64,000 nucleotides of DNA, from positions 62,001 through 126,000 of the forward strand of contig NZ_AUMH01000004.1 in the NCBI RefSeq assembly GCF_000430585.1. The letters are read 5' to 3'. The DNA is from Alicyclobacillus herbarius DSM 13609 (GTDB taxonomy: Bacteria > Bacillota > Bacilli > Alicyclobacillales > Alicyclobacillaceae). Below the pieces are notes generated by a model. The model was not told the origin of the DNA. It saw nothing but the letters and a program-made list of their open reading frames with translations, and did no database searches. This document shows, one piece after another, positions 1 to 64,000 of this stretch. The position numbers and the translations under genes are program-made. The stretch's first letter is position 1. Every line of letters begins with the position of its first letter.

Positions 1-39
1 GCCCACCGGAAAAAGCGACCGTTTATCGACATTTCCGTC

Positions 40-1929
40 TCACCCCCTTGGGCGGATCGCCATCCAATACAACCAGACGGCCAAGAGCAGGTAGAGGACA
101 AAGGCCACCCAGGGGCCAAAATGAGTGGTTTGCGGGAGGGGTACCTTGGCCGTGACCAGCCCGGCAATCAAGATGCCGACCAGGGACTCGCCGGCAATCA
201 GGCCGGACGCGATGAGGATGCCCCGCTCTCCGGCCTCGTCTTGGCCGTTTGCGGTGGCGGCGCGCTGACGATGGCGGGCACTTAGCCAACGCAGGAGCCC
301 GCCGAGGAAAATCGGTATCGAGGTGTGTATCGGCAAGTACACGCCGACCGCAAACGGCAGGGATTCCACCCCCAACAATTCCACAGCCACCGCGGTTGCG
401 GCGCCGATGAACACCAGGTCCCAGGGCATGTTGGCATTCATGATGCCTTCGACAATCAGCTTCATCAAGACCGCCTTGGGGGCAGGCAGGTCTTTCGAGC
501 CAAACCCGTACGCGTTATTGAGGAGTAAAAGCACCCAGCCGATGCACACCCCGGACGCAAGCACGCCGAGCAGCATCGCCAGCTGCTGTTTGCGCGGGGT
601 GGCGCCGACCAGGAAGCCGGTCTTTAGGTCCTGTGAGATGTCTCCGGCAATCGCCAGGGCCGTGCAGATGATGGCGCCGACCACCAAGGAGAGGACCATC
701 CCACCGAGCCCCGTGTGCCCGGTGAGGCGGTACACGGTCGCCACAATCAGAAGCGTCGCAATCGTCATTCCGGAGACCGGATCGGACGATGAACCCACAA
801 TGCCGACGATGCGTGACGATACTGTGACAAACAGGAACCCGATGACAAGAATGCCAATGGCGCCGATGAGGGTCACCTGTAGCCCGGGCAGGAACGCGAT
901 AACGAGCAGAATCACAATCGCGGCTGGGATGGTCCAATGGCTGGGGAGGTCCTGTTCCGTGCGCAAGCTGCGGTCGACTTCCGCCTCGCCCATTTCGTAG
1001 CTCTGCGCGCTCGCCCACATCCCGACGAGTGACCGCCATAAGGTTGGCAGGGTGCGGATTAGGCTGATGATGCCACCGGCCGCCACCGCGCCCGCGCCGA
1101 TGTAGCGAATGTAGTTGTCCCAAATCGCGAAGGCGTCCATGGTCCCGGGCGAACTACTCGCCGGCGCGATGGCCCCTGCCCCTTGGCCGAAGTAGGCAAT
1201 CATTGGGATGAAGACCAACCAGCCGAGCACCCCACCCGCCACCATCAGGCCGCCGATGCGCGGCCCGACGATAAAGCCGACCCCGAGCAAGGACGGCAGG
1301 GTATCCATCCCGACCAGACCCTGCCGGAGCCCGGCCACAGCCGTCGAGATTTCCGACGGAAACAGTTTGAGGGCGTCCATGACCGCCTTGAACACCCCAC
1401 CTACGAAGAGGCCCAAGAAGACCAACTTCGCGCGCGATCCGCCCTCTTCCCCGGCCATCAGCACGCGGGCGCACGCGGTGCCTTCCGGGTACGGCAGATT
1501 CCCGTGCTCTTTCACGACCAAGATTCGCCGCAACGGAATCATGAACAACACACCCAAGAAACCGCCCGTGAGCACAATCAGGGTGATTTTGTACAGGCTT
1601 GGGTTCGCCTTCCACAAAAACAGAGCCGGTAAGGTGAAGATGGCGCCTGACGCCAGCGCCTCGCCGGCGGTTGTCATCGTCTGTACGATGTTGTTTTCGA
1701 GAATGGAGTTGCGGCGGAGGATGCCGCGGATGATAGCCATGGAGATGACCGCCGCAGGAATTGAAGCGCTGATGGTCATGCCGATAATCAAACCGAGATA
1801 CGCATTGGCGGCGCCGAACACAATCGCGAGGATAATCCCGATGACGGCGGCCGTGAAGGTGAACTCAGGCGGCCGCTCGTCCGGGGAAACAAACGGTTTC
1901 AAGGAATTCGACGGACGCTCTTGACCCAT
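40..1929 (-). CDS. OPT family oligopeptide/metal-chelate transporter
   Basis: This is a 629-residue integral membrane protein of the OPT/YSL family, whose members are proton-driven symporters of oligopeptides or metal chelates. The N-terminus has the family pattern LKPFVSPDERPPEFT followed by a first membrane segment ending GAANAYLGL and then SASIPAAVI. About 14-16 hydrophobic segments follow to the C-terminus, and the length is normal. An ATG 24 bases further upstream (1953) lacks an SD. The chosen ATG at 1929 has AGGAG about 10 bases before it. It is the first complete gene at the left edge, and only 39 bases lie beyond its stop. It is followed upstream on the same strand by an MFS pump. 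The substrate cannot be told from sequence. Confidence 0.9.
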   Translation of the reverse strand: MGQERPSNSLKPFVSPDERPPEFTFTAAVIGIILAIVFGAANAYLGLIIGMTISASIPAAVISMAIIRGILRRNSILENNIVQTMTTAGEALASGAIFTLPALFLWKANPSLYKITLIVLTGGFLGVLFMIPLRRILVVKEHGNLPYPEGTACARVLMAGEEGGSRAKLVFLGLFVGGVFKAVMDALKLFPSEISTAVAGLRQGLVGMDTLPSLLGVGFIVGPRIGGLMVAGGVLGWLVFIPMIAYFGQGAGAIAPASSSPGTMDAFAIWDNYIRYIGAGAVAAGGIISLIRTLPTLWRSLVGMWASAQSYEMGEAEVDRSLRTEQDLPSHWTIPAAIVILLVIAFLPGLQVTLIGAIGILVIGFLFVTVSSRIVGIVGSSSDPVSGMTIATLLIVATVYRLTGHTGLGGMVLSLVVGAIICTALAIAGDISQDLKTGFLVGATPRKQQLAMLLGVLASGVCIGWVLLLLNNAYGFGSKDLPAPKAVLMKLIVEGIMNANMPWDLVFIGAATAVAVELLGVESLPFAVGVYLPIHTSIPIFLGGLLRWLSARHRQRAATANGQDEAGERGILIASGLIAGESLVGILIAGLVTAKVPLPQTTHFGPWVAFVLYLLLAVWLYWMAIRPRG

Positions 1930-2076
1930 ACACTTCCACTCCTGCCAGTTCATATCTCGAGTTAGCCTACCCGAGTTGAAGGGTGGGTATCCGACAAGAG
2001 TGTCCGTCCTTTTTCACAATCCACAGAGGCCCACGTATAGTGGCTCCTTGCAGCGAGTGAAGCAAACCGGTACGAG

Positions 2077-3276
2077 TCAGGCGGCCGGCGCCTGACGACG
2101 CAGACTTTTGTCGCTCGGCAGGAGCGCAAACAGGACCGCTGCCAGGGCGGGCAAAATAACGTACAGGTGGATGATAAACTGCACCCCGTAGCGATCCGCC
2201 AGGTTTCCCATCAGAGCTGCCCCGATGCCCGCTGCGCCGATGCCCAGACCGATGATGAGCCCCGACGCTAGACCGATGCGCCCTGGCAGCAGCATCTGTC
2301 CGTAGACGACGGTGACCGCGAAGGTTGCCAGCATGCAGAAACCGAGGAGGATGAGGTCAATGGCAGCCCAGATGCCGCGCGTATGCGGCAGCAGCCAGGC
2401 AAACGGGACAGCCAACAGCGTCGTTCCGACCATCAGCCACTTGCGGCCAAACCGGTCGGATAACGGACCGCCGAGCAAGGTGGCGACCGCCCCGGCTCCG
2501 AGGAACAAGAAGCTGTAGACCTCCCCCTGCTGCAGCGACATGTGCTGTTCCACATAGAAAAACGGTAAAAACGCCGGAATACCGACCTGGGCAAAGCCGC
2601 GTGCAATTATCGCGATGGTCAAAAGTCCCATGGCCCACGGCCGATTGCGACCTTCTCGAACCTGGCTTTTCCCCGCCTTGCCGCGAGCGTTTGCCTTGTA
2701 CCAGGGCACCAGGCGAACGGTTAACAGGAAGGCAATCACGCCCACCAGCAGGAACCACAGCAAACCGTGAATCCCGGTGTGCGAGAGCAAGAGCGGAATC
2801 GCTAAGGGGCCAAGCGCCTGCCCGGTGTTGCCGCCAACCTGAAAAATGGACTGGGCGGTCCCTTTCGCGCCGCCGGCAGCCATGTGCGCGCCGCGCGAGG
2901 CTTCGGGATGAAATACCCCAGAACCAAGGCCCGATAATGCGACAGCGACCAGCAACCAAGGATACGAGGGGACAATACCGGACAGGGACAGGCCCACGCC
3001 GACCAAAAGGAGTCCAAACGGCAAAAGCCACGCCTGCGGCCGACGATCCGATAGGATCCCAAACAACGGCTGCGAAACGGAAGACGTCAGATACGACACC
3101 AGAACGACCAGCCCGGCCTGTGTGTACGACAGATGAAAGGCCGATTTATACAAGGGCATCAGGGCCGGCACGATACCGCTCGTCATCAGGTCGTTCAACA
3201 TATGCGCACCGCTCAGCGTCCATACCCGCCGCTTTTGCAGCGAGCTGGATGACAGCGCGGCCGACGACATCGACAT
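2077..3276 (-). CDS. MFS transporter, fosmidomycin-resistance (Fsr) type
   Basis: This 399-residue protein has about twelve membrane segments and is a drug/solute:proton antiporter of the Fsr-like major facilitator group. The family-specific N-terminus is visible (SGAHMLNDLMTSGIVPALMPLYK), as are the loop GILSDRRPQ after helix 2 and SGLGSGVFHPEASRGAHM in helix 4. A second MFS loop, GGPLSDRFGRKWLM, falls in the second half. A strong SD (GGAGGGGGG) lies 6 bases before the ATG. It is divergent from ispD. Fosmidomycin inhibits the MEP pathway to which IspD belongs, so the adjacency is suggestive, but real substrates of such pumps vary. Function as exporter is well supported; the substrate is inference. 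Confidence 0.88.
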   Translation of the reverse strand: MSMSSAALSSSSLQKRRVWTLSGAHMLNDLMTSGIVPALMPLYKSAFHLSYTQAGLVVLVSYLTSSVSQPLFGILSDRRPQAWLLPFGLLLVGVGLSLSGIVPSYPWLLVAVALSGLGSGVFHPEASRGAHMAAGGAKGTAQSIFQVGGNTGQALGPLAIPLLLSHTGIHGLLWFLLVGVIAFLLTVRLVPWYKANARGKAGKSQVREGRNRPWAMGLLTIAIIARGFAQVGIPAFLPFFYVEQHMSLQQGEVYSFLFLGAGAVATLLGGPLSDRFGRKWLMVGTTLLAVPFAWLLPHTRGIWAAIDLILLGFCMLATFAVTVVYGQMLLPGRIGLASGLIIGLGIGAAGIGAALMGNLADRYGVQFIIHLYVILPALAAVLFALLPSDKSLRRQAPAA

Positions 3277-3330
3277 ATCAATCCCCCCTCCCGGCCAATG
3301 GCTCGTTTGACCTTCCCAAGGCCACTTTTT

Positions 3331-3339
3331 TGGTATACT
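3331..3339 (+). promoter_or_regulatory. Extended -10 promoter of ispD
   Basis: The string TGGTATACT is an extended -10 element (TG, one base, TATACT at 3334-3339). It lies about 49 bases before the TTG start of ispD at 3388. A TTGACC upstream is 21 bases away, too far for a normal -35, so the extended -10 is the better reading. Because an earlier in-frame ATG at 3298 lies upstream of this promoter, it also argues for the downstream start. Confidence 0.5.
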
Positions 3340-3387
3340 TTGATGCAGGTCTCCAGTACGAAACCTATTCTAAGGGGTCTATTCGAG

Positions 3388-4131
3388 TTGCGAAAGGTTT
3401 TCGCGGTAATTTTGGCGTCTGGTACCGGGCAGCGCATGGGTTCCGATGTCCCGAAACAGTTTCTCCGTTTGGGTGGGCGGACGATTCTTGAACACACCTT
3501 GCGTGCGTTCGACGACAGTGCCTATGTAGACCACCTGATTCTGGTGGTACACCCGGCAACAAGGCCGCGAGTTCTGGATATATTGGAGGATGGCGGATAC
3601 CATAAGCCGCTCATCGTGGTCGACGGTGGGGCCACGCGTCAAGAGAGCGCCAAAGCAGGCATTGAGGCCATCCAGGTCAACCCCGAACAAGAACAAGAAA
3701 CCTGGGTCCTGATTCACGATGCTGCGCGGCCGCTGGTCAGCGAGGCGGTGATTGCCCGCTGCGTTGAAGCGCTGGCTTCCTATAAAGCCGTATCGGCCGC
3801 CGTCCCGGCGACCGATACCGTCTTCCAAGTAGATGACGTCGGCCAGATTGAAACGATTCCGAACCGCGCAAAATTGTGGCAGGCGCAAACCCCGCAAGGG
3901 TTTCACCTCGAGATTCTGCGCCAGGCTCATCACCTGGCCGAAGCTGCTGCCGACCCTTCCGGTCCAGCGACCGATGATTGCGGACTCGTTCTGCGTTATG
4001 GGCTGGCCCCCGTTCACGTGGTGAAAGGGGACGTGTGCAACCTAAAAATCACCTATCCAACCGACCTGGCCATCGCCGAACAGCTGCTCAAGCTGCAGAA
4101 AGCCCTGGCCGCTCCGAAACCGGAGACCTGA
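3388..4131 (+). CDS. ispD: 2-C-methyl-D-erythritol 4-phosphate cytidylyltransferase
   Basis: IspD transfers CMP from CTP to MEP, the third step of the non-mevalonate isoprenoid pathway, in the cytoplasm. The 247-residue product has the nucleotide-binding N-terminus VILASGTGQRMGSDVPKQF, then IHDAARPLVS, AVPATDTVF, the TPQGF motif and TDDCGLV, ending with GDVCNLKITYPTDL. These are the conserved IspD blocks in order. The TTG start at 3388 is preferred: AAGGGG sits 10 bases upstream and the length fits the family (about 230 residues). The longer reading from ATG 3298 would start upstream of the promoter. It stands alone, without ispF, and converges on the GH130 gene 35 bases away. Confidence 0.93.
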   Translation: MRKVFAVILASGTGQRMGSDVPKQFLRLGGRTILEHTLRAFDDSAYVDHLILVVHPATRPRVLDILEDGGYHKPLIVVDGGATRQESAKAGIEAIQVNPEQEQETWVLIHDAARPLVSEAVIARCVEALASYKAVSAAVPATDTVFQVDDVGQIETIPNRAKLWQAQTPQGFHLEILRQAHHLAEAAADPSGPATDDCGLVLRYGLAPVHVVKGDVCNLKITYPTDLAIAEQLLKLQKALAAPKPET

Positions 4132-4166
4132 ACCCTCTCGCTGTTGAGCGTCGTCCGTGATGCGGG

Positions 4167-5153
4167 TCAGGAGGCCATGGCCTCCGACTGGTCCTCATCC
4201 GTCGAAGCGGGTGCAATAGCCACACCAATTTTCGAGTCGGCCATACCGTAATAGAGAAACCAGAACCCGTTGTGTTGAACCAGGCCTTCCACAAAGACGA
4301 CATTGTCAACCTGGCCGATGCACTCCTCCTTCGTGCCCGGCGTCAAGAACGGCGCGTCTGTCCGCTTTAGCACCTGTGTCGGGTCGTCCTTCGCCAAGAG
4401 AACCTGTCCACACGAATAATACAACCTGCCGTGGTTGGGACTGGACGGATCGACAGTCCGTCGTGCCGCGTTATAGAGGAGCAAAATTCCCTCGTCGGTC
4501 AGCAGCGGCTGTGGGCCCGGTTCAATCAAGGCGCTGTCAAAGGCGCTTGGGTTGGCAGATGGACGGACCACCGGCTCGGGTACGGGCGTCCAGTGAATCA
4601 GGTCCTCCGAATAGGCCGCCCAGATGCAGGTATCGCCAAAATACATGACGTAGCGCCCCTGAATCGGCGTCGCCAAGATGGCGCCCGATTTCGACCAGAC
4701 CTTATCCGAGCCTTCCCGCCAATCCGGGAACAGGATGCCGTGCTTTTCCCAGTTATAAAGGTCCTTCGATGTGGCCAGACACAAATACGCGCTGTTCCCG
4801 TCAAAGGCGGTGTAAGTCATATAATACGTATCACCAATCTGAGTCACGCGCGGGTCCTCGCAGCCACCAGGCAGCTCATAGCTCTCTGTTGGCACGAACA
4901 CCGGCTCCGGATGTCGTTGAAAACGGATACCATCCTCACTGAAAGCAAGACCGATGCGCGAGGTTCCGTTCCAGCTCCCGCTGCCGGTGTGGTCCTCGGC
5001 GCGATAGAGAAGATAGACTTTCCCGTCCTTCACGACCGCGGTTGGGTTGAACAGGTCCTTGGCCTCCCATCCATCCCCTTGCGGTCCCAGAATCGGGTTG
5101 AGTTCATATTTTATAAACGGTCCCATCGGGAACGTGATTGGCTTGGAAGTCAA
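4167..5153 (-). CDS. Glycoside hydrolase family 130 phosphorylase/hydrolase
   Basis: GH130 enzymes are mostly beta-mannoside phosphorylases acting on short manno-oligosaccharides with inorganic phosphate; some are hydrolases. The five-bladed propeller pattern is visible: LFNPTAVVKDGKVYLLYRAED, the catalytic-Asp segment GGCEDPRVTQIGDTYYM (Asp near residue 100), then W-x-S/K repeats and a late NVVFVEGL block. There is no signal peptide, so it is cytoplasmic. GGGAGG directly abuts one TTG, so the TTG nine bases further (5153) is the likelier start, giving 328 residues. No mannan transporter or mannosidase is adjacent, so the substrate is open. It is divergent from the ileS leader. Confidence 0.85.
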   Translation of the reverse strand: MTSKPITFPMGPFIKYELNPILGPQGDGWEAKDLFNPTAVVKDGKVYLLYRAEDHTGSGSWNGTSRIGLAFSEDGIRFQRHPEPVFVPTESYELPGGCEDPRVTQIGDTYYMTYTAFDGNSAYLCLATSKDLYNWEKHGILFPDWREGSDKVWSKSGAILATPIQGRYVMYFGDTCIWAAYSEDLIHWTPVPEPVVRPSANPSAFDSALIEPGPQPLLTDEGILLLYNAARRTVDPSSPNHGRLYYSCGQVLLAKDDPTQVLKRTDAPFLTPGTKEECIGQVDNVVFVEGLVQHNGFWFLYYGMADSKIGVAIAPASTDEDQSEAMAS

Positions 5154-5254
5154 GTGATTCAACCTCCCACCACAATGGTGCTTGGTGCTGTCATTGTACT
5201 GTGCGGATTTCCGGCGTGCCAGCCCAATTTATGCCGCAACTGGCGAATGAAGCT

Positions 5255-5282
5255 TTGCTGTAGCATCGATTTATGCTACAAT
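5255..5282 (+). promoter_or_regulatory. Promoter of ileS leader with embedded inverted repeat
   Basis: TTGCTG (5255-5260), a 16-base spacer and TACAAT (5277-5282) form a good sigma-A promoter a few bases before the T-box leader. A perfect 7-bp inverted repeat, GTAGCAT and ATGCTAC with a 6-base centre, covers 5260-5279, between the -35 and -10 elements. That arrangement resembles a repressor operator, although T-box genes normally need no repressor. Confidence 0.6.
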
Positions 5283-5288
5283 TACGCG

Positions 5289-5669
5289 TGAATTTCCGGC
5301 GTAGCGCGCCGGATAGCCGAATCGCAAAGACGGATGAACAAAGACCGATGAAAAGGATGAGTAACCAGTATTTGGATTCCACAGAGAGTGGGAGACGGTG
5401 GGAACCCACGAATCCAGCCTGGCGAATATCCCCTTTGAGGTGCCAGCTGAACTTCACCTGCGCATAGTCGTCCAGCGCGTGAGACCGCGGGGTGAACAGT
5501 AAGCTGAGCCGGGTTTCTCCCGTTATCGAGACCAGATGGAGCGGCAGGCTCTGTACACATACGTTTTGTGCAGACCATAAACCGGACAGGCATGTGCATG
5601 AAACCAAGCCGCTAACTTGGGTGGTACAGCGGGACAATCTCTCGCCCCAAAAGGGGGCGGGAGTTTTTT
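5289..5669 (+). ncRNA. T-box leader (tRNA-Ile sensing) of ileS
   Basis: The leader contains the hallmark T-box sequence GGGTGGTACAGCGG near 5619-5632, followed at once by an intrinsic terminator. In known T-boxes uncharged tRNA pairs with this sequence and prevents terminator formation. Stem I features upstream include an AGTA motif near 5355-5360. A candidate specifier ATC (Ile) lies at 5428-5430 within GAATATCCCC. The leader is long (about 380 bases). The specifier assignment is inference; the T-box and terminator are directly visible, and the isoleucyl-tRNA synthetase gene downstream agrees. Confidence 0.9.
5639..5669 (+). terminator. T-box attenuator terminator
   Basis: A GC-rich stem (CTCTCGCCCC pairing with GGGGGCGGGAG across AAAA) is followed by six T residues. 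It overlaps the 3' side of the T-box and lies 17 bases before the SD of ileS, as expected for the regulated terminator. Confidence 0.85.
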
Positions 5670-5696
5670 GTTATCTGGATCTGGCTAGGAGGTTGA

Positions 5697-8600
5697 ATGA
5701 TGTATCGCAAGGTAGATGCGAAAGAACCGGCGAAAGCCCGCGAGGAACGGGTGCTCTCCTTTTGGAAGGAAAACGACGTGTTTCTGGAAAGCGAGCGGCA
5801 GCGCGAGGGGGGCCCGGAGTTTGTCTTCTATGAGGGGCCGCCGACCGCCAACGGCCGGCCCCACCCTGGGCATGTGCTGACGCGCGTGATGAAAGACGTC
5901 TACCCCCGCTACCGGACGATGAAAGGGTACCACGTCACGCGCAAGGCGGGTTGGGACACACACGGACTGCCGGTGGAAATTGAGGTGGAAAAGAAGTTCG
6001 GCATCAGCGGTAAAAAGCAGATTCAGGAATTTGGCGTGGAGCGGTTCATCCAGGAGTGTAAGAACAGCGTCTTCACGTATGAACAGACATGGCGCGAACT
6101 GTCTGAACGCCTGGGCTACTGGGTAGACCTTGATCACCCATATATGACGCTCAGCGACGACTATATCGAGTCGGTGTGGTACCTACTCCAAACCATCTAT
6201 AAGAAAGGACTGCTTTATCAGGGCCACCGTGTCAGTCCGTACTGCCCGCACTGCGAAACCACCCTCTCCAGCCACGAGGTGGCCCAGGGCTACAAGGACG
6301 TCAAAGACCTGTCGGTGACCGCCAAGTTCCGGCTTATCGACACTTTCGTCTCCACCGACGAACTGGCACAGGCGGGCGTCCCTATCGATACGCCCACGTT
6401 CATCCTGGCCTGGACGACCACACCCTGGACGCTGCCGAGTAACGTGGCGCTGGCGGTCAATCCAGACTTCACCTATGTCTTACTGCATGACGAAGCAGCG
6501 CGGGAGAACTACTGGGTGGCCGAGGGACTGAAAGACCGCTTCCTGACGGAACAGCGGCGAGTCGTCGCCCGCAAAACCGGTCACGAGCTGGCCGGGTTGC
6601 GCTATGAACCGGTGTTCCCCTACGTCACCGTAGAAGGAAAAAAGCACATCGTCGTCACCTCCCAGCACGTAACCGACGAATCGGGTACCGGCATCGTCCA
6701 CATGGCCCCCGCCTTCGGTGAGGACGACTACCGCGTCTGCCAGGAAAACGGCGTGGTATTCGTGAACTTTGTCGATCTCGGTGGCCACTTTACCGACGCG
6801 GTCACGGATTTCGCCGGCCGCTTTGTCAAAGATGAACAGACGAACGTAGACATCGTTAAGAACCTCGCCGCGCGCGGCCTCGTCTTCGACAAAGGCAAAC
6901 ACGAGCACGCCTACCCGCACTGCTGGCGCTGCGATACGCCACTGTTGTACTACGCGATTGACAGCTGGTTCATCCGCATGACCGCCATCAAGGACGAGGT
7001 TATCGCCAATTCGCAAGGGGTGAACTGGATTCCGGAACACATCCGTGATGGACGGATGGGCAACTTCCTGGAAAACCTGGTTGATTGGAACCTTTCGCGT
7101 AGCCGCTATTGGGGCACCCCCTTGCCCGTCTGGGTTTGCGATGCCTGCGGGGAAACGGAGTGCATCGGATCGAAAGCCGAGCTGTTGGAACGGGCCGGTC
7201 GGCTCCCCCAGGAGCTGCACAAACCGTACATCGACGACATCACCTGGACGTGTTCGTGCGGCGGCCGGAAACGGCGGGTTCCCGAGGTCATTGACGTCTG
7301 GTTTGACTCGGGCAGCATGCCGTTTGCGCAATGGCACTATCCGTTCGAGAACCAGGAGGTGTTCCATCGGCTCTATCCGGCCGATTACATCTGCGAAGCG
7401 ATTGACCAGACGCGCGGCTGGTTCTACAGCCTGCTCGCCATCTCGTCGGCCGTCAAGGGCATGGCGCCGTATAAAAACGTGCTCGTGCTCGGCCACGTGG
7501 TCGACGAAGACGGGAAGAAGATGTCTAAGTCCAAAGGGAACGTGATCGATCCGTTCGAGGCGTTCGACATGCACGGGGCGGACGCGTTGCGCTTCTACTT
7601 TTTGGTCAACACGCAGCCGTGGAACTCGCAGCGATTCTATCACCGGGCGGTGGCCGAGGCAAAGGCGAAGTTTATCGACCTCCTGCAGAACGTGCACGCG
7701 TTTTACGCCCTCTACGCAGGCATCGACCAGTTCCGGCCGGATGAGCACCACGTGCCGGTGGCAGAGCGGCCGCTCTTGGACCGCTGGATTTTGGCCCGCC
7801 TGCATGACACCATCCGCAAGGTGGACAAGGCGCTCGACGGGTATGACGCGACCACGGCCGCGCGACAGCTGCAAAGTCTCATTACCGACGTCTCGACCTG
7901 GTACGTGCGCCGCAATCGCGATCGCTTTTGGGCAGGCGGCATGGAGCAGGACAAGGCGGCCGCCTTCCTCACCCTGTACGAGGTGCTGTCGACGTTTGCC
8001 CGCCTGATTGCGCCACTCACGCCGTTTATCGCGGAGGAACTGTACCAAAACGTGGTCCGTACCTGGGATGAGACTGCGCCCGTCAGCGTCCACCTGTGCG
8101 ATTTTCCGACGGCGGATGAAAGCCTGATTGACGAAGGCCTCCTGCGGGAGATGGATTTGGTGCTCTGGGCTGTGGAGACCGCACGCCACCTGCGCAACGA
8201 GAGCAAACGCAAGACGCGCCAGCCCCTCTCCACCCTCTACCTGCCGCGAGCACTGGAGGACGTGCTGGGCAAGTTCACCGATGTGCTGGCAGATGAGTTG
8301 AACGTCAAGGAGATTGTCTTCACGGAGCTGGCCGACATTGCGCGCCCGGAACTGTTCCTTAACCTCAAGGAGGTCGGCAAGGCGTACGGCAAGCAGGTGC
8401 CCGCCATTAACCAGGCGGCCAAGGCGGCAACCCAGGAGCAGATTTCCACCTTTGCAGAAGCAGGTCAAGTCGAACTGGCTGGAGCGACCATCACCCGTGA
8501 GATGGCGGAGATTCGCTATCACGCCAGCTTTCCTGGGCTCATCGAGGTGTCGGCGCAAGGATTCGTGGGACTGAACACCGAGCTGACCCCCGAACTGATT

Positions 8601-8852
8601 GAGGAAGGGCTGGTCCGCGAAATCATCTCCAAGATGCAGATGATGCGCAAGGAAGTGGACTACGGGGTCACAGAGAAGGTCACGTTTGCAGCCAGCGGCG
8701 ACGATGAAGTCTTACGCGTGCTGCGAGACCATCAAGCGCGCATCGCCGACACGGTGCTCATCCGAGAACTGCACTTTGGCTCGATGGAAGGCGACCTGAC
8801 GAAGGATTGGGACATCAACGGAAAGCCGCTCACGCTCACGGTGAAAGGCTGA
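5697..8852 (+). CDS. ileS: Isoleucyl-tRNA synthetase, long (type 2-like) form
   Basis: This class I synthetase charges tRNA-Ile in the cytoplasm. The 1051-residue protein has the HIGH-type signature as HPGH near residue 58 and KMSKS near residue 605. An editing (CP1) domain lies between them, including TWTTTPWTLP-type and GTGIVHMAPAFGEDD segments. A helical anticodon domain follows, and the C-terminal extension ends GKPLTLTVKG. Length and tail resemble the eukaryote-like type 2 enzymes (about 1030-1050 residues, often insensitive to mupirocin) rather than the about 920-residue type 1 with a C-terminal zinc site. AGGAGG lies four bases before the first of two adjacent ATG codons. It is controlled by the T-box leader and closed by a strong terminator. 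Confidence 0.97.
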   Translation: MMYRKVDAKEPAKAREERVLSFWKENDVFLESERQREGGPEFVFYEGPPTANGRPHPGHVLTRVMKDVYPRYRTMKGYHVTRKAGWDTHGLPVEIEVEKKFGISGKKQIQEFGVERFIQECKNSVFTYEQTWRELSERLGYWVDLDHPYMTLSDDYIESVWYLLQTIYKKGLLYQGHRVSPYCPHCETTLSSHEVAQGYKDVKDLSVTAKFRLIDTFVSTDELAQAGVPIDTPTFILAWTTTPWTLPSNVALAVNPDFTYVLLHDEAARENYWVAEGLKDRFLTEQRRVVARKTGHELAGLRYEPVFPYVTVEGKKHIVVTSQHVTDESGTGIVHMAPAFGEDDYRVCQENGVVFVNFVDLGGHFTDAVTDFAGRFVKDEQTNVDIVKNLAARGLVFDKGKHEHAYPHCWRCDTPLLYYAIDSWFIRMTAIKDEVIANSQGVNWIPEHIRDGRMGNFLENLVDWNLSRSRYWGTPLPVWVCDACGETECIGSKAELLERAGRLPQELHKPYIDDITWTCSCGGRKRRVPEVIDVWFDSGSMPFAQWHYPFENQEVFHRLYPADYICEAIDQTRGWFYSLLAISSAVKGMAPYKNVLVLGHVVDEDGKKMSKSKGNVIDPFEAFDMHGADALRFYFLVNTQPWNSQRFYHRAVAEAKAKFIDLLQNVHAFYALYAGIDQFRPDEHHVPVAERPLLDRWILARLHDTIRKVDKALDGYDATTAARQLQSLITDVSTWYVRRNRDRFWAGGMEQDKAAAFLTLYEVLSTFARLIAPLTPFIAEELYQNVVRTWDETAPVSVHLCDFPTADESLIDEGLLREMDLVLWAVETARHLRNESKRKTRQPLSTLYLPRALEDVLGKFTDVLADELNVKEIVFTELADIARPELFLNLKEVGKAYGKQVPAINQAAKAATQEQISTFAEAGQVELAGATITREMAEIRYHASFPGLIEVSAQGFVGLNTELTPELIEEGLVREIISKMQMMRKEVDYGVTEKVTFAASGDDEVLRVLRDHQARIADTVLIRELHFGSMEGDLTKDWDINGKPLTLTVKG

Positions 8853-8870
8853 AAGACCCCGATTGTGTTT

Positions 8871-8901
8871 CCCCGTCTGGCTTCACCGGGCGGGGTTTTT
8901 T
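8871..8901 (+). terminator. Intrinsic terminator of ileS
   Basis: CCCCGTCTGG and CCGGGCGGGG form a 10-bp stem (with G-U pairs) around CTTCA, followed by six T residues. It starts 18 bases after the ileS stop. Confidence 0.9.
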
Positions 8902-9090
8902 GTTTTCCCCCTGCACACAGAGCGTCAGGCATGATACAATCAACCTTATCGAATTCTTCGACAGAAGCAGACAGAGATCAACTCGGTTCGATACGTTGGC
9001 TTCCATCCACCAATCTGGGCTGATTATGTCGGAAACCAAGTGGCCCCGCGTGGTAGAGCGTTGGCAAACTGCTTACTTGGGGGGATAGGC

Positions 9091-9180
9091 ATGTTTTGTT
9101 CAAGGTGTGGGACAGCGAACGCAGAAGATGCAAAGTTTTGTGCATCGTGCGGATCGGCTTTGGGGGGATTCGCAGCCTAA
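9091..9180 (+). CDS. 29-residue zinc-ribbon micro-protein
   Basis: The ATG at 9091, preceded by GGGGGGA, opens a 29-codon frame with two CxxC knuckles: CSRCGTAN at the start and FCASCGSAL, then a stop. This is a complete short zinc-ribbon of the kind usually found as the N-terminal cap of larger bacterial membrane or DUF proteins. Here translation stops right after the ribbon. It may be a true micro-protein or the remnant of a decayed longer gene; downstream frames to gerA show no recognisable continuation. It lies in the 520-base gap between ileS and gerA, which otherwise holds only the ileS terminator and no other convincing gene. Confidence 0.5.
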   Translation: MFCSRCGTANAEDAKFCASCGSALGGFAA

Positions 9181-9376
9181 ACGGGTCACTCGAGCTGGAA
9201 CACGGATGTAAACAAAGCGCAAACAAGCCCTGCATGACTTCATTGCCTCGACTTTCGTCGTCCGGCGCACTTCTTGCGTTTCCGCACTGCTGGAGCGACC
9301 GCGCTTCTTGAATGTATGAGTAAGAATCCGTCTTGGCAGAATATAGGAAGAACAACCTGTCGACAAGGTCGTGACC

Positions 9377-10975
9377 ATGAAGCCAAAACGGATTCCCAAG
9401 CCGCTTAAACCACTCCATTCTCCTGCCCATCAGGAGTCGGATTTGCAGCCCGCATCCCAAATCTCAAACGAGCAACCGAAAAACGAGCAAGCTTTACGTC
9501 GCAGTTTATCCGAAAATGAGGACGCGTTGCGAAAGGTGTTTACCCATTGTTCCGATGTTGTCTTTCGCTCAGTGTCTATGGACCAAACTCGCCACGTGCT
9601 CATCGTTTATGTGGACGGATTGGTGGACACGCGCTTAGTGGACGACGCAGTGCTGCAGCCCTTATTGTTCGAACAGCCAGCCGGCGAAGCGCCTGCAAAC
9701 TCGCTTAAGACGCTTGAGGATAAGCTATTGCCAGTGGCGCAACTAGAGACGATTTCATCGCTGGACGGGGTCATCGCCTGTATCCTGCGCGCACAGTTGG
9801 CCATTTTGGTGGACGGTGAGGACAAGGCACTGATGGCCGACCTGAAGCAGTGGGAAAAACGGTCCGTCTCGGAACCGAGTGCGGAAATTGTGGTTCGCGG
9901 TCCACGCGAAGGGTTTACAGAGACGCTACGTGTCAACACCGCCATGATTCGCCGCCGGATTCGTAGCCCCCAGCTCAAAATCGAAGCCCTGACGATTGGC
10001 CAGTTTACGCAGACGGATGTCGCCATCGTCTATCTTTCTGAAGTGGCATCCGAACGTGTCTTGGAGGAGGTTCGCCAGCGCATCCGCCGGATTCATATCG
10101 ATGGGGTCTTGGAATCCGGCTATATCGAAGAGTTTATTGAAGATAGCCCTTGGTCCCCTTTCCCTCAAATTCAAAACACCGAACGCCCGGATGTGGTTGC
10201 CGCCAGCCTGTTGGAAGGCAAGGTCGCCATTTTCGTCGACAATACCCCGTTTGTCCTCGTTGTGCCGATGACCTTTTGGACGGGTTTACAGGCGGCCGAA
10301 GACTATTATGAGCGGTCACTATACACAACCGCAGTCCGCTTCGTTCGTTACGGGTTATTCATTATCTCCCTGCTGCTGCCATCCTTATATGTCGCAGCGA
10401 CAACCTATCATCCACAGCTGATTCCGACCAACCTGCTCATCAGCATTATGGCGGCAAGAGAAGCGATTCCATTTCCAACGGCGGTCGAGGTATTGATTAT
10501 GGAAGTCATGTTTGAGGCGTTGCGGGAAGCAGGTATACGGTTGCCACAGCCAATCGGATCGGCTGTGAGTATCGTGGGCGCGCTCGTGATTGGCGAAGCG
10601 GCGGTACAAGCCGGCATCGTGTCCGCACCGACGGTCATTGTGGTGGCGGCCACCGGCATTTCATCCTTTGCGATTCCGAGGTACAACCTCGGAATCGCTC
10701 ATCGGTTACTACGCTTTCCATTGCTGCTTTTAGCGGCTACCTTAGGTTTGTACGGCGTCATGTTCGGAGTGGTGGCGATTATCATTCATCTGGTCAACCT
10801 TCGGTCTTTCGGGGTCCCTTATTTCTCTCCGGTTGCGCCGCAGCTTCCGGCCGACCTTAAAGATGTCCTGATTCGTGCCCCAAGGTGGGCCCTGCATGGC
10901 AGGCCCAAGTTCCTCTTTGGACACAACAGGCGGTGTCTAGACCTCCGACGGGCGGAGGGAGGACAGGAAGGATGA
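9377..10975 (+). CDS. Spore germinant receptor subunit A (GerA family)
   Basis: The A subunit of a Ger receptor sits in the inner spore membrane and takes part in nutrient sensing and ion release. The 532-residue product has a hydrophilic N-terminal half with the family segments GPREGFTETLRVNTAMIRRRI and DGVLESGYIEEFIEDSPWSPFPQ. These are followed by LLEGKVAIFVDNTPFVLVVP and five to six membrane helices including PFPTAVEVLIMEVMFEALREAGIRLP. The ATG at 9377 follows AAGGT by 7 bases; a GTG six bases earlier is also possible. It is the first gene of gerA-gerC-gerB and overlaps gerC by ATGA, implying translational coupling. Members of this family are made in the forespore under sigma-G. Confidence 0.95.
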   Translation: MKPKRIPKPLKPLHSPAHQESDLQPASQISNEQPKNEQALRRSLSENEDALRKVFTHCSDVVFRSVSMDQTRHVLIVYVDGLVDTRLVDDAVLQPLLFEQPAGEAPANSLKTLEDKLLPVAQLETISSLDGVIACILRAQLAILVDGEDKALMADLKQWEKRSVSEPSAEIVVRGPREGFTETLRVNTAMIRRRIRSPQLKIEALTIGQFTQTDVAIVYLSEVASERVLEEVRQRIRRIHIDGVLESGYIEEFIEDSPWSPFPQIQNTERPDVVAASLLEGKVAIFVDNTPFVLVVPMTFWTGLQAAEDYYERSLYTTAVRFVRYGLFIISLLLPSLYVAATTYHPQLIPTNLLISIMAAREAIPFPTAVEVLIMEVMFEALREAGIRLPQPIGSAVSIVGALVIGEAAVQAGIVSAPTVIVVAATGISSFAIPRYNLGIAHRLLRFPLLLLAATLGLYGVMFGVVAIIIHLVNLRSFGVPYFSPVAPQLPADLKDVLIRAPRWALHGRPKFLFGHNRRCLDLRRAEGGQEG

Positions 10976-12174
10976 ATCGATTCGTCTTCGTCACGCTCCT
11001 CTTGGGCTTATCCAGCGGATTTTTGACGGGCTGCTGGGACCGAGTGGAATTAAATGACCGAGCGATGGTTATGGCCTGGGGAATGGACGTTGTGAAAAAC
11101 CAAGGATATACCGCCAGCGCCCAGATTGCCGTCCCTTCGAAATTAGGGATCTCAGCGCAAGGCGGCGGCGGCAAAGGTGACGGATTCCTGGTGGTGACAG
11201 CCACCGGAAAGAGTGTTACTGACGCAGCGCAAAACATGCAAGCCAAACTGTCGCGCCAAGTCCTCCTAAGCCACCGCCGTGTCCTTGTTGTAGGTGAACG
11301 ATTAGCCCTTCAAGGGCTTGGCCCAATTTTAGACGAATACAGCCGCAACCCGGACGTCCGTCTTAGAACGGATATGTTTATCGTCAAGGGTGAGGAGGCG
11401 CAGAATCTGCTGAGGCAATCTTATCCTCTCGAAAACCTCCCTGCCCTCGCGGCGCTAAAGACACATCAACAGGTGGGTGGCATGGGGAATGCGGCGCTCC
11501 TAGATTTTCTCATGGCGGCGAACACACGCGGTAGAACCCCAACCCTGCCGGCCATTGCGTTCAACCCGGAGACGTCGACGCCCGCCCCCGAGTCCGAAAA
11601 TGGTACGAAACTCGGCTTTGAAATGGTCGGCACGGCCCTGTTTGACCACCACCTTCGCTTGCTTGGGTATCTTGACATGGAGGACGCCAGAAACCTTCAG
11701 TGGGTGCGTGGAACCCTGCAAAAGCTCACGCTGACTGCCACCATTCCAGGCACTGGCGGTAAGGTCAGCCTCGATTGTACAAAGCTCACAAGTTCCATTC
11801 GCCCCACGATGCAGGGTCAAAACATTCGCATCGATGTAACCCTCAGAGCCTGGGGCATCGTTCGCGAGAACAGTACGCGCTTGGATCTTTCGCAAACAGC
11901 AATTCTGGCGCGCATTCAACGTGACTTGGCGCAGGCTGCCGCAAACAACGTGAGCCAGACGATACACAAGGTGCAGAGCCAATATCGGTGCGACGCATTT
12001 GGGTTTGGCGAAGCGGTTCATCGTGCGTACCCGTATCGATGGAAATCACTTCAATCCGATTGGGCACAGCGATTCCCAGATGTCCGTGTTCGTGTCCGTG
12101 CCACGGTGAAGGTGCAGCGAGTTGGCTTTACCGGTCGACCCCTGCAATTTGCAGAAAGTGAGAGTGCGTCGTGA
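10972..12174 (+). CDS. Spore germinant receptor lipoprotein subunit C (Ger(x)C)
   Basis: This 400-residue lipoprotein has a signal peptide ending in the lipobox LTGC at residues 18-21. It then shows the GerC hallmark CWDRVELNDRAMVMAWGMD. Later segments follow the family, such as GKSVTDAAQNMQAKLSRQVLLSHRRVLVVGE and the C-terminal helix-rich domain. It anchors in the outer leaflet of the inner spore membrane as part of the receptor. The start at 10972 is fixed by the ATGA overlap with gerA and the SD GGAAGG region; a longer in-frame reading upstream lies inside gerA. It overlaps gerB by GTGA. Confidence 0.95.
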   Translation: MNRFVFVTLLLGLSSGFLTGCWDRVELNDRAMVMAWGMDVVKNQGYTASAQIAVPSKLGISAQGGGGKGDGFLVVTATGKSVTDAAQNMQAKLSRQVLLSHRRVLVVGERLALQGLGPILDEYSRNPDVRLRTDMFIVKGEEAQNLLRQSYPLENLPALAALKTHQQVGGMGNAALLDFLMAANTRGRTPTLPAIAFNPETSTPAPESENGTKLGFEMVGTALFDHHLRLLGYLDMEDARNLQWVRGTLQKLTLTATIPGTGGKVSLDCTKLTSSIRPTMQGQNIRIDVTLRAWGIVRENSTRLDLSQTAILARIQRDLAQAAANNVSQTIHKVQSQYRCDAFGFGEAVHRAYPYRWKSLQSDWAQRFPDVRVRVRATVKVQRVGFTGRPLQFAESESAS

Positions 12175-13260
12175 AGGTTTCAGGAATACAGATTTTTTGG
12201 ATGATGTTTACCATGGAAATCGGTATGACGATTCTCACGACCCTGACCGCCCCCGCTCAGGTGGCAAAACAGGATGCGTGGATGTCCTGTATCCTCGCAT
12301 CACTAATTGGGCTCTTCGTCACGTTTCTGGCTGTGAAACTGAGCCTCCTCTACCCCAACCAGTCGATGATAGAGTATAGTCAGGCGATTCTCGGGCGATG
12401 GCTGGGGAAAATCGTCGTCTTGCCGTACTTTGTCATGTGGTTATCCGTGTTACCTATCATCTTGCGGCAATCGGCCGAGTTTGTGCACCTGGTGCTGTTC
12501 AACAGAACCCCGCTCGTTGTTCTCGTCGTCTTAATGCTCATACTCGTGGTCTATAACACATATCTCGGTGGAATTGAGTCCATCGCCCGCTGCAGTGAAA
12601 TTTTTGGCCCGCTCGTCTTTGTGGCCGTCGCAGGCACACTTTTTCTCAGCCTGTTCCATGCGCACGTCATCAACCTGCTGCCGGTGTACGCTGACTCCGG
12701 TTCATTCGCCATTATCAAAGCGGCCGCCCAACCCGCGTCATTTCTCGGCGAGTCCATCATGCTGACGATGTTAACCTGGTTGACCCGGGAACCCCGATGG
12801 ACGCTCGCACCCGCCCTCTGGGGCGTCGGATTGGCAGCCTTCCTGGTTACCAGCGCGATGGGGTTGACCTTGGCCACCTTTGGACCGGCCATTACCGCCA
12901 ATTTTCCCTTTCCCTATTTCGGTCCGCTTCATCTCCGTTATGGCGTTCATACAGAATATCGACGCCTTCGTCGTGATGATTTGGACCTTGAGCATCTTCA
13001 TCAAATTGTGTCTCTACCTGTTCATCTCCTGCTATGGCATCTCGCAGTGGTTGGGGCTAAAACATTGGCGCCGCCCAATCTGGGTGATTGTGCCCACGAG
13101 CCTCGTGGGGGCCATGTTCCCCCCGAATTTTGATGTCTCCTTGGTCGATTACCCGGAAAAAGTATGGATTCCTTATCTGGCGCCAACGACCATGCTGGCG
13201 ATTCCGCTTTTATTGTGGTTCATTGGGGCAATCCGTAAGGCCAGTAAGGCCAAGTCGTGA
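12171..13260 (+). pseudogene. Spore germinant receptor subunit B, frameshifted
   Basis: GerB is an APC-like ten-helix membrane subunit of the receptor. From GTG 12171 the reading frame encodes typical GerB sequence (helices 1-7) up to ANFPFPYF near 12920. Then the frame turns into non-membrane residues. The true continuation (VRFISVMAFIQNIDAFVVMIW, ending in two more helices and SKAKS) is in the next frame to a stop at 13260. Adding the two pieces gives about 363 codons, the normal GerB length. The break is near 12918-12922 and appears to have removed about one or two residues as well. It is either a real disabling mutation or a sequencing error. Confidence 0.85.
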
Positions 13261-13334
13261 ATTGCAAAACATGGATGCCAGGGTGATTGGAAACGATATG
13301 AAGGAGAACCACAGGATATATGGGAGGCAGGACA

Positions 13335-14204
13335 ATGGCTCAAACCACATCATTCCCAAAGGTGTTCCCGGCCCAGCATCAGGACCGGCAGCCGGGGCTT
13401 GAATCGATGATGAATCCCCTTCCGGTGGCGGAAGACCCTAACTACAAGGCGGCCGGAAAACTGACCGGGCGGGTGGCGTTAATAACCGGGGGCGACAGTG
13501 GTATTGGTCGCGCGGTCGCCATTGCGTTTGCCAAAGAAGGGGCGGACGTGGGCATTGTCTATTTGGATGAACAAGAGGACGCGCAGGCGACAAAGGCGCG
13601 CATCGAACAGCTTGGACGCCGCTGCGTCCTGGAGGCTGGCGACGTGGGGCAGGAATCGTTTTGCCAGAATGCGGTCAATCGCATCGTCAAGGCACTGGGT
13701 CGTTTGGATGTGTTGGTCAACAACGCGGCCGAACAACACCCCCAGGATGGCATTGAAAAGATTTCTGCGGAGCAGCTGGAGCGCACGTTTCGCACCAACA
13801 TCTTCTCGTACTTTTATATGACGAAGGCCTCCCTGCCCTATCTAGGGGCGGGCAGCTCCATCATCAACACGACCTCGGTGACCGCTTATGAAGGCAACGC
13901 GGGGTTGATAGATTACTCATCCACCAAGGGTGCCATTGTCACCTTCACTCGGTCTTTGTCCCTATCCCTTGCGGGACGCGGCATCCGTGTCAACGGCGTG
14001 GCCCCCGGCCCCATCTGGACGCCGCTCATCCCGTCTACCAGCCCGACGGAGCAGGTTCCGCATTTTGGCAGCAACACCCCCATGCAGCGGGCCGGGCAGC
14101 CGTGTGAGCTGGCGCCGGCATACGTCTACCTGGCCTCTAACGACTCGTCCTACGTCTCTGGTCAGGTCCTGCACGTAAACGGGGGCACCGTGGTCAATGG
14201 ATGA
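13335..14204 (+). CDS. SDR family oxidoreductase (general stress protein 39-like)
   Basis: This short-chain dehydrogenase/reductase of 289 residues has an N-terminal extension (VFPAQHQDRQPG, then MNPLP) typical of the stress-induced YhdF/YdaD-like group. The Rossmann motif TGGDSGIGRAVA binds NAD(P). NNAAEQ, the catalytic Ser in INTTSVTAYEG, YSSTK (Tyr and Lys) and RVNGVAPGPIWTPL follow, and the protein ends with SGQVLHVNGGTVVNG. The ATG at 13335 has GGGAGG 8 bases upstream and is preferred over an ATG at 13320. It stands alone after the ger operon. The substrate is unknown. Confidence 0.9.
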   Translation: MAQTTSFPKVFPAQHQDRQPGLESMMNPLPVAEDPNYKAAGKLTGRVALITGGDSGIGRAVAIAFAKEGADVGIVYLDEQEDAQATKARIEQLGRRCVLEAGDVGQESFCQNAVNRIVKALGRLDVLVNNAAEQHPQDGIEKISAEQLERTFRTNIFSYFYMTKASLPYLGAGSSIINTTSVTAYEGNAGLIDYSSTKGAIVTFTRSLSLSLAGRGIRVNGVAPGPIWTPLIPSTSPTEQVPHFGSNTPMQRAGQPCELAPAYVYLASNDSSYVSGQVLHVNGGTVVNG

Positions 14205-14307
14205 CACACAGCTCGTTTATCTGCCTGGACTCAACGGTGTAAGGCCGAGTCTGCCACCGTCGCCGCACAGCTGAGGCGGAGTACTGACGCTCCCACTTCA
14301 CCGCCTT

Positions 14308-15309
14308 TCACCGCTCGTATCCAGCCGGGTGCGCACTGTGCCAGCGCCAAGCCGAAGCGACAATCTCGCGCAGGTCCGTATACTCAGGACGCCAGCCCAG
14401 GACCTGCCGCGCCTTGTCCGAGGAAGCAACAAGGACAGCCGGATCGCCCCCGCGGCGCGGTCCCACCACCGCTGGGATGGGGTGGCCGGTCACCTCTCGG
14501 GCCACGTCAATCACCTGTTTCACCGAAAAACCAGCGCCGTTCCCGAGGTTGAACGCCTCAGTCACCGCCTGCCCCGCCTCGGCCAACAGGCGCAGGCGCG
14601 ACACCGCCAGACGGTGGGCGGACGCCAGATCCATCACGTGAATGTAGTCGCGGATGCAGGTTCCGTCTGCCGTCGGGTAGTCGTCCCCGAAAATCGACAC
14701 CTCGGCACGCTGCCCGAGGGCGACCTGCAGGATGATGGGAATCAGGTGCGTTTCCGGGTTATGATGCTCCCCAATCGGCAGCGTCGGGTGCGCGCCCGCG
14801 GCATTGAAGTAGCGCAGGCTGATGGAGGACAACCCATACGCCTGCCGGCACCAGTGAAACATCCGCTCAATGGCCAGCTTCGTCTCGCCGTACGGATTGG
14901 TCGGGACGGTGGCGTCGTCCTCGTGAATCGGGGTGCGCTCCGGCTCCCCGTAGACCGCCGCCGTCGAAGAGAAGACAATCCGCTTGACATCCGCGTCCAG
15001 CATCGCGCGCAGCAGCTGACCGGTAGCCGCGACGTTGTTCTCGTAATACTTCAGCGGGTTCTGCACACTCTCGCCGACCAGTGAATTAGCGGCAAAGTGG
15101 ACGACGGTGTCCACCTCGTGCTCGCGCAGGATTTTGACGATTTGGTCGTAATCGCGAATATCGGTTTCATACAGGGGGGCATCCAGCACCGATGCGGCGT
15201 GGCCGGTGCCCAGGTTGTCCACCACGACAACCTGTTCGCCATGCGCCAACAGTTCCGCCACCGTGTGGCTGCCGATGTATCCAGCGCCTCCCGTTACCAA
15301 GATGGACAT
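14308..15309 (-). CDS. galE: UDP-glucose 4-epimerase
   Basis: GalE interconverts UDP-galactose and UDP-glucose with bound NAD and closes the Leloir pathway. The 333-residue protein starts MSILVTGGAGYIGSHTV (Rossmann loop). It contains VDNLGTG, HFAANSLVGES, the catalytic SSTAAVYGEP with YGETKLAIE (Ser, Tyr, Lys) and ends with GWRPEYTDLREIV. The start at 15309 is set by homology; longer readings run back through galK. It overlaps the end of galK by 16 bases and is the last gene of galT-galK-galE. The 103 bases beyond its stop contain no clear terminator. Confidence 0.96.
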   Translation of the reverse strand: MSILVTGGAGYIGSHTVAELLAHGEQVVVVDNLGTGHAASVLDAPLYETDIRDYDQIVKILREHEVDTVVHFAANSLVGESVQNPLKYYENNVAATGQLLRAMLDADVKRIVFSSTAAVYGEPERTPIHEDDATVPTNPYGETKLAIERMFHWCRQAYGLSSISLRYFNAAGAHPTLPIGEHHNPETHLIPIILQVALGQRAEVSIFGDDYPTADGTCIRDYIHVMDLASAHRLAVSRLRLLAEAGQAVTEAFNLGNGAGFSVKQVIDVAREVTGHPIPAVVGPRRGGDPAVLVASSDKARQVLGWRPEYTDLREIVASAWRWHSAHPAGYER

Positions 15310-16511
15310 TCTGCCTTGACCTCCTCGGTGACCTCGCGCGCCCCTGGGCCGATGTCGGTGACATAGAACGAAGGGGCAATCCCGGTCGCTTGTTGGTAAT
15401 GTGCCTGAACGTGTGCTTGGAACGCGGATACCTGGTCTTCTTGTACCAGACTGACGGTGCAGCCGCCAAAGCCGGCCCCCGTCATGCGTGAACCCAGGCA
15501 ACCGGGCGCCGACCAGGCGGCTTCCGCCAGCGCGTCGAGGGCAAACCCGGTGACCTCATAATCGTCGCGTAGGGACTGGTGGGACTCGTTGAGGAGTCGA
15601 CCAAACTCCTGCAACTTACCCGCGCGCAGAGCCGCGATGGCGGCGTTGACACGACCGTTTTCGGTCACCACGTGGCGCGCGCGGCGCTTAAGTGTCGCAT
15701 CCGGGATGAGCGGTGCAAATTCCTGCCAACGTTCGGCTGGAATGTCCGCCAGGTGCCGAATCTCCGGGTGCACCGCCTGCACCTGCGCCAGCGCCTGTTC
15801 ACATTCGGATCGACGCTCATTGTATTTGGAGTCCGCCAGGCCGCGGCGCTGATTCGTGTTGGTGATGACCAACCTGCAGCCGCTCATACGGGCCGGGACC
15901 AACTCGAAGTCTAGGGTGGCACAGTTGAGGGCAATCGCGGCGTCCGCCGCCCCGGCCGCCACCGCGAACTGATCCATGATGCCGCAATTGACACCGACAA
16001 ACTGGTTTTCCGCCCGCTGTGTCAACTGGGCAATTTCGACCGCGGAGAGGTCCGCCTGCAGGATGCGCGAGACGGCCACTGCGGTCGCCACCTCGACCGA
16101 GGCGGAGCTGGACAGACCGGCCCCGTACGGCAGGTTGCCATGGAAGTAGAAGTCCCCGCCCGAAAGAGCCAGCCCACGCTCGGCCAAGACCCACAACACG
16201 CCCTTCGGGTAGTTGGCAAAGTCATCCTCCGGGCGGTAGGTAAACGCCTGTGGCGGACCGTGGACCTCCACGGTCTTCGCAAAGGAGCTGGACGCAAAGC
16301 GAAACACACCGTCGGTACGCGGGCGGACAAAAAGCCAGGTGCCCAAGGTCAGGGCTGCGGGAAAGACCCGCCCGCCGTTGTAATCGATGTGTTCCCCAAT
16401 CAGATTCACGCGGCCAGGAGCAAAAAACACGCGCACCGAATCGTTCGTCGCCTCTCCAGCGACCGGAGAGAACCGCAAAAACGCAGCATAAGCTTGGCGC
16501 ACATCCGTCAT
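15294..16511 (-). CDS. galK: Galactokinase
   Basis: GalK phosphorylates alpha-D-galactose at C1 with ATP. The 405-residue GHMP kinase has the galactokinase signature GRVNLIGEHIDYNGG near residue 30, the ATP-binding PYGAGLSSSASVEVA, the catalytic-Asp region NCGIMDQFA and the C-terminal GAGFGGCTVSL motif. The length is about 15 residues above that of E. coli GalK and is normal for Bacilli. The ATG overlaps the galT stop by 4 bases (ATGA), with AAAGGGG as SD. It works with GalT and GalE on galactose released by the GH42 enzyme encoded 8 kb away. Confidence 0.96.
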   Translation of the reverse strand: MTDVRQAYAAFLRFSPVAGEATNDSVRVFFAPGRVNLIGEHIDYNGGRVFPAALTLGTWLFVRPRTDGVFRFASSSFAKTVEVHGPPQAFTYRPEDDFANYPKGVLWVLAERGLALSGGDFYFHGNLPYGAGLSSSASVEVATAVAVSRILQADLSAVEIAQLTQRAENQFVGVNCGIMDQFAVAAGAADAAIALNCATLDFELVPARMSGCRLVITNTNQRRGLADSKYNERRSECEQALAQVQAVHPEIRHLADIPAERWQEFAPLIPDATLKRRARHVVTENGRVNAAIAALRAGKLQEFGRLLNESHQSLRDDYEVTGFALDALAEAAWSAPGCLGSRMTGAGFGGCTVSLVQEDQVSAFQAHVQAHYQQATGIAPSFYVTDIGPGAREVTEEVKAECPSW

Positions 16512-17494
16512 CCTCGACGCCCCTTTCTCGCCTGTGCGATGGCCGCCCGAAGTCTTGGCGCCGTCTCCTCGACCGCCGTCGGATTGCAGGGCGCCCAGGC
16601 ACCGGTTTCCGAGGAGGCGAGGTACTTGATTTTATCGCGATCACGTAAGGGCGGATAAAACTCGATGTGAAAGTGGTAGTACACCCCCGTCTCCAGGGCA
16701 TGGACCGGCCGCTGGTGCAGGACCATCATGTATGGAAACTCGCGGTCGAACAGGGCGTCCATGCCGGCGGTCACCGATTTGAGGATGTCCGCCAAATCAT
16801 CCCGCTCCGTATCGTCGAAGTCGGTGATGGCGGACTTATGCCGGCGACTGGCGATAAAGACGCCGTACGGATAATCCGTAAAGAACGGAATATAGGCGAC
16901 AAACGAATCGTTTTCGGCGACAATGCGGCGCTCAATGCGCAGCTCCTCGTTCGTGATGTCGCAAATCAGGCAATGACCGGTGGCGCCATGATGGTTGCGG
17001 CACGACTCCAACTCCACGCGAATCTTTTGCGGCACGTAGGGATAGGCGTAGATCTGGCCGTGTGGGTGCGGCATCGTCACCCCGACTTCCGGACCGCGAT
17101 TTTCAAAAATGAGAACGTATTGGTGGCGCGGGTCAGACCCTAAGGCCGAATACCGGTCTGCCCACAGGTCGACCAGTTTACGAATGTGCGCTACGGGCAG
17201 TTGCGGCAACGTGGTCGTGTGCTCCGGCGAATACAACACCACCTCGCACTTGCCATACGCCTCGGCCACCCGATACAACGGAGTCGCCACGTCGTCCGGC
17301 TGCGGCGGATTCGGTGAGAGAGCCGGAAAATCGTTGTCATAGATGAGGACATCATACGTATCCGGAACCTTGCCCGACCCCGGACAAAACGGGCAATAAT
17401 CCTTGGGCATATTCGGCCGCTTTTGGCGGTTGGACGCAACCATCGTCCAATCCCCCAGCAGCGGGTTATAGCGGAGTTCAGCCAATTCTTTCAC
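16508..17494 (-). CDS. galT: Galactose-1-phosphate uridylyltransferase
   Basis: GalT exchanges UMP between UDP-glucose and galactose-1-phosphate through a uridylyl-histidine. The 328-residue protein shows RYNPLLGDWTMV, a CPFCPGSG zinc-type motif, FENRGPEVGVTMPHPHGQIYAYP (the HPHGQ catalytic block) and a second half with FHIEFYPPLRD. This is the class I GalT (HIT superfamily). Translation starts at a GTG with a weak GAGAAG SD. It leads the galT-galK-galE operon. A TATACT-like -10 lies on this strand near 17660, but no good -35 was found. Confidence 0.95.
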   Translation of the reverse strand: MKELAELRYNPLLGDWTMVASNRQKRPNMPKDYCPFCPGSGKVPDTYDVLIYDNDFPALSPNPPQPDDVATPLYRVAEAYGKCEVVLYSPEHTTTLPQLPVAHIRKLVDLWADRYSALGSDPRHQYVLIFENRGPEVGVTMPHPHGQIYAYPYVPQKIRVELESCRNHHGATGHCLICDITNEELRIERRIVAENDSFVAYIPFFTDYPYGVFIASRRHKSAITDFDDTERDDLADILKSVTAGMDALFDREFPYMMVLHQRPVHALETGVYYHFHIEFYPPLRDRDKIKYLASSETGAWAPCNPTAVEETAPRLRAAIAQARKGRRG

Positions 17495-17723
17495 CTCGGT
17501 GACTTCTCAGACCTTGCTTCGCAAACCGTCCTTGGTCGAAAGCCGACGCGGTTATTGTTCGTTCAATTCTGCCATATGGTCTCGAGTTCCTATGGGGCAA
17601 AAGTGTTTTGTTATCCCTTTGTCGCCCCTTAGGCGGCGTGAGTCGAACGTGTCCTGTACCAGTATAACAAATCCGCCCCCGGGGAGACGACTCCCGAGAG
17701 CGGTTCTCCAATCAAAAAACGCG

Positions 17724-18539
17724 TCAGTTGGCCGCACTGGCCAATTTCTCGGCCGTGGTGGCAATGTGCGCAAAGGCCGAATTCAATTCCTCAATGTTAG
17801 CCGCATGCTCCTGGGTCACGCTGCTCATGGACTGAGTTGCCTGGCTCATGCGACTCACCGCCTCGACGATGGCTTCCAGCTGCTGCTGGATATCCTGCAC
17901 CGCGTTTTTGCTCTTTTCGGCCATCTTGCGAATCTCGCCCGCAACAACAGAAAACCCACGTCCCGCCTCACCGGCGCGCGCCGCCTCAATGGCTGCGTTG
18001 AGCCCAAGCATATGCGATTGGGTCGCCACCCCTTTGACAAAGTCGAGCACGGAGTAAATCTTCGTGATGTTTTCGGAAACTGTATGGGACTCTCCTGCCA
18101 GGCCCTGTATAGTCTCTGCCATCTGTGCTGACGCCTGGGCAATTTCGTCGGCGCTGGCCGACATTTCTTCAACCAACGCAGACAACTCGTTTGCCCCGTC
18201 CCGGAGCGTCCCTAACCGCTCCTGAGTCAGGAGTGTGGTCACGCAACCGACCACCTCGCCGTCCTCAAAGAGTGGGACAGCAATAGCCATGTACGGGAAC
18301 CCCAACACGGACGCATCGCGCTCCTCGCGCAAGACTTTGCCTGACTGCATCGCACCCCACGTGACAGTACCCTGCATCTCCGTCAAGGGCGTTCCAATCG
18401 CAAACGCCGGTTTTACCTTTTCACCGGAAATCTGAGCAATGACCTTCTCCGTGTCCAATACGACGATGCTGGCGTCTTCAGAATGCGACTGCTGAATCAC
18501 ATCAAGACACGCAACAATCGCGTCCAGTTTTTTTGACAT
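17724..18539 (-). CDS. Soluble methyl-accepting chemotaxis-type signalling protein
   Basis: This 271-residue protein has no membrane segment. The first about 110 residues form a small sensor-like domain (ending [17 protein letters not shown]). The rest is a short MCP coiled-coil signalling domain with the hairpin tip containing [43 protein letters not shown]. It resembles the B. subtilis soluble receptor YfmS in size and layout. The ATG at 18539 has GGGAGGG 8 bases upstream; an earlier in-frame start (18569) lacks one. It is an isolated gene between galT and rib; no chemotaxis kinase lies nearby. The ligand is unknown. Confidence 0.88.
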
Positions 18540-18731
18540 CCGTTGCCCTCCCGAGGCCAAATCTACCAACTATATGTAGTTTAATCCGAGAAGGGAAGGA
18601 TAGCAATCCGATTTCGACAAAGTTCGATCCCGCCCGCCGAACATGGACAGGCGGTGTCCGTTTCCGCCCCGCTCGCTTTCGGTCTCCGTTTGCTCCTCAG
18701 GCCGTTCCCTACCGCTGTCTTCCGTCTTGAC

Positions 18732-19205
18732 CTAGTCCCTCAGGCTACGGGTTAAATTGGCCATCTCGATGGCCGACATGGCCGCGTCCCAGCCTTTGTT
18801 GCCCGCCTTCGTGCCGGCTCGCTCAATCGCCTGTTCAATCGTATCCGTGGTGAGCACCCCGAAGATCACCGGGCAATTGGACTGCAGTGACACCTGGGCC
18901 ACCCCTTTGGCCACTTCGCCCGCCACATAGTCAAAGTGCGGAGTGGCGCCGCGAATCACCGCGCCCAGGGCGACGACCGCGTCATACCGCCCTGACTGCG
19001 CCAGCTGCTTGGCGATAAACGGAATTTCAAACGCGCCGGGCACCCAGGCCACGTCAATGTTCGATTCGTCGACGCCGTGGCGTTTCCAGGCGTCGATGGC
19101 TCCTCCCAGCAAGCGCTGCGTGATGAATTCGTTAAAGCGGCTAATAACTACTGCAAACTTCAGGCCTTGTCCGGTCAGGTGTCCTTCAAAGGTACGAACG
19201 TTCAT
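18732..19205 (-). CDS. ribH: 6,7-dimethyl-8-ribityllumazine synthase
   Basis: RibH condenses ribitylaminopyrimidinedione with dihydroxybutanone phosphate to lumazine, the penultimate riboflavin step. The 157-residue subunit shows [41 protein letters not shown] and [27 protein letters not shown], the complete set of RibH motifs. The start at 19205 follows AGGAGGAG; upstream in-frame codons have no homology. It is the last gene of the rib operon, 16 bases after ribBA. No clear terminator was seen after it. Confidence 0.97.
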
Positions 19206-19221
19206 GCTGTCTCCTCCTGCC

Positions 19222-20412
19222 TTATAGGTGCAACAGGTGCCCCAATTTTTCGCGCTTCGTGTACAAATAGCGCTCATTGTACGGATTGCGATCGACTTCG
19301 AGCGGGACCCGCTCCACCACCGTCAATCCGTGTCCCTCAATGCCGCGGATTTTCCGTGGGTTATTCGTCAACAGGCGCATCTTGCGTACGCCCAGGTCGT
19401 ATAAAATCTGCGCTCCGATGCCATAGTCCCGTAGGTCGTCGGGAAAGCCCAGGCGGTGGTTGGCCTCTACCGTGTCCGCCCCCTGGTCTTGCAGGGCGTA
19501 GGCGCGGATTTTGTTCAACAGGCCGATTCCCCGGCCTTCTTGACGCAGGTATAACAAGACGCCCTTACCAGCCTCGGCAATCTGCTGCATCGCCGCGTGC
19601 AGCTGGGGACCGCAATCACACCGCAGCGATCCAAACGCGTCCCCCGTCAGGCACTCCGAATGGACACGCACCAACGTCGGTTCGCCGTCCATCTCGCCCA
19701 TGACCAAGGCGATGTGTTCCTTATCATCCAACTGATTCGTATAGACGATGGCCTGAAACTCGCCATAGGTGGTCGGCAGCTTGGCGCTGGCGCGGCGCTC
19801 CACCAACCTTTCCGAACGCTTGCGGTAAGCGATTAAATCCGCGATGGAGATAATCTTCAGGCCGTGGTGAGCAGCCAGCTCCTCGAGTTGCGGCAGGCGC
19901 GCCATCGTCCCGTCCTTGTTGAGGATTTCGCAGATGACTCCCACCGGGGCCGCGCCGGCGAGACGGGCGAGATCGACCGCAGCCTCGGTGTGACCCGCCC
20001 GACGTAGAACCCCACCTTCTTTAGCAATCAGTGGGAAAATGTGACCCGGCTTGCGAAAATCCTCTGGCCGAGCGTCCTCGCGCACGAGAGCCGCCACCGT
20101 CTGCGCGCGTTCAAAGGCAGAGATACCGGTGTGCGTGTGCGCCTCATCGACCGAGACCGTGAACGCCGTCCCGTAGGCATCCGTGTTCTGTTCGACCATC
20201 GCGCGAAAGCCTAGGCGCAAGGCCCGGTCTTGCGTGATTGGCACGCAGACGAGCCCCCGGCCGTGCGTAATCATGAAGTTGATGATCTCGGGAGTCGCCT
20301 TTACACCCAGGGCAACGAAATCACCCTCGTTTTCCCGGTCTTCATCGTCGACCACAATCACCACGCGACCTTCCCGCAGATCCGCAATGGCCTCTTCAAT
20401 CCGGTTGAGCAT
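19222..20412 (-). CDS. ribBA: Bifunctional DHBP synthase / GTP cyclohydrolase II
   Basis: This 396-residue fusion supplies both riboflavin precursors. Residues about 1-200 form DHBP synthase ([14 protein letters not shown] acidic metal loop, [27 protein letters not shown]). Residues about 205-396 form GTP cyclohydrolase II, with the zinc-binding [21 protein letters not shown] and [17 protein letters not shown]. The fused arrangement is usual in Bacilli. AAGGAAGG precedes the ATG. It lies third in ribD-ribE-ribBA-ribH, 79 bases after ribE, all under the FMN riboswitch. Confidence 0.97.
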
Positions 20413-20491
20413 CCGGCTCGCCTTCCTTCTCTATCCTTCCTCTGAGTCCGTTCGCAAGCACCTGTCGATAAGTAACACCCACACCCGTGAT

Positions 20492-21184
20492 TTAGGCATA
20501 TCCATGCTGACGCAAGAAATCCAAGCTTAGCCCCGGATCTCCAGCGACTCCCGGTGGCCCCGCCGTTTCCTCCGCGGAGGCTGGAGACCGCTGGAGATGA
20601 GGTAAAGCCAGCTTTTCCAGGTACTTGGCTAACACATCCACTTCGAGATTGACCACCTGGCCCAGCTTGGCGTCCAGCAGCGTCGTGTGCGCCCCGGTAT
20701 GTGGAATGATGGACACCCGGAATCCGGCATCGTCCACATCCATCACCGTCAAGCTGACACCGTCCACGCAGATAGACCCTTTTTCCACCACGTAGCGCAA
20801 TACGGAGGGAGGAGCGGAGATGGTGAGCACCGTGGCCACCCCTTCCTGCGTACGGGCCGTCAATGTGCCCACGGCATCGACATGGCCCGCGACAATATGG
20901 CCACCGAGCCGGTCGCCCAGGCGAAGCGCCCGTTCCACGTTGACGCGGCTGCCCGGTCGCAGCCGACCGAGGTTGGAGCGGCGCAGCGTTTCTTTGACCG
21001 CATCGGCGGTAAACGTGTGTTCGTCAAACGCCACCACCGTCAGGCAGACCCCATTGACCGCGATGCTGTCGCCCAAGCGGACCCCTTCCAACACCCGTTT
21101 TGCCGCGAGTCGAATCCGTACACTCTCCGCTCGCGGTTCCAGGGCGACGACCCGCGCCACCTCTTCAACCAATCCGGTGAACAT
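20492..21184 (-). CDS. ribE: Riboflavin synthase alpha subunit
   Basis: The enzyme dismutates two lumazines to riboflavin. The 230-residue protein has two similar lumazine-binding halves, each with a G-DSIAVNGVCLTV or GSICVDGVSLTV motif. It starts MFTGLVEEVARV and contains HIVAGHVDAVG. The start at 21184 follows AGGAGGAGG and overlaps the end of ribD by 20 bases. A slightly long C-terminal tail (after residue about 200, rich in S/A/E/P) is beyond the usual family end and is of unknown meaning. Confidence 0.96.
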   Translation of the reverse strand: MFTGLVEEVARVVALEPRAESVRIRLAAKRVLEGVRLGDSIAVNGVCLTVVAFDEHTFTADAVKETLRRSNLGRLRPGSRVNVERALRLGDRLGGHIVAGHVDAVGTLTARTQEGVATVLTISAPPSVLRYVVEKGSICVDGVSLTVMDVDDAGFRVSIIPHTGAHTTLLDAKLGQVVNLEVDVLAKYLEKLALPHLQRSPASAEETAGPPGVAGDPGLSLDFLRQHGYA

Positions 21185-22340
21185 GCTCCCCCTCCTCCTG
21201 TTGTTCTGGATAGACGATGCGCCCCTCGACCCGAACATCGGGCCCGACTTGGCTCACCTGGACATCCGTCAGGGTCAGTGCCTCATCCATCCGCGCCGGA
21301 GAGAGGCCGGCTAGGGCCGGCAGCCCGCCGCCCAAGAGCTTCGGTGCCAGGTAGTAGACCACTTTATCCAGCAGCCGCTCTCTCGCCAAGGCGGACACCA
21401 GCTGTGCGCCGCCCTCGACCAGGACACTGTTACAGCCGCGGCGGGCGAGATCCACAAGAGCCTCCCGCAACGGTACGCGCCCATCCGCCTGGCTCGACAG
21501 GACCACCACATCCAGCGGGCTGGCCGCCGCCTCCTGCAGCACCTTTACCCGCTCCTGGGGCGCTCGCTCCGTGGTATAGACAACGGTGCGACCGGATTCG
21601 TGAAGCAGCCGGGCAGACGGAGGCAAGCGCAGCATCGAATCGAACACCACCCGCAGCGGCTGTCTGATGGCCCCGTCTGGAGCAATCCGCACGGTCAATT
21701 GCGGATCGTCCGCGAGTGCGGTGCCCACCCCCACCGCGATGGCGGGATGCAGGCGGCGCAGCCACTGGACCTGCTGCCGCGCCTCTCTACTGGTCACATA
21801 GCGGCTGTGGCCGGTCGTGGCGGCAATGTAGCCGTCGAGGGTGGCGGCGGTCTTCCAAACCACCAGGGGCCGACCGTGGGTCATGGTGTGGAAGAACGCC
21901 TCGTGCAGCCGCTTCGCCGCCGCCGCTTCCACCCCGACCACCACCTCGATGCCGGCTTCGCGCAGGCGGGCGATGCCCCGCCCTGCCACCTGCGGATTCA
22001 CATCGGGACACGCGATGACCACCCGGCGGACACCGGCGGCAATCAGCGCATCTGCACACGGGGGAGTGCGGCCATGGTGGCTGCATGGCTCCAACGTCAC
22101 ATAAACGGTCGATCCGTTCGCCGCCTCGCCTGCCATTCGCAGTGCGTGCACTTCTGCGTGCGGCCCGCCCGCCTTCAGGTGGGCCCCCTGACCGACCACC
22201 TCGCCGTCGCGGACGATGACCGCACCGACCGACGGGTTTGGGCTCGACTGCGCCAGGCCGAGTTCCCCCAAGGAAATAGCCAGGCGCATAAAGTGCGCGT
22301 CCCAATCCGGTTCGAACTCGCCGATTGTCCCCGTTGCCAC
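21165..22340 (-). CDS. ribD: Bifunctional diaminohydroxyphosphoribosylaminopyrimidine deaminase / reductase
   Basis: RibD performs the second and third riboflavin steps. The 391-residue protein has an N-terminal deaminase (SSPNPSVGAVIV, zinc motif HAEVHAL and TLEPCSHHGRTPPCADAL). A C-terminal reductase follows (VVWKTAATLDGYIA, VGVGTALADDPQLTVR, VLVEGGAQLVSA). The GTG start at 22340 is chosen because GGGGAGGAG ends 5 bases upstream; the longer in-frame reading from 22574 runs through the leader hairpins. It is the first gene of the rib operon. Confidence 0.97.
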   Translation of the reverse strand: MATGTIGEFEPDWDAHFMRLAISLGELGLAQSSPNPSVGAVIVRDGEVVGQGAHLKAGGPHAEVHALRMAGEAANGSTVYVTLEPCSHHGRTPPCADALIAAGVRRVVIACPDVNPQVAGRGIARLREAGIEVVVGVEAAAAKRLHEAFFHTMTHGRPLVVWKTAATLDGYIAATTGHSRYVTSREARQQVQWLRRLHPAIAVGVGTALADDPQLTVRIAPDGAIRQPLRVVFDSMLRLPPSARLLHESGRTVVYTTERAPQERVKVLQEAAASPLDVVVLSSQADGRVPLREALVDLARRGCNSVLVEGGAQLVSALARERLLDKVVYYLAPKLLGGGLPALAGLSPARMDEALTLTDVQVSQVGPDVRVEGRIVYPEQQEEGEHVHRIG

Positions 22341-22379
22341 AATGACTCCTCCCCGCGACCACTGCCTTCTGGGGCCAAA

Positions 22380-22413
22380 CGAAGGAAAGCCCCCTGGCAT
22401 CCTTCCAGGGGGC
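22380..22413 (-). terminator. Attenuator terminator of the rib leader
   Basis: GCCCCCTGG and CCAGGGGGC form a perfect 9-bp stem around a 7-base loop, followed on the minus strand by TTTCCTTCGTTT. It lies between the FMN aptamer and the ribD SD, the expected place for the riboswitch-controlled terminator, although the T-run is interrupted. A second GC-rich hairpin (22474-22500) lies between aptamer and terminator. Confidence 0.65.
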
Positions 22414-22559
22414 GGATCGATAGATTGATGGACCGGTTGTCGGCATCTTTTCCGAGGCGCTGGTGCGCGCATGCCCCGCGGGTCAAAGAACCCGTGGGGC
22501 GTTTTGGCCAAGCCAGGACGATGCCCTGCGTTCAAGCCTCGGATACAATGCATCCACCG

Positions 22560-22734
22560 GCATCCTTCTTTCATCCGGACTATACCGTCGGTACTGGACT
22601 TTCACCAGTTCGTGCGCTACCGGCCTTGGCAGCCATCAGCTGCAGAACCGTCGCGCTCGTGGACTTCGCGTACGCGTCACCACCGATCGGGAATTGGCGC
22701 GGCCCAAGGCCATCGCCTCACCCTGCCCCGAAGG
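22560..22734 (-). ncRNA. FMN riboswitch (RFN element)
   Basis: Read on the minus strand, the element opens with CTTCGGGGCAGGGTGA, continues with AATTCCCGATCGGTGGTGA, and closes with AGTCCGGATGAAAGAAGGATG. These are the conserved strands of the RFN aptamer. It lies directly upstream of ribD. FMN binding in such elements favours termination and lowers riboflavin gene expression. Confidence 0.95.
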
Positions 22735-22763
22735 ATTACCGTATATCCAGTTGTCGCAAACCC

Positions 22764-22792
22764 ATCATACCTTTAACAGAGCTGCGGAGCAA
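22764..22792 (-). promoter_or_regulatory. Promoter of the rib operon
   Basis: On the minus strand TTGCTC (22787-22792), a 17-base spacer and TATGAT (22764-22769) form a sigma-A promoter. The predicted start is about 22757, some 20 bases before the FMN aptamer. Confidence 0.6.
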
Positions 22793-22890
22793 ATCCACAC
22801 ATGAACAGTACCATGTGGATACTCCGGTTGAGGATCATCATAGAACAAGCGTCCAGAAATCGCAACCAAAGCCGCAATTTGGTGCGTAAT

Positions 22891-22929
22891 TTTTCGATTC
22901 CGTTCGCGCGTCCCCGCGCGTTTCGAAAA
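22891..22929. other. Nested hairpin upstream of kimA
   Basis: TTTTCGA (22891-22897) pairs with TCGAAAA (22923-22929). Inside it CGCGCG (22905-22910) pairs with CGCGCG (22915-22920) around TCCC. It lies in the gap between the divergent rib and kimA promoters; no T-run follows on either strand in terminator position. The function is unknown. Confidence 0.35.
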
Positions 22930-23010
22930 AAACCGTAAAGCGCGTCATTGAATCCGTTTTCATGCGCTGTTTTCCGGTTTGCAGATAGGTCATCACATCT
23001 AGTAGAGTCG

Positions 23011-23040
23011 TTGCGACAAGCCGTACTTAATGACTATGAA
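23011..23040 (+). promoter_or_regulatory. Candidate promoter of kimA
   Basis: TTGCGA (23011-23016), an 18-base spacer and TATGAA (23035-23040) lie 51 bases before the ATG of the potassium transporter gene. The match is moderate. Confidence 0.4.
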
Positions 23041-23091
23041 TGGGTGCAAAAAGAACCCGAATTTTTTCCGCGACGACGGGAGAAGTGAACC

Positions 23092-24972
23092 ATGGTTGCG
23101 ACTTTGAAGCGCCTGCTTGTCGGGCGACCACTGAAAACCCGAGAGAGTCAGCAAGCCCGCATCGGTGTCTTGCAAGGCATGGCCTTGCTCACACCGGATG
23201 CGCTGTCCAGTGTGGCCTACGCGACCGACCAGATGGAATCGGTGCTGGCCGTGTTGATTGCGGCTGGGGCAAGCCAGCAATACGTATCGAACGTCCTCGG
23301 GTTTTCCATGCTTGGCACTGGTTTAATTATTATCCTGGCATTCCTGCTGTATTTGGCATACCGAAACATCATACGTCACTATCCCTTGGGGGGTGGCGCG
23401 TACGCCATCGGGCTCAATGACCTGGGCCGCTACTGGGGCCTGTCCGCGGCCGCCACGCTGATTATCGGTTACACGTTGACGGTCGCCGTCTCGATTGCGG
23501 CTGGAGTCGATGCCATCGGCCCTGAAATCCCGTGGGTCAGCCAGCACAAGCTGCTGTGCAACATCCTTTTGACACTGTTCATCATGCTGCTCAACCTGCG
23601 CGGGGTCGGGGAGTCGGCCACCGTCTTGGTGCCCTTTACGTATGCGTTCATCGCCTGTATCGCCTTGGTCGGTGGCGCGGCCGTCGTGGAGGCAATTCGA
23701 CACCCGGCCTCAGTGACGTTGCCGACCACCGCCGGCATGCACGCGGTTACCGGAATGAGTCTGTTCCTGTTTCTGCGTATGTTCGCCAGCGGCTGCAGCG
23801 CCTTGACGGGGGTGGAGGCAGTTTCCAACTCGGTCCCGGTGTTTCGTAATCCGTCCACCAAGCGGGCCACGTTGACACTGTTATCCCTGATTGTCACGCT
23901 CTCGATACTGTTTCTCATCGTCTCCGGTGTGGCCACCCTGCACGGCCTACAGTACAACCCGAACGTTCCACTGATTAACCAGGAAGCACACGTGGTGTTC
24001 GGGGAGTCCCCGGCCGGGAAGGTCATGACCATCGTGGTCTCCCTTGCGACGATGTGTATCCTGGTCATCGCGGCCAACACCGCCTTCGCTGGCTGTCCAG
24101 CGCTGTGGTCCTCCATGGCGCGGGACGGGTTTATGCCAAGGTGGATGCAGCATAAAGGAGACCGGTTGGTCTACAGCAACGGCATTGTCTTTCTGACCAT
24201 CATCTCGCTCGCCTTGACCATCGTCTTCAAAGCGCGTGTCGAGCGGCTTATTCCACTGTACGCGGTGAGCGTGTTCTACACGTTTTCCGTCTCGCAGCTG
24301 GGCATGCTCGTGCGACAAGTTCGCTATAGGCAAAAGAATTGGCTGTGGCCGACGATTGGCACAGGCTTTGGCTTCATCATGACAGCGGCCGCCTGCCTGG
24401 TGTTCTGTATCACCCGGTTTCTGGACGGAGCCTGGCTGGTCTTGGTCTGTGTGCCGCTGTTGGTGATGATGTTTTCCAAGATTAAGGCGCACTACGACCA
24501 AGTGAAGTGTGAGCTGCGCTACGACTTCTCCCAGCCGTTCACGTCCAAAGGGGACAGCATTACCATCGTCCCCATTGCGTCCGTGAACAAGGCATCCGTG
24601 CAGGCATTGCGCTACGCGGTCGATAATTTCAAGCATGTCATTGCCGTAACCGTCATCGCCAACGACTCCGAGGAAGAGATGCGGCGGGCGACCGAAAAGA
24701 TACAGGCGGACTGGGATCGCCTCCAGAGCGGGGTGCCACTGGTGGTCATCCATTCCCAGTACCGGAACGTCGCCAAACGCCTGCAGCGTTTTGTCGAGTT
24801 TGAACTGCACAAGTACAACCCGGACAACATCACTGTGGTCATCCCGCAGTTCATCACCAACCGCTGGTGGCACAAACTGCTGCACAACAAGACCGGTGGG
24901 TTGTTGATGGCCTGGCTGGTCTTGGGCAAGTCCGTCAAGGTGGTATCCGTCCCCTATCGGCTGTCGCGTTAA
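23092..24972 (+). CDS. KimA-like potassium transporter (APC superfamily)
   Basis: This 626-residue protein has about twelve membrane helices (residues 20-470) followed by a cytoplasmic domain of about 150 residues. It resembles B. subtilis KimA (YdaO), a high-affinity K+/H+ symporter. The N-terminus RLLVGRPLKTRES, then LLTPDALSSVAYATDQ, YPLGGGAYAIG and GVEAVSNSVPVFRNP are the family marks. The tail has AVTVIANDSEEE and HKYNPDNITVVIPQF. GGGAGAAG precedes the ATG. In B. subtilis the gene is controlled by a c-di-AMP riboswitch, and no such element was recognised here. It is monocistronic, with a strong terminator behind it. Confidence 0.85.
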   Translation: MVATLKRLLVGRPLKTRESQQARIGVLQGMALLTPDALSSVAYATDQMESVLAVLIAAGASQQYVSNVLGFSMLGTGLIIILAFLLYLAYRNIIRHYPLGGGAYAIGLNDLGRYWGLSAAATLIIGYTLTVAVSIAAGVDAIGPEIPWVSQHKLLCNILLTLFIMLLNLRGVGESATVLVPFTYAFIACIALVGGAAVVEAIRHPASVTLPTTAGMHAVTGMSLFLFLRMFASGCSALTGVEAVSNSVPVFRNPSTKRATLTLLSLIVTLSILFLIVSGVATLHGLQYNPNVPLINQEAHVVFGESPAGKVMTIVVSLATMCILVIAANTAFAGCPALWSSMARDGFMPRWMQHKGDRLVYSNGIVFLTIISLALTIVFKARVERLIPLYAVSVFYTFSVSQLGMLVRQVRYRQKNWLWPTIGTGFGFIMTAAACLVFCITRFLDGAWLVLVCVPLLVMMFSKIKAHYDQVKCELRYDFSQPFTSKGDSITIVPIASVNKASVQALRYAVDNFKHVIAVTVIANDSEEEMRRATEKIQADWDRLQSGVPLVVIHSQYRNVAKRLQRFVEFELHKYNPDNITVVIPQFITNRWWHKLLHNKTGGLLMAWLVLGKSVKVVSVPYRLSR

Positions 24973-24993
24973 TTCCCGTTCGGCCAGCTTTCT

Positions 24994-25035
24994 ATTCGGC
25001 CAGCGTCGACCATGCGGCGCTGGCCGAATTTCGTT
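24994..25035 (+). terminator. Intrinsic terminator of kimA
   Basis: ATTCGGCCAGCG (24994-25005) and CGCTGGCCGAAT (25018-25029) form a perfect 12-bp stem with a 12-base loop, followed by TTCGTTTA. It lies 21 bases after the kimA stop. Confidence 0.75.
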
Positions 25036-25042
25036 TATCGGC

Positions 25043-25074
25043 AAAAAAAAGCGGCGCATCCGAACGGTTGCGCC
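25043..25074 (-). terminator. Intrinsic terminator of the galactan operon
   Basis: On the minus strand GGCGCA and TGCGCC pair across ACCGTTCGGA, followed by GC and a run of eight T residues. It lies about 120 bases beyond the GH42 stop and back to back with the kimA terminator. Confidence 0.75.
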
Positions 25075-25191
25075 TTCCTAGGGGAAAAGGGTTGTCTACA
25101 ATATAACATCGCCAACCCGGCAATTCATCGGACTTTTGCCCAATGGTTTGTCGAACTTTTGTCCTATGTCGATTTTTGTAGAAACCCCACC

Positions 25192-27318
25192 TTATCCCTC
25201 GCGCCGCAGCACACGCACCCCGTATGCTGGCAGGTCCAGACACGTGTTGACCGTCTCGCCGGACAGGACATCCACAAGGCCATTTCCAATCGGGCTCAGA
25301 TCCACCTTTTGTTCCTCTGCCCGGTGGTTGAGCACGAACAAGAAGGCCGCGCCATTCGCCTGCTTACGCCAGACGGCCTCAATGCCAGCCGGGGCCGTCA
25401 GGGCGGGACGGACTCCTGCGGTCTCGGCCAACGCGGTGACCAATTGGGCCAAAGCGGACTCGCTCGGACGGGTGCCTACGTAGACGGCCAGACCCTCGTC
25501 GAAAGCGTGAGCGGTCACGGCCGGTTGGCCGGCGTAAAAGTCGGCCCCATACGTGGCCAGCGGCACGGCACCCTCAAGGTGAATCACATCGGCCCACAAA
25601 TCCGCCGTGAACTCAGCCGGCAGGACAGGGGTCGCCAGGCTCGCTGGACTTCTGGGCGCTGCGCCCTGCGCAGAACCCGTCAAGGCAGCACTCGCCTTCA
25701 AAGAAGCCCTCGCCAATGAAGCCCCCGTCCACCGGCAGGGCACCGTTTGACCGGGGAGGAACGGATCGAACTCTTCCACGTACATTCCCAGCACATCCCG
25801 CAGGGGGGCCGGGTAACCGCCTAGGTGAACGCGATCGTTTTCATCCACGATGCCCGAGAAAAACGTGGTGATAAAGACACCACCTTGGCGCACGTAGCGA
25901 CGAATGTTTTCCGCGGCCCGCTCGGTCAACATGTAGAGGTTGGGCGCGAGAACGAGCTTGTACCGTGACAGGTCCCCTTCCGGCTGGATAAAGTCGACGG
26001 CGATGTTGTGTTCAAACAGCGGCCGGTACCAACGCAGCAACTCGTCAAGGTAGCGGATGTCCCGGCTTGGCTTAGAGTCCAGTTCCAACGCCCACCAGTT
26101 CGCCCAGTCAAACAGGATAGCCACCTCAGCCTCCACGCGGCTGTCCACCACAGCCGACAGCGCCCTGAGCTCTTGGCCGAGCTCGGTCACCTCGCGAAAG
26201 ACGCGGGTGTTCGCACCGGCGTGAGGCACCATGGCGCCGTGGAACTTTTCCGCCCCGGCTCGCGACGCCCGCCACTGGAAGAACATGACCCCGTCGCCCC
26301 CATGAGCCACCGTCTGATAACTCCACAGCCGCATGACGCCCGGCCGCTTGAGGGGATTTTGGGGCCGCCAGTTGACCTGACTGGTGGTCTGCTCCATGAG
26401 GACGAAGGGCTGCCCCTGCTTCAAACTGCGCATCAGGTCGTGGGACATGGCCGCCAAGAGGGGGACGCCAGCCGTAGGCTCTGGGTAGCTGTCCCAGGTG
26501 ACCAGGTCCATGTGGCTGGCCAGTTTGAAATAGTCAATCGGCTTAAAAAAGCCCATCAGGTTGGTCATCACCGGAACGTCCGGGGTAACCTCCTTCAGGA
26601 TATCCCGTTCCGCTACGAAAAGGTTAATCAGACTATCGGACATGAAGCGCGCATAGTCCAGCTGCTGACCCGGATTGGCAAAGGTCGGGGTCTTGCCCGG
26701 GAGTGGTACCTCATCCCAGTCACTGTAGGTCTGACTCCAAAAGGCGGTACCCCAACGGTCGTTCAACTCGTCCAGCGTCCCGTAGCGGGCCTTCAACCAG
26801 TTTCGGAATGCGGCCTCACAGCGAGGGCAATAACAGCGGGAGACGTGACAGCCATACTCGTTGTTGACGTGCCACATCGCCAAAGCCGGATGATCCCGAT
26901 AATGTTCTGCTAGCCGACGTACCAAACGCTGGCTGAACTCGCGGTACTCTGGGCTGTTTGGGCAATAGTGTTGGCGCGATCCGTGCGAATACCGCGCCCC
27001 GTTCTCGTCCACCGGCAGGACCTCAGGATGGCGCTTGACCAACCACGCGGGCGGAGACGCCGTGGCTGTAGCTAGGTCTACGGCAATGCCATTCTGCCAG
27101 AGGAGATTGACGATTTCGTCCAGCCAAGAGAAGTCGTACCGTCCCGGTGTAGGTTCCAGTTTGGCCCAGCTAAAGATGCCGAGGCTGACCATGTTCACGC
27201 CCGCCTCGCGCATCAAGCGGACATCTTCATGCCAAACCTCTTTGGGCCACTGCTCGGGGTTGTAGTCGCCGCCGTAAAAGATCTGCGTACCGTGGGAAAT
27301 GGCCAATGTATTCCGCAT
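25192..27318 (-). CDS. GH42 beta-galactosidase
   Basis: This 708-residue enzyme hydrolyses terminal beta-galactosides. The TIM barrel starts YGGDYNPEQWP. The acid/base Glu is in MWHVNNEYGCH (about residue 150) and the nucleophile Glu in FVLMEQTTSQVNW (about 310). A four-Cys zinc cluster is visible in CHVSRCYCPRCEAAF. The trimerisation and C-terminal beta domains follow. No signal peptide is seen, so it is cytoplasmic and suited to imported galacto-oligosaccharides. A stretch near residues 535-560 rich in A, S and L may be an insertion. It is the last gene of the gan-type operon, 31 bases after GH53. Confidence 0.95.
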   Translation of the reverse strand: MRNTLAISHGTQIFYGGDYNPEQWPKEVWHEDVRLMREAGVNMVSLGIFSWAKLEPTPGRYDFSWLDEIVNLLWQNGIAVDLATATASPPAWLVKRHPEVLPVDENGARYSHGSRQHYCPNSPEYREFSQRLVRRLAEHYRDHPALAMWHVNNEYGCHVSRCYCPRCEAAFRNWLKARYGTLDELNDRWGTAFWSQTYSDWDEVPLPGKTPTFANPGQQLDYARFMSDSLINLFVAERDILKEVTPDVPVMTNLMGFFKPIDYFKLASHMDLVTWDSYPEPTAGVPLLAAMSHDLMRSLKQGQPFVLMEQTTSQVNWRPQNPLKRPGVMRLWSYQTVAHGGDGVMFFQWRASRAGAEKFHGAMVPHAGANTRVFREVTELGQELRALSAVVDSRVEAEVAILFDWANWWALELDSKPSRDIRYLDELLRWYRPLFEHNIAVDFIQPEGDLSRYKLVLAPNLYMLTERAAENIRRYVRQGGVFITTFFSGIVDENDRVHLGGYPAPLRDVLGMYVEEFDPFLPGQTVPCRWTGASLARASLKASAALTGSAQGAAPRSPASLATPVLPAEFTADLWADVIHLEGAVPLATYGADFYAGQPAVTAHAFDEGLAVYVGTRPSESALAQLVTALAETAGVRPALTAPAGIEAVWRKQANGAAFLFVLNHRAEEQKVDLSPIGNGLVDVLSGETVNTCLDLPAYGVRVLRREG

Positions 27319-27349
27319 CCTTTCACTCTAAGCTGTCATAGCTTTATCG

Positions 27350-28984
27350 TCATTGCTTCATCGAAGCATCCCGCATCGCAATAATGGGATTCGCAAAAAT
27401 ATTGATAGATGGCAGGGCATGTCCCTGAAAATCAAACAAAGTCATATTGTCATTGGGTGTGCCAGACCCGGGCTCCCAACCAACACCCGGGAGCCATTCG
27501 GGTTCCCAATAAAACACGCCAGCTCCATGGTGGTCAGGAACCCTTGCTAAAATCGAGACCAAGTCGTTGACAAACGATAACTGTCCAACGGGTGAAGCAG
27601 GATAGCCTGGGGAGAGTTGACTTGTTGACCAGACGAAATTGTCAGTATCGTCCCCATTTTGTAGTGTCCAAGGATACTGAGTTTCGGTGACGATGATATC
27701 CTTGTGATAGCGCTGAGCCAGGTTATCGAGGTTGTTCCGCAAGTCCGACAAGGAGCCATGCCAAAAGGGATAATACGAGAGACCAATGACATCAAACGGA
27801 ACCCCTTCTTGGACCATATGATCAAAAAACTGTTGACATACCAGAGAGTTGCCGCCTTGGTCAACGTGTAGCATGATACGGGGGCGGAAACCGAGGGGAG
27901 AGCCCTCGTAAACACCGCGAATTCCTGCCTTCAGTAGAGCCGTAAAGTTGTCCCACCCCTGATCACCGTTTACTTTGCCATACGGCCACAACATCCCATT
28001 TGTAACCTCGTTGCCGATAGCGACCATGTCGACTGGGGTGCCCTGCCGGGCAAACGCAGCCACTACGCTCGTTGTGTAGTTTTCGACCGTCTCCTCAAGC
28101 TGTGATAAATCCTCCCCCTGCCAGGCGGCCGGGATCGCCTGCGTTCCGGGATCTGCCCAAAAATCCGAGTAATGGATGTCCAGGAGAATCTTCATCCCGT
28201 CTCGTTTAATGCGTTTGGCCATTTCCAAGTCGCTGGCGAGGTCATCGTATCCGCCCGGCGGATTAACCCAAAGCCGCAGCCGGACGTAATTAGTGCCATG
28301 ACGACGGACGATTTGGTCGGCCGACAGAACTTGTCCGTCCAAATCCGTAAATGAGTGTCCCGTTTGCTCCTCTGCCAGTTCAAACGAGAGGTCGTCCCCC
28401 AACGCCATGCTGCGAGTCGCAGGGTCCTTACCATATAACCTCAGCTCCCCAATCGCAGGGGCCTGGTCCCCACTCCCCTGAATAAGCACCCGAACGAAAC
28501 GGATATTTGTATAGCGGGCCGGGAGTGACCACGCAACCGGCTGACCAGGCGTCAAAGGTTTGTTCTGCAAAGTGGGCACAGTCTCCCAGTGTCCAGGGAT
28601 ATCAGCGACCTGAAAGGAGACGGTGGCAGGTACACTACTTTGGCCCACGGTGATGCCGACACCGCCGAGGTGTCGAACACGGTGTAGATCAGCCACCAGC
28701 TGTCCCTTCTCTCCCACCGGCATCCAGGTGGTGGCCGCATCCCCATCCGCAGCATTTACACCTGAATGCCCGGTTTGAGAGCTGGAAACCGAAATTGTCC
28801 CGGTGGGCGTGAGATTGACGAGTAGATCCTGCCGGTCCGCCTGCGCGTGCGCTGACGTCGTTGCGCGGTCCTGAGCCCAGACCGACATCGGGGTGAGACC
28901 CGCAGTGACCGCAAGGGCAGCCATCCCGACAGCCACCTTGCGTACACCCCCCGACTTTCTGGGAACAGGCGAGATATCACTCAT
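27350..28984 (-). CDS. Secreted GH53 endo-beta-1,4-galactanase with discoidin-like domain
   Basis: This enzyme cuts beta-1,4-galactan of pectin side chains. The 544-residue protein starts MSDISPVPRKSG, has a signal peptide with a likely cleavage after SVWA, and then an F5/8-type-C (discoidin/CBM-like) domain at about residues 45-190. The GH53 barrel then runs to the end, with the acid/base Glu in MVAIGNEVTNGMLWP and the nucleophile Glu in IIVTETQYPW. The ATG at 28984 overlaps the permease stop by ATGA; longer readings run into the permease gene. It is secreted and feeds the ABC importer. Confidence 0.93.
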   Translation of the reverse strand: MSDISPVPRKSGGVRKVAVGMAALAVTAGLTPMSVWAQDRATTSAHAQADRQDLLVNLTPTGTISVSSSQTGHSGVNAADGDAATTWMPVGEKGQLVADLHRVRHLGGVGITVGQSSVPATVSFQVADIPGHWETVPTLQNKPLTPGQPVAWSLPARYTNIRFVRVLIQGSGDQAPAIGELRLYGKDPATRSMALGDDLSFELAEEQTGHSFTDLDGQVLSADQIVRRHGTNYVRLRLWVNPPGGYDDLASDLEMAKRIKRDGMKILLDIHYSDFWADPGTQAIPAAWQGEDLSQLEETVENYTTSVVAAFARQGTPVDMVAIGNEVTNGMLWPYGKVNGDQGWDNFTALLKAGIRGVYEGSPLGFRPRIMLHVDQGGNSLVCQQFFDHMVQEGVPFDVIGLSYYPFWHGSLSDLRNNLDNLAQRYHKDIIVTETQYPWTLQNGDDTDNFVWSTSQLSPGYPASPVGQLSFVNDLVSILARVPDHHGAGVFYWEPEWLPGVGWEPGSGTPNDNMTLFDFQGHALPSINIFANPIIAMRDASMKQ

Positions 28985-29811
28985 CCTTTTACCGCACCTC
29001 CATAAATGCCAGAGATAAAATATTTTTGAAAAACCAAGAACAGGATGAGAATCGGCAGAATCCCTATCGCGGCCCCCGTTAACACTTGTCCGTAGTGCAC
29101 CACCTGACCTGGGGTGACCAGTAGGGATAGGAATACAGGGAGTGTAGTGCTCGTCTGGCTCTGAAGAATGACCAATGGCCACAAGAAGTTGCCCCACTGT
29201 TGAATAAAGCTAAGGATGGTCAATGCGGACAGGGCCGGATAAACCGTCGGCAGAATGATGCGGTGAAAGATGCCAATCTCCGTGCAGCCGTCGATACGCG
29301 CTGCCTCCATCAGATCCGTGGGTACAGAAAGCATATTCTGACGCATGAAAAACACGCCAAACGCGTTCGCCAACGCAGGGAGAATGACTGCTTGAGGCTG
29401 ATTCATCCAGCCGAACCCGGTCAACATCTTGAACAACGGGATAAGAGTCGCTTGCTGCGGAATCATCATCGTTAAGAGAACAATCGCAAACAGTACGTTT
29501 TTCCCGCGAAACTCAAACTTCGCAAATGCGTACCCGGCAACAGCCGACAGATAGACTGTAGCAAGGGTGAATACCACAGAAATAAAGAATGTGTTCCATA
29601 AGATGTGCCAGAAGGGCCCACTGGACTCAAGTCCCTGAAGATTTTCTGCGAAATGGGTACTCGGAACTAACCACGGCGGTTGGTGAAAGATTTGCGTATC
29701 ATCCAGCGTCGAGGAGATGAACATCCAGTAGAATGGGTAAATGGAAACAATCGCAGCCACCACTAAAAAAGCGTACGTGACCAGTTTTACACGCAGGTTG
29801 TTGGCCGTCAT
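28981..29811 (-). CDS. Sugar ABC transporter permease (GanQ/MalG-like)
   Basis: This 276-residue permease has six membrane helices. The EAA loop that contacts the ATPase is visible as MEAARIDGCTEIGIFHRIILP. The C-terminus, ISGIYGGAVKG, is typical of MalG-type subunits. GGAGGTGA precedes the ATG, which overlaps the upstream permease stop by 4 bases. With the next gene it forms the membrane channel of the galacto-oligosaccharide importer. No ATPase gene lies in the locus; such systems in Bacilli often share an MsmX-type ATPase. Confidence 0.93.
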   Translation of the reverse strand: MTANNLRVKLVTYAFLVVAAIVSIYPFYWMFISSTLDDTQIFHQPPWLVPSTHFAENLQGLESSGPFWHILWNTFFISVVFTLATVYLSAVAGYAFAKFEFRGKNVLFAIVLLTMMIPQQATLIPLFKMLTGFGWMNQPQAVILPALANAFGVFFMRQNMLSVPTDLMEAARIDGCTEIGIFHRIILPTVYPALSALTILSFIQQWGNFLWPLVILQSQTSTTLPVFLSLLVTPGQVVHYGQVLTGAAIGILPILILFLVFQKYFISGIYGGAVKG

Positions 29812-30725
29812 CCAATCTCACCTCCCTTGGATACACGAAATTGCAAGAAACTGAGAACCGCCACGATGACCGTAAGCACATACGCAGCCGCACAGGCATA
29901 ACCAAAGTGAAAGCTCTGGAAGGCAAACTGGTAGATATACATGACCGGTGTCTCGGTGGCATTGGCTGGACCACCATTGGTCAACAGGTATGGTTCGGTA
30001 AACAGCTGTAGCGTACCGTTGGTCGAGAGAATAGCGCAAAATAGCAGTACCGGCTTGAGCATTGGCAGCGTGATGCGGAAAAACTGTGCCACGCGCCCCG
30101 CGCCATCCATAGTGGCCGCCTCAGCAATACTCTCCGGGATGGCCTGAAGGCCGGCGAGCAAAATGATGGCGTTATACCCAGTCCAGCGCCACGTCAGAGC
30201 GATAATGATGGCTATACGGGCCCAGACGGGCGTATTCAGCCAGTCAATGGGTGCCACCCCGACTAACCCCAGGAGGTAGTTCAAGATTCCATAATGACTG
30301 TTGAAAATGTTGGAAAAGACAATGGAATAGGTCACTGTGTCAATCAGAACCGGCAGGAAAACCGCTAATCGGAAGAACGCTCTACCGCGAATCAGTTTCG
30401 AGTTCAAAGCGGCAGCCAACAGCGTACCGAGGAACAGCATGACCGGCACCTGCACGACAAGGATTACAGCCGTGTTCAACAGAGACTTCCAAAACGACGT
30501 ATCGGTCAGCAATTTTCTATAATTATCCAGGCCTATCCACTGCGACGTACTACCCTGAGCGGACGTAAATGATAGGTACAGCGAATCGAGAATCGGGTAG
30601 ATAAGAAAGATCGCAAAGATGACCAGGAAGGGAGACAAAAACAGATACGGCACCGCTTGTCGGGACACGCGCACACGCGAGATGGATGCGAGACTTGTAG
30701 CACTGGATGTGATTGTCTTCGCCAT
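29808..30725 (-). CDS. Sugar ABC transporter permease (GanP/MalF-like)
   Basis: This 305-residue permease has six membrane helices. It opens with an N-terminal segment, YLFLSPFLVIFAIFLIYPI, typical of CUT1 sugar permeases. The EAA motif is IAEAATMDGAGRVAQFFRITLP. A TNGGPANATETPVMYIYQ block near the C-terminus is also family-typical. AGGTGAGG serves as SD. It lies 62 bases after the binding-protein gene, with a hairpin between them. Confidence 0.93.
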   Translation of the reverse strand: MAKTITSSATSLASISRVRVSRQAVPYLFLSPFLVIFAIFLIYPILDSLYLSFTSAQGSTSQWIGLDNYRKLLTDTSFWKSLLNTAVILVVQVPVMLFLGTLLAAALNSKLIRGRAFFRLAVFLPVLIDTVTYSIVFSNIFNSHYGILNYLLGLVGVAPIDWLNTPVWARIAIIIALTWRWTGYNAIILLAGLQAIPESIAEAATMDGAGRVAQFFRITLPMLKPVLLFCAILSTNGTLQLFTEPYLLTNGGPANATETPVMYIYQFAFQSFHFGYACAAAYVLTVIVAVLSFLQFRVSKGGEIG

Positions 30726-30742
30726 GTTTCCTCACCTGCTTT

Positions 30743-30768
30743 GCAGCAGGGGGAATTTTCCCTGCTGC
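30743..30768 (-). other. Intercistronic hairpin between binding protein and permease genes
   Basis: GCAGCAGGG and CCCTGCTGC form a 9-bp stem with an 8-base A/T-rich loop in the 62-base gap. Such hairpins after binding-protein genes commonly stabilise the upstream mRNA or reduce read-through, giving excess binding protein. No T-run follows, so it is probably not a full terminator. Confidence 0.55.
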
Positions 30769-30787
30769 CGGGTTTACTCGCCGTAAA

Positions 30788-32080
30788 CTACTTGACCTGC
30801 AATCCAGTCGACTTGGCAATTGCGTCTGCGGCCGCCTTCGTCGCCTGAGCCGGAGTGCTGTTTCCAGAGAGGACCGCCTGTTCCATGTCTTTTAACGGCT
30901 TGGTAGCATCAAGCATGATAGGGCCGTGGTTCATCGGAGGGATGTCCTTGGCCTGTTCAGCGAAGAACGGATAAATCGCCATACCGAAATACGGGAAGTT
31001 TTGCTTGAACTGCTGTGTCTTATAGAACGGTACGTAGGACGGGAACAAGCCATACTTGAGCATGACGCTCTCCCCTTCGTCGGTGGCCAAGCAGTAGTCG
31101 AGGAATTTCCAGGCTGCGTCCACGTTCTTGCTCTGTTTGGTAATAGCCAGTACGGATCCACCCAGGTTGGCCTCATGATTGCCATTTGAACTGAACGCCG
31201 GCAGAGGAATCAGTCCCCACTTGCCTGACTGGTTCTTGACCGAGTTCATCAACGTGCCCGCATACCAGACCGGATACACCACGGCCGCCATTTTGCCGTT
31301 GTTCAGAGCCGTAATTTCCCCATTCCAGTCTTTGAAGTCCATCAATATTCCGGCATCCTTCATCTTTTTCAACGTCGCAAGGGCCTGTTGGGCCTGCTGA
31401 GACGTCAGGTCAATTTTCCCGTCTGAGGTGACATAGTTACCACCCAGTTCATTGAACAGCATTTCGAACGGATCGAAATCGTCATCGCCGTAGCCCCACA
31501 TGGCCACCCCAGGAAACTTCTGCTTCAGCTTCTTTCCTGCTTGAATAAAATCGTCCCAGGTTTTGATGGAATTCGGATCAATACCCGCCTGCTTGTACAG
31601 GTCTTTACGGTAATAAACCGCTGCCGGGCCGATGTCCCATGGCATGGCGTATACCTTGCCGTCCTGCGTCACCGGCTCCCAAGCAGAAGACACGAAGTCC
31701 GACTTGATTCCCTGCACCCGGTCTGTGATATCGACAAACTCACCCGGAAACTTTTTGAGGAAGGCCGGAAAATCGCGGTTTTGTGTTTGAACGATATCGG
31801 GCACATTCGATCCGGATGCCAGTTCGGGCATGATTTTGGTGTATCCGGTATCGACGTACTCGACGTTCACCTTGATGTTTGGATACTTTTTCTCGAACCC
31901 CGGAATCTCTGCCTTCAGGGCATCAGCCGCATCGTTCCACGCCGCTACCGTGATGGTCGCAGACCCAGAGCCTCCTTGCCCCTGGCTGTTTGAACTGCCA
32001 CCTGTCGACGATCCACATGCCGTTGCCAATCCCGCCACGGTCACGATAACCCCTGCCGTGGCCATGAATTTTTTCTTCAA
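30788..32080 (-). CDS. Sugar ABC transporter substrate-binding lipoprotein (GanS-like)
   Basis: This 430-residue family 1 extracellular solute-binding protein has a signal peptide and lipobox LATAC, then a Ser/Gly-rich linker. It captures oligosaccharides, probably beta-1,4-galacto-oligosaccharides given its operon. Motifs include ITVAAWNDAADALKAEIPGFEKKYP and PDIVQTQNRDFPAFLKKFPGEF, with AMPWDIGPAAVYYRKDLYKQAGI following. Translation starts at a TTG with AAGGGGG 8 bases upstream. It is the first gene of the operon and sits behind a promoter with operator-like dyads. Confidence 0.93.
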   Translation of the reverse strand: MKKKFMATAGVIVTVAGLATACGSSTGGSSNSQGQGGSGSATITVAAWNDAADALKAEIPGFEKKYPNIKVNVEYVDTGYTKIMPELASGSNVPDIVQTQNRDFPAFLKKFPGEFVDITDRVQGIKSDFVSSAWEPVTQDGKVYAMPWDIGPAAVYYRKDLYKQAGIDPNSIKTWDDFIQAGKKLKQKFPGVAMWGYGDDDFDPFEMLFNELGGNYVTSDGKIDLTSQQAQQALATLKKMKDAGILMDFKDWNGEITALNNGKMAAVVYPVWYAGTLMNSVKNQSGKWGLIPLPAFSSNGNHEANLGGSVLAITKQSKNVDAAWKFLDYCLATDEGESVMLKYGLFPSYVPFYKTQQFKQNFPYFGMAIYPFFAEQAKDIPPMNHGPIMLDATKPLKDMEQAVLSGNSTPAQATKAAADAIAKSTGLQVK

Positions 32081-32098
32081 TCGTATTTCCCCCTTATT

Positions 32099-32116
32099 TG
32101 TGGTTTCGAGTCCACA
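32099..32116. promoter_or_regulatory. Candidate operator dyad 1 of galactan operon
   Basis: The sequence TGTGGTTTCGAGTCCACA has 5-bp arms (TGTGG/CCACA). It is a close copy of a second dyad 85 bases away, differing at four positions. It lies in the 5' leader just before the binding-protein gene. The LacI-family protein encoded upstream is the natural candidate to bind; this is inference. Confidence 0.5.
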
Positions 32117-32183
32117 CCGTATACGGAAGCCCTTACACGGATTTGCTAGTCCTTTAATTTTTACAGCTTCACCCCCCTTGTTT

Positions 32184-32201
32184 TATGGTTTCGTGACCAC
32201 A
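32184..32201. promoter_or_regulatory. Candidate operator dyad 2 of galactan operon
   Basis: TATGGTTTCGTGACCACA repeats dyad 1 with 14 of 18 positions shared and the same orientation, centre to centre 85 bp (about eight helical turns). That spacing would suit DNA looping by a tetrameric or paired LacI-type repressor. Confidence 0.5.
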
Positions 32202-32215
32202 TTCACCCCAAAAAC

Positions 32216-32230
32216 CTGAAAACGGTTACG
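32216..32230. promoter_or_regulatory. cre-like CcpA site
   Basis: TGAAAACGGTTAC fits the core of the catabolite-responsive element consensus (TGNAANCGNWNNC). It lies just downstream of the operon -10, where CcpA binding would block transcription. A LacI-family operator is the alternative reading. Confidence 0.5.
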
Positions 32231-32240
32231 CGTCATAACT

Positions 32241-32270
32241 ATGTTACGTCTATGAAAACCAAGTTGTCAA
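32241..32270 (-). promoter_or_regulatory. Promoter of the galactan operon
   Basis: On the minus strand TTGACA (32265-32270), an 18-base spacer and TAACAT (32241-32246) form a good sigma-A promoter between the regulator gene and the binding-protein gene. The predicted transcription start is near 32234. Confidence 0.65.
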
Positions 32271-32307
32271 TAGACTGTTCATCCCATAGGTTATTCATCT
32301 AGATTTT

Positions 32308-33339
32308 TCATCCGATTGTCCGTCCTTGATGGTGAACTTTTGGGGCTCCGACCGACTCTCTCAGCACCAATGTCGTTCCCACCTCCGTCGTACGGGGAAC
32401 GCCGCCATCGCCGTGAATCTGGGACAGCATCTGCTCCATGAGCAGATTGCCAATCTGGCGTTTGGGAATCTGAATCGTAGACAGAGTGGGCGTCACCAGG
32501 CTGGCGATTTCCAAATCGTCCACGCCGGTCAGGGATACGTCATCTGGCACCTTGCGGCCGTGTTCCACCAAGGCCCGCATGGCGCCTACGGCAATCAGGT
32601 CATTTGTGGCACAAATGGCTGTGAAGTTCAGTCCGCTTTCCAGCAGGTCACAGACTGTCTGGTAGCCACACGTCAGCGTGTCCTGATAGTCGGGGAAAAA
32701 CCGTGTCAGGGACTCGTCCAATTCAATCCCATGCACCTTAAGGGCGTCCCGATACCCGAGGTAACGCGGGTTTTGCGCCGGCCGGGAAAACTGGTAGCCC
32801 ATGAAGACGATGCGCCGATGGCCAAGGGAAATCAAGTGATTCACACACTCGCGCATGGCGGATCGCAGGTCAACGTAAACATGCGGTAACTCCAAGTGGC
32901 GTTCCCGGTCACAATAGAGACTGACTGGAAGGCGTTCAGCCAGTTCCTTGAGTGGGATAATCTTTTCCATTTCGTAGGGTGCGAGCAAAATCATCCCGTC
33001 GTAAAACCCAGACAAGACGACCTCCAGGTACTCCCGCTTTTCGTACGTCAGGCTATAGAGCGAGAAGGTGTAATCGTGGGCGAGCGCTGTCTCCTCGATG
33101 CCCGCCACGATTTCCAGATAAAACGAGTTGCTAATGGAGGGAGTGATGCAGGCGACCTGCCGGGACTGTTGCATGCGTAGACTTCGCGCGAGCCGGTTGG
33201 GGACATAGTTCAGCTCCTTGATGGCCGCGTGCACCCGTTTGCGCACGTCTTCAGCCACGTACCCGTTGTCGTTGAGGACACGCGAGACCGTCGACGGTGA
33301 AACACCGGCCAAACGTGCCACATCCCGGCGCGTAGCCAT
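32308..33339 (-). CDS. LacI family transcriptional regulator of galactan use
   Basis: This 343-residue protein has the LacI helix-turn-helix and hinge at its N-terminus (TRRDVARLAGVSPSTVSRVLND, then NYVPNRLARSLR). A periplasmic-binding-like effector domain follows (FTAICATNDLIAVGAMRAL, VSLTGVDDLEIASLVTPTLSTI). It probably represses the adjacent ABC/GH53/GH42 genes until a galacto-oligosaccharide or galactose is present. The start at 33339 has GGAGGAGGG about 9 bases upstream. The gene is transcribed in the same direction as its presumed target operon, 227 bases upstream of it. Confidence 0.92.
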   Translation of the reverse strand: MATRRDVARLAGVSPSTVSRVLNDNGYVAEDVRKRVHAAIKELNYVPNRLARSLRMQQSRQVACITPSISNSFYLEIVAGIEETALAHDYTFSLYSLTYEKREYLEVVLSGFYDGMILLAPYEMEKIIPLKELAERLPVSLYCDRERHLELPHVYVDLRSAMRECVNHLISLGHRRIVFMGYQFSRPAQNPRYLGYRDALKVHGIELDESLTRFFPDYQDTLTCGYQTVCDLLESGLNFTAICATNDLIAVGAMRALVEHGRKVPDDVSLTGVDDLEIASLVTPTLSTIQIPKRQIGNLLMEQMLSQIHGDGGVPRTTEVGTTLVLRESVGAPKVHHQGRTIG

Positions 33340-33450
33340 GCCAACATTCCCTCCTCCGTCTCGGACGATAAACCTTCGCGGCTCTGCACCGCCCACCGTA
33401 CACCCACACGAGTTCAGAGTAGGCGAGCCCGAAGCCTAATACGCCTGTAC

Positions 33451-34314
33451 TCACCCCTGGTGCATATGAACGACGTTCTCGGCGTGATAGAACACCTTGG
33501 AATACGGCGGAACGCTCTCCGTTACCCAGGCATTGCTGCCAATTACCGCGTGGTGCCCAATGACCGTCTCGCCGCCGAGCACCGTGGCGTTGGCGTAGAG
33601 GACTACGCCGTCTTCAATGGTCGGATGACGTTTCGTCCGCCGCACCATCGCCCCCGTCTCATCGCGGGGAAAATGCAGGGCACCAATGGTAACCCCTTGA
33701 TAGATCTTGACGTTATCTCCCACCACAGCAGTCTCACCGATGACAATGCCTGTCGCGTGGTCAATCATCACGCCGCGGCCAATGGTGGCCCCGGGATGAA
33801 TATCCACCCCCGTGAGGAAATGAGCGTACTCGGTCATCATCCGCGGCAAAAGTGGGACTTCCAAGCGATACAATACGTTCGCTATGCGATAGATGAGCAG
33901 CGCCTGAATCCCCGGGTAGGTGAGGATGATCTCGTCGTAACCCGCCGCCGCCGGATCGTTCTCATACGTCGCTAGCACATCATCGTGTAGGATTGTCTGC
34001 AACTCAGGCAGCCCAGCAATCACGAAATCCGCCTTTTCTTCCGCCTCAGCCCTGGACTCAGATGTGGCATCACGGTCATAACAGCTTTGGAATAATGCGC
34101 GGTGAATCTGACCGGCCAAAGCCCGGTGCAGCTCATCGACGACATCGTCGAGGCTCCGTCCCTCTTCAGGCGGAAAATAATTACACGCCATCAACTGTTT
34201 AACCAATTGGATAATCCGCCGAATACCTGCCGATTGGGGGTGGCAGGTGCGTCCAGCAAACCATTCGCAGCACTGTTTTTTCAGTTGACGGGCGATGTCG
34301 TGTCGCGAACTCAC
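33451..34314 (-). CDS. Serine O-acetyltransferase
   Basis: This enzyme makes O-acetylserine from serine and acetyl-CoA, the first step of cysteine synthesis. The 287-residue protein has the helical SATase N-terminal domain (DEIILTYPGIQALLIYRIANVLY), then the left-handed beta-helix with hexapeptide repeats. That helix carries HFLTGVDIHPGATIGRGVMIDHATGIVIGETAVVGDN, with conserved Asp-His residues. It is the longer SATase/EpsC subtype. The GTG start has GGAGG 7 bases upstream. It is divergent from a Fur-family gene; no cysK lies beside it. Confidence 0.93.
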   Translation of the reverse strand: MSSRHDIARQLKKQCCEWFAGRTCHPQSAGIRRIIQLVKQLMACNYFPPEEGRSLDDVVDELHRALAGQIHRALFQSCYDRDATSESRAEAEEKADFVIAGLPELQTILHDDVLATYENDPAAAGYDEIILTYPGIQALLIYRIANVLYRLEVPLLPRMMTEYAHFLTGVDIHPGATIGRGVMIDHATGIVIGETAVVGDNVKIYQGVTIGALHFPRDETGAMVRRTKRHPTIEDGVVLYANATVLGGETVIGHHAVIGSNAWVTESVPPYSKVFYHAENVVHMHQG

Positions 34315-34379
34315 CGAAAAACCTCCTTCATCGTACTCTCGAGTTTGAAGGTATCATTTTGGAAACGAACAGGTGCGTA

Positions 34380-34408
34380 TTGACAGATGCACGCCCCCGG
34401 GTTACATT
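34380..34408 (+). promoter_or_regulatory. Promoter of the Fur-family gene
   Basis: TTGACA (34380-34385), a 17-base spacer and TACATT (34403-34408) form a near-consensus sigma-A promoter 46 bases before the GTG start. Confidence 0.65.
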
Positions 34409-34453
34409 TCCTATGCAAAACGATTTTCGAGAAACCTGTGAGAGTGGGAAATT

Positions 34454-34870
34454 GTGGATAAAGAGCGACTACGAGCGCTTTTGCATGAACAAAACTTTCG
34501 CCTGACGCGGGAACGGGACACGCTGCTCGAACTGTTTGTACAGTCGGGTCGCATGCTTACCCCTGCCCAATTGCACGAACTCGCACAAACGAGTGGTGCG
34601 CGCGTCGGATTAACCACAGTATACAGACTCCTTGAGGTCCTGACAAAGGTCGGAGCAGCGATGCCGTTTTTGGTCGAGGGAAACATCTACTACGCGTTTT
34701 GCAGCGACCACCATCATCACCACTTCGTCTGCCTGTCCTGCCACCGCGTGCATGAACTGGCCGAATGTCCTTCGTTCCAAGAAGTCCCGAGTGAGTTTCA
34801 GGTGCAATCCCACCGCGCGGACCTGTTCGGCACCTGTCCCAATTGCCAACGCAGAAACCGGCCCCAATAA
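34454..34870 (+). CDS. Fur family metal/peroxide-responsive regulator
   Basis: This 138-residue protein has a winged-helix domain (TVYRLLEVLTKVGAAMPF) and a C-terminal dimerisation domain. That domain carries the metal-site run of five histidines before FVCLSCHRVHEL and the second CxxC in GTCPNCQ, giving the two-CxxC structural zinc site. Residues do not decide between Fur, Zur, PerR or Mur. The start is GTG with a weak SD. It faces the divergent serine acetyltransferase gene and converges on an Nramp manganese transporter gene, so a role in Mn, Zn or Fe balance is plausible. Confidence 0.9.
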   Translation: MDKERLRALLHEQNFRLTRERDTLLELFVQSGRMLTPAQLHELAQTSGARVGLTTVYRLLEVLTKVGAAMPFLVEGNIYYAFCSDHHHHHFVCLSCHRVHELAECPSFQEVPSEFQVQSHRADLFGTCPNCQRRNRPQ

Positions 34871-35064
34871 GATTCCGTTGGGCCTTTCGCCATAGTTTGT
34901 GCCAAACAGCCAGGACTTGCCACGGCGATCCGCCCGCCAAACCGGCCACGGCGGCCGAGATGGAGCGTCCGTTCCGGTTTTCTCACCAGGGAAACAACCG
35001 CACGTCTTCGTCCAGACAAAGCAGCACTGCGTCGCCCGTATCTAAAAATCGGCGCAGCGTAGGA

Positions 35065-36417
35065 TTATCCCATGCTTGCGCCGGTTATGGTCAGATATAG
35101 CAACACCACATTCAAACCAATCACCACCGCCGCAATCCCGCTAACCAATGCGGTCAACCAACGTGGGTTGACCAGATGTCCCATCAGGTCACGGCGGCGG
35201 GTAAAACCAATCAATGAGATGAGCGGTGCTGGCAGGGCAAAGCTGAGCACAACCTGGCTGATGACCAAGGCCCGGGTCGGGTTCGTTCCCAGCGCGACCA
35301 GGATGATCGTCGGCAGCATGGTCACCAGCCGCCGCAGCCAAACGGGAATGGTAAAGCCGACAAAACCCTGCATAATCATTTGACCGGCCATGGTGCCAAC
35401 GACGGAACTGGAAAGACCCGATGCCAGCAGTGAGGCTAAAAACACACCCGCTGCAGCCGGTCCCAAAATCGGAGTCAACGTGTGGAACGCTTGACCGATA
35501 TCGATGTTGCCCTGGACACGCCCGTAAAACGCAGTGGCCGCCGTGAACATCATGGCCAGGTTCACCAGGCCCGCCAAGGACATCGCCACAACGACATCCA
35601 CACGTTCGAAGCGTTGAATGCGCACCGCCTCGTTGGCACTCTGCGGGACGATTCGACTTTGCGTCAACCCAGAATGTAGATAGACCGCGTGCGGCATGAC
35701 TGTAGCGCCGATAATGCCAGCGGCCAACAGGACACTCCCAGAATCCCCAAGCCAAGGTGTCACGGCATGACGGACAATCTGCCCCCAAGCCGGGCCCGAG
35801 AAGATGGTCTCCAGGACGTAGCAAAGAGCAATCGCGCCAAGCAGGGCGCCGACGAACACTTCCAATGGGCGAAAACCAAACCGCTCCAACGTTAACACCA
35901 AGTACGTGATGATCCCGGTCAACACCGCTGCCGCGAACAGGGGCAGCCCAAACAGCAGGTTGAGCGCCAAGCTCGCCCCAAGAAATTCCGCCACGTCGGT
36001 GGCCATGGCAGCAACCTCTGCAACGCCCCATAACGCCCAGTTGAGCGGGCGCGGATAATACGCACGGCATAGTTCGGGCAGACTGCGCCCCGTCGCGATG
36101 CCCAGCTTCGCCGACAGGGTTTGAATCACCATCGCCATCAGGTTGGCGAAGACGACCACCCATAACATGCGGTATCCGTACGTCGCGCCCGCCTGAATGT
36201 TAGTCGCGTAGTTCCCCGGATCCACGTAGGCGACGGCGGCAATCAATGCCGGGCCGAGGAAGGGAAAAATCCGCCGCAGCCCGTTTCCGTTGCCGCGGAG
36301 CGCCTGCTCGGCTGTCCGTACCGTCTTCTCCGACAACGACCCGGGCTTGTAGGGACCGTTGCCCGCTTTCATCGTGCCCGGTGCCCTTCTATCCCTTGAA
36401 ACCACATAGTCGCTCAC
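35065..36417 (-). CDS. mntH: Nramp family Mn(II)/divalent metal transporter
   Basis: MntH imports Mn(II) (and Fe(II)) with protons. The 450-residue protein has about eleven membrane helices, with the metal-binding DPGNYATN in helix 1 and TVMPHAVYLHS (MPH motif) in helix 6. The GTG at 36417 is chosen because AAAAGGAGA lies 8 bases upstream. A longer reading from 36501 would start before the SD and overlap the operator-bearing leader. A MntR-like box overlaps the start of transcription, which supports manganese control. Confidence 0.92.
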   Translation of the reverse strand: MSDYVVSRDRRAPGTMKAGNGPYKPGSLSEKTVRTAEQALRGNGNGLRRIFPFLGPALIAAVAYVDPGNYATNIQAGATYGYRMLWVVVFANLMAMVIQTLSAKLGIATGRSLPELCRAYYPRPLNWALWGVAEVAAMATDVAEFLGASLALNLLFGLPLFAAAVLTGIITYLVLTLERFGFRPLEVFVGALLGAIALCYVLETIFSGPAWGQIVRHAVTPWLGDSGSVLLAAGIIGATVMPHAVYLHSGLTQSRIVPQSANEAVRIQRFERVDVVVAMSLAGLVNLAMMFTAATAFYGRVQGNIDIGQAFHTLTPILGPAAAGVFLASLLASGLSSSVVGTMAGQMIMQGFVGFTIPVWLRRLVTMLPTIILVALGTNPTRALVISQVVLSFALPAPLISLIGFTRRRDLMGHLVNPRWLTALVSGIAAVVIGLNVVLLYLTITGASMG

Positions 36418-36470
36418 GGTTCGAGTCTCCTTTTTCACCTTAGGACACAAAGTTTCTCCCAGGACAATAT

Positions 36471-36485
36471 TTTTCCCTAAGGAAA
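36471..36485. promoter_or_regulatory. MntR-like operator of mntH
   Basis: TTTTCCCTAAGGAAA matches the B. subtilis MntR box (TTTGCCTTAAGGAAA, from memory) at 13 of 15 positions. It lies about 8-22 bases downstream of the predicted transcription start. A weaker similar stretch (TTTCACCTTAGGACA) lies some 35 bases further into the leader. No DtxR/MntR gene is in the window. Confidence 0.6.
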
Positions 36486-36499
36486 CTTTTCTCGAGATC

Positions 36500-36528
36500 A
36501 TTATATGACATCCGTCTATAGATGTGAA
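36500..36528 (-). promoter_or_regulatory. Promoter of mntH
   Basis: On the minus strand TTCACA (36523-36528), a 17-base spacer and a perfect TATAAT (36500-36505) form a strong sigma-A promoter upstream of the MntR-like box. Confidence 0.7.
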
Positions 36529-36592
36529 TCCCCTTCATGGTCTTGCCACGCCCGCCTTTAACAAAGTGGAACATATTCTGCCAAAAAATCGC

Positions 36593-36621
36593 TTGTCATG
36601 ACCGTGCGACTGACGTATGAT
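36593..36621 (+). promoter_or_regulatory. Promoter of the PAP2 phosphatase gene
   Basis: TTGTCA (36593-36598), a 17-base spacer and TATGAT (36616-36621) form a good sigma-A promoter. The predicted start near 36628 lies just upstream of the triple repeat. Confidence 0.65.
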
Positions 36622-36639
36622 ACCGTCGAGAACCGCGAT

Positions 36640-36670
36640 TTTACACGAATTTACACGAACTTTACACGAA
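36640..36670 (+). repeat. Three tandem TTTACACGAA repeats in the PAP2 leader
   Basis: Copies lie at 36640-36649, 36650-36659 and 36661-36670, periods of 10 and 11 bases, directly before the SD GAGGAG. TTTACA repeats at about one helical turn resemble the PhoP-box pattern of Bacillus (TTHACA about every 11 bp). Their position between the predicted start site and the SD would suit repression or an RNA role. Confidence 0.75.
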
Positions 36671-36683
36671 CGAGGAGAAAAAC

Positions 36684-37289
36684 ATGAACCCGTTTGACGA
36701 CAAAGTCTTTCACGCCATTAACCAATACGCAGGACATACCCCCGGCCTGGACCAGTTTATGTACTTCATCGCCCAGTATTCCTTAGAAGTCTACGCGATA
36801 TTGTTCATCATCGCCTGGTTTACCCTGCCCCGCCGCGAAGAGGCGCAGCGGCACGCACTCGTCGTGTCGGTCGCCGGTGGCGTCATCGCGCTCATTATTA
36901 ACCTCATCATCGGTTCCATCTGGTACCGACCGCGCCCATTCGTCGCCATGCCCCACCAGGTCAACCACATCGCCCCGCACGCGGACGATGCGTCTTTCCC
37001 GAGCGACCACGCCTCTGGTGCGTTCGGGTTCACCAGCGGATCGTTCGGCCGCGCCGCCCGCTGGGTCGGTTGGACCTTCCTGGTTCTGGCCATCCTTGTC
37101 ATGATTGCTCGCGTCTATGTGGGTGATCACTGGCCGACCGATGTCTTGGCGGGATTGGTCGTTGGTACCTTCTCTGGTCGCATTGCGTGGTTGTTTGATA
37201 AGCCTCTGGGGGTTATCACCCGCATTCTGATGCGCATTTTTCACCAGGGACGGTACTCCCGTCAAGGCCGATACGCGCACCGCTATTGA
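36684..37289 (+). CDS. PAP2 family phosphatase (undecaprenyl-diphosphatase-like)
   Basis: This 201-residue membrane enzyme carries the three PAP2 motifs: IWYRPRPF (Lys/Arg-x6-RP type), FPSDHASGAFG and RVYVGDHWPTDVLAG, the latter two bearing the catalytic histidines. Membrane helices flank the motifs, and the tail is basic. It resembles BcrC-type enzymes that recycle undecaprenyl diphosphate for cell-wall synthesis, but other lipid phosphates are possible. GAGGAG precedes the ATG. It is monocistronic, with its own promoter, unusual leader repeats and a terminator. Confidence 0.9.
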   Translation: MNPFDDKVFHAINQYAGHTPGLDQFMYFIAQYSLEVYAILFIIAWFTLPRREEAQRHALVVSVAGGVIALIINLIIGSIWYRPRPFVAMPHQVNHIAPHADDASFPSDHASGAFGFTSGSFGRAARWVGWTFLVLAILVMIARVYVGDHWPTDVLAGLVVGTFSGRIAWLFDKPLGVITRILMRIFHQGRYSRQGRYAHRY

Positions 37290-37341
37290 TGGGATAAAAC
37301 ATGGTTCTTTCATGGAAAGTCCGGTTTATATGGCCACGGCG

Positions 37342-37370
37342 AACGCGCCCAAGCGGCGCGTTTTTCTTTT
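37342..37370 (+). terminator. Intrinsic terminator of the PAP2 gene
   Basis: AACGCGCC and GGCGCGTT form an 8-bp stem with a 5-base loop, merging into a TTTTTCTTTT tract. It lies 53 bases after the stop. Confidence 0.85.
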
Positions 37371-37382
37371 CGCCGGGGAGTT

Positions 37383-37411
37383 CTGACCCCTTTCCGGAAA
37401 ACCTCTATAAT
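37383..37411 (+). promoter_or_regulatory. Promoter of the dipeptidase gene
   Basis: CTGACC (37383-37388), a 17-base spacer and a perfect TATAAT (37406-37411) lie upstream. An ATG at 37410 lies inside the -10 and so cannot be the gene start. Confidence 0.6.
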
Positions 37412-37448
37412 GGGAGTGACCACACTTGTGAAGGGGCGGATCGTAGAC

Positions 37449-38828
37449 ATGAGCGCAACTTTCCCTACATACCTCCGTACGCACCACGAAGAACACTTGG
37501 CACAACTTCAAGAATTCCTGCGCTTCCCGAGCGTCAGCACCCAGCCCGAACATGCGCAGGACGTACGGGCCTGCGCCGAATTCTTGGCGAATATGATGCG
37601 AAGCATTGGCTTGGATAAGGTAGAAGTGATGGATACCCCCGGGCATCCCGTGGTCTACGGGGAACGGCTGCGCGCGGGCGACAAGCCGACCGTCCTCATT
37701 TACGGACACTACGACGTCCAGCCGGTAGACCCAATCGAATTATGGGACACTCCGCCGTTTGAACCGACCATCCGGGATGGGCGGGTCTATGCCCGCGGCG
37801 CTAGCGACGACAAGGGGCAAGTCTTCATGCATCTTAAGGCCCTGGAGGCGCTGCTTCAGACCGAAGGCGAGCTCCCCGTCAACGTCAAGCTGCTGATTGA
37901 AGGGGAAGAGGAAATTGGCAGCCGTCACCTGGAGTCGTTTGTCGCGGCGCATCGGGACCTGCTCAAGGCGGATGTCATCGTGATTTCCGACACCACCATG
38001 CTCGCCCCAGACCAACCGTCGGTGTGCTACGGTCTGCGTGGCTTGGCCGCCTTACAGGTGGATGTGCGCGGAGCCAAAGGCGACCTACATTCCGGACTCT
38101 ACGGGGGTGCGGTGCAAAACCCCATCCACGCCCTGGTACACCTTCTCGATACCATGCATGATGAGCAAGGACGAATTGCGGTCGAAGGATTTTACGACGA
38201 CGTCATCGAACCCAGCGCAGAGGAAAGAGCGTCGATTGCCGAGTTGCCGTTTGACGACGCGCAGCTGGCGCATGATTTGAACGTCCCGGAGCTGTTTGGC
38301 GAAACGGGATACTCTACGTTGGAACGGCTGTGGGTACGGCCGACGCTTGAAATCAACGGCATCTACGGCGGCTACCAAGGGGCGGGGACAAAGACGGTCA
38401 TCCCGAATGAGGCGCACGCGAAAATCACCTGCCGCCTCGTTCCAGACCAGGACCCGGAGCGGGTCTTTGCGGCCATTGAGGCGCACATCCAGCGTCATAC
38501 CCCACCCGGAGTGACCGTGCGCGTCCAGCGCTTTGACGCGGGTCGCGCGTACGTGACCCCGTTTGATCACCCAGCCATCCAACAGGCGGCTCGCGCTTAC
38601 GAAAAGGCGTACGGCAAGCCGGCCGCCTTCACGCGGATGGGCGGATCGATTGGGGTTGTGGAGACATTCGCACGCCTGTTGGAGGTACCGATTGTCATGA
38701 TGGGCTTTGCCTCAAGTGACGAAAACTTCCACGCACCGAACGAGTTTTTCCGCATTGACAACTTCAACAAGGGTCTGGAGACCCTGGGCTGGTATTGGTT
38801 AGGCCTTGAAGAAGCACTGAAAGGTTAA
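37449..38828 (+). CDS. M20 family dipeptidase
   Basis: This metallopeptidase of 459 residues resembles the Gly-Xaa carboxypeptidase/carnosinase-like M20 group. Metal ligands are visible in YGHYDVQPVDP, RGASDDKGQVFMH and LIEGEEEIGS (catalytic Glu pair), with SDTTMLAPDQPSVCYGLRG and SSDENFHAPNEF later. It has a lid/dimerisation domain between residues about 195 and 370. It is cytoplasmic and is expected to split dipeptides. The ATG at 37449 is preferred because the -10 element overlaps the earlier in-frame ATG (37410), and GGGGCGG lies 9 bases upstream. Confidence 0.92.
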   Translation: MSATFPTYLRTHHEEHLAQLQEFLRFPSVSTQPEHAQDVRACAEFLANMMRSIGLDKVEVMDTPGHPVVYGERLRAGDKPTVLIYGHYDVQPVDPIELWDTPPFEPTIRDGRVYARGASDDKGQVFMHLKALEALLQTEGELPVNVKLLIEGEEEIGSRHLESFVAAHRDLLKADVIVISDTTMLAPDQPSVCYGLRGLAALQVDVRGAKGDLHSGLYGGAVQNPIHALVHLLDTMHDEQGRIAVEGFYDDVIEPSAEERASIAELPFDDAQLAHDLNVPELFGETGYSTLERLWVRPTLEINGIYGGYQGAGTKTVIPNEAHAKITCRLVPDQDPERVFAAIEAHIQRHTPPGVTVRVQRFDAGRAYVTPFDHPAIQQAARAYEKAYGKPAAFTRMGGSIGVVETFARLLEVPIVMMGFASSDENFHAPNEFFRIDNFNKGLETLGWYWLGLEEALKG

Positions 38829-38940
38829 CTCCCTGCAGACAAATAGGAGTGGGATTGGATGATGGAAATGGCGTTCGAATCGACAACCCGGACGCCATTT
38901 CCCACAAGTTGATGGGGCCAGTCCAAATCAGCGGGTAAAC

Positions 38941-39159
38941 TTACAACCACCACGCCCACGGCCAAAGCCATAAAAGCGCAAAGAACGGGAAGAAAAAGAA
39001 TGGCCACCACGCCTCGTGAATATCCCCTTGCGACTGTGGCAGCTGATGTAACAGCTGGACGTCGTTTGACGCGCGAGCATCTAAGTAAATGACCAAGAGA
39101 CGCAGAGTGTTGATTCCGCGTCCCTTGGTCAATTCCGGGGTCACGATGGGGGATGGCAC
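38941..39159 (-). CDS. Small tryptophan/phenylalanine-rich protein, hypothetical
   Basis: This 72-residue reading frame starts at GTG with AGGA 6 bases upstream. The first 45 residues are polar and ordered (TKGRGINTLRLLVIYLDARASNDVQLLHQLPQ). The last about 25 are extremely aromatic (AWWPFFFFPFFALLWLWPWAWWL). No family is recognised. The contrast between a well-formed polar half and an aromatic tail suggests a real membrane-edge protein rather than a chance frame, but this is not proven. It sits in the 440-base gap between the dipeptidase and codY, on the codY strand and downstream of it. Confidence 0.4.
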   Translation of the reverse strand: MPSPIVTPELTKGRGINTLRLLVIYLDARASNDVQLLHQLPQSQGDIHEAWWPFFFFPFFALLWLWPWAWWL

Positions 39160-39268
39160 TTCGAATCCTCAGCTGCGAAAACGCACTCGAAGCCCGTTTC
39201 CAGCTTCTCGGTCATTCCCCTTTAGCTATGTCGTTTGCGCCACAGCGCTGGGGGCGGATACCTACGGG

Positions 39269-40054
39269 TTAACGGTCAAACTGGCGGGCGATTTCCTCTT
39301 CCACGTACGGGTTTAAAATGCGCAGGTGTGTGCCTTTCATGCCGAGTGAACGGCTCTCCAGGGTGCCCGCACTTTCCAGCTTACGGATGCTGTTGACGAT
39401 GACCGAGCGCGTCACGCCGTGTTCATCCGCAATCTGGCTGCTCACCACAATGCCGTCCGGCGACTCCTTCACGGCATCAATGAGGTATTTTGCCGCCTGG
39501 AGTTCCGAAAAGCTCAGCGAGTCGACGGCCAAACGAGCGAGCGAACGCTGGCGCCCTTCCTCTTCCTTGTGCTGCTGGCGAGAGTGTACCACTTCCAGGG
39601 CGACGACGGTTGCGCTGTACTCAATGAGAATCATGTCATCATCATCGAACGGTTGCTCCGAGCGAGCAAACACCAACGTCCCCTGACGCTCGCGGGCCCC
39701 GATGACCGGTGCGACAGCAATGTGCTTCGATTGAAAAGAGCGATTTTCCTCTTCCGTCGCGAACACGTAAAACGGTTCTTTGTTCTGTAAGTTCGGCGTC
39801 GCCGTTTCCACACGCAACAGGTGTTTGTTGAACTCCTCTGGGAAGCGGCCATCTTCCGTCATGATTTTTAGCCACTCTTCAGTGAGGGATTGATCAAAAA
39901 CGCCATAACCCAAGATCTTCCCTTTACGACCGACAATGTATACGTTACAGGACATCACCCGACTAAGAAATTCGGCGACGTCACTGAAGTTGACCTGGTC
40001 ACTGGATGACCGAAGTAACTGCCCAAGCTCCTGAACCTTTTCCAACAGTTTCAA
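39269..40054 (-). CDS. codY: GTP- and branched-chain amino acid-sensing global repressor
   Basis: CodY represses stationary-phase and nitrogen genes when GTP and Ile/Leu/Val are plentiful. The 261-residue protein has the N-terminal GAF domain that binds branched-chain amino acids (residues about 1-155) and a C-terminal winged helix. That helix reads IVVSSQIADEHGVTRSVIVNSIRKLESAGTLESRSLGMKGTHLR, nearly identical across Bacilli. Length is normal. It is not in the usual codV-clpQY-codY operon here but stands alone. Its substrate logic fits the nearby branched-chain oxoacid dehydrogenase genes, although no CodY box was identified in the window. Confidence 0.97.
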   Translation of the reverse strand: MKLLEKVQELGQLLRSSSDQVNFSDVAEFLSRVMSCNVYIVGRKGKILGYGVFDQSLTEEWLKIMTEDGRFPEEFNKHLLRVETATPNLQNKEPFYVFATEEENRSFQSKHIAVAPVIGARERQGTLVFARSEQPFDDDDMILIEYSATVVALEVVHSRQQHKEEEGRQRSLARLAVDSLSFSELQAAKYLIDAVKESPDGIVVSSQIADEHGVTRSVIVNSIRKLESAGTLESRSLGMKGTHLRILNPYVEEEIARQFDR

Positions 40055-40234
40055 CGCTCATTCTCCTAACAATGGGAATATTTGTTCCGCCGTTCTGACC
40101 TGGTTTCTATCCGCCCGCCCTCGCTGTTCTACAGCTTGTCCAATTTTTAGCCCTGTGATGCCATTCGAGAGGCGGAACCTTGTCCCGAACGGCACCCTGC
40201 CAATACTTTACCACGTAACATTCAGATTTGTATT

Positions 40235-40313
40235 CGTCGGCGACAAGATTTTGGACACGTTTCGACAAATGTTCACATTTCGTCTACATCCGCGTCATAT
40301 TTTGTCGACGACG
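40235..40313. repeat. Spaced 14-bp inverted repeat before the antiporter gene
   Basis: CGTCGGCGACAAGA (40235-40248) is the reverse complement of TTTTGTCGACGACG (40300-40313) with two mismatches; 51 bases separate the arms. It lies in the 330-base gap between codY and the antiporter gene. Apart from this and a weak promoter candidate (TTCACA, 18 bases, CATATT), nothing else was seen there. Confidence 0.35.
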
Positions 40314-40384
40314 CATATGGTTGTCCGACCAACACATACACATTCAATGTACGTCGAATCTCATGCGGCTGGAGGCGATACCGA

Positions 40385-41581
40385 GTGACCGACACCGTGC
40401 GCGCCTTTTTGGTGATATTGTGCACGTCGTTCGTATTCAGCATGCTGGTCAGCCGGGTCCCTTGGCTGCGGATTCCATCTGCCATCGGCTACCTCAGTTT
40501 TGGCATTCTCCTACACACGCACCTTGTGCACCTGACGACCGAAGAGGCCGTCTGGGTTCGGCAACTGGGAGAATTCGGACTGCTGTTTTTGATGTACCTC
40601 TCCGGCCTAGAAGTCGACATCACCCTACTGCGGCCCGGGCTGTGGCGAGGTCAAAAGGTCAACCCGTTGATGCTTAGTATATCCATGTTTTGTACAACCC
40701 TGCTTGTGAGCTTTGGCGTGGCCCTGGCACTTGTTGGATTTGCCTTTCCAAACGCCCATCCTTGGATGTTGACAATGCTGTTCGCGACGACCTCTATGGG
40801 CATTATTCTTCCCATTCTTGAGGAGTCTGGACAACTGGCCACTCTATATGGGCAGACGCTGCTGCTTTGCGCACTGATGGCCGACGTGGTCACTATGTTC
40901 TTGTTATCCCTGTTCATCAGCATGCATACGTCGGGGCAATTCGACGATTTCTTACTCACCTTGGCCATCTTTCCGTTTATCTTCATTCTGTACCGGGCGC
41001 TGGCATGGTGTCGCCAGGTGCCTAGACTACGCGCGTTGGCGGGAGACGCAGAGGCGCGCATGCGTGCCGTCGTGGCACTGATGGCCGGCTTCTGTGCCTT
41101 TGCGGAATTTACGGGCTCGGAGCCTATCCTAGGAAGTTTTCTCGTCGGTATCCTTGTGTCGGCCATACCGTTTGCGAATAAACAAAAGATAAAAGACTAC
41201 AGTCATGGCATCGGCTATGGACTGCTCATCCCTGTCTTTTTTGTCTCCGTCGGAATGCAGTTTGACCTCTCGCAGTTTTATCAATCCGCGTCTTGGTTGG
41301 GAATTCTGGCGATGGTTTTGGCCGCATTTTTGGTGAAGCTGATACCCGCCTGGCAGCTACGCCAAAGTTTTGGCCGACGCGCCGCTACGGCGGGTGGCTT
41401 TTTGTTGTCCGCGCGGATGAGTCTCATCATCGCGGCGGCGGAAATTGGGGTTCGGTTGGGAGCCCTGCCGGAGGTGGTCAGTCAGTCAATCATCCTCGTG
41501 GCCATCGTCACCTGCGTCACGGCACCGATTGCGTTTCTCAGCCTACTAGGCACTAGCCCGGTCAATCGTTGGCATGCTTAA
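40385..41581 (+). CDS. CPA2-type cation/proton antiporter
   Basis: This 398-residue protein has about twelve membrane helices and belongs to the Kef/NapA-like monovalent cation:proton antiporter family. LRIPSAIGYLSFGILL, LGEFGLLFLMYLSGLEVD, GFCAFAEFTGSEPILGSFLVGI and PVFFVSVGMQFDL are the family segments. It lacks a C-terminal TrkA-N domain, so it is a short form. The start GTG has GGAGG 9 bases upstream. Its 3' end overlaps the convergent yerC gene by 20 bases. The ion (Na+ or K+) cannot be told. Confidence 0.88.
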   Translation: MTDTVRAFLVILCTSFVFSMLVSRVPWLRIPSAIGYLSFGILLHTHLVHLTTEEAVWVRQLGEFGLLFLMYLSGLEVDITLLRPGLWRGQKVNPLMLSISMFCTTLLVSFGVALALVGFAFPNAHPWMLTMLFATTSMGIILPILEESGQLATLYGQTLLLCALMADVVTMFLLSLFISMHTSGQFDDFLLTLAIFPFIFILYRALAWCRQVPRLRALAGDAEARMRAVVALMAGFCAFAEFTGSEPILGSFLVGILVSAIPFANKQKIKDYSHGIGYGLLIPVFFVSVGMQFDLSQFYQSASWLGILAMVLAAFLVKLIPAWQLRQSFGRRAATAGGFLLSARMSLIIAAAEIGVRLGALPEVVSQSIILVAIVTCVTAPIAFLSLLGTSPVNRWHA

Positions 41582-41861
41582 GACGCGCCAATACCAGCGA
41601 GTATCCGTCCGATCCGTAGTTCAGACACCGCTTGACGCGGCTGATGGTGGCGGTGCTGGCCCCCGTCTCGGCTTCAATCTGGTGATAGGTTTGCCCCGCC
41701 TCTAACATCCGCGCGACCTCCAGCCGCTGCGCCAACGACTTGATCTCGCCGATGGTACAGAGGTCGTCAAAAAAGCGATAGCACTCTTCGACCGATTCCA
41801 GCGTCAAAACCGCCTCAAACAAACGCGTCACCATCGGATCGCGAATCTTGTCGATGGGCAT
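41562..41861 (-). CDS. YerC/YecD family TrpR-related regulator
   Basis: This 99-residue DNA-binding protein is related to TrpR. The helix-turn-helix is LEAGQTYHQIEAETGASTATISRVKRCLNYG, and the N-terminus has FDDLCTIGEIKSLAQRLEVARML, as in B. subtilis YerC. The role in Bacilli is poorly known. It has an SD-like AAAGGGTG upstream. It overlaps the antiporter gene tail to tail by 20 bases. Confidence 0.92.
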   Translation of the reverse strand: MPIDKIRDPMVTRLFEAVLTLESVEECYRFFDDLCTIGEIKSLAQRLEVARMLEAGQTYHQIEAETGASTATISRVKRCLNYGSDGYSLVLARLKHAND

Positions 41862-41947
41862 ACCTTTGCTTTCACCCTTTACCGTATTGAATCATGTTCC
41901 TCCGCCTATGGTAGCACAGACGGCGCTTTCGTCCCACCCCTCGTTGG

Positions 41948-41978
41948 TAAAAAGGGTCTGCCCGTGCCGGGCAGACCC
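41948..41978 (-). terminator. Intrinsic terminator of the E1-E2 operon
   Basis: GGGTCTGCCC and GGGCAGACCC form a perfect 10-bp stem around 5 bases, followed on the minus strand by TTTTTA. It lies 12 bases beyond the E2 stop. Confidence 0.9.
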
Positions 41979-41989
41979 ATGAAGAGGAA

Positions 41990-43702
41990 TTACCGCAGCT
42001 CGAGCATCAGCTCTTCCGGGTGTTCAATGAGCCGCTTGAGGTGATTCATGAAGCGCACCGACATCGCGCCGTCAATGACGCGGTGATCGAACGACAGCGT
42101 CATGGTCATCATCTGCCGGATTTGAATCTCATCGCCAATCACGACAGGTTTCTTTTGAATCTGGTGGATGCCGAGAATCCCGACCTCCGGATAGTTGAGA
42201 ATCGGGGTCGCAAACAACCCGCCAATGGGCCCCATGTTAGTGATGGTAAAGGTGCTGCCGCGCAAGTCTTGCGGGGTCAACGTCCGGTTTCGAGCACCGC
42301 TGGAGAGGCGATAGATTTCCTCGCCAATCTCGCGCACCGTCAGTTGATCCGCATCGCGAACCACGGGCACGAACAGGCCATCCGGCGTATCGACGGCAAT
42401 TCCGATGTGGTACTCAGGCAAAAGCAGAATCTCCTCTGCTTCTTCGTCCAACCGCGCGTTGAAATACGGAAACGCGCGTAGGGCTGAGACCACGGCCTTA
42501 ATGATAAACGGCAAATAGCTGATGCGCCGTCCTTCCGGCTCCAGGCGCTCGTTCCAACGTTGGCGCAGCGCCACCAGCGCCGTCGCGTCGCACTCGTCAA
42601 AGGCGGTCACATGAGGCGCCGTGAACACCGAGCGCTTGACGTGCTCCGCAGTGGCGCGACGAATCCCGCGAAACGGTACCCGCGTCGGTGTCCGAGGTTC
42701 GCTGGAGGCCGCGCGGGAGACGGCGCCGAGCGGCCGCCGTACCGCATCATCCGCCTCGGCCCGCGCCGTTGCGTCCCTGCTTTGACTGCGGACACGATAC
42801 GGTCCGTCTTCGTCGGCCAGACCTTTGTGTAGACGCGCAGAAAGTGGAGAATAACCCGCTTCCCGGCGATCCCGCTCGCCTGTGCGGACTCCGGCCGGCC
42901 GCTGGGCGAGCGACCAAAGCAGGGAGGTGCCCTTTTCGCTGAGACTGCGGGCAGCCCCGCCAGACGCCGGCTTGACCGGCTGTTCGTCGCGGACGTGCTG
43001 TTTCGGTACGGTTTCGTCCTTGGCCTTGTCCCTGACCGCCCGTTCTTGCAGGTACCGCTCCACATCCGATTTACGGATGCGTCCGCCCGGACCGGAACCT
43101 GCGACATCCCATAGGGACACACCATGCGCACGCGCGAAGTGGCGCACCCCCGGTGTCGCCTTGGGGCGCCTAGGCGCTCCGGACTCGTCTACACCCCGGC
43201 CTGCGTCCGCGCCTGCGCTCCTATTCCGGTCTACCTCGCGGTCCCCGGCGGACGCCTGGTTTGAGTCTGCGCTTTGCGATCGCGACCGGCGCTCCGACGG
43301 GGTGGCATCGGCATCACGGACAGCCGGCTTCGCGTCCGCGTCATCCGCTGAACCCTTACGGCCAGGCACGCCCGGTCCGGGGCGGCGCCTATCCGCAGTC
43401 CGTCCATCCCGCGTCAACGGTGCCGGGTCCGGGGCGCGAATAACGACCGGATCGCCAATGATACTCTCGGGTTCAATCTCCACCAGCACGTCCCCGACAT
43501 GGGCAATGCTCCCGGTCGAGACGTAAATCTGCTCCACCACGCCCGTCACGGGTGCTGGGAGTTCGACAATCGCCTTGTCGGTCTGCACCTCGACCATCGG
43601 ATCAAACTCCTCGACCCGGTCACCCTCATGCACCAGCCAGCGCACAATCTCCGCCTCGTGGATGCCTTCTCCCACGTCCGGCAATCGAAACTCCACCGCC
43701 AT
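41990..43702 (-). CDS. 2-oxoacid dehydrogenase E2 (dihydrolipoamide acyltransferase)
   Basis: E2 is the core of the complex and passes the acyl group from E1 to CoA. The 570-residue protein has a lipoyl domain (residues 1-80, lipoyl Lys43 in QTDKAIVE). A linker of about 100 residues follows, then a peripheral-subunit-binding domain (about 180-218, TPGVRHFARAHGVSLWDVAGSGPGGRIRKSDVE). A second linker of about 120 residues leads to the catalytic domain (about 340-570), with the active-site DHRVIDGA near the end. The linkers are unusually long and rich in Arg, Asp, Ala and Ser instead of Ala-Pro. It lies 14 bases after E1beta. The leucine dehydrogenase upstream favours a branched-chain (bkd) role over pyruvate. 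Confidence 0.93.
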   Translation of the reverse strand: MAVEFRLPDVGEGIHEAEIVRWLVHEGDRVEEFDPMVEVQTDKAIVELPAPVTGVVEQIYVSTGSIAHVGDVLVEIEPESIIGDPVVIRAPDPAPLTRDGRTADRRRPGPGVPGRKGSADDADAKPAVRDADATPSERRSRSQSADSNQASAGDREVDRNRSAGADAGRGVDESGAPRRPKATPGVRHFARAHGVSLWDVAGSGPGGRIRKSDVERYLQERAVRDKAKDETVPKQHVRDEQPVKPASGGAARSLSEKGTSLLWSLAQRPAGVRTGERDRREAGYSPLSARLHKGLADEDGPYRVRSQSRDATARAEADDAVRRPLGAVSRAASSEPRTPTRVPFRGIRRATAEHVKRSVFTAPHVTAFDECDATALVALRQRWNERLEPEGRRISYLPFIIKAVVSALRAFPYFNARLDEEAEEILLLPEYHIGIAVDTPDGLFVPVVRDADQLTVREIGEEIYRLSSGARNRTLTPQDLRGSTFTITNMGPIGGLFATPILNYPEVGILGIHQIQKKPVVIGDEIQIRQMMTMTLSFDHRVIDGAMSVRFMNHLKRLIEHPEELMLELR

Positions 43703-43716
43703 TCGTCACCCCCCTT

Positions 43717-44703
43717 TCAGAATGTCATGACCTTATGAATTCCGTCGACAATGCGGCCGGCGTCCGGCGAATACCAGTCTTCCAGCTGGAAAAGCGGCGC
43801 CGGTACGTCATAGCTGGCGACACGGGCGACTGGCGCTTCCAGGTCGAGAATGCAGTCCTCGCTGATGCGCGCGGCTAATTCCGCGCCCAACCCGAGATGG
43901 CCCACGGCCTCATGCGCGATGACCGCCCGTCCGGTGCGGGTGACCGATTCGAACACGGTCTCCTCGTCCCAGGGCGACAGCGTGCGCAGGTCGATGACCT
44001 CCACGCTCCAGCCGTAATCCCGCTCTGCCTGCTCGGCCGCCTTTAAGGCGTCGCGCATCGTGCTTCCCCAGCTGATAAGCGTGACGTCATGGCCTTCCCG
44101 CACCACCTCCGCCCGGCCGAGGGGGACGGTGTAGTAGTCGTCCGGAACCTCCTCGCGAAAGGCGCGATAGAGCCGCATCGGTTCCAGGAAGATGACCGGA
44201 TCGTCCGATTCGATGGACGCTAAGAGCAGGCCCTTGGCATCGTATGGGCGGGACGGGCTGACCACCACAAGCCCCGGGGTGTGGGCAAAGAACGTCTCCG
44301 TACTGTCCGAGTGCAGTTCCGGTGCCCGGTTGCGTCCGCCATACGGCACGCGGACCACCAACGGTGCGCTATAGCGGCCGCGAGAGCGCATGCGAATACG
44401 GGCGATGTGGGAGACGACCTGTTCGTACCCTGGGTAAATGAACGCCATAAACTGAATCTCTGGCACCGGCCGCATTCCATTAGCGGCCAGGCCCAGGGAA
44501 GTGCCAAGAATCCCGGCTTCCGCCAGGGGCGTATCGACGACCCGCGCTTCGCCAAACTCCTCAAGCAGCCCTTCGGTCGCGCGGAAGACGCCGCCGTTTT
44601 TGCCGATATCCTCGCCAAGCAGCATCACCCGTTCGTCGCGGCGCATGGCTGTACGCAATCCTTCGTTGATCGCCTGAATCAACGTCCGTGGCTGACTGCT
44701 CAT
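43717..44703 (-). CDS. 2-oxoacid dehydrogenase E1 beta subunit
   Basis: This 328-residue subunit, with E1alpha, decarboxylates a 2-oxoacid using thiamine diphosphate. Motifs include INEGLRTAMRRDERVMLLGEDIGKNGGVF, FMAFIYPGYEQVVSHIAR, RVPYGGRNRAPELHSDSTETFFAHTPGLVVVSPS and DLRTLSPWDEETV. Its HSDSTE-type segment is common to BkdAB and PdhB. The ATG overlaps the E1alpha stop by ATGA. The complex's E3 (dihydrolipoamide dehydrogenase) gene is not in the window. Confidence 0.94.
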   Translation of the reverse strand: MSSQPRTLIQAINEGLRTAMRRDERVMLLGEDIGKNGGVFRATEGLLEEFGEARVVDTPLAEAGILGTSLGLAANGMRPVPEIQFMAFIYPGYEQVVSHIARIRMRSRGRYSAPLVVRVPYGGRNRAPELHSDSTETFFAHTPGLVVVSPSRPYDAKGLLLASIESDDPVIFLEPMRLYRAFREEVPDDYYTVPLGRAEVVREGHDVTLISWGSTMRDALKAAEQAERDYGWSVEVIDLRTLSPWDEETVFESVTRTGRAVIAHEAVGHLGLGAELAARISEDCILDLEAPVARVASYDVPAPLFQLEDWYSPDAGRIVDGIHKVMTF

Positions 44704-45764
44704 GCGTTCGCCTCCTCGCGCTCCGCCAGCCGCCTGCGCAGTTCATCCCGTTGCCGGCGCAGCTGCGGGGTCAACTCTTTGTACACGTGCTCAAACAAAT
44801 CATCCGGGTTGGGCGGCGGAGCTGCCTCCATCGCCCGGATGGCGCTGACAATCTCCTGATTGACACGTTCTTCTAGGGCCTTCTGTTGAGCATCATCCCA
44901 GAGACCCCAATTTTCCAGCCGGCGGCGGTGACGCACGATGGCATCACGCTCGCGCCAGGCCTCGGCCTCCTCTTGGGAGCGGTACTTGGACGGATCGTCC
45001 GAAGTGGTGTGCGGCCCATAGCGATAGGTGAGCGCCTCAATCAGGGTCGCACCCCCGCCCTGGCGCGCCTTCTCCAGCGCGTCCTTGACCGCCTTGTACA
45101 CGGCAATCGCGTCGCCGCCGTCCACGCGGATGCCTTCCACCCCATACGCCTCGGCCTTTTGGGCAATCGTTTCGCTTGCCGTCTGGCGCGTGTACGGGAC
45201 ACTGATGGCATACTGATTGTTTTCACAGAGAAAGATGACGGGCAGCCGGAATACGCCGGCGAAATTCAGCGCTTCATGGAAATCGCCTTCTGAAGTGGCC
45301 CCGTCACCGAAAAAGGCCAGCGCCACCTCGTCTAAACCACGCAGCTGAGCCGCCCAGGCAACCCCGGCCGCGTGCGGGAGCTGAGTGGCAATCGGCACGC
45401 AGATGGGAAACACCTTCACCCCTTCCGGGATATACAGGCCCTCCGGGCGCCCGTTCCAATAAAGCAAAAGCTGCTCCATTGGCACCCCATGCACAAGCAT
45501 GGCACCCGTGTCACGGTAGGTCGGAAACACCCAGTCCTGCTTTCGCAGCGCCAGGGTGCTGGCCACCTGACAGGCCTCATGGCCCTCCACCGGTGGATAG
45601 GTGCCAATTCGCCCGCTGCGCTGGAGTGCCACCAAGCGACGGTCAAACTGACGAACCCATACCATTTGCTCATACATGCGCACGAGCAGGGCGTCATCAA
45701 TTCCGGTCGGTTTTGGCTCATCGGCCGCCGCGACCGGATGAATCACGTAGGACACATTCATCAT
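44700..45764 (-). CDS. 2-oxoacid dehydrogenase E1 alpha subunit
   Basis: This 354-residue thiamine diphosphate subunit has the binding fold GDGATSEGDFHEALNFAGVFRLPVIFLCENNQYAIS and the phosphorylation-loop-like RYGPHTTSDDPSKYR. The N-terminus MYEQMVWVRQFDRRLVALQRSGRIGTYPPVEGHEA is family-typical. The start is placed at the first ATG of the pair after GGAAGGG; a GTG six bases later has better SD spacing and is an alternative. It lies 82 bases after the amino acid dehydrogenase gene, consistent with joint branched-chain catabolism (deamination, then oxidative decarboxylation). Confidence 0.93.
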   Translation of the reverse strand: MMNVSYVIHPVAAADEPKPTGIDDALLVRMYEQMVWVRQFDRRLVALQRSGRIGTYPPVEGHEACQVASTLALRKQDWVFPTYRDTGAMLVHGVPMEQLLLYWNGRPEGLYIPEGVKVFPICVPIATQLPHAAGVAWAAQLRGLDEVALAFFGDGATSEGDFHEALNFAGVFRLPVIFLCENNQYAISVPYTRQTASETIAQKAEAYGVEGIRVDGGDAIAVYKAVKDALEKARQGGGATLIEALTYRYGPHTTSDDPSKYRSQEEAEAWRERDAIVRHRRRLENWGLWDDAQQKALEERVNQEIVSAIRAMEAAPPPNPDDLFEHVYKELTPQLRRQRDELRRRLAEREEANA

Positions 45765-45846
45765 CCCTTCCAGAGGTGGTCCAAAGCGGGCAGAGGCAGT
45801 CCGGACGCGCAATCGTCATCCGCTTTGGACAGATACAGAATCGATA

Positions 45847-46917
45847 CTACGCGTAGATCGTTTTCAAATCGGCCACCGTCTTCAGCCGCGTCTCGACCCA
45901 CTGATTGGCCGCCACGCTCGTCGGCAGGTCGTGCTCCTCCGCATACGCGTAAATCTGCAAAAGCGTATCGTACAACCCCATGGTTTTGCTCTGCACCCGG
46001 TCTGGGTTAGCACCTAACAGTTCGTCGGCGACCTGTATCAGGCCACCGGCGTTGACCAGGTAGTCTGGGGCGTAGAGAATCCCCCGTTCCTTGAGCATCC
46101 ATCCGTGCCGGTCTTCATCAAGCAGCTGATTGTTGGCCGATCCGACGATTCCCCGGCACCGCAGTTTGGGAATGGTGACATCGTTGAACACGGCGCCCAG
46201 CGCGCACGGAACCAGGATGTCGCACTCGGCAAACAAGATCTCTTCTGGCGTCAGCGGCGCGGCCGACGGCACCTCTGTGCGCACGTGCTCTACATTGCCT
46301 GGGACTACATCGGCCACCAACAGCCGCGCTCCCTCTGCGGCCAGGGACTGCGCCACCTTGGCGCCGACCTTACCGAGCCCCTGAATCGCAAACGTCCGCC
46401 CAGCAAGTCCCGTACTCCCCCATAATTTCCACGCCGTGGCGCGAATTCCCTGCATGACGCCAAGCGCCGTCGGCACGGACGAATCCCCGCTGCCACCGTA
46501 CTCCTTCGGTACCCCGACAATGTAGGGTGTCTCGCGCTTGGCATGGACGAAATCCTGCGGGTACGTGCCCACGTCCGTCCCGGTGTAAAAGCGCCCTTTC
46601 AGGCCGTCAACAAAACGCCCCAGAGCACGGAACATCTCGGGGGACTTGTCCGTATCCGGGTTGCCCCATAGAACACACTTGCCGCCGCCGTTGTCGACAT
46701 CGGCAATCGCGCACTTGTAGGTCATCCCTCGCGAGAGGCGCAGGACATCCGTCAGCATCTCTTCCTCACTGGCATACGGACGCATTCGGCACCCCCCGAG
46801 TGCAGGGCCCACCGTGGTGTCGTGAATGGCAATGATGCCTTTCAGCCGAGTGGCCTTATGCTGAAAGAAAATCACCTGCTCATGACCATACTTTGCCATT
46901 TCTTCAAAGATGCCCAC
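45847..46917 (-). CDS. Leucine/phenylalanine-type amino acid dehydrogenase
   Basis: This NAD-dependent enzyme of the Glu/Leu/Phe/Val dehydrogenase superfamily has 356 residues. The N-terminal domain has GPALGGCRMRPYASEEEMLTDVLRLSRGMTYKCA (catalytic Lys) and NGGGKCVLWG. The Rossmann domain has FAIQGLGKVGAKVAQSLAAEGARLLVADV and NNQLLDEDRH. Size matches leucine or phenylalanine dehydrogenase. The glycine-loop neighbours DVDNGGGKCVLWG differ from the classical LNLGGGKTVI, so substrate preference is uncertain. The GTG start has GGAGGAG 9 bases upstream. Placement before E1/E2 supports a role supplying branched-chain 2-oxoacids. Confidence 0.9.
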   Translation of the reverse strand: MGIFEEMAKYGHEQVIFFQHKATRLKGIIAIHDTTVGPALGGCRMRPYASEEEMLTDVLRLSRGMTYKCAIADVDNGGGKCVLWGNPDTDKSPEMFRALGRFVDGLKGRFYTGTDVGTYPQDFVHAKRETPYIVGVPKEYGGSGDSSVPTALGVMQGIRATAWKLWGSTGLAGRTFAIQGLGKVGAKVAQSLAAEGARLLVADVVPGNVEHVRTEVPSAAPLTPEEILFAECDILVPCALGAVFNDVTIPKLRCRGIVGSANNQLLDEDRHGWMLKERGILYAPDYLVNAGGLIQVADELLGANPDRVQSKTMGLYDTLLQIYAYAEEHDLPTSVAANQWVETRLKTVADLKTIYA

Positions 46918-47118
46918 GTTCCAGTCTCCTCCAATTCACCGCCGGACAAACCTGCTCCGGCCGCGCCGACCCCCGCCGGTTTGCCTGGGGCGCTCCCTGG
47001 GCCATTCACCGGCGGCACATGTCTGATATGATGAACAACCGGAAGCCGGTTCGCAACGTAACAAGCGGTTGCTCGCCTCAGTCGGATGGCCTTTCGCCCT
47101 CGCCGCCTTGGCCTTTGT

Positions 47119-48327
47119 TTAGATTTGCAGGTTCTCCCAGACCGTAGCCACGCCTTGCCCAACGCCCACGCAAAGGGTCGTCAATCCGTAACGCCCCCCA
47201 CTGCGCCCGAACTGATACATCAGCGTGGTCACCAAGCGCGCCCCACTCGCCCCCAGGGGGTGGCCGAGGGCGATGGCCCCGCCGTTCGGGTTGACCTTGG
47301 CCTCATCCAGGCCCAGCAGCTGGATGCATGCGAGCGACTGCGCGGCAAACGCCTCGTTGATCTCAATCACGTCCAAATCAGCCACCGACAGTCCCGCCCG
47401 CGCTAACGCCTTGTGCGTCGACGGAACCGGCCCCAGACCCATGTAGGCCGGATCGACCCCAGCCACGGCCGACGTCACATAGCGCAGGCGCGGCCGCAGG
47501 CCCAATTCCCGCGCGACGTCGGCGGACATGATGAGAACAGCGGCAGCACCGTCGTTAATCCCAGAACTATTGCCCGCGGTGACGGTTCCCCCGTCGCGAA
47601 AGGCCGGCCGCAGGCGCGCCAGTTGCTCAAGGGTACAGTCCGGGCGCGGGTGCTCGTCCATCTCGAAGAGGGTAACTTCCCCTTTGCGACCCGTCGGCAC
47701 GAGAACCGGGACGATTTCTTCGGCAAACCATCCCTGCGCCTGGGCGCGCCCCGCCCGCTGTTGGCTGGTGAGGGCAAACTGGTCCTGCTGCTCCCGAGTA
47801 ATCCCGTATTTCTCGGCCACATTCTCGGCCGTCTCGCCCATGCTGTAGGGGTAGTGCATAGCGGCCAGCTTCGGATTGACCATGCGCCAGCCGAGGGTGG
47901 TGTCGAACAGAGTCTGATTGCCGCGTGGATAGGCTTCGTCCGGTTTCGGGAGCACCAACGGCGCCCGCGTCATGCTCTCGACGCCGCCGGCGATAAACAC
48001 ATCGCCTTCCCCAAGCAAAATCGCCCGCGCCGCCTGATTGATGGCCTCCAGGCCGGAGGCGCACAGTCGATTGACGGTAACCCCCGGCACCTCCACCGGA
48101 AGTTCGGCTAAAAGGGCGGCCATCCGGGCCACGTTCCGGTTGTCCTCACCGGCCTGGTTGGCACAACCCAAATACACGTCTTCAATGCGTGCAGGGTCCA
48201 AGCCGTTTCGTTCCACCAGTGTCCGTATCACAAGCGCCGCCAGGTCATCCGGTCGCACCGACCGTAGCGCACCCCGTTGTCGCCCAAAGGGCGTCCGCAC
48301 CGCGTCGACAATTACAGCCTCTCGCAT
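47119..48327 (-). CDS. Thiolase (acetyl-CoA acyltransferase, PaaJ/PcaF-like)
   Basis: This 402-residue thiolase cleaves 3-oxoacyl-CoA with CoA. Active-site residues are visible: the nucleophilic Cys in [10 protein letters not shown] (about 88), the His in [16 protein letters not shown] and the second Cys in [19 protein letters not shown]-type residues (here [10 protein letters not shown]) complete the set. The opening [34 protein letters not shown] resembles beta-ketoadipyl-CoA thiolases, as expected from the PaaG/PaaK neighbours, but ordinary acetoacetyl-CoA thiolase is possible. AGGAGG lies 10 bases before the ATG. Confidence 0.88.
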
Positions 48328-48703
48328 GCTCTGTATGCCTCCTGTCTCTCATGATGCCTTGCCTTAGCGACCGCCGTCGTGGACTGTTGAGAGCAAACTG
48401 GCGCCTGTCCTAAGCCGCCTGATTTTTGCAAGCGTTTTCAAGACGATCCGCATGTTTTCTTGCCGCCTGAATTTGGCGGTGATTTTCATCCCGTTCGCGG
48501 GGCGGCGAGACCGCCGCCCACGCCTCGTTCACCTCTTGACCCCCAATCCCCGGTCTAATCGAAACCGAGGTTTCTCTCTATTCTCATCCTCCGACCGATG
48601 CTCCGATGTCCAGATGCACATTCGAGATACAATAAAAGTACATTCGACATTCAAGAGGGAATTCCTTGTTTTCAAAGAAAGCCTAGACGCCCGCGCGGTA
48701 GGG
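48328..48703. other. Gene-free stretch with hairpins
   Basis: No gene is seen in this 376-base gap. It holds two hairpins: CCGCC and GGCGG across TGAATTT near 48463-48479, and GGGCGGCG with CGCCGCCC around AGAC near 48501-48520. Neither has a clear T-run on the minus strand. A repeated octamer TCGAATGT on the minus strand occurs twice near 48620-48650, and a weak TTGAAT/TTGTAT promoter-like pair lies nearby. Confidence 0.35.
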
Positions 48704-49486
48704 TCACTGACCGCGATACTGCGGACGGCGTTTCTCCAGGAACGCCTGCACCCCTTCACGAAAATCGTCGGTATGGCCGGCCTCATTCTGCAGCTCAGCC
48801 TCCCGTTCCAATGCCTCGGGAAGGGTTGCCGACGCGTTGGCAAACAGAGCCTGCTTGGTCAAACGATAAGCCACAGTCGGCCCCTCGGCCAGGTGACGGG
48901 CGAACGCCATGCTTTCTTCCAGCAGCTTCTCCGGTTCATAGACGTGGTTGACAATCCCCAATGAATAGGCGGTCTCGGCAGAAATGACTTCACCCGTCCA
49001 GGCCAGTTCTAAGGCCCGTCCGATGCCGACCAGGCGCGGCAAAAAGTAGCTCGCCCCGGAGTCGGGCACCAGCCCTATCTTGTTGAAGGCCAAAGTAAAC
49101 TTGGCGTTGACGGCCGCAAAGCGTAGGTCACAGGCAAGCGCCAGAGAAAATCCGGCCCCCGCCGCCGTCCCGCTGATGGCCGCCAGCGACGGCACACGCA
49201 GCCCATGCAGACGAGTAATCAGCAGATTGTACCGCTCACGCACCGTGTCCCCGAGTGCCGCTCCAGATTGAATCGCGGCTCCTTCGGAAAGGTCCTGACC
49301 GCTGCAAAAGCCCCGCCCTTCCCCAGTCAATACCAGCGCCCGCACATTCAAATCCGCGTCAACCTGCTTGAGGGCGTCATACAGTTCCTCCCCCATCTGC
49401 TGATTGATGGCATTCATGACTTCTGGACGGTTGAGCGTAATCCGCGCGACACCGTCCTCCACCTGATAACGAATGGTCTCGTACAA
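48704..49486 (-). CDS. Enoyl-CoA hydratase/isomerase, PaaG-like
   Basis: This 260-residue crotonase-fold protein is most like 1,2-epoxyphenylacetyl-CoA isomerase. The oxyanion-hole segments are ITLNRPEVMNAINQQMG with GRGFCSGQDLSEG, and AAISGTAAGAGFSLALACDLRFA. The LVPDSGASYFLPRLVG stretch carries an Asp where classical hydratases have Glu/Gly, a PaaG trait. It ends in EKRRPQYRGQ. Translation begins at TTG directly after the TAA of the EthD gene, with GAGGTG as SD, so the two are tightly coupled. Confidence 0.88.
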   Translation of the reverse strand: MYETIRYQVEDGVARITLNRPEVMNAINQQMGEELYDALKQVDADLNVRALVLTGEGRGFCSGQDLSEGAAIQSGAALGDTVRERYNLLITRLHGLRVPSLAAISGTAAGAGFSLALACDLRFAAVNAKFTLAFNKIGLVPDSGASYFLPRLVGIGRALELAWTGEVISAETAYSLGIVNHVYEPEKLLEESMAFARHLAEGPTVAYRLTKQALFANASATLPEALEREAELQNEAGHTDDFREGVQAFLEKRRPQYRGQ

Positions 49487-49798
49487 TTACAACACCTCGC
49501 TCTCGACATCAGCAAAAAAGACCTGTACCAAATCGCCCGCAAACGCTTTCAAGTCTTCCCCGCTCTTGCGCCCGGCCTCGGAATTCATGGCCGATAAGAG
49601 ACTCTCGCGGCTTTCAAAGTACATCTCTGCCATAAGAAAGGGATTTACACTGCCGCCTTTCGGATGGAACATGCGGTTGACCTCCAGCTTGAGCAAGCCC
49701 GGCATCTGCCGGACCAACGGCAGGTGCACCTGTTCGTAATGGGCCATAAACGCCTCCACGTTCGCCGGACGGCGATACAACGCCACCATCTTGACCAT
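49487..49798 (-). CDS. EthD family small protein
   Basis: This 103-residue dimeric ferredoxin-like alpha/beta protein matches the EthD family: VKMVALYRRPANVEAFMAHYEQVHLPLVRQMPGL, then FLMAEMYFESRESLLSAMNS and a final hydrophobic strand. EthD-type proteins occur in aromatic and ether degradation clusters with unclear roles. The ATG at 49798 has GAGAGG 8 bases upstream. It lies between the thioesterase and PaaG-like genes and abuts the latter with no gap. Confidence 0.85.
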   Translation of the reverse strand: MVKMVALYRRPANVEAFMAHYEQVHLPLVRQMPGLLKLEVNRMFHPKGGSVNPFLMAEMYFESRESLLSAMNSEAGRKSGEDLKAFAGDLVQVFFADVESEVL

Positions 49799-49861
49799 GT
49801 GTTTCACCTCTCTTGCCAATCGGCGTGTTGCCCACGAGCTCCCGCCACCAACGAGTCCTTG

Positions 49862-50311
49862 TCAACGCCGATCGCCAGCCAGCCGCGCCAATGGCCGACC
49901 ATCGGACGTAGGCTCGGCCGGCCAACAGTCCGGATAACGCCGATGCAGCATCTCCCTGTGCACAACCCGCTGTTCCACCACACCGTCTCCCAGCAAGGTA
50001 TCTCCGCGCCAAACCTGTACAGCGCACACAACCCTGCTTCCCTCATACGTTGTGCAGACAGCGCGAGCGCGAATCGCGGCGCCGACCGGCGCCGGGTGCA
50101 GGTGCCGGACCTGTACCCCAGCGCCGATGCCCTCTTCATCCGCCTCTAAGTAAGGCAAAATCACGCGGCGGGCAGCCCATTCCATGTGGTACACCATAGC
50201 GGCCGTACCGTATACTTCGTGGATGACGTGTGAACCAAAACGCGCCCGCATGGATTCTGCCACGGTGTCCTCGACAACCGCCTCCACACCAACACCAAAC
50301 CCTTCCCGCAT
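49862..50311 (-). CDS. FlK-like hotdog thioesterase
   Basis: This 149-residue hotdog-fold protein resembles the fluoroacetyl-CoA thioesterase FlK. The Thr-Glu-His triad of FlK can be matched to Thr in VYGTAAMVYHMEWAARR, Glu in the same helix and His in VQVRHLHPAPVG. VEQRVVHREMLHRR closes the fold. GGAGG lies 7 bases before the ATG. In a phenylacetate-type cluster it may clear toxic or dead-end CoA thioesters, a role played by PaaI in proteobacteria; this is inference. It lies 30 bases after paaK. Confidence 0.8.
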   Translation of the reverse strand: MREGFGVGVEAVVEDTVAESMRARFGSHVIHEVYGTAAMVYHMEWAARRVILPYLEADEEGIGAGVQVRHLHPAPVGAAIRARAVCTTYEGSRVVCAVQVWRGDTLLGDGVVEQRVVHREMLHRRYPDCWPAEPTSDGRPLARLAGDRR

Positions 50312-50341
50312 CGAACGACCTCCTTCAACCACAGGCTCCGT

Positions 50342-51655
50342 TTATGACTGCAGCTGCCGTTTGTCAATCACGCGCACAGCCTTGCCTTCGCTGCGCGGGA
50401 GCTCGCCCGGCGCATGGATGCGCACGTCCGCCGACAAGCCGGTTCGCTGACGCAGCCGTGCCGTAATGTGGCCGCCCAAGTTGGCGATCCGCTCCTCACT
50501 TCCCGCCAGTTCCGAAGCTGCCTTCTGGCTCAATTCAACGTGGACTTCCATGACGTCAAGAGCCCCTCTGCGGCTTAGGACAATCTGGTAGTGGGGGGCC
50601 AACTCCACAACCTCCAACAATTCCGCTTCAATCTCCTGCGGGAATACGTTGACTCCACGGACGATGAGCATATCGTCGACCCGGCCCTTGATGCGCGTCA
50701 TCCGGCGGTGCGTCCGTCCGCAGCTGCACGGTTCGGCGATGATGGCCGCTAAATCACCCGTGCGGTAGCGGACAATCGGAAAAGCTTCCTTACTCAGGGA
50801 TGTAAAAGTCAACTCGCCCAATTCGCCGTCCGGCACCGGTTCATGGGTGGTCGGATCGAGCACTTCCACCAGGAAGTGATCCTCCCAAATGTGCAGGCCG
50901 TGCTTCTCTTCCCGGCATTCCATGGCCACGCCCGGACCCATGACCTCGCTCAGTCCGTAGATGTCGACGGCATCAATGCCCAACATCTCCTCCAACTGCC
51001 TGCGCATGCCTTCACTCCACGGCTCGGCTCCGAAAATCCCATAGCGCAGAGAGAGCGCCGACTTGTCAATGCCTTTGCGCTGCATGACTTCGGCGATGTG
51101 CAATGCGTACGACGGCGTACAGCTGAGGCCGTTGGCGGCAAAGTCAATCAACAGTTCCACTTGCCTATCGGTCATTCCTCCAGACGCGGGCACAACGGTG
51201 ACGCCCAGCCGCTCGGCCCCGCCGTGCAGCCCCAATCCGCCCGTGAACAGTCCATACCCGTACGCGTTGTGCAGAACATCCCCTGGCCGACCACCCGCAC
51301 AGGCGATGGAGCGAGCCACGACTTCCGCCCACACCTCGAGGTCATTGCGGGTGTACCCGACCACCGTCGCTTTCCCCTTGGTACCGGACGACGCATGCAG
51401 GCGCGCCAGTTTTTCCCGCGGCACTGCGAACATGCCGAACGGGTACGTTTCGCGCAGGTCTCGCTTGTATGTAAACGGAAACTTCGTCAAATCCGTCAGC
51501 CGCTGCAGGTCTTCGGGCTTCACGCCCGCCTCGTCAAACCGTTGTTGATACAACGGAACCCGCTCATAGACGCGATAGAGCGTGCGTTTCAGCCGTTCCA
51601 ACTGTAGCCGCTCCAACTCGTCGCGGCGCATAGTCTCGAGCGCTTCGTTGAACAT
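50342..51655 (-). CDS. paaK: Phenylacetate-CoA ligase
   Basis: This ANL-superfamily enzyme makes phenylacetyl-CoA from phenylacetate, ATP and CoA. The 437-residue protein has the PaaK N-terminus (LKRTLYRVYERVPLYQQRFDEAG), the AMP-binding loop HASSGTKGKATVVGYT and GIFGAEPWSEGMRRQLEEMLGIDAVDIYGLSEVMGPGVAMEC. RYRTGDLAAII and the hinge GRVDDMLIVRGVNVFPQEIE follow. An ATG follows a TTG directly, and either could start the gene after GGAGAGG. It is the first gene of the paa-like set read toward the thiolase. Confidence 0.94.
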   Translation of the reverse strand: MFNEALETMRRDELERLQLERLKRTLYRVYERVPLYQQRFDEAGVKPEDLQRLTDLTKFPFTYKRDLRETYPFGMFAVPREKLARLHASSGTKGKATVVGYTRNDLEVWAEVVARSIACAGGRPGDVLHNAYGYGLFTGGLGLHGGAERLGVTVVPASGGMTDRQVELLIDFAANGLSCTPSYALHIAEVMQRKGIDKSALSLRYGIFGAEPWSEGMRRQLEEMLGIDAVDIYGLSEVMGPGVAMECREEKHGLHIWEDHFLVEVLDPTTHEPVPDGELGELTFTSLSKEAFPIVRYRTGDLAAIIAEPCSCGRTHRRMTRIKGRVDDMLIVRGVNVFPQEIEAELLEVVELAPHYQIVLSRRGALDVMEVHVELSQKAASELAGSEERIANLGGHITARLRQRTGLSADVRIHAPGELPRSEGKAVRVIDKRQLQS

Positions 51656-51817
51656 CAAACGACATCCTCTCCCCCTAAGGTCCAGCCCGGATTCCCCCGA
51701 CGGCCGCCTCCCATTCTACCGCAAACTGAATCCCTTGCCGAAAAACGCTTGTCCGGTCACCCTCTCCAAGAGGTATTGTAGCCCCCTAAATCTGCTCTTC
51801 TTGCCCGTCCGTATCCC

Positions 51818-52003
51818 TTAGCGATGGAGCGACTCGACGACCTGTTCCAAATGCCGTACCTCATCGAGACGGGCCCTCAGCTGCAGCCGCGTTTTTTCGT
51901 CCGCCCGTTCCAATTCCTCGGTCAGCACCTTACGACGCCGCTCCAGACTGCGCAGAATTTGCCGCACGGCGTCTTTGTAACCGATTTCTTCCTCTGTCGA
52001 CAC
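51818..52003 (-). CDS. Small coiled-coil protein, hypothetical
   Basis: This 61-residue, highly charged protein is predicted almost wholly helical (DAVRQILRSLERRRKVLTEELERADEKTRLQLRARLDEVRHLEQ) with heptad spacing. The start is GTG with AAGGGGG 9 bases upstream. It lies 25 bases downstream of an XRE regulator gene on the same strand, so it may be the third gene of that small operon. No known family is recognised. Confidence 0.6.
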   Translation of the reverse strand: MSTEEEIGYKDAVRQILRSLERRRKVLTEELERADEKTRLQLRARLDEVRHLEQVVESLHR

Positions 52004-52028
52004 CGCATTTGTCCCCCTTGCTTGGCGT

Positions 52029-52649
52029 TCACAGTGGTCGATCCGATTGTATCACACCTTGTTGGTGCCCAGACGGATGAAGCGCTGCAACTCGCGCACG
52101 CATCCGCCGCTGCCATTCTAAGGCGGCCCCGATGCGACCGCAGGCCAAGGCGGCGAGAAAGTGCACCCGAGCCTCGCTGACAAGGACCCGGGCTACAGCC
52201 CGTTTGGTCAAACCGGTCTCCTGCAGACCATATTTCCACGCTTCCGTCAGGAGGCGCTCTGCCTGCCCCGGCTGGCCCGCTAAGGCGTGCACCAGGGCCT
52301 CGTAAACGCGCGTTTCAAACGGCCCGAGCAACCCTTGACCGCGCTTTAAAGCCGCCGCAATCTGTGTCCGCTGCATGCGCACCGCCGCCCTGTACAGGTC
52401 TCGCCGCAAACGCTCTGCCTGGCGCAACCGCGCATACGCGTTTAAGACTTCCTCGGCATCCACTCCGTAACGTGCGCACAGCCAACGAATGGTACGGGGA
52501 CCGGGCATGACGCGCCCGTTTTCGATTTGGCTCAGTTCACTCGTCGTCAGCCGCCCCGCCGCGGCCTCCGCCTGCGTCCATCCAGCCTGTCTGCGCAGCT
52601 GCCGCAGTAGAGTCCCGGGCTGCACCGTTAATCCCGTCCTTCGTCCCAT
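52029..52649 (-). CDS. XRE family regulator with helical C-terminal domain
   Basis: This 206-residue protein has an N-terminal Cro/C1 helix-turn-helix (residues about 12-65, LLRQLRRQAGWTQAEAAAGRLTTSELSQIENGRVMPG). An Arg/Ala-rich helical region of TPR-like character follows (GPFETRVYEALVHALAGQPGQAERLLTEAWKYGL). Its start overlaps the end of the preceding small XRE gene by 22 bases. The target and signal are unknown; in Bacilli such proteins often sense peptides, which is only a suggestion here. Confidence 0.75.
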   Translation of the reverse strand: MGRRTGLTVQPGTLLRQLRRQAGWTQAEAAAGRLTTSELSQIENGRVMPGPRTIRWLCARYGVDAEEVLNAYARLRQAERLRRDLYRAAVRMQRTQIAAALKRGQGLLGPFETRVYEALVHALAGQPGQAERLLTEAWKYGLQETGLTKRAVARVLVSEARVHFLAALACGRIGAALEWQRRMRARVAALHPSGHQQGVIQSDRPL

Positions 52650-52834
52650 AACGCCGTAAGCGGAACCTCCAAAGCCTGCGCAATCCGTTCCAATTTGCTA
52701 AGATTACTCCCGCGCTTGCCCGACTCTACCGCGTACACGTAGCTCACCGACACACCCGCCCGTTTAGCTAACTGACGTACCGTTAATTGCCGTTCCAGGC
52801 GCAGCTTTTTTACCTGGGTTCCGATGCCCAACAT
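52628..52834 (-). CDS. Small XRE family regulator
   Basis: This 68-residue protein is essentially one helix-turn-helix: TQVKKLRLERQLTVRQLAKRAGVSVSYVYAVESGKRGSNLSKLERIAQALEVPL. GGGGGGA precedes the ATG. It overlaps the next XRE gene by 22 bases, so the two are co-translated. A TATAAT-like -10 lies at 52870-52875 on this strand, without a convincing -35. Confidence 0.85.
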   Translation of the reverse strand: MLGIGTQVKKLRLERQLTVRQLAKRAGVSVSYVYAVESGKRGSNLSKLERIAQALEVPLTALWDEGRD

Positions 52835-53030
52835 GGAAATCCCCCCACCATCGTTTCTCTATTGTGGAAATTATACCGGATTCGACACCGATTTTGGGAG
52901 CAAATTTCACGATCGTAGAACCACAAAGGAGGAATCGAGGCTGCTAGACCTGCACTTTGCTTCCAGACGGAAGTTTAGATAAGTTAAAGGGGACTTGGCA
53001 GGGTACTCAGGAAACCAGGAGGTGACCAGC

Positions 53031-53597
53031 ATGCACGATGTGGAGTTTCGCCCCTGGCGTTCAACCGATACAAAAACCATCTGGCAATCCGCATGCGAGG
53101 ACGCGGACTGGCCGATATCACCACAGACGCACTCAGCGTTTGTCCGTTGGCTGGAAGGCATGGAGGCATCCTGTACGCTTGGAGAAGGCCACTTAGAGGC
53201 GATTATGCATGCGCAGCGCCTGGCCGGTTTTTGGCTCCTGCACGCGGTACCACCTCATCACTTGGGTACGTTGGCGGACGTCAGCCGAGTGGTTGAAGGC
53301 GGCACATACCTGGTACCCGCAAGTCGCGGCCTGGGACTGAACCCGGTGGTCAAGAAGCGGATGTTGACGGTGGCGTTTACCAGCTGGGCCGCCGATTGGT
53401 GTGTGTTTGTCATTCCTTCCCGCAACCGGCGCGCCATTCGCGCTTTTCAACGCTTGCCTTGGCCATACGATTTGGAGACGCGCTCCCATAACGGGCGCTT
53501 TCGCACGCTCCTGTCCCGGCGGGAATGGGAAACGGGTAGCCCCTGCACGCTTGTCTCGATTCATCGTTCCGCCGTCCCACCGCCAGCCCATCGATAA
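53031..53597 (+). CDS. GNAT family acetyltransferase-like protein
   Basis: This 188-residue protein resembles RimJ-like N-acetyltransferases. Its acetyl-CoA segment region is GGTYLVPASRGLGLNPVVKKRMLTVAF, followed by CVFVIPSRNRRAIRAFQRL, the typical N-x-x-S/A-x-x-A-x-x-x-L pattern. The canonical Q/RxxGxG/A loop is degenerate (RGLGLNP), so activity is uncertain. The ATG at 53031 has AGGAGG 8 bases upstream. It stands alone, convergent with ccdA. Confidence 0.6.
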   Translation: MHDVEFRPWRSTDTKTIWQSACEDADWPISPQTHSAFVRWLEGMEASCTLGEGHLEAIMHAQRLAGFWLLHAVPPHHLGTLADVSRVVEGGTYLVPASRGLGLNPVVKKRMLTVAFTSWAADWCVFVIPSRNRRAIRAFQRLPWPYDLETRSHNGRFRTLLSRREWETGSPCTLVSIHRSAVPPPAHR

Positions 53598-53618
53598 GCC
53601 TCGATACACCGCCACCAG

Positions 53619-54329
53619 TCAGATGCCCTGAAACCCAGTCCACTGCACCAACCAAATCGTGAGTTCATGCAGCCGGTTGGTGGCCAGGAGCAGGCCCATG
53701 ACCACCAACAGGAAACCGCCCGCCTGTTGCAAGCGCTGACCGAAACGCGCCAGGCCGGACATTGAATCAAGAAGCACCGCACAGAGAAGAAATGGGACAC
53801 AAAAGCCCAATGCGTAGGCAATCATTAGCAGATTGCCGCGGGCGGGATGCGTCACCACCATGGTCAGGACCGCAGCCAGAACCGGCCCGACACAAGGGGT
53901 CCAACCACTGGCAAACACCACCCCAACCAGGGCGGATCCCACATACCCATACGGCTTCTGTGCAGGCAGTGCAAACCGTTTTTCGCGCATCAACCAAGAG
54001 ATACGAAGTACGCCGGCCATGAATAACCCCAGTACGATGATAAGGAGACCGCCGACAATTCGGATTTGCTCTTGATAGGCAATGAACCACCCGCCCACCG
54101 CGCTGGCCCCCCAGCCAAGCGCCACGAATAACGCCGACAACCCAACACAAAAACACAACGCGTGCAGCAGTGTACGCACGCGCATCGCCGTATCCACCCC
54201 CGTGCGCACGCGACCGCTGACGGACACCCCGCTCAGGTAGCCAAGGTAGGATGGAACGAGGGGCAGTGTGCACGGCGACAGAAACGACAGTACCCCTGCC
54301 GCGAAAGCGGCCCACAGCGGAATCGACAT
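53619..54329 (-). CDS. ccdA: Cytochrome c biogenesis protein CcdA
   Basis: CcdA carries electrons from thioredoxin across the membrane to reduce extracytoplasmic thiols, for cytochrome c maturation or spore synthesis. The 236-residue protein has six membrane helices, with the redox cysteines in SFLSPCTLPLVPSYLGYLSG (helix 1) and GWTPCVGPVL (helix 4). GGGAGGA lies 7 bases before the ATG. No resA/resB or thioredoxin-like partner is adjacent. It is divergent from an XRE gene. Confidence 0.94.
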   Translation of the reverse strand: MSIPLWAAFAAGVLSFLSPCTLPLVPSYLGYLSGVSVSGRVRTGVDTAMRVRTLLHALCFCVGLSALFVALGWGASAVGGWFIAYQEQIRIVGGLLIIVLGLFMAGVLRISWLMREKRFALPAQKPYGYVGSALVGVVFASGWTPCVGPVLAAVLTMVVTHPARGNLLMIAYALGFCVPFLLCAVLLDSMSGLARFGQRLQQAGGFLLVVMGLLLATNRLHELTIWLVQWTGFQGI

Positions 54330-54353
54330 CACAGATCCTCCCGCATTCTACAA

Positions 54354-54382
54354 TTGTGTACATCCGCGGATCTCGCTATAAT
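54354..54382 (+). promoter_or_regulatory. Promoter of XRE gene
   Basis: TTGTGT (54354-54359), a 17-base spacer and a perfect TATAAT (54377-54382) drive the regulator gene and lie in the ccdA/XRE divergent gap. Confidence 0.7.
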
Positions 54383-54385
54383 TCA

Positions 54386-54403
54386 GACCAGAAAAGTGTG
54401 GTC
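54386..54403. promoter_or_regulatory. Candidate autoregulatory operator
   Basis: GACCA and TGGTC flank eight bases directly at the predicted transcription start of the XRE gene. The dyad is short, and autoregulation is inference. Confidence 0.3.
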
Positions 54404-54423
54404 CGAAGGGGGCAAACACGGCG

Positions 54424-54915
54424 GTGTCCATCGGCGACAAGGCACGCAAGCTGCGTCTTGAGCACGGTATGACGCTGGAACAGGTTCACGAGCGGACGGG
54501 AATTTCCGTCAGCCACTTGAGTGCGATTGAAAACGGAACTCGTCCCAACCCTTCGTTTCGCAACGTCCTCAAACTGGCCCAGACTTACCAAGTCCCGGTC
54601 TGCTACTTCAGTGAGGATGGCCCGTGCGCCGCGCATCGGGATGCCGTGCCAAACCGCTTTGCCACCCCACAGGCGCCAGAGCCGGACGGATCGCCGCCAT
54701 CCCCAGGAATGCTGGCCCGCGATGACGCCTGGGCGCTCATCGCCTCGGAACAATCCGGTCCATACCTGGCTCTGGCTCGCCGGCTCATGGACGCCAACGC
54801 CCTATCCGAAGACACGTCCGAGGTGTTGCAGGTCATTGCCGAGTTCATCCGCGAGCAACGCCCGCCCCGCGAGCTGGAAACCAAACCTTCCGACTCCGAC
54901 AGCGATATTGGGTAA
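54424..54915 (+). CDS. XRE family regulator
   Basis: This 163-residue protein has an N-terminal helix-turn-helix (ARKLRLEHGMTLEQVHERTGISVSHLSAIENGTRPNPS). A proline-rich linker (APEPDGSPPSPG) and a helical C-terminal region ending in an acidic tail follow. The start is GTG, with AAGGGGG about 12 bases upstream. It may regulate itself or ccdA through the shared intergenic region. No effector domain is recognised. Confidence 0.85.
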   Translation: MSIGDKARKLRLEHGMTLEQVHERTGISVSHLSAIENGTRPNPSFRNVLKLAQTYQVPVCYFSEDGPCAAHRDAVPNRFATPQAPEPDGSPPSPGMLARDDAWALIASEQSGPYLALARRLMDANALSEDTSEVLQVIAEFIREQRPPRELETKPSDSDSDIG

Positions 54916-55007
54916 CCGCGGAAGGGACCGGATCCCTCCGGGTTCATCCCCGCTATCTCCCCGTTGCCGCCAACTGTGCCTCCGTTTTCGTCGTAGAGTG
55001 ACGAAAG

Positions 55008-56054
55008 CTATGGCTTTTTCAGGAACGCGCGTGTGCGGCGCGCATCCGCGTTCGCCGCTTGATCCGGGTATAACAGCTGGTTGGCCAGCGCCTGCCGGTC
55101 TACCTCTTCTGCCCGCAGCCGTTCATCGGCCAGGAAGAGCCGCCCATCGGCGCGTCTCTTGACGTAAACGGAGGCGGTAAACGGGAATACCCGGTCATAG
55201 CGATACGTGGCGTCCGCCATCGTGACAAGGATCCCGCCCGCAAGGGGGGTCTCCGTCCAGATCAGGTGGCGCGCAAACCAACGAAAGACTTGCCCCACTC
55301 GACTCCGCTTGAGTGCCAACGCCAAGGCTTCGCTCGGCTCTGTCTGCCGCCAAACGACCTCAGGCCGACGAGCTCCACCGTTGGTCAGACGCCCGGCCTC
55401 CAGTTCGCTTCCGCGTTGTACTACGTAGTTCCAGAGCCAAGGCATGGGTCCCGGCAACACGCTGATGTGTCTTGCATCCGGGTACGCGCGGTGCATGCGC
55501 TCATACAACCAACCGGTGTGCAAACAGCGCACGGCGATGTACAAACAGGCGATGCCCCCACAGACAAACACGGCCTTCGCCGGCGACCACCCGCGTACAA
55601 CCAACGCAATACCCGCAAATCCACACAGCAGGAGCACCAGGTCCACGATGAACAAACAGTCCATGGCTAATCTACGTTTGGAAAACGGCCACAATGCCTG
55701 TGTCCCGTAGGAGGTGAGGACGTCAAGTCCCACATGGACGAGGACACCGCACAGGGCCAATAGATAAAAAAGCCCCATATGGCCGGGCCAGAAAAGCGAT
55801 AACACCAACGCCACCAACAATGGCCAGAGGAACCAGGCGGGGACGCTGTGTGAGAGCGCCCGGTGCTGGCGCAGGTATGCCACGGGGCCGCGAAAAACGC
55901 GGACCGCATAATCAAAATCGGGCGCTTCAGAACCTACCACCGCGGCCAAACACGCCCCGGTCGCCACATCCCCCGTCAGGGCCGTATGCCCGCTGACTGC
56001 CGTCCAGAGACCATAAATCCCCAATCCGCACAGGGCGTGTGTGACATTGTCCAA
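55008..56054 (-). CDS. YdjM/YfhO-like membrane metal-dependent hydrolase
   Basis: This 348-residue protein has an N-terminal membrane domain of the DUF457/YdjM type. MDNVTHALCGLGIYG opens it, GSEAPDFDYAVRVFRGPVAYLRQHRALSHS carries the Asp and His metal ligands, and HVGLDVLTSYGTQALWPFS follows. The C-terminal part (from about residue 210) is soluble. Such proteins are predicted phosphatases or hydrolases at the membrane; the substrate is unknown. It is divergent from the coiled-coil gene, with 169 bases between. Confidence 0.88.
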   Translation of the reverse strand: MDNVTHALCGLGIYGLWTAVSGHTALTGDVATGACLAAVVGSEAPDFDYAVRVFRGPVAYLRQHRALSHSVPAWFLWPLLVALVLSLFWPGHMGLFYLLALCGVLVHVGLDVLTSYGTQALWPFSKRRLAMDCLFIVDLVLLLCGFAGIALVVRGWSPAKAVFVCGGIACLYIAVRCLHTGWLYERMHRAYPDARHISVLPGPMPWLWNYVVQRGSELEAGRLTNGGARRPEVVWRQTEPSEALALALKRSRVGQVFRWFARHLIWTETPLAGGILVTMADATYRYDRVFPFTASVYVKRRADGRLFLADERLRAEEVDRQALANQLLYPDQAANADARRTRAFLKKP

Positions 56055-56223
56055 GCCAACTCCCCCTCGATAGCTCCCCCGTCAAAAGACTCAAAGTTGA
56101 TTTCAATTATAAAGAAAATCCCTTTGCATCGCATAACCCATCCGTAAAGGATGTCAAAGTCTTCTGTACGCCATGGACGAGACTCGGACACTACGATATG
56201 CTTTGAACAGTGAGGTGGTATGA

Positions 56224-56562
56224 GTGGCCGGTCAGAATGAACAGCTGGAGCGAATTGGAAACCTCGTCACCCAGCTCATCGGTAACGTCGGCAGCATGCG
56301 CGCGGAGATGAACAAGAGTATAAACGCCCTCCGTACGGAGATGAATGAAAGTATAGGCACCCTTCGTACGGAGATGAATGAACGGTTTAAGAGAGTCGAC
56401 AAGCGGCTGGAGGCGATGGATGGCCGCTTGGGGCGAATGGAGCGACGCCAGGAGAACCTGGAGGGACAGCTGCTGTTGTTAAACCAACGATTGGATTTTC
56501 AACTGCAACGGATTGCGAAAACCGAGGAAGAAGTACACCTTCTGAAGGGGACGCGCACCTAA
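56224..56562 (+). CDS. Coiled-coil protein with 11-residue repeats
   Basis: This 112-residue protein is helical throughout with no cysteine. From residue about 25, tandem 11-residue units recur (MRAEMNKSINA, LRTEMNESIGT, LRTEMNERFKR), then heptad-like sequence follows. The DNA shows the same 33-base units at about 56296, 56329 and 56362, so it grew by recent duplication. GAGGTGG lies 5 bases before the GTG start. No enzyme motif is seen; phage-like or cell-envelope coiled-coil families look similar. Confidence 0.7.
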   Translation: MAGQNEQLERIGNLVTQLIGNVGSMRAEMNKSINALRTEMNESIGTLRTEMNERFKRVDKRLEAMDGRLGRMERRQENLEGQLLLLNQRLDFQLQRIAKTEEEVHLLKGTRT

Positions 56563-56660
56563 ACCTCAGGTCATTTGAACGTCCCCTTCACTCCAGGAGC
56601 ATCTCAGTCAGACCAAGTCGTAGGTCGTTGAGCCTCACCGCCAGGTGACATCTCACATGG

Positions 56661-57788
56661 TCAAGCATGTACGGATATAACGCCAAAGACCGCCAATCCT
56701 ACGGGTATCCCAATGATGATAGCAATCAGGAGCCAGGCAGTCGGATGCGCCATGTTCAGCGTCCACCCTACACCAAACCGCTTGGGAACAAATACGGCCG
56801 GATCGTTCCGGTTGAAGTAAATCACCCCAGCCAACCATTGCTGATCATCGTTGTAAATCACCAAGGGAGCGGCTGGACGGTCAACTCCGTCGCCGGCAAG
56901 CCCTGAGGAACGACGAGCCCTCACCGCAGCCCGATAAGTGATCATGAGAAACCCGACAACCGCTGCCAACGGTAAGACCAAGGCAATATTGGAAATCCAT
57001 TTGGACTGTCCAGCACCGTGGGTGATAACCCACTCCATCCCGAAAAAGACGGCGTTGATACAGGCGGTCAACAACCAAAGCCCAGACAGCAAAGTACGGT
57101 TAAGCTGCCACTCGCGGCGGGGCGCATCCGGATTTGAGGCGTCCCTGCGCAGCGGCGCCCGTTGAATCAACATTGCCATTCCGCCAATTAACAACGTGAG
57201 ACCAAGGGAAATCCACACGGGAGTAAACACCGTGGTCACCGTCTTTGGTGCCCAAGCGTCAGGACGACCGTGCAAGTCAAAATGAACCGGCAGGATACCC
57301 GGCAAGTGTGGGTACGACACCCCCGCCAGCAACGCTGACACTGCTACGATTCCCCAAGAAGGGATAGCCCAAGCGAAATGAAGGTGCGGTCGACGCGAAG
57401 GGAGCCAATCGGTATCTACCACAAACCGTTGACGTTGTCCTTCATACCATTGCTGGCGCCGCTTCACCTGCTTGACAGAGGAATGGCAGAGTAGATAGAC
57501 AAGAAACTGCCCAACCAGTGCAAGGAGCGGCCCATAGAGGAGCATCGACAAGGTCGCTGTACGTGTCCAAGCCGAGATCAGCCCGTACAGAACGATGCCG
57601 GCGAATCCAAATACCGACAGACCCAGCCAATATAGGTGCCGAATGCGCACCAATTCAGGCTGACGCAAACAATTTTCCGGTACCCGCACCCCGAATACGA
57701 GGGTCGGATCTGTCATCAGCGGAACCATAGCCGCGGCCACGGTAATCAATACCACCAAACTCGAGCCGTATACCCATTCAAACCCCAT
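56661..57788 (-). CDS. DUF1648/DUF5808 membrane protein
   Basis: This 375-residue membrane protein has about eight helices. The central segment YPHLPGILPVHFDLHGRPDAWAPK is the DUF1648 hallmark. Near the C-terminus, WLAGVIYFNRNDPAVFVPKRFGVGWTLNMAHP matches DUF5808. Such proteins are commonly found beside a small GntR regulator, as here: the ATG lies three bases after the GntR stop. The function of the family is unknown; a role in envelope stress has been suggested for SdpI-like relatives. Confidence 0.85.
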   Translation of the reverse strand: MGFEWVYGSSLVVLITVAAAMVPLMTDPTLVFGVRVPENCLRQPELVRIRHLYWLGLSVFGFAGIVLYGLISAWTRTATLSMLLYGPLLALVGQFLVYLLCHSSVKQVKRRQQWYEGQRQRFVVDTDWLPSRRPHLHFAWAIPSWGIVAVSALLAGVSYPHLPGILPVHFDLHGRPDAWAPKTVTTVFTPVWISLGLTLLIGGMAMLIQRAPLRRDASNPDAPRREWQLNRTLLSGLWLLTACINAVFFGMEWVITHGAGQSKWISNIALVLPLAAVVGFLMITYRAAVRARRSSGLAGDGVDRPAAPLVIYNDDQQWLAGVIYFNRNDPAVFVPKRFGVGWTLNMAHPTAWLLIAIIIGIPVGLAVFGVISVHA

Positions 57789-57791
57789 CGT

Positions 57792-58205
57792 TTATCCCTC
57801 CTGTGCCCCGTCTTCCGCGTTGCACGGGACTACACTGGACCATCCAAACTCGTTGAGCACAGCCTGGAATGCAGCCTGAATTCGGTCGGGCGGTACACCC
57901 TTTGCCACGGCCTCCGCGAGAACCAGGCGCAGCCTCTGTTCCCACGCGGCCACGTCTGCGTCGGAGGATTGGGTATGCACGACACCCCCCGCCTTGCGCG
58001 ACAATCGAATGAATCCCTCCTGGCGCAAGAGGTCGTAAGCTTTGTTGACCGTGTGGAAGTGGATTCCAAACTCGGCTGCCAATTCGCGAATCGGCGGCAA
58101 GCTATCCCCATCACCGAGCGCGCCGGTGGCAATGGCAAGGACAATTTGATCCCGAATCTGCTGATAGAGAGGCTGTTCGCCGTTCAAATCGAGGCTCATT
58201 CGCAT
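57792..58205 (-). CDS. GntR family regulator (YtrA/YhcF type)
   Basis: This 137-residue short GntR regulator has the winged helix in its first 75 residues (LYQQIRDQIVLAIATGALGDGDSLPPIRELAAEFGIHFHTVNKAYDLLRQEGFIRL). A brief C-terminal helix pair follows, with no large effector domain. It is cotranscribed with the DUF1648 gene, and a 25-bp palindrome over its promoter is the probable operator. Confidence 0.92.
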   Translation of the reverse strand: MRMSLDLNGEQPLYQQIRDQIVLAIATGALGDGDSLPPIRELAAEFGIHFHTVNKAYDLLRQEGFIRLSRKAGGVVHTQSSDADVAAWEQRLRLVLAEAVAKGVPPDRIQAAFQAVLNEFGWSSVVPCNAEDGAQEG

Positions 58206-58220
58206 CGTTCATCCGCCCTA

Positions 58221-58245
58221 TTTGTTATATATCAACTATAACAAA
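58221..58245. promoter_or_regulatory. Palindromic operator of the GntR-DUF1648 operon
   Basis: TTTGTTATA and TATAACAAA form a perfect 9-bp inverted repeat around seven bases. It overlaps a minus-strand promoter (TTGAAT at 58250-58255, an 18-base spacer, TATATA at 58226-58231). It lies 16 bases upstream of the gntR start, the expected place for autorepression. Confidence 0.7.
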
Positions 58246-58255
58246 TGTAATTCAA

Positions 58256-58740
58256 ACACGCCGGGCTGTCAAGGAGACGTTCGCACAAGATGATTGCGTT
58301 TCGATACATTTCATCGTGTGGGTTGAAAACGGTTCATTCGTGTAGTGAGTAACGGTGATACAGGGATTGGCTACTTTCATATCGAATACTTCGGTGAGGT
58401 GAACGCAATGTAAATGTCAGGGTATTATAACTAACTTCGAAAAGAAACCCGATTACATGTTGTTCCGAAACATCTCCTCGAGTGTTTGGTGGCGAGGAAT
58501 TTCGATAGAGTTACCGTGAGGAGATATAACCAGGTTGCGTACATCAATTTTGTGTTGGAGTGCATCGTGAAGGGTGGAAAACTTCACATGAACGAGGGAT
58601 TTCGCTCAGTAGTGACCCTGACAAACAACGGGGCTGTCCCTCAGTGCTTCAGCACTTTTGGGACAGCCCCTTGGTCATAGATCCTCTACCACGATTTCGA
58701 GGCAACCCAACCTAGCCCTTTGTCTCTTTTCCAGGACTGG
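58256..58740. other. AT-richer gene-free stretch with cre-like site
   Basis: No convincing gene lies in this 485-base gap. It is visibly richer in A and T than its surroundings. It holds a cre-like sequence TTGAAAACGGTTCAT at 58323-58337 (one mismatch to WTGNAANCGNWNNCW) with no obvious target gene. Toward its end lies the nested palindrome given separately. Confidence 0.4.
58630..58670. repeat. Nested palindrome, IS-end or terminator-like
   Basis: GGGGCTGTCCC (58630-58640) and GGGACAGCCCC (58660-58670) are perfect 11-bp arms. Within them AGTGCT (58643-58648) and AGCACT (58651-58656) pair around TC. GGGGCTGTCCCAAAAGT-type strings resemble terminal repeats of some transposons. It could be a solo mini-element or act as a bidirectional terminator 70 bases beyond the methyltransferase stop. 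Confidence 0.6.
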
Positions 58741-59829
58741 CTAACGCACTTGTGCGATGATGCCGTTGTGCGCCTTGATGACCCCGTGGCGAACAATGTT
58801 CAACCCGTTTTCGTACAGGTACAGGCCCATCTGCTGGACGGTCATCAGCTCCCGATAGGTGTAGTTCATCGCCTCTGCCATCACGTGGTAAAACATGCGC
58901 GTCTTCCAGTGGTAGCGGGGTGTGGTCAAAATCGCATAACCGCCCGGTTTCAAAAACTGACGGTGCCAGTCGATGGCCTCCGGTTTGTATTCGTCAGGGA
59001 AGTGCTCAATCAGACCGACACTGAGGACAATATCGAACTCGTGTCGAAACGGTAAATCGCGAATGTCACTCACGAGAAAAGACAAGTTCATCTCCGAGCG
59101 ATACCAAACCCCGGGCCCTCCGGTGTTGGGGTTTGTGCCAAGGAACGGGTACGTGTCCGGAAACTTTCCAAACCGGTCTGTGGCGCAGAATGCGTCATAA
59201 TCGACCAACACCGCTTCCCCGCCAGGGTACATCGCATACAACTGCATCGCCTCGTAGCCGTCTGCGGCACCGAGAAACAGGATACGCGGGCGGGAAACGT
59301 CGAGGCCGCGAAACAGAGCCCGCTTCCCGCGCGGATCCCAGATGGCATCCTGGATTCGGTGCGCAAGGTTCCAAATCGAAAGCTGCTCCAACTCCCGCAC
59401 CGCTGCCATGGCACGGGCCGCATTCAACCGCCCCATGCCACGCAGAGCCTCGGCCGCCAGACGCCGCCGCTCACGAGGGACGTCCTTTATAAACCAGGAA
59501 TGAAAGGAACGGTTGAACATCTCCCAGGAGACTTTGACGGGCATCGTATCCCCGTGCTCTTCCTGCCATAGACGGCGGCCCTCGGCATAGTTCTCCACGC
59601 GAAACGGGCGGCCGACGTCCTCCCACCTTAAAAGCGACCAGTCCTTTACCAGGTCATCGTCGATAAAATCGTCCAAATCCGCCTCACACGGATGGCGTAA
59701 ATCCATGCGGTAGTTTCCGGTCAGCTGAGTCCACCCTAACGGATGATCCGGTCGTCGCCACCCCGAATTCGCTTCCACCTCCGGCGCGACCCGCTGAACC
59801 TGCTCATCCGGCAACTGCATCACCATCAT
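58741..59829 (-). CDS. SAM-dependent methyltransferase-like protein
   Basis: This 362-residue protein has a Rossmann methyltransferase domain in its C-terminal half. RILFLGAADGYEAMQLYAMYPGGEAVLVDYD corresponds to motif I and the acidic loop, and FDIVLSVGLIEHFPDEYKPEAIDWHRQFLKPGGYAILTTP to motifs II-III. The glycine loop (LGAADGYE) deviates from GxGxG. The first 165 residues are charged and helical and match no family I know. The substrate is unknown. A TATAAT-like -10 lies at 59901-59906 on this strand. Confidence 0.75.
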   Translation of the reverse strand: MMVMQLPDEQVQRVAPEVEANSGWRRPDHPLGWTQLTGNYRMDLRHPCEADLDDFIDDDLVKDWSLLRWEDVGRPFRVENYAEGRRLWQEEHGDTMPVKVSWEMFNRSFHSWFIKDVPRERRRLAAEALRGMGRLNAARAMAAVRELEQLSIWNLAHRIQDAIWDPRGKRALFRGLDVSRPRILFLGAADGYEAMQLYAMYPGGEAVLVDYDAFCATDRFGKFPDTYPFLGTNPNTGGPGVWYRSEMNLSFLVSDIRDLPFRHEFDIVLSVGLIEHFPDEYKPEAIDWHRQFLKPGGYAILTTPRYHWKTRMFYHVMAEAMNYTYRELMTVQQMGLYLYENGLNIVRHGVIKAHNGIIAQVR

Positions 59830-60074
59830 CGGATACCCCCGTCCGTCGCAGGTTATGGATTGGCTCGACTCCGGCCAATCAACAAGTTGAAGATTCCGAT
59901 ATTATAAGTTGCGTTCTACTCCTGAGGAAACCCTACACCGCCGTTTTCTTCAGTGTACGCGACACCACCCGGTCGTGCAATGCAGAACCAGGTCTGCACG
60001 TCGCCTTAATTCGAACCTATGACAATATCAGGTTGCCCCGTGGTGACGTGACAAGCCTCATCACCTCAGAAATC

Positions 60075-61085
60075 TCATCCCGTGTAGGGCTTCATCGCGG
60101 CCGCCATGCGAATCGCGGTGGCCAGCGGCTGCCGGCAGACGGAATACGTCTGGACATCAAACAGTAGGTTTCGACGCAGCCAGGCCACAGTGACGTCCGT
60201 TTCCTGCCGTTGCTGGTGAACAAGGATTTCGCCCGTGTCTTTGGGCACCGGCAGGAAGTATTGGTTGAGCAAAGCCACCACCTGAGCGGCCGTATCGGTC
60301 GGAGCCGCGGTAGTGTTTTCCCGCGTGACAAGGATCTGCCAGCGTCCTTCCGACCACCCCACACGCCCAATGCGCCTATCGGGATCGACCGCGGCTTTGC
60401 CTGCGAGACCGCCCCCCAACGCAACCGAACTAACCTCCCCTGGCACACGCCTCGCATCGCCCCAATCGTTCCAAAGCCCCTGCTCTGCCTCACTAAACGA
60501 ATCGTACCGCCCCCCGCCAAAGGCGGCCAAGCGGCCCTGCGGAGAGGAGAGCTGCACAGTGTACGCGTGGAGCAACCCCGGCCGTCCGTTTACCGGCCCC
60601 GCTGTCTCGATGTCGTGATAGAACAATGTGGTCGATCCGTTCGCACTCACGGGAAACACGGCTGGGGCCCAGGCACCGTCTTTCGTGGCAGGCGACAGGC
60701 CATCCATCGCCATCCGGATGATTTTCGGAAACGCATCCGTCGGCTGAGACCCAGTAGACAAACCGCCCTGCGTCGAACCCTGTGTACCCGTGCCGGAGGT
60801 ACCTGTACCACCTGCGGACGAATGGCCGCTAGTCCCGTTGCCTATAGCCCCCTGGTCTTTGCTCGATGTCGCGCTCGAGGTCTGCCCCACGTCACCCGTG
60901 CTGTTTTGTCCCTGCCCAGTGCTCGTCCCGTTGCTGGACGGGGTTGTGTGAGATCCGCTATGTCCTTCACCGCTATGCCCTTCACCACTATATGATCCGC
61001 TGCCCAACAAACCTGCACACCCGGACAGCATCAAGGCTACCCCTGCCACCAAGACGCTGATGCACCTGCGCCAGGATTTCCCCAT
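60075..61085 (-). CDS. Lipoprotein with Ser/Gly/Thr-rich linker, hypothetical
   Basis: This 336-residue protein has a signal peptide and lipobox LSGC at about residues 20-23. A low-complexity tether of about 95 residues rich in G, S and T follows, including SGEGH repeated twice. A folded domain of about 210 residues of unknown family then runs to the end (TDAFPKIIRMAMDGLSPA onward). It is expected on the outer face of the cytoplasmic membrane. The ATG at 61085 is preferred over one 15 bases earlier because GAGG lies upstream. It could be a sporulation or envelope protein; nothing decides. Confidence 0.75.
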   Translation of the reverse strand: MGKSWRRCISVLVAGVALMLSGCAGLLGSGSYSGEGHSGEGHSGSHTTPSSNGTSTGQGQNSTGDVGQTSSATSSKDQGAIGNGTSGHSSAGGTGTSGTGTQGSTQGGLSTGSQPTDAFPKIIRMAMDGLSPATKDGAWAPAVFPVSANGSTTLFYHDIETAGPVNGRPGLLHAYTVQLSSPQGRLAAFGGGRYDSFSEAEQGLWNDWGDARRVPGEVSSVALGGGLAGKAAVDPDRRIGRVGWSEGRWQILVTRENTTAAPTDTAAQVVALLNQYFLPVPKDTGEILVHQQRQETDVTVAWLRRNLLFDVQTYSVCRQPLATAIRMAAAMKPYTG

Positions 61086-61414
61086 ACTGCGTCGCCTCAC
61101 TTTTTCGGCTGAGCTTCTGTTGACTTTGACGACGCCAGCGGGTACTCTGTTGCAAATTCCGACGCGTTTAGGTGTTTAACCGATAAGCCGGCGGTGTTCT
61201 TTGCCACGCCAGAACGGCGATTTCGGACGGTGAGACCTTGATCACCTGGAATAACGGACACAGGCCTGTAGAGTATTTTTATACGCACCGCGCATGCTAT
61301 AAGAAGATCGACGTGTTGGTGATATGGTGTATAATGGACGAGGTCCCCACGTGGGCGTTCGCTTTATCATACTGACATGATTCGTACGGAATCCACATTG
61401 AGGAGGAACCCGGT

Positions 61415-61843
61415 ATGACGCAAGCCACCTTGCCGGAAACGACCAACTCCCTGCAGTCTCAGGACGAGGTGTTTGAACTTCTGCTCAAACCCGAAGTCCA
61501 ACAGTCCCTTGCCACCTTGGTGGAAAGCCTGCCGCGCATCGCGAGCATGGTGGCCGTTTTGAACAAGGTTTGCGACCTCACCACAGGGGTCCTGACGGAC
61601 GGCGAATTTATGGGCGCTGTCGATGAGATGATTCGCGAGAAGACCAAACCCCTGAAGGACAAGTTGGGTGGTCTGCCTTCCGCGATTCAAGAGGCGAAGC
61701 AGCGGGCGGAAGCCAGCAACGCTCAGATTGGGTTGTTCGGTATCTTGCGCTTGCTCAAGGAACCGGTGGTTCAGAAAAACCTCCGCTTTTTTGTCGCGCT
61801 CTGTGAGGTTTTGGCCGAACGGGACGCCGCTAAGACCCGTTAA
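61415..61843 (+). CDS. DUF1641 domain protein
   Basis: This 142-residue helical protein is of the DUF1641 family, recognised by the segment GLFGILRLLKEPVVQKNLRFFVALCEVLAE. Relatives in Bacilli are often encoded beside a formate dehydrogenase-like or FAD-dependent oxidoreductase gene; none is here. GGAGGA precedes the ATG. A TATAAT -10 lies at 61330-61335, 80 bases upstream, in a 328-base gap that otherwise holds no supported feature. Confidence 0.85.
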   Translation: MTQATLPETTNSLQSQDEVFELLLKPEVQQSLATLVESLPRIASMVAVLNKVCDLTTGVLTDGEFMGAVDEMIREKTKPLKDKLGGLPSAIQEAKQRAEASNAQIGLFGILRLLKEPVVQKNLRFFVALCEVLAERDAAKTR

Positions 61844-61937
61844 CGGGCTGCAAGAAACGGATTTGCCGCGACGATTGACCGCTACGCGGGGTAATTCACC
61901 GCGGCACCGTCAGCGAGGACCATATCACGGTGTCTTT

Positions 61938-61989
61938 CCAACACCCCCGGCTGGACCTTCGCCCAACGTGGGGTGTTGGGACTTCATTT
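61938..61989. repeat. Inverted repeat between convergent genes
   Basis: CCAACACCCC (61938-61947) and GGGGTGTTGG (61980-61989) are perfect 10-bp arms 32 bases apart, in the gap between the convergent DUF1641 and MFS genes. Neither side has a clean T-run, so terminator function is only possible. Confidence 0.4.
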
Positions 61990-62003
61990 GATTCCGTCCG
62001 TGC

Positions 62004-63356
62004 TTATTCCACCTCCGCACGCCCCTTTGGCAATCGCCAGCTCATCCAAATTACGAACGCGGCACATAACGCCAGGATACCGGCCAAGACCCGCAATCGG
62101 CCGGTCGTCAACGTAGGTGCAAAGACCATCCCGAGCAAAACGGAAGATATGATTGTGCCCATATAGCGGGCTGTCATGAACAGGCCGGAAGCAGCCCCGA
62201 TGATCTCTTTAGGTGCACTCGCAAACAGGGCAGCCTGCATACCTACGTTGTTTAAGCCGTTGCTAACGCCCAAAATCAACAGCACAATCACGAGGACGAC
62301 CAACGGACTCGTCTGATGAAACGTCGTCATCCCCAATGCACCACAGGTCATCAAGACGCCCGACAACAGCAGTCCTGGGCGCGATCCGGCCCTATCCACC
62401 CACCTCCCGGTCAACGGTGCCACCAATACGGAAATGCCGGCCAAACACAACATGAGCAGTCCGGTTTGCTGGGCGTCAAAGCCACGCACCTCTTGAAGAT
62501 AAGTGGGCATCCCGAAAAAAAACGAGTAAAAGATGATGTTGACGACGACAAACTGGATATGTACCCATAAAAACACTTTGTTTTGGGCAAACAAGCGAAT
62601 GCGAATAAAGGGAGGTTCGGCCTTGAGCTCCCGCCACACGAACCCGGCCGCCGCCAAACCGCCAATCATACCTGCATAGAGGTTCAAGCGTCCATTGAGC
62701 GAAAGCAGAAACATCAGCAGCCCCAGGATGGCCACGGCAAACAGAAAAATCCCCGGGAAGTCTAAGGACCGCAGCACCTGCCCCAGGTGGAAACCCGTGG
62801 TACGGTCTCTCGGCAGAACCCACAAAGCGAGCACAAAGGCGATCGCGATGATGGGAATGTTGACCGTGAAAATCGCCGGCCAGTCTCGCCAGTGCAGCAA
62901 CACCCCGCCAATGGTCGGACCAAACGCGGCGGCCCCGGACGAGAAGACAGCCAAGAAGGCCAGGGCCTTTGCCTGACCTTCCTGCACCTGGTGCCGGACC
63001 ATCGCCATACCCGCCGGGTACAATACGCTGCTCCCCACCGCTTGAATCAGGCGGAACACAATCAGCCACGCAAAACTCGGTGAAAACGGAGCCGTCACCG
63101 ACGAGAGCGCCACCAAGCCGAGGCCGATGAGAAACATTCGTTTGTGGCCAAGTAGGTCAGCCAACCTGCCCATCATCGGTTGAGCAATCGCGCTGGCCAA
63201 GTAGTAGGTGGAAATGAGCCACGATACCGTGTCAAACCCCAAATGAAACACGAGTTGGAAGCGTGCAATGGCAACCGAGATCATCGAGGAGTTCAGAGGA
63301 TTGAGCAGCACCCCAAGAGCAATCGACAATAACATCAACCAGACCGGTCGCCGCAT
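62004..63356 (-). CDS. MFS drug transporter, DHA2 (EmrB/QacA) family
   Basis: This 450-residue transporter with about fourteen helices exports drugs or other compounds with proton exchange. The DHA2 start NSSMISVAIARFQ with STYYLASAIAQPMMGRLADLLGHKRMFLIGL (loop 2-3) is visible. FRLIQAVGSSVLYPAGMAMV (motif C-like) and a mid-protein PPFIRIRLFAQNKVFLW segment follow. It has GGGAGG 8 bases before the ATG. No regulator gene is adjacent. The substrate is unknown. Confidence 0.9.
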   Translation of the reverse strand: MRRPVWLMLLSIALGVLLNPLNSSMISVAIARFQLVFHLGFDTVSWLISTYYLASAIAQPMMGRLADLLGHKRMFLIGLGLVALSSVTAPFSPSFAWLIVFRLIQAVGSSVLYPAGMAMVRHQVQEGQAKALAFLAVFSSGAAAFGPTIGGVLLHWRDWPAIFTVNIPIIAIAFVLALWVLPRDRTTGFHLGQVLRSLDFPGIFLFAVAILGLLMFLLSLNGRLNLYAGMIGGLAAAGFVWRELKAEPPFIRIRLFAQNKVFLWVHIQFVVVNIIFYSFFFGMPTYLQEVRGFDAQQTGLLMLCLAGISVLVAPLTGRWVDRAGSRPGLLLSGVLMTCGALGMTTFHQTSPLVVLVIVLLILGVSNGLNNVGMQAALFASAPKEIIGAASGLFMTARYMGTIISSVLLGMVFAPTLTTGRLRVLAGILALCAAFVIWMSWRLPKGRAEVE

Positions 63357-63507
63357 GATTAACGCCTCCCACGCCCACAGTTTTTCAGCACCTCACCTTT
63401 CCATATCACACGGCAGGAAGGTGTTGCAAGCGTGGAGGCGGATGAATTCATAGATGGGGCAGATATAGAGCGGATGCTCTGACTGCCGACCCACGTATCA
63501 TGATGAC

Positions 63508-63543
63508 CCACGAAAGAAACCCTGCCAACCGTCGTGGCAGGGT
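63508..63543 (-). terminator. Intrinsic terminator of the edge glycosyltransferase gene
   Basis: ACCCTGCCA and TGGCAGGGT form a perfect 9-bp stem with a 7-base loop, followed on the minus strand by TTCTTTCGT. It lies 57 bases after the stop of the gene cut by the window end. Confidence 0.65.
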
Positions 63544-63599
63544 CTCGACAGACGATGAGGCGCTCTGTGGAGCCCCCCGCTTCATTTCATCCGGAAAGC

Positions 63600-64000
63600 T
63601 TACAGACCGCGGCGCAGCTCGGCCAACGGATAAACCGTCCCCCGCCACAGCAAGCCGCCACGACGCACCACCATCCAGGCGGATCGAACAAAGGTGTACA
63701 TGAACAGGAAAAGCGTGATTGGCAAGAGGAGAAACTGATGCTTGGGAAAGCGAAGGAACTGATTCACCAGCGTATAAAGCACAAACATGACGAGTAATGC
63801 CCCGACACTAGGCAAACGCCACCAGCCGGGGGCGAACAAGACGCAGGCAAACGGCCCGTCGTACAGGACCAGGAGGGGAATGAGACTGGCCAACAGCGCC
63901 GTGATGGAATAATGAAACGCCGCCAACGGACTCTTCTCCAATCCACGAAACATCTCGACCAGCGTTGGATACCACTCGATTTCCATAAAATCATCCGCGA
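63600..64000 (-). CDS. C-terminal part of a probable family 2 glycosyltransferase (cut by window edge)
   Basis: The visible 128 codons and the frame beyond them run open to the window end, so the gene is partial. The sequence ADDFMEIEWYPTLVEMFRGLEKSP before two or three membrane helices and the final WRGTVYPLAELRRGL resemble the C-terminus of membrane glycosyltransferases. Examples are the hopanoid- or carotenoid-associated group 2 enzymes. The catalytic domain would lie outside. The ATG at 63986 is probably internal. Confidence 0.5.
   Translation of the reverse strand, partial: ADDFMEIEWYPTLVEMFRGLEKSPLAAFHYSITALLASLIPLLVLYDGPFACVLFAPGWWRLPSVGALLVMFVLYTLVNQFLRFPKHQFLLLPITLFLFMYTFVRSAWMVVRRGGLLWRGTVYPLAELRRGL

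Follow-up and report, generated by a model that had tools for sequence, protein, structure and literature searches.

Three exact tandem copies of the unit TTTACACGAA, with periods of 10 and 11 bases, lie between the promoter and the Shine-Dalgarno sequence of a gene for a PAP2-family phosphatase in Alicyclobacillus herbarius DSM 13609, as the initial annotation had proposed; they start at 36640, 36650 and 36661. Our best reading, to which we give a probability of about 45%, is that this array is a PhoP-type operator, particular to the species and so placed as to block the PAP2 gene. The repeats resemble boxes found ahead of the phoP-like, pstB and phosphate symporter genes of the same genome, they follow a conserved promoter, and they lack the layout seen where such boxes would activate transcription. 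Positions refer to the window, the whole 64,000-nucleotide stretch analyzed (G000:C4:62001-126000 in a genome of 3.31 Mb), and are collected in Table 1.

According to the mechanism that we propose, the array would be an operator of three head-to-tail TTTACA half-sites, placed on one face of the helix within the first 45 or so transcribed bases. When phosphate is plentiful, the housekeeping promoter just upstream would drive the PAP2 gene. Under phosphate shortage, phosphorylated PhoP (PhoP~P) would occupy the tandem half-sites and interfere with promoter clearance or early elongation, such that less phosphatase would be made. We infer the start site of transcription, the binding of PhoP, its repressive sign and the phosphate response of the PAP2 gene.

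Table 1. Features of the PAP2 locus (window positions)
Feature	Position	Strand	Basis
mntH (Nramp Mn2+ transporter), divergent from the PAP2 gene, predicted start codon	35065..36501	-	reading frame, profiles
Sigma-A-type promoter of the PAP2 gene, TTGTCA-17-TATGAT (-10 hexamer TATGAT at 36616-36621)	36593..36621	+	motif reading; 3/3 genus genomes
Repeat copy 1, TTTACACGAA (half-site TTTACA 36640-36645)	36640..36649	+	exact match
Repeat copy 2, TTTACACGAA (half-site TTTACA 36650-36655), 10 bases past copy 1	36650..36659	+	exact match
Repeat copy 3, TTTACACGAA (half-site TTTACA 36661-36666), 11 bases past copy 2	36661..36670	+	exact match
Shine-Dalgarno sequence GAGGAG	36672..36677	+	direct reading
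PAP2 gene, 201 aa, undecaprenyl-diphosphate-phosphatase-like (ATG at 36684)	36684..37289	+	reading frame, Pfam/NCBIfam profiles

The gene and its repeat array

The PAP2 identity of the protein comes from Pfam (PF01569, 69 bits). The predicted enzyme shares with the BcrC-type undecaprenyl-diphosphate phosphatases both its family and its best NCBIfam match, undecaprenyl-diphosphate phosphatase, but it stays under the curated cut-off (88.6 bits versus 229); the sole solved structure found by sequence was LpxE (6ebu, E 2.3e-7). On the side of the divergent mntH gene, a near-palindrome is located at 36470-36489 (TTTTTCCCTAAGGAAACTTT; read on the minus strand, AAAGTTTCCTTAGGGAAAAA). It is present in both sister species too, and may be an MntR box, which it resembles.

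The promoter, of the form AAATCGCTTGTCA-N17-TATNATACC, was found in all three genomes of the genus searched. Counted from the last base of its -10 hexamer, the array spans bases 19 to 49, and it ends just before GAGGAG. With a transcription start near 36628, where we would place it, the array would cover about +13 to +43. A scan of the window for TTTACACGAA with at most one mismatch gave six matches, the three exact ones being the array copies, and Tandem Repeats Finder scored the array at 54 to 57. Its spacers, CGAA and CGAAC, are near-identical. Such arrays are rare in the genome: three successive exact 9-mers at periods of 9 to 13 bases were found at two places, the array and L212:3246-3298, in 484 kb. 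This sample comprised the window, a deliberately chosen pst stretch of 20 kb and twenty further stretches of that length. When up to three mismatches are allowed, the 21-base dimer TTTACACGAA-N-TTTACACGAA occurs once genome-wide, as does its reversed control. Three viral contigs (L220, L221 and L222) contain an exact two-copy repeat of TTTACACGAAC, but their sequence shows no relation to that of the window, and we rejected these contigs as relatives of the array.

Likeness to PhoP boxes

TTHACA is the PhoP half-site consensus of Bacillus subtilis, and the sites at phosphate genes in the present data agree with it. The array likewise consists of direct TTHACA half-sites in gene orientation, with spacings of 10 and 11 bases, and its copies 2 and 3 form a TTTACA-N5-TTTACA dyad at the 11-base period described for the direct repeats of PhoP boxes (PMC4415409). 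In the whole genome, this exact dyad is present at three places, one each ahead of the phoP-like, pstB and PAP2 genes and always in gene orientation, compared with 0.15 expected from the frequency of TTTACA, whether the chosen stretches are included or excluded; the reversed-pattern control nevertheless gave two rows versus three, so that the chance level of dyads is not negligible here. The exact TTHACA triplet (N4-6) is found in this genome only as the window array, with no row in the reversed control. Each of the two sister species has one exact dyad, before its phoP-like gene, and the five dyad rows of the genus are therefore divided among the phoP-like gene (3), pstB (1) and the window PAP2 gene (1).

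Across six genomes, the exact dyad gave 19 rows, versus 7 for the reversed control. Going by the neighbor genes, which we identified by eye in the reading frames, five rows belong to PAP2 leaders (window, G004, G025, and G009 twice), three to the phoP-like gene (G000, G001 and G002), one to pstB (G000), two to a phosphate symporter and two, overlapping at one place, to uppP of G025. The others fall inside long reading frames (three), beside a cation-ATPase-like frame (two, overlapping at one place) and beside a MerR-like regulator (one). The window dyad is near-identical to boxes of the same family at phoP-like, pst and symporter genes: its 17-mer matches the pstS box of a relative (L053, L069) at 16 of 17 positions, and both the symporter box of the same genome, TTTACACAAACTTAACA, and the phoP box of the sister species at 15 of 17. 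As the only other exact dyads of the genome are those of the phoP-like gene and pstB, the likeness to a PhoP box suggested in the initial annotation holds. The array nevertheless departs from such boxes in its first spacing of 10, its near-identical spacers, its place downstream of the promoter, the lack of TANNNT at a distance of 9 bp from a half-site, and its absence from the sister species.

A cognate PhoP/PhoR-type system is present in the same genome, which carries the motif at its Pho genes: the regulator-kinase-pst locus encodes an OmpR-type regulator, a PnpS/PhoR-like kinase, PstB and PstS. PstB and PstS exceed their NCBIfam cut-offs, and the kinase reaches 378.5 bits with PnpS, below the cut-off of 400. 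For the regulator, the best NCBIfam models are MtrA (251.8), YycF (244.6) and PhoB (225.1), all below cut-off, and we call it phoP-like because it sits beside the kinase and the pst genes. The symporters of this genome and of G019 score 313 and 321 with the phosphate:H+ symporter model (cut-off 610). The UppP of G025 is accepted by Pfam BacA and stays below the NCBIfam cut-offs, and UptA is the top match for the L029 DedA-type protein (105 versus a cut-off of 250). These are the proteins that were scanned with profiles; the remaining gene names in relatives were given by eye, and pstS was named from TIGR02136 matches below cut-off. Elsewhere in the genome, a PhoP-like array with two mismatches (L043:1501-1528, G000:C27:10675-10702) is located upstream of a gene that is TarI-like by eye (wall teichoic acid).

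Position relative to the promoter

Of 20 sites of the family that lie at phosphate genes or uppP, 19 share a layout made up of a register position of the array, a gap of exactly 9 bp and then TANNNT, in a test that allowed up to six registers (chance of about 3.5% per site, from 0.0059 per base), on a spacing first spotted on part of the same 20 sites. All 20 are exact dyads, at phoP-like (3), pstB (2), phoR-like (1), symporter (5), uppP (1) and pstS (8) genes; the eight pstS sites are those with an exact dyad among 30 pst-type loci, the other 22 having none. Some register positions are degenerate, for example TCCGCC ahead of the genome's own phoP-like gene, and the sole miss is the symporter of G019. 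In the window array, no TANNNT follows at 9 bp after any copy, within up to six registers, and we reject a PhoP-activated promoter for the PAP2 gene on this ground. The same layout is absent from the six PAP2 leaders of a UptA-linked clade (0/6) and from the site on contig C129 of G009.

Because the activation layout is missing and the array lies downstream of a conserved promoter, we place it in a blocking position: if the array works, the PAP2 gene should be repressed. The downstream position, which the initial annotation had called unusual for a PhoP-like box, is thus real, and it argues for blocking. In B. subtilis, promoters whose PhoP sites lie within coding sequence can reportedly be repressed by PhoP, and tagA and tagD are reported to be repressed by PhoP~P (PMC13403408). 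There, as proposed here, PhoP~P acts negatively on an envelope gene, although tagA and tagD are teichoic-acid genes, whereas the target in the window is a PAP2 phosphatase, for which we infer repression.

Conservation in the genus and in the family

The genus sample comprises the source species, Alicyclobacillus shizuokensis (G001) and A. kakegawensis (G002). The PAP2 leaders of both sister species retain the promoter and contain neither the repeats nor the dyad; at the place of the repeats they carry CCTGCACGCCCTGGCACATTCGCAGGATAAGGAG (with CAT as first bases in A. kakegawensis), and the distance from the -10 hexamer to the ATG is 55 bases in both, compared with 62 in the window. The putative operator is present in one of three genus genomes, that of the source species, and conservation in related leaders, a check put forward in the initial annotation, does not come out in its favor.

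Among 61 PAP2-type leaders (170 bases scanned; three of them, from named records, duplicate other loci of the set), seven contain the exact dyad, namely that of the window and six from two other genera. In a tree of 51 of these rows (the named records L032-L035, three of which are copies of included loci, and the distant L095-L099 and L101 were omitted), the window PAP2 belongs to a clade of 10 (support 100/98), in which eight members have mntH as neighbor and one has the dyad. The other six dyad-bearing genes fall in a separate clade and all adjoin a DedA-type gene (UptA/DedA-linked). Inheritance of the array from the PAP2 dyads of other genera is rejected by this topology, and the window array would represent either a separate gain or a site lost in the sisters, three species being too few to give the direction.

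In six of seven DedA/UptA-PAP2 leaders (L015, L021, L029, L031, L076 and L078, but not L030), an inverted repeat GTTCA(C/G/T)...TGAAC starts 29 bases ahead of the TTTACA dyad. No convincing promoter was found upstream in the dyad-bearing UptA-linked leaders; a -35 element could be provided by the first TTTACA itself in L021 and L078.

Alternative explanations

The array may be a recent, selectively neutral tandem repeat in a fast-changing leader, with a unit that contains TTTACA by chance and with PhoP unbound or ineffective. We consider this quite possible and only a little less likely than the operator. Both sister species lack the repeats, which leaves room for a chance tandem repeat, and a second tandem array (L212) exists in the sampled part of the genome; intragenic PhoB sites, mostly inert and unconserved, are moreover described as common in E. 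coli (PMC10294691). However, a random unit of 10 to 11 bases would hold TTTACA on either strand in about 0.3% of cases (from 1.5e-4 per base), and the gene class that bears the array has recurring dyads in two other genera. In addition, the leader is only 7 bases longer than in the sisters, so that the array is not simply two inserted copies.

The spacers bear on the same question. A search of 41 genomes of the family for the exact triplet yielded 27 rows, which by hand count fall at 20 places, versus 14 rows in the reversed control. Seven of the 19 places outside the window have identical or near-identical spacers, as in the window array, and none of the seven lies at a recognizable phosphate gene; 12 have differing spacers, and six of these are at phosphate genes, uppP or PAP2 (genes named by eye, two of them confirmed by profile; G019:C51 is borderline in spacer class). 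By its form, the window array falls in the tandem class; by its half-site sequence, its orientation and its gene, it falls in the Pho class. This conflict keeps our confidence in a PhoP operator below one half. Other points counted against the operator are its lack in the sisters, the first period of 10 instead of 11, the non-empty reversed controls, and the top models of the regulator, which are MtrA and YycF, not PhoB. Thus, as regards the phosphate-linked roadblock control of a lipid phosphatase proposed in the initial annotation, the PhoP likeness and the blocking position stand, and the expected conservation does not.

Three other repeats were noted in relatives. One (L170, G004:C1:1698029-1698084) has five full tandem copies of TTTACACACC and a partial sixth, among neighbors not recognized as phosphate genes, and can usefully serve as a neutral reference against which to set the window array. 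Another (L182, G009:C129:88033-88060) is an exact TTTACA triplet with differing spacers, a -10-like TAATAT 10 bp further on, and no clear downstream gene. The last (L183, G003:C179:18238-18265) is a TTHACA triplet near a gene that is PiT phosphate permease-like by eye, in the opposite orientation, and counts among the 12 places with differing spacers.

A different regulator, WalR (YycF), may be envisaged, with a site on the minus strand from which WalR~P would repress PAP2 as a cell-wall lipid-carrier enzyme. Indeed, TGTAAA-N5-TGTAAA on the minus strand at 36666-36650 (copies 2-3) fits the published WalR consensus TGTWAH-N5-TGTWAH exactly (PMC9210968), iseA of B. subtilis is reported to be repressed by WalR~P, and the PhoR-PhoP system is called closely related to that of WalR (PMC7299342). 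Given that the phosphate-locus regulator scores higher with YycF than with PhoB, PhoP and WalR motifs may be hard to distinguish here. However, the WalR pattern gives seven rows at six places in this genome (10 rows for the reversed control), and three of the five places other than PAP2 belong to phosphate genes (phoP-like, pstB and symporter), the remaining two being C5:152456 and C8:40020. Moreover, at the tested phosphate-gene sites the motif reads TTTACA in gene orientation, as it does in the window. We therefore regard a WalR site as improbable.

The repeats might also act at the level of the RNA, as unstructured sequence next to the Shine-Dalgarno that serves as a ribosome standby site or is bound by a protein. 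They do abut the Shine-Dalgarno and are predicted to be mostly unpaired, but they are missing in both sisters, the leader folds no better than shuffled sequences (z 0.27), and Rfam has no family above gathering score, its lone match being a microRNA far below it. We reject an RNA structure or riboswitch on the last two results; the RNA element raised in the initial annotation is left unsupported, and we give very little credence to a translational role. The PhoP-type operator remains our best reading.

Undecaprenyl phosphate recycling

Undecaprenyl phosphate ferries peptidoglycan and wall polymers across the membrane. In G025, an array with exact TTTACA at four of its six register positions is followed after 9 bp by TAGGAT and precedes uppP (BacA; L133/L180, G025:C1:3675324-3675351, minus strand): it is a candidate activation-type PhoP layout at an undecaprenyl-diphosphate phosphatase gene. 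Widespread Pho control of uppP is rejected, since the exact dyad was found in 0 of 30 uppP leaders examined, a set that leaves out further matches, including C16:88010 of this genome, and to which the G025 array does not belong. Taken with this uppP array, the dyads at PAP2 genes beside UptA/DedA-like genes hint that phosphate control touches undecaprenyl phosphate recycling, and we find them more interesting than the window array alone. In its strong form, the proposal would be that PhoP of the Alicyclobacillaceae directly controls this recycling, activating uppP in at least one species and blocking PAP2 phosphatases from sites that overlap or follow their promoters, with two or more independent origins of the PAP2 sites, one in the UptA-linked clade and one at the MntH-linked window gene; we judge this unlikely.

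Among the matches listed in a literature search, no title or opening of an abstract speaks of an undecaprenyl-diphosphate phosphatase as controlled by PhoP. An E. coli pst mutant is reported to have lower yeiU/lpxT and ydhJ mRNA, with a 1.57-fold decrease for yeiU/lpxT, which encodes a PAP2 undecaprenyl-pyrophosphate phosphatase; this case differs from ours in being Gram-negative and in that no PhoB site is given at the gene (PMC2648988). PhoP of Riemerella is described as binding a dedA promoter (PMC9603813), and in a published Corynebacterium network uppP appears with no known regulator (PMC7923171).

If the proposed control is true, the array would be an example of an operator gained naturally between closely related species, and phosphate starvation would act directly on the enzymes that renew undecaprenyl phosphate, linking nutrient sensing with the lipid carrier used in wall synthesis.
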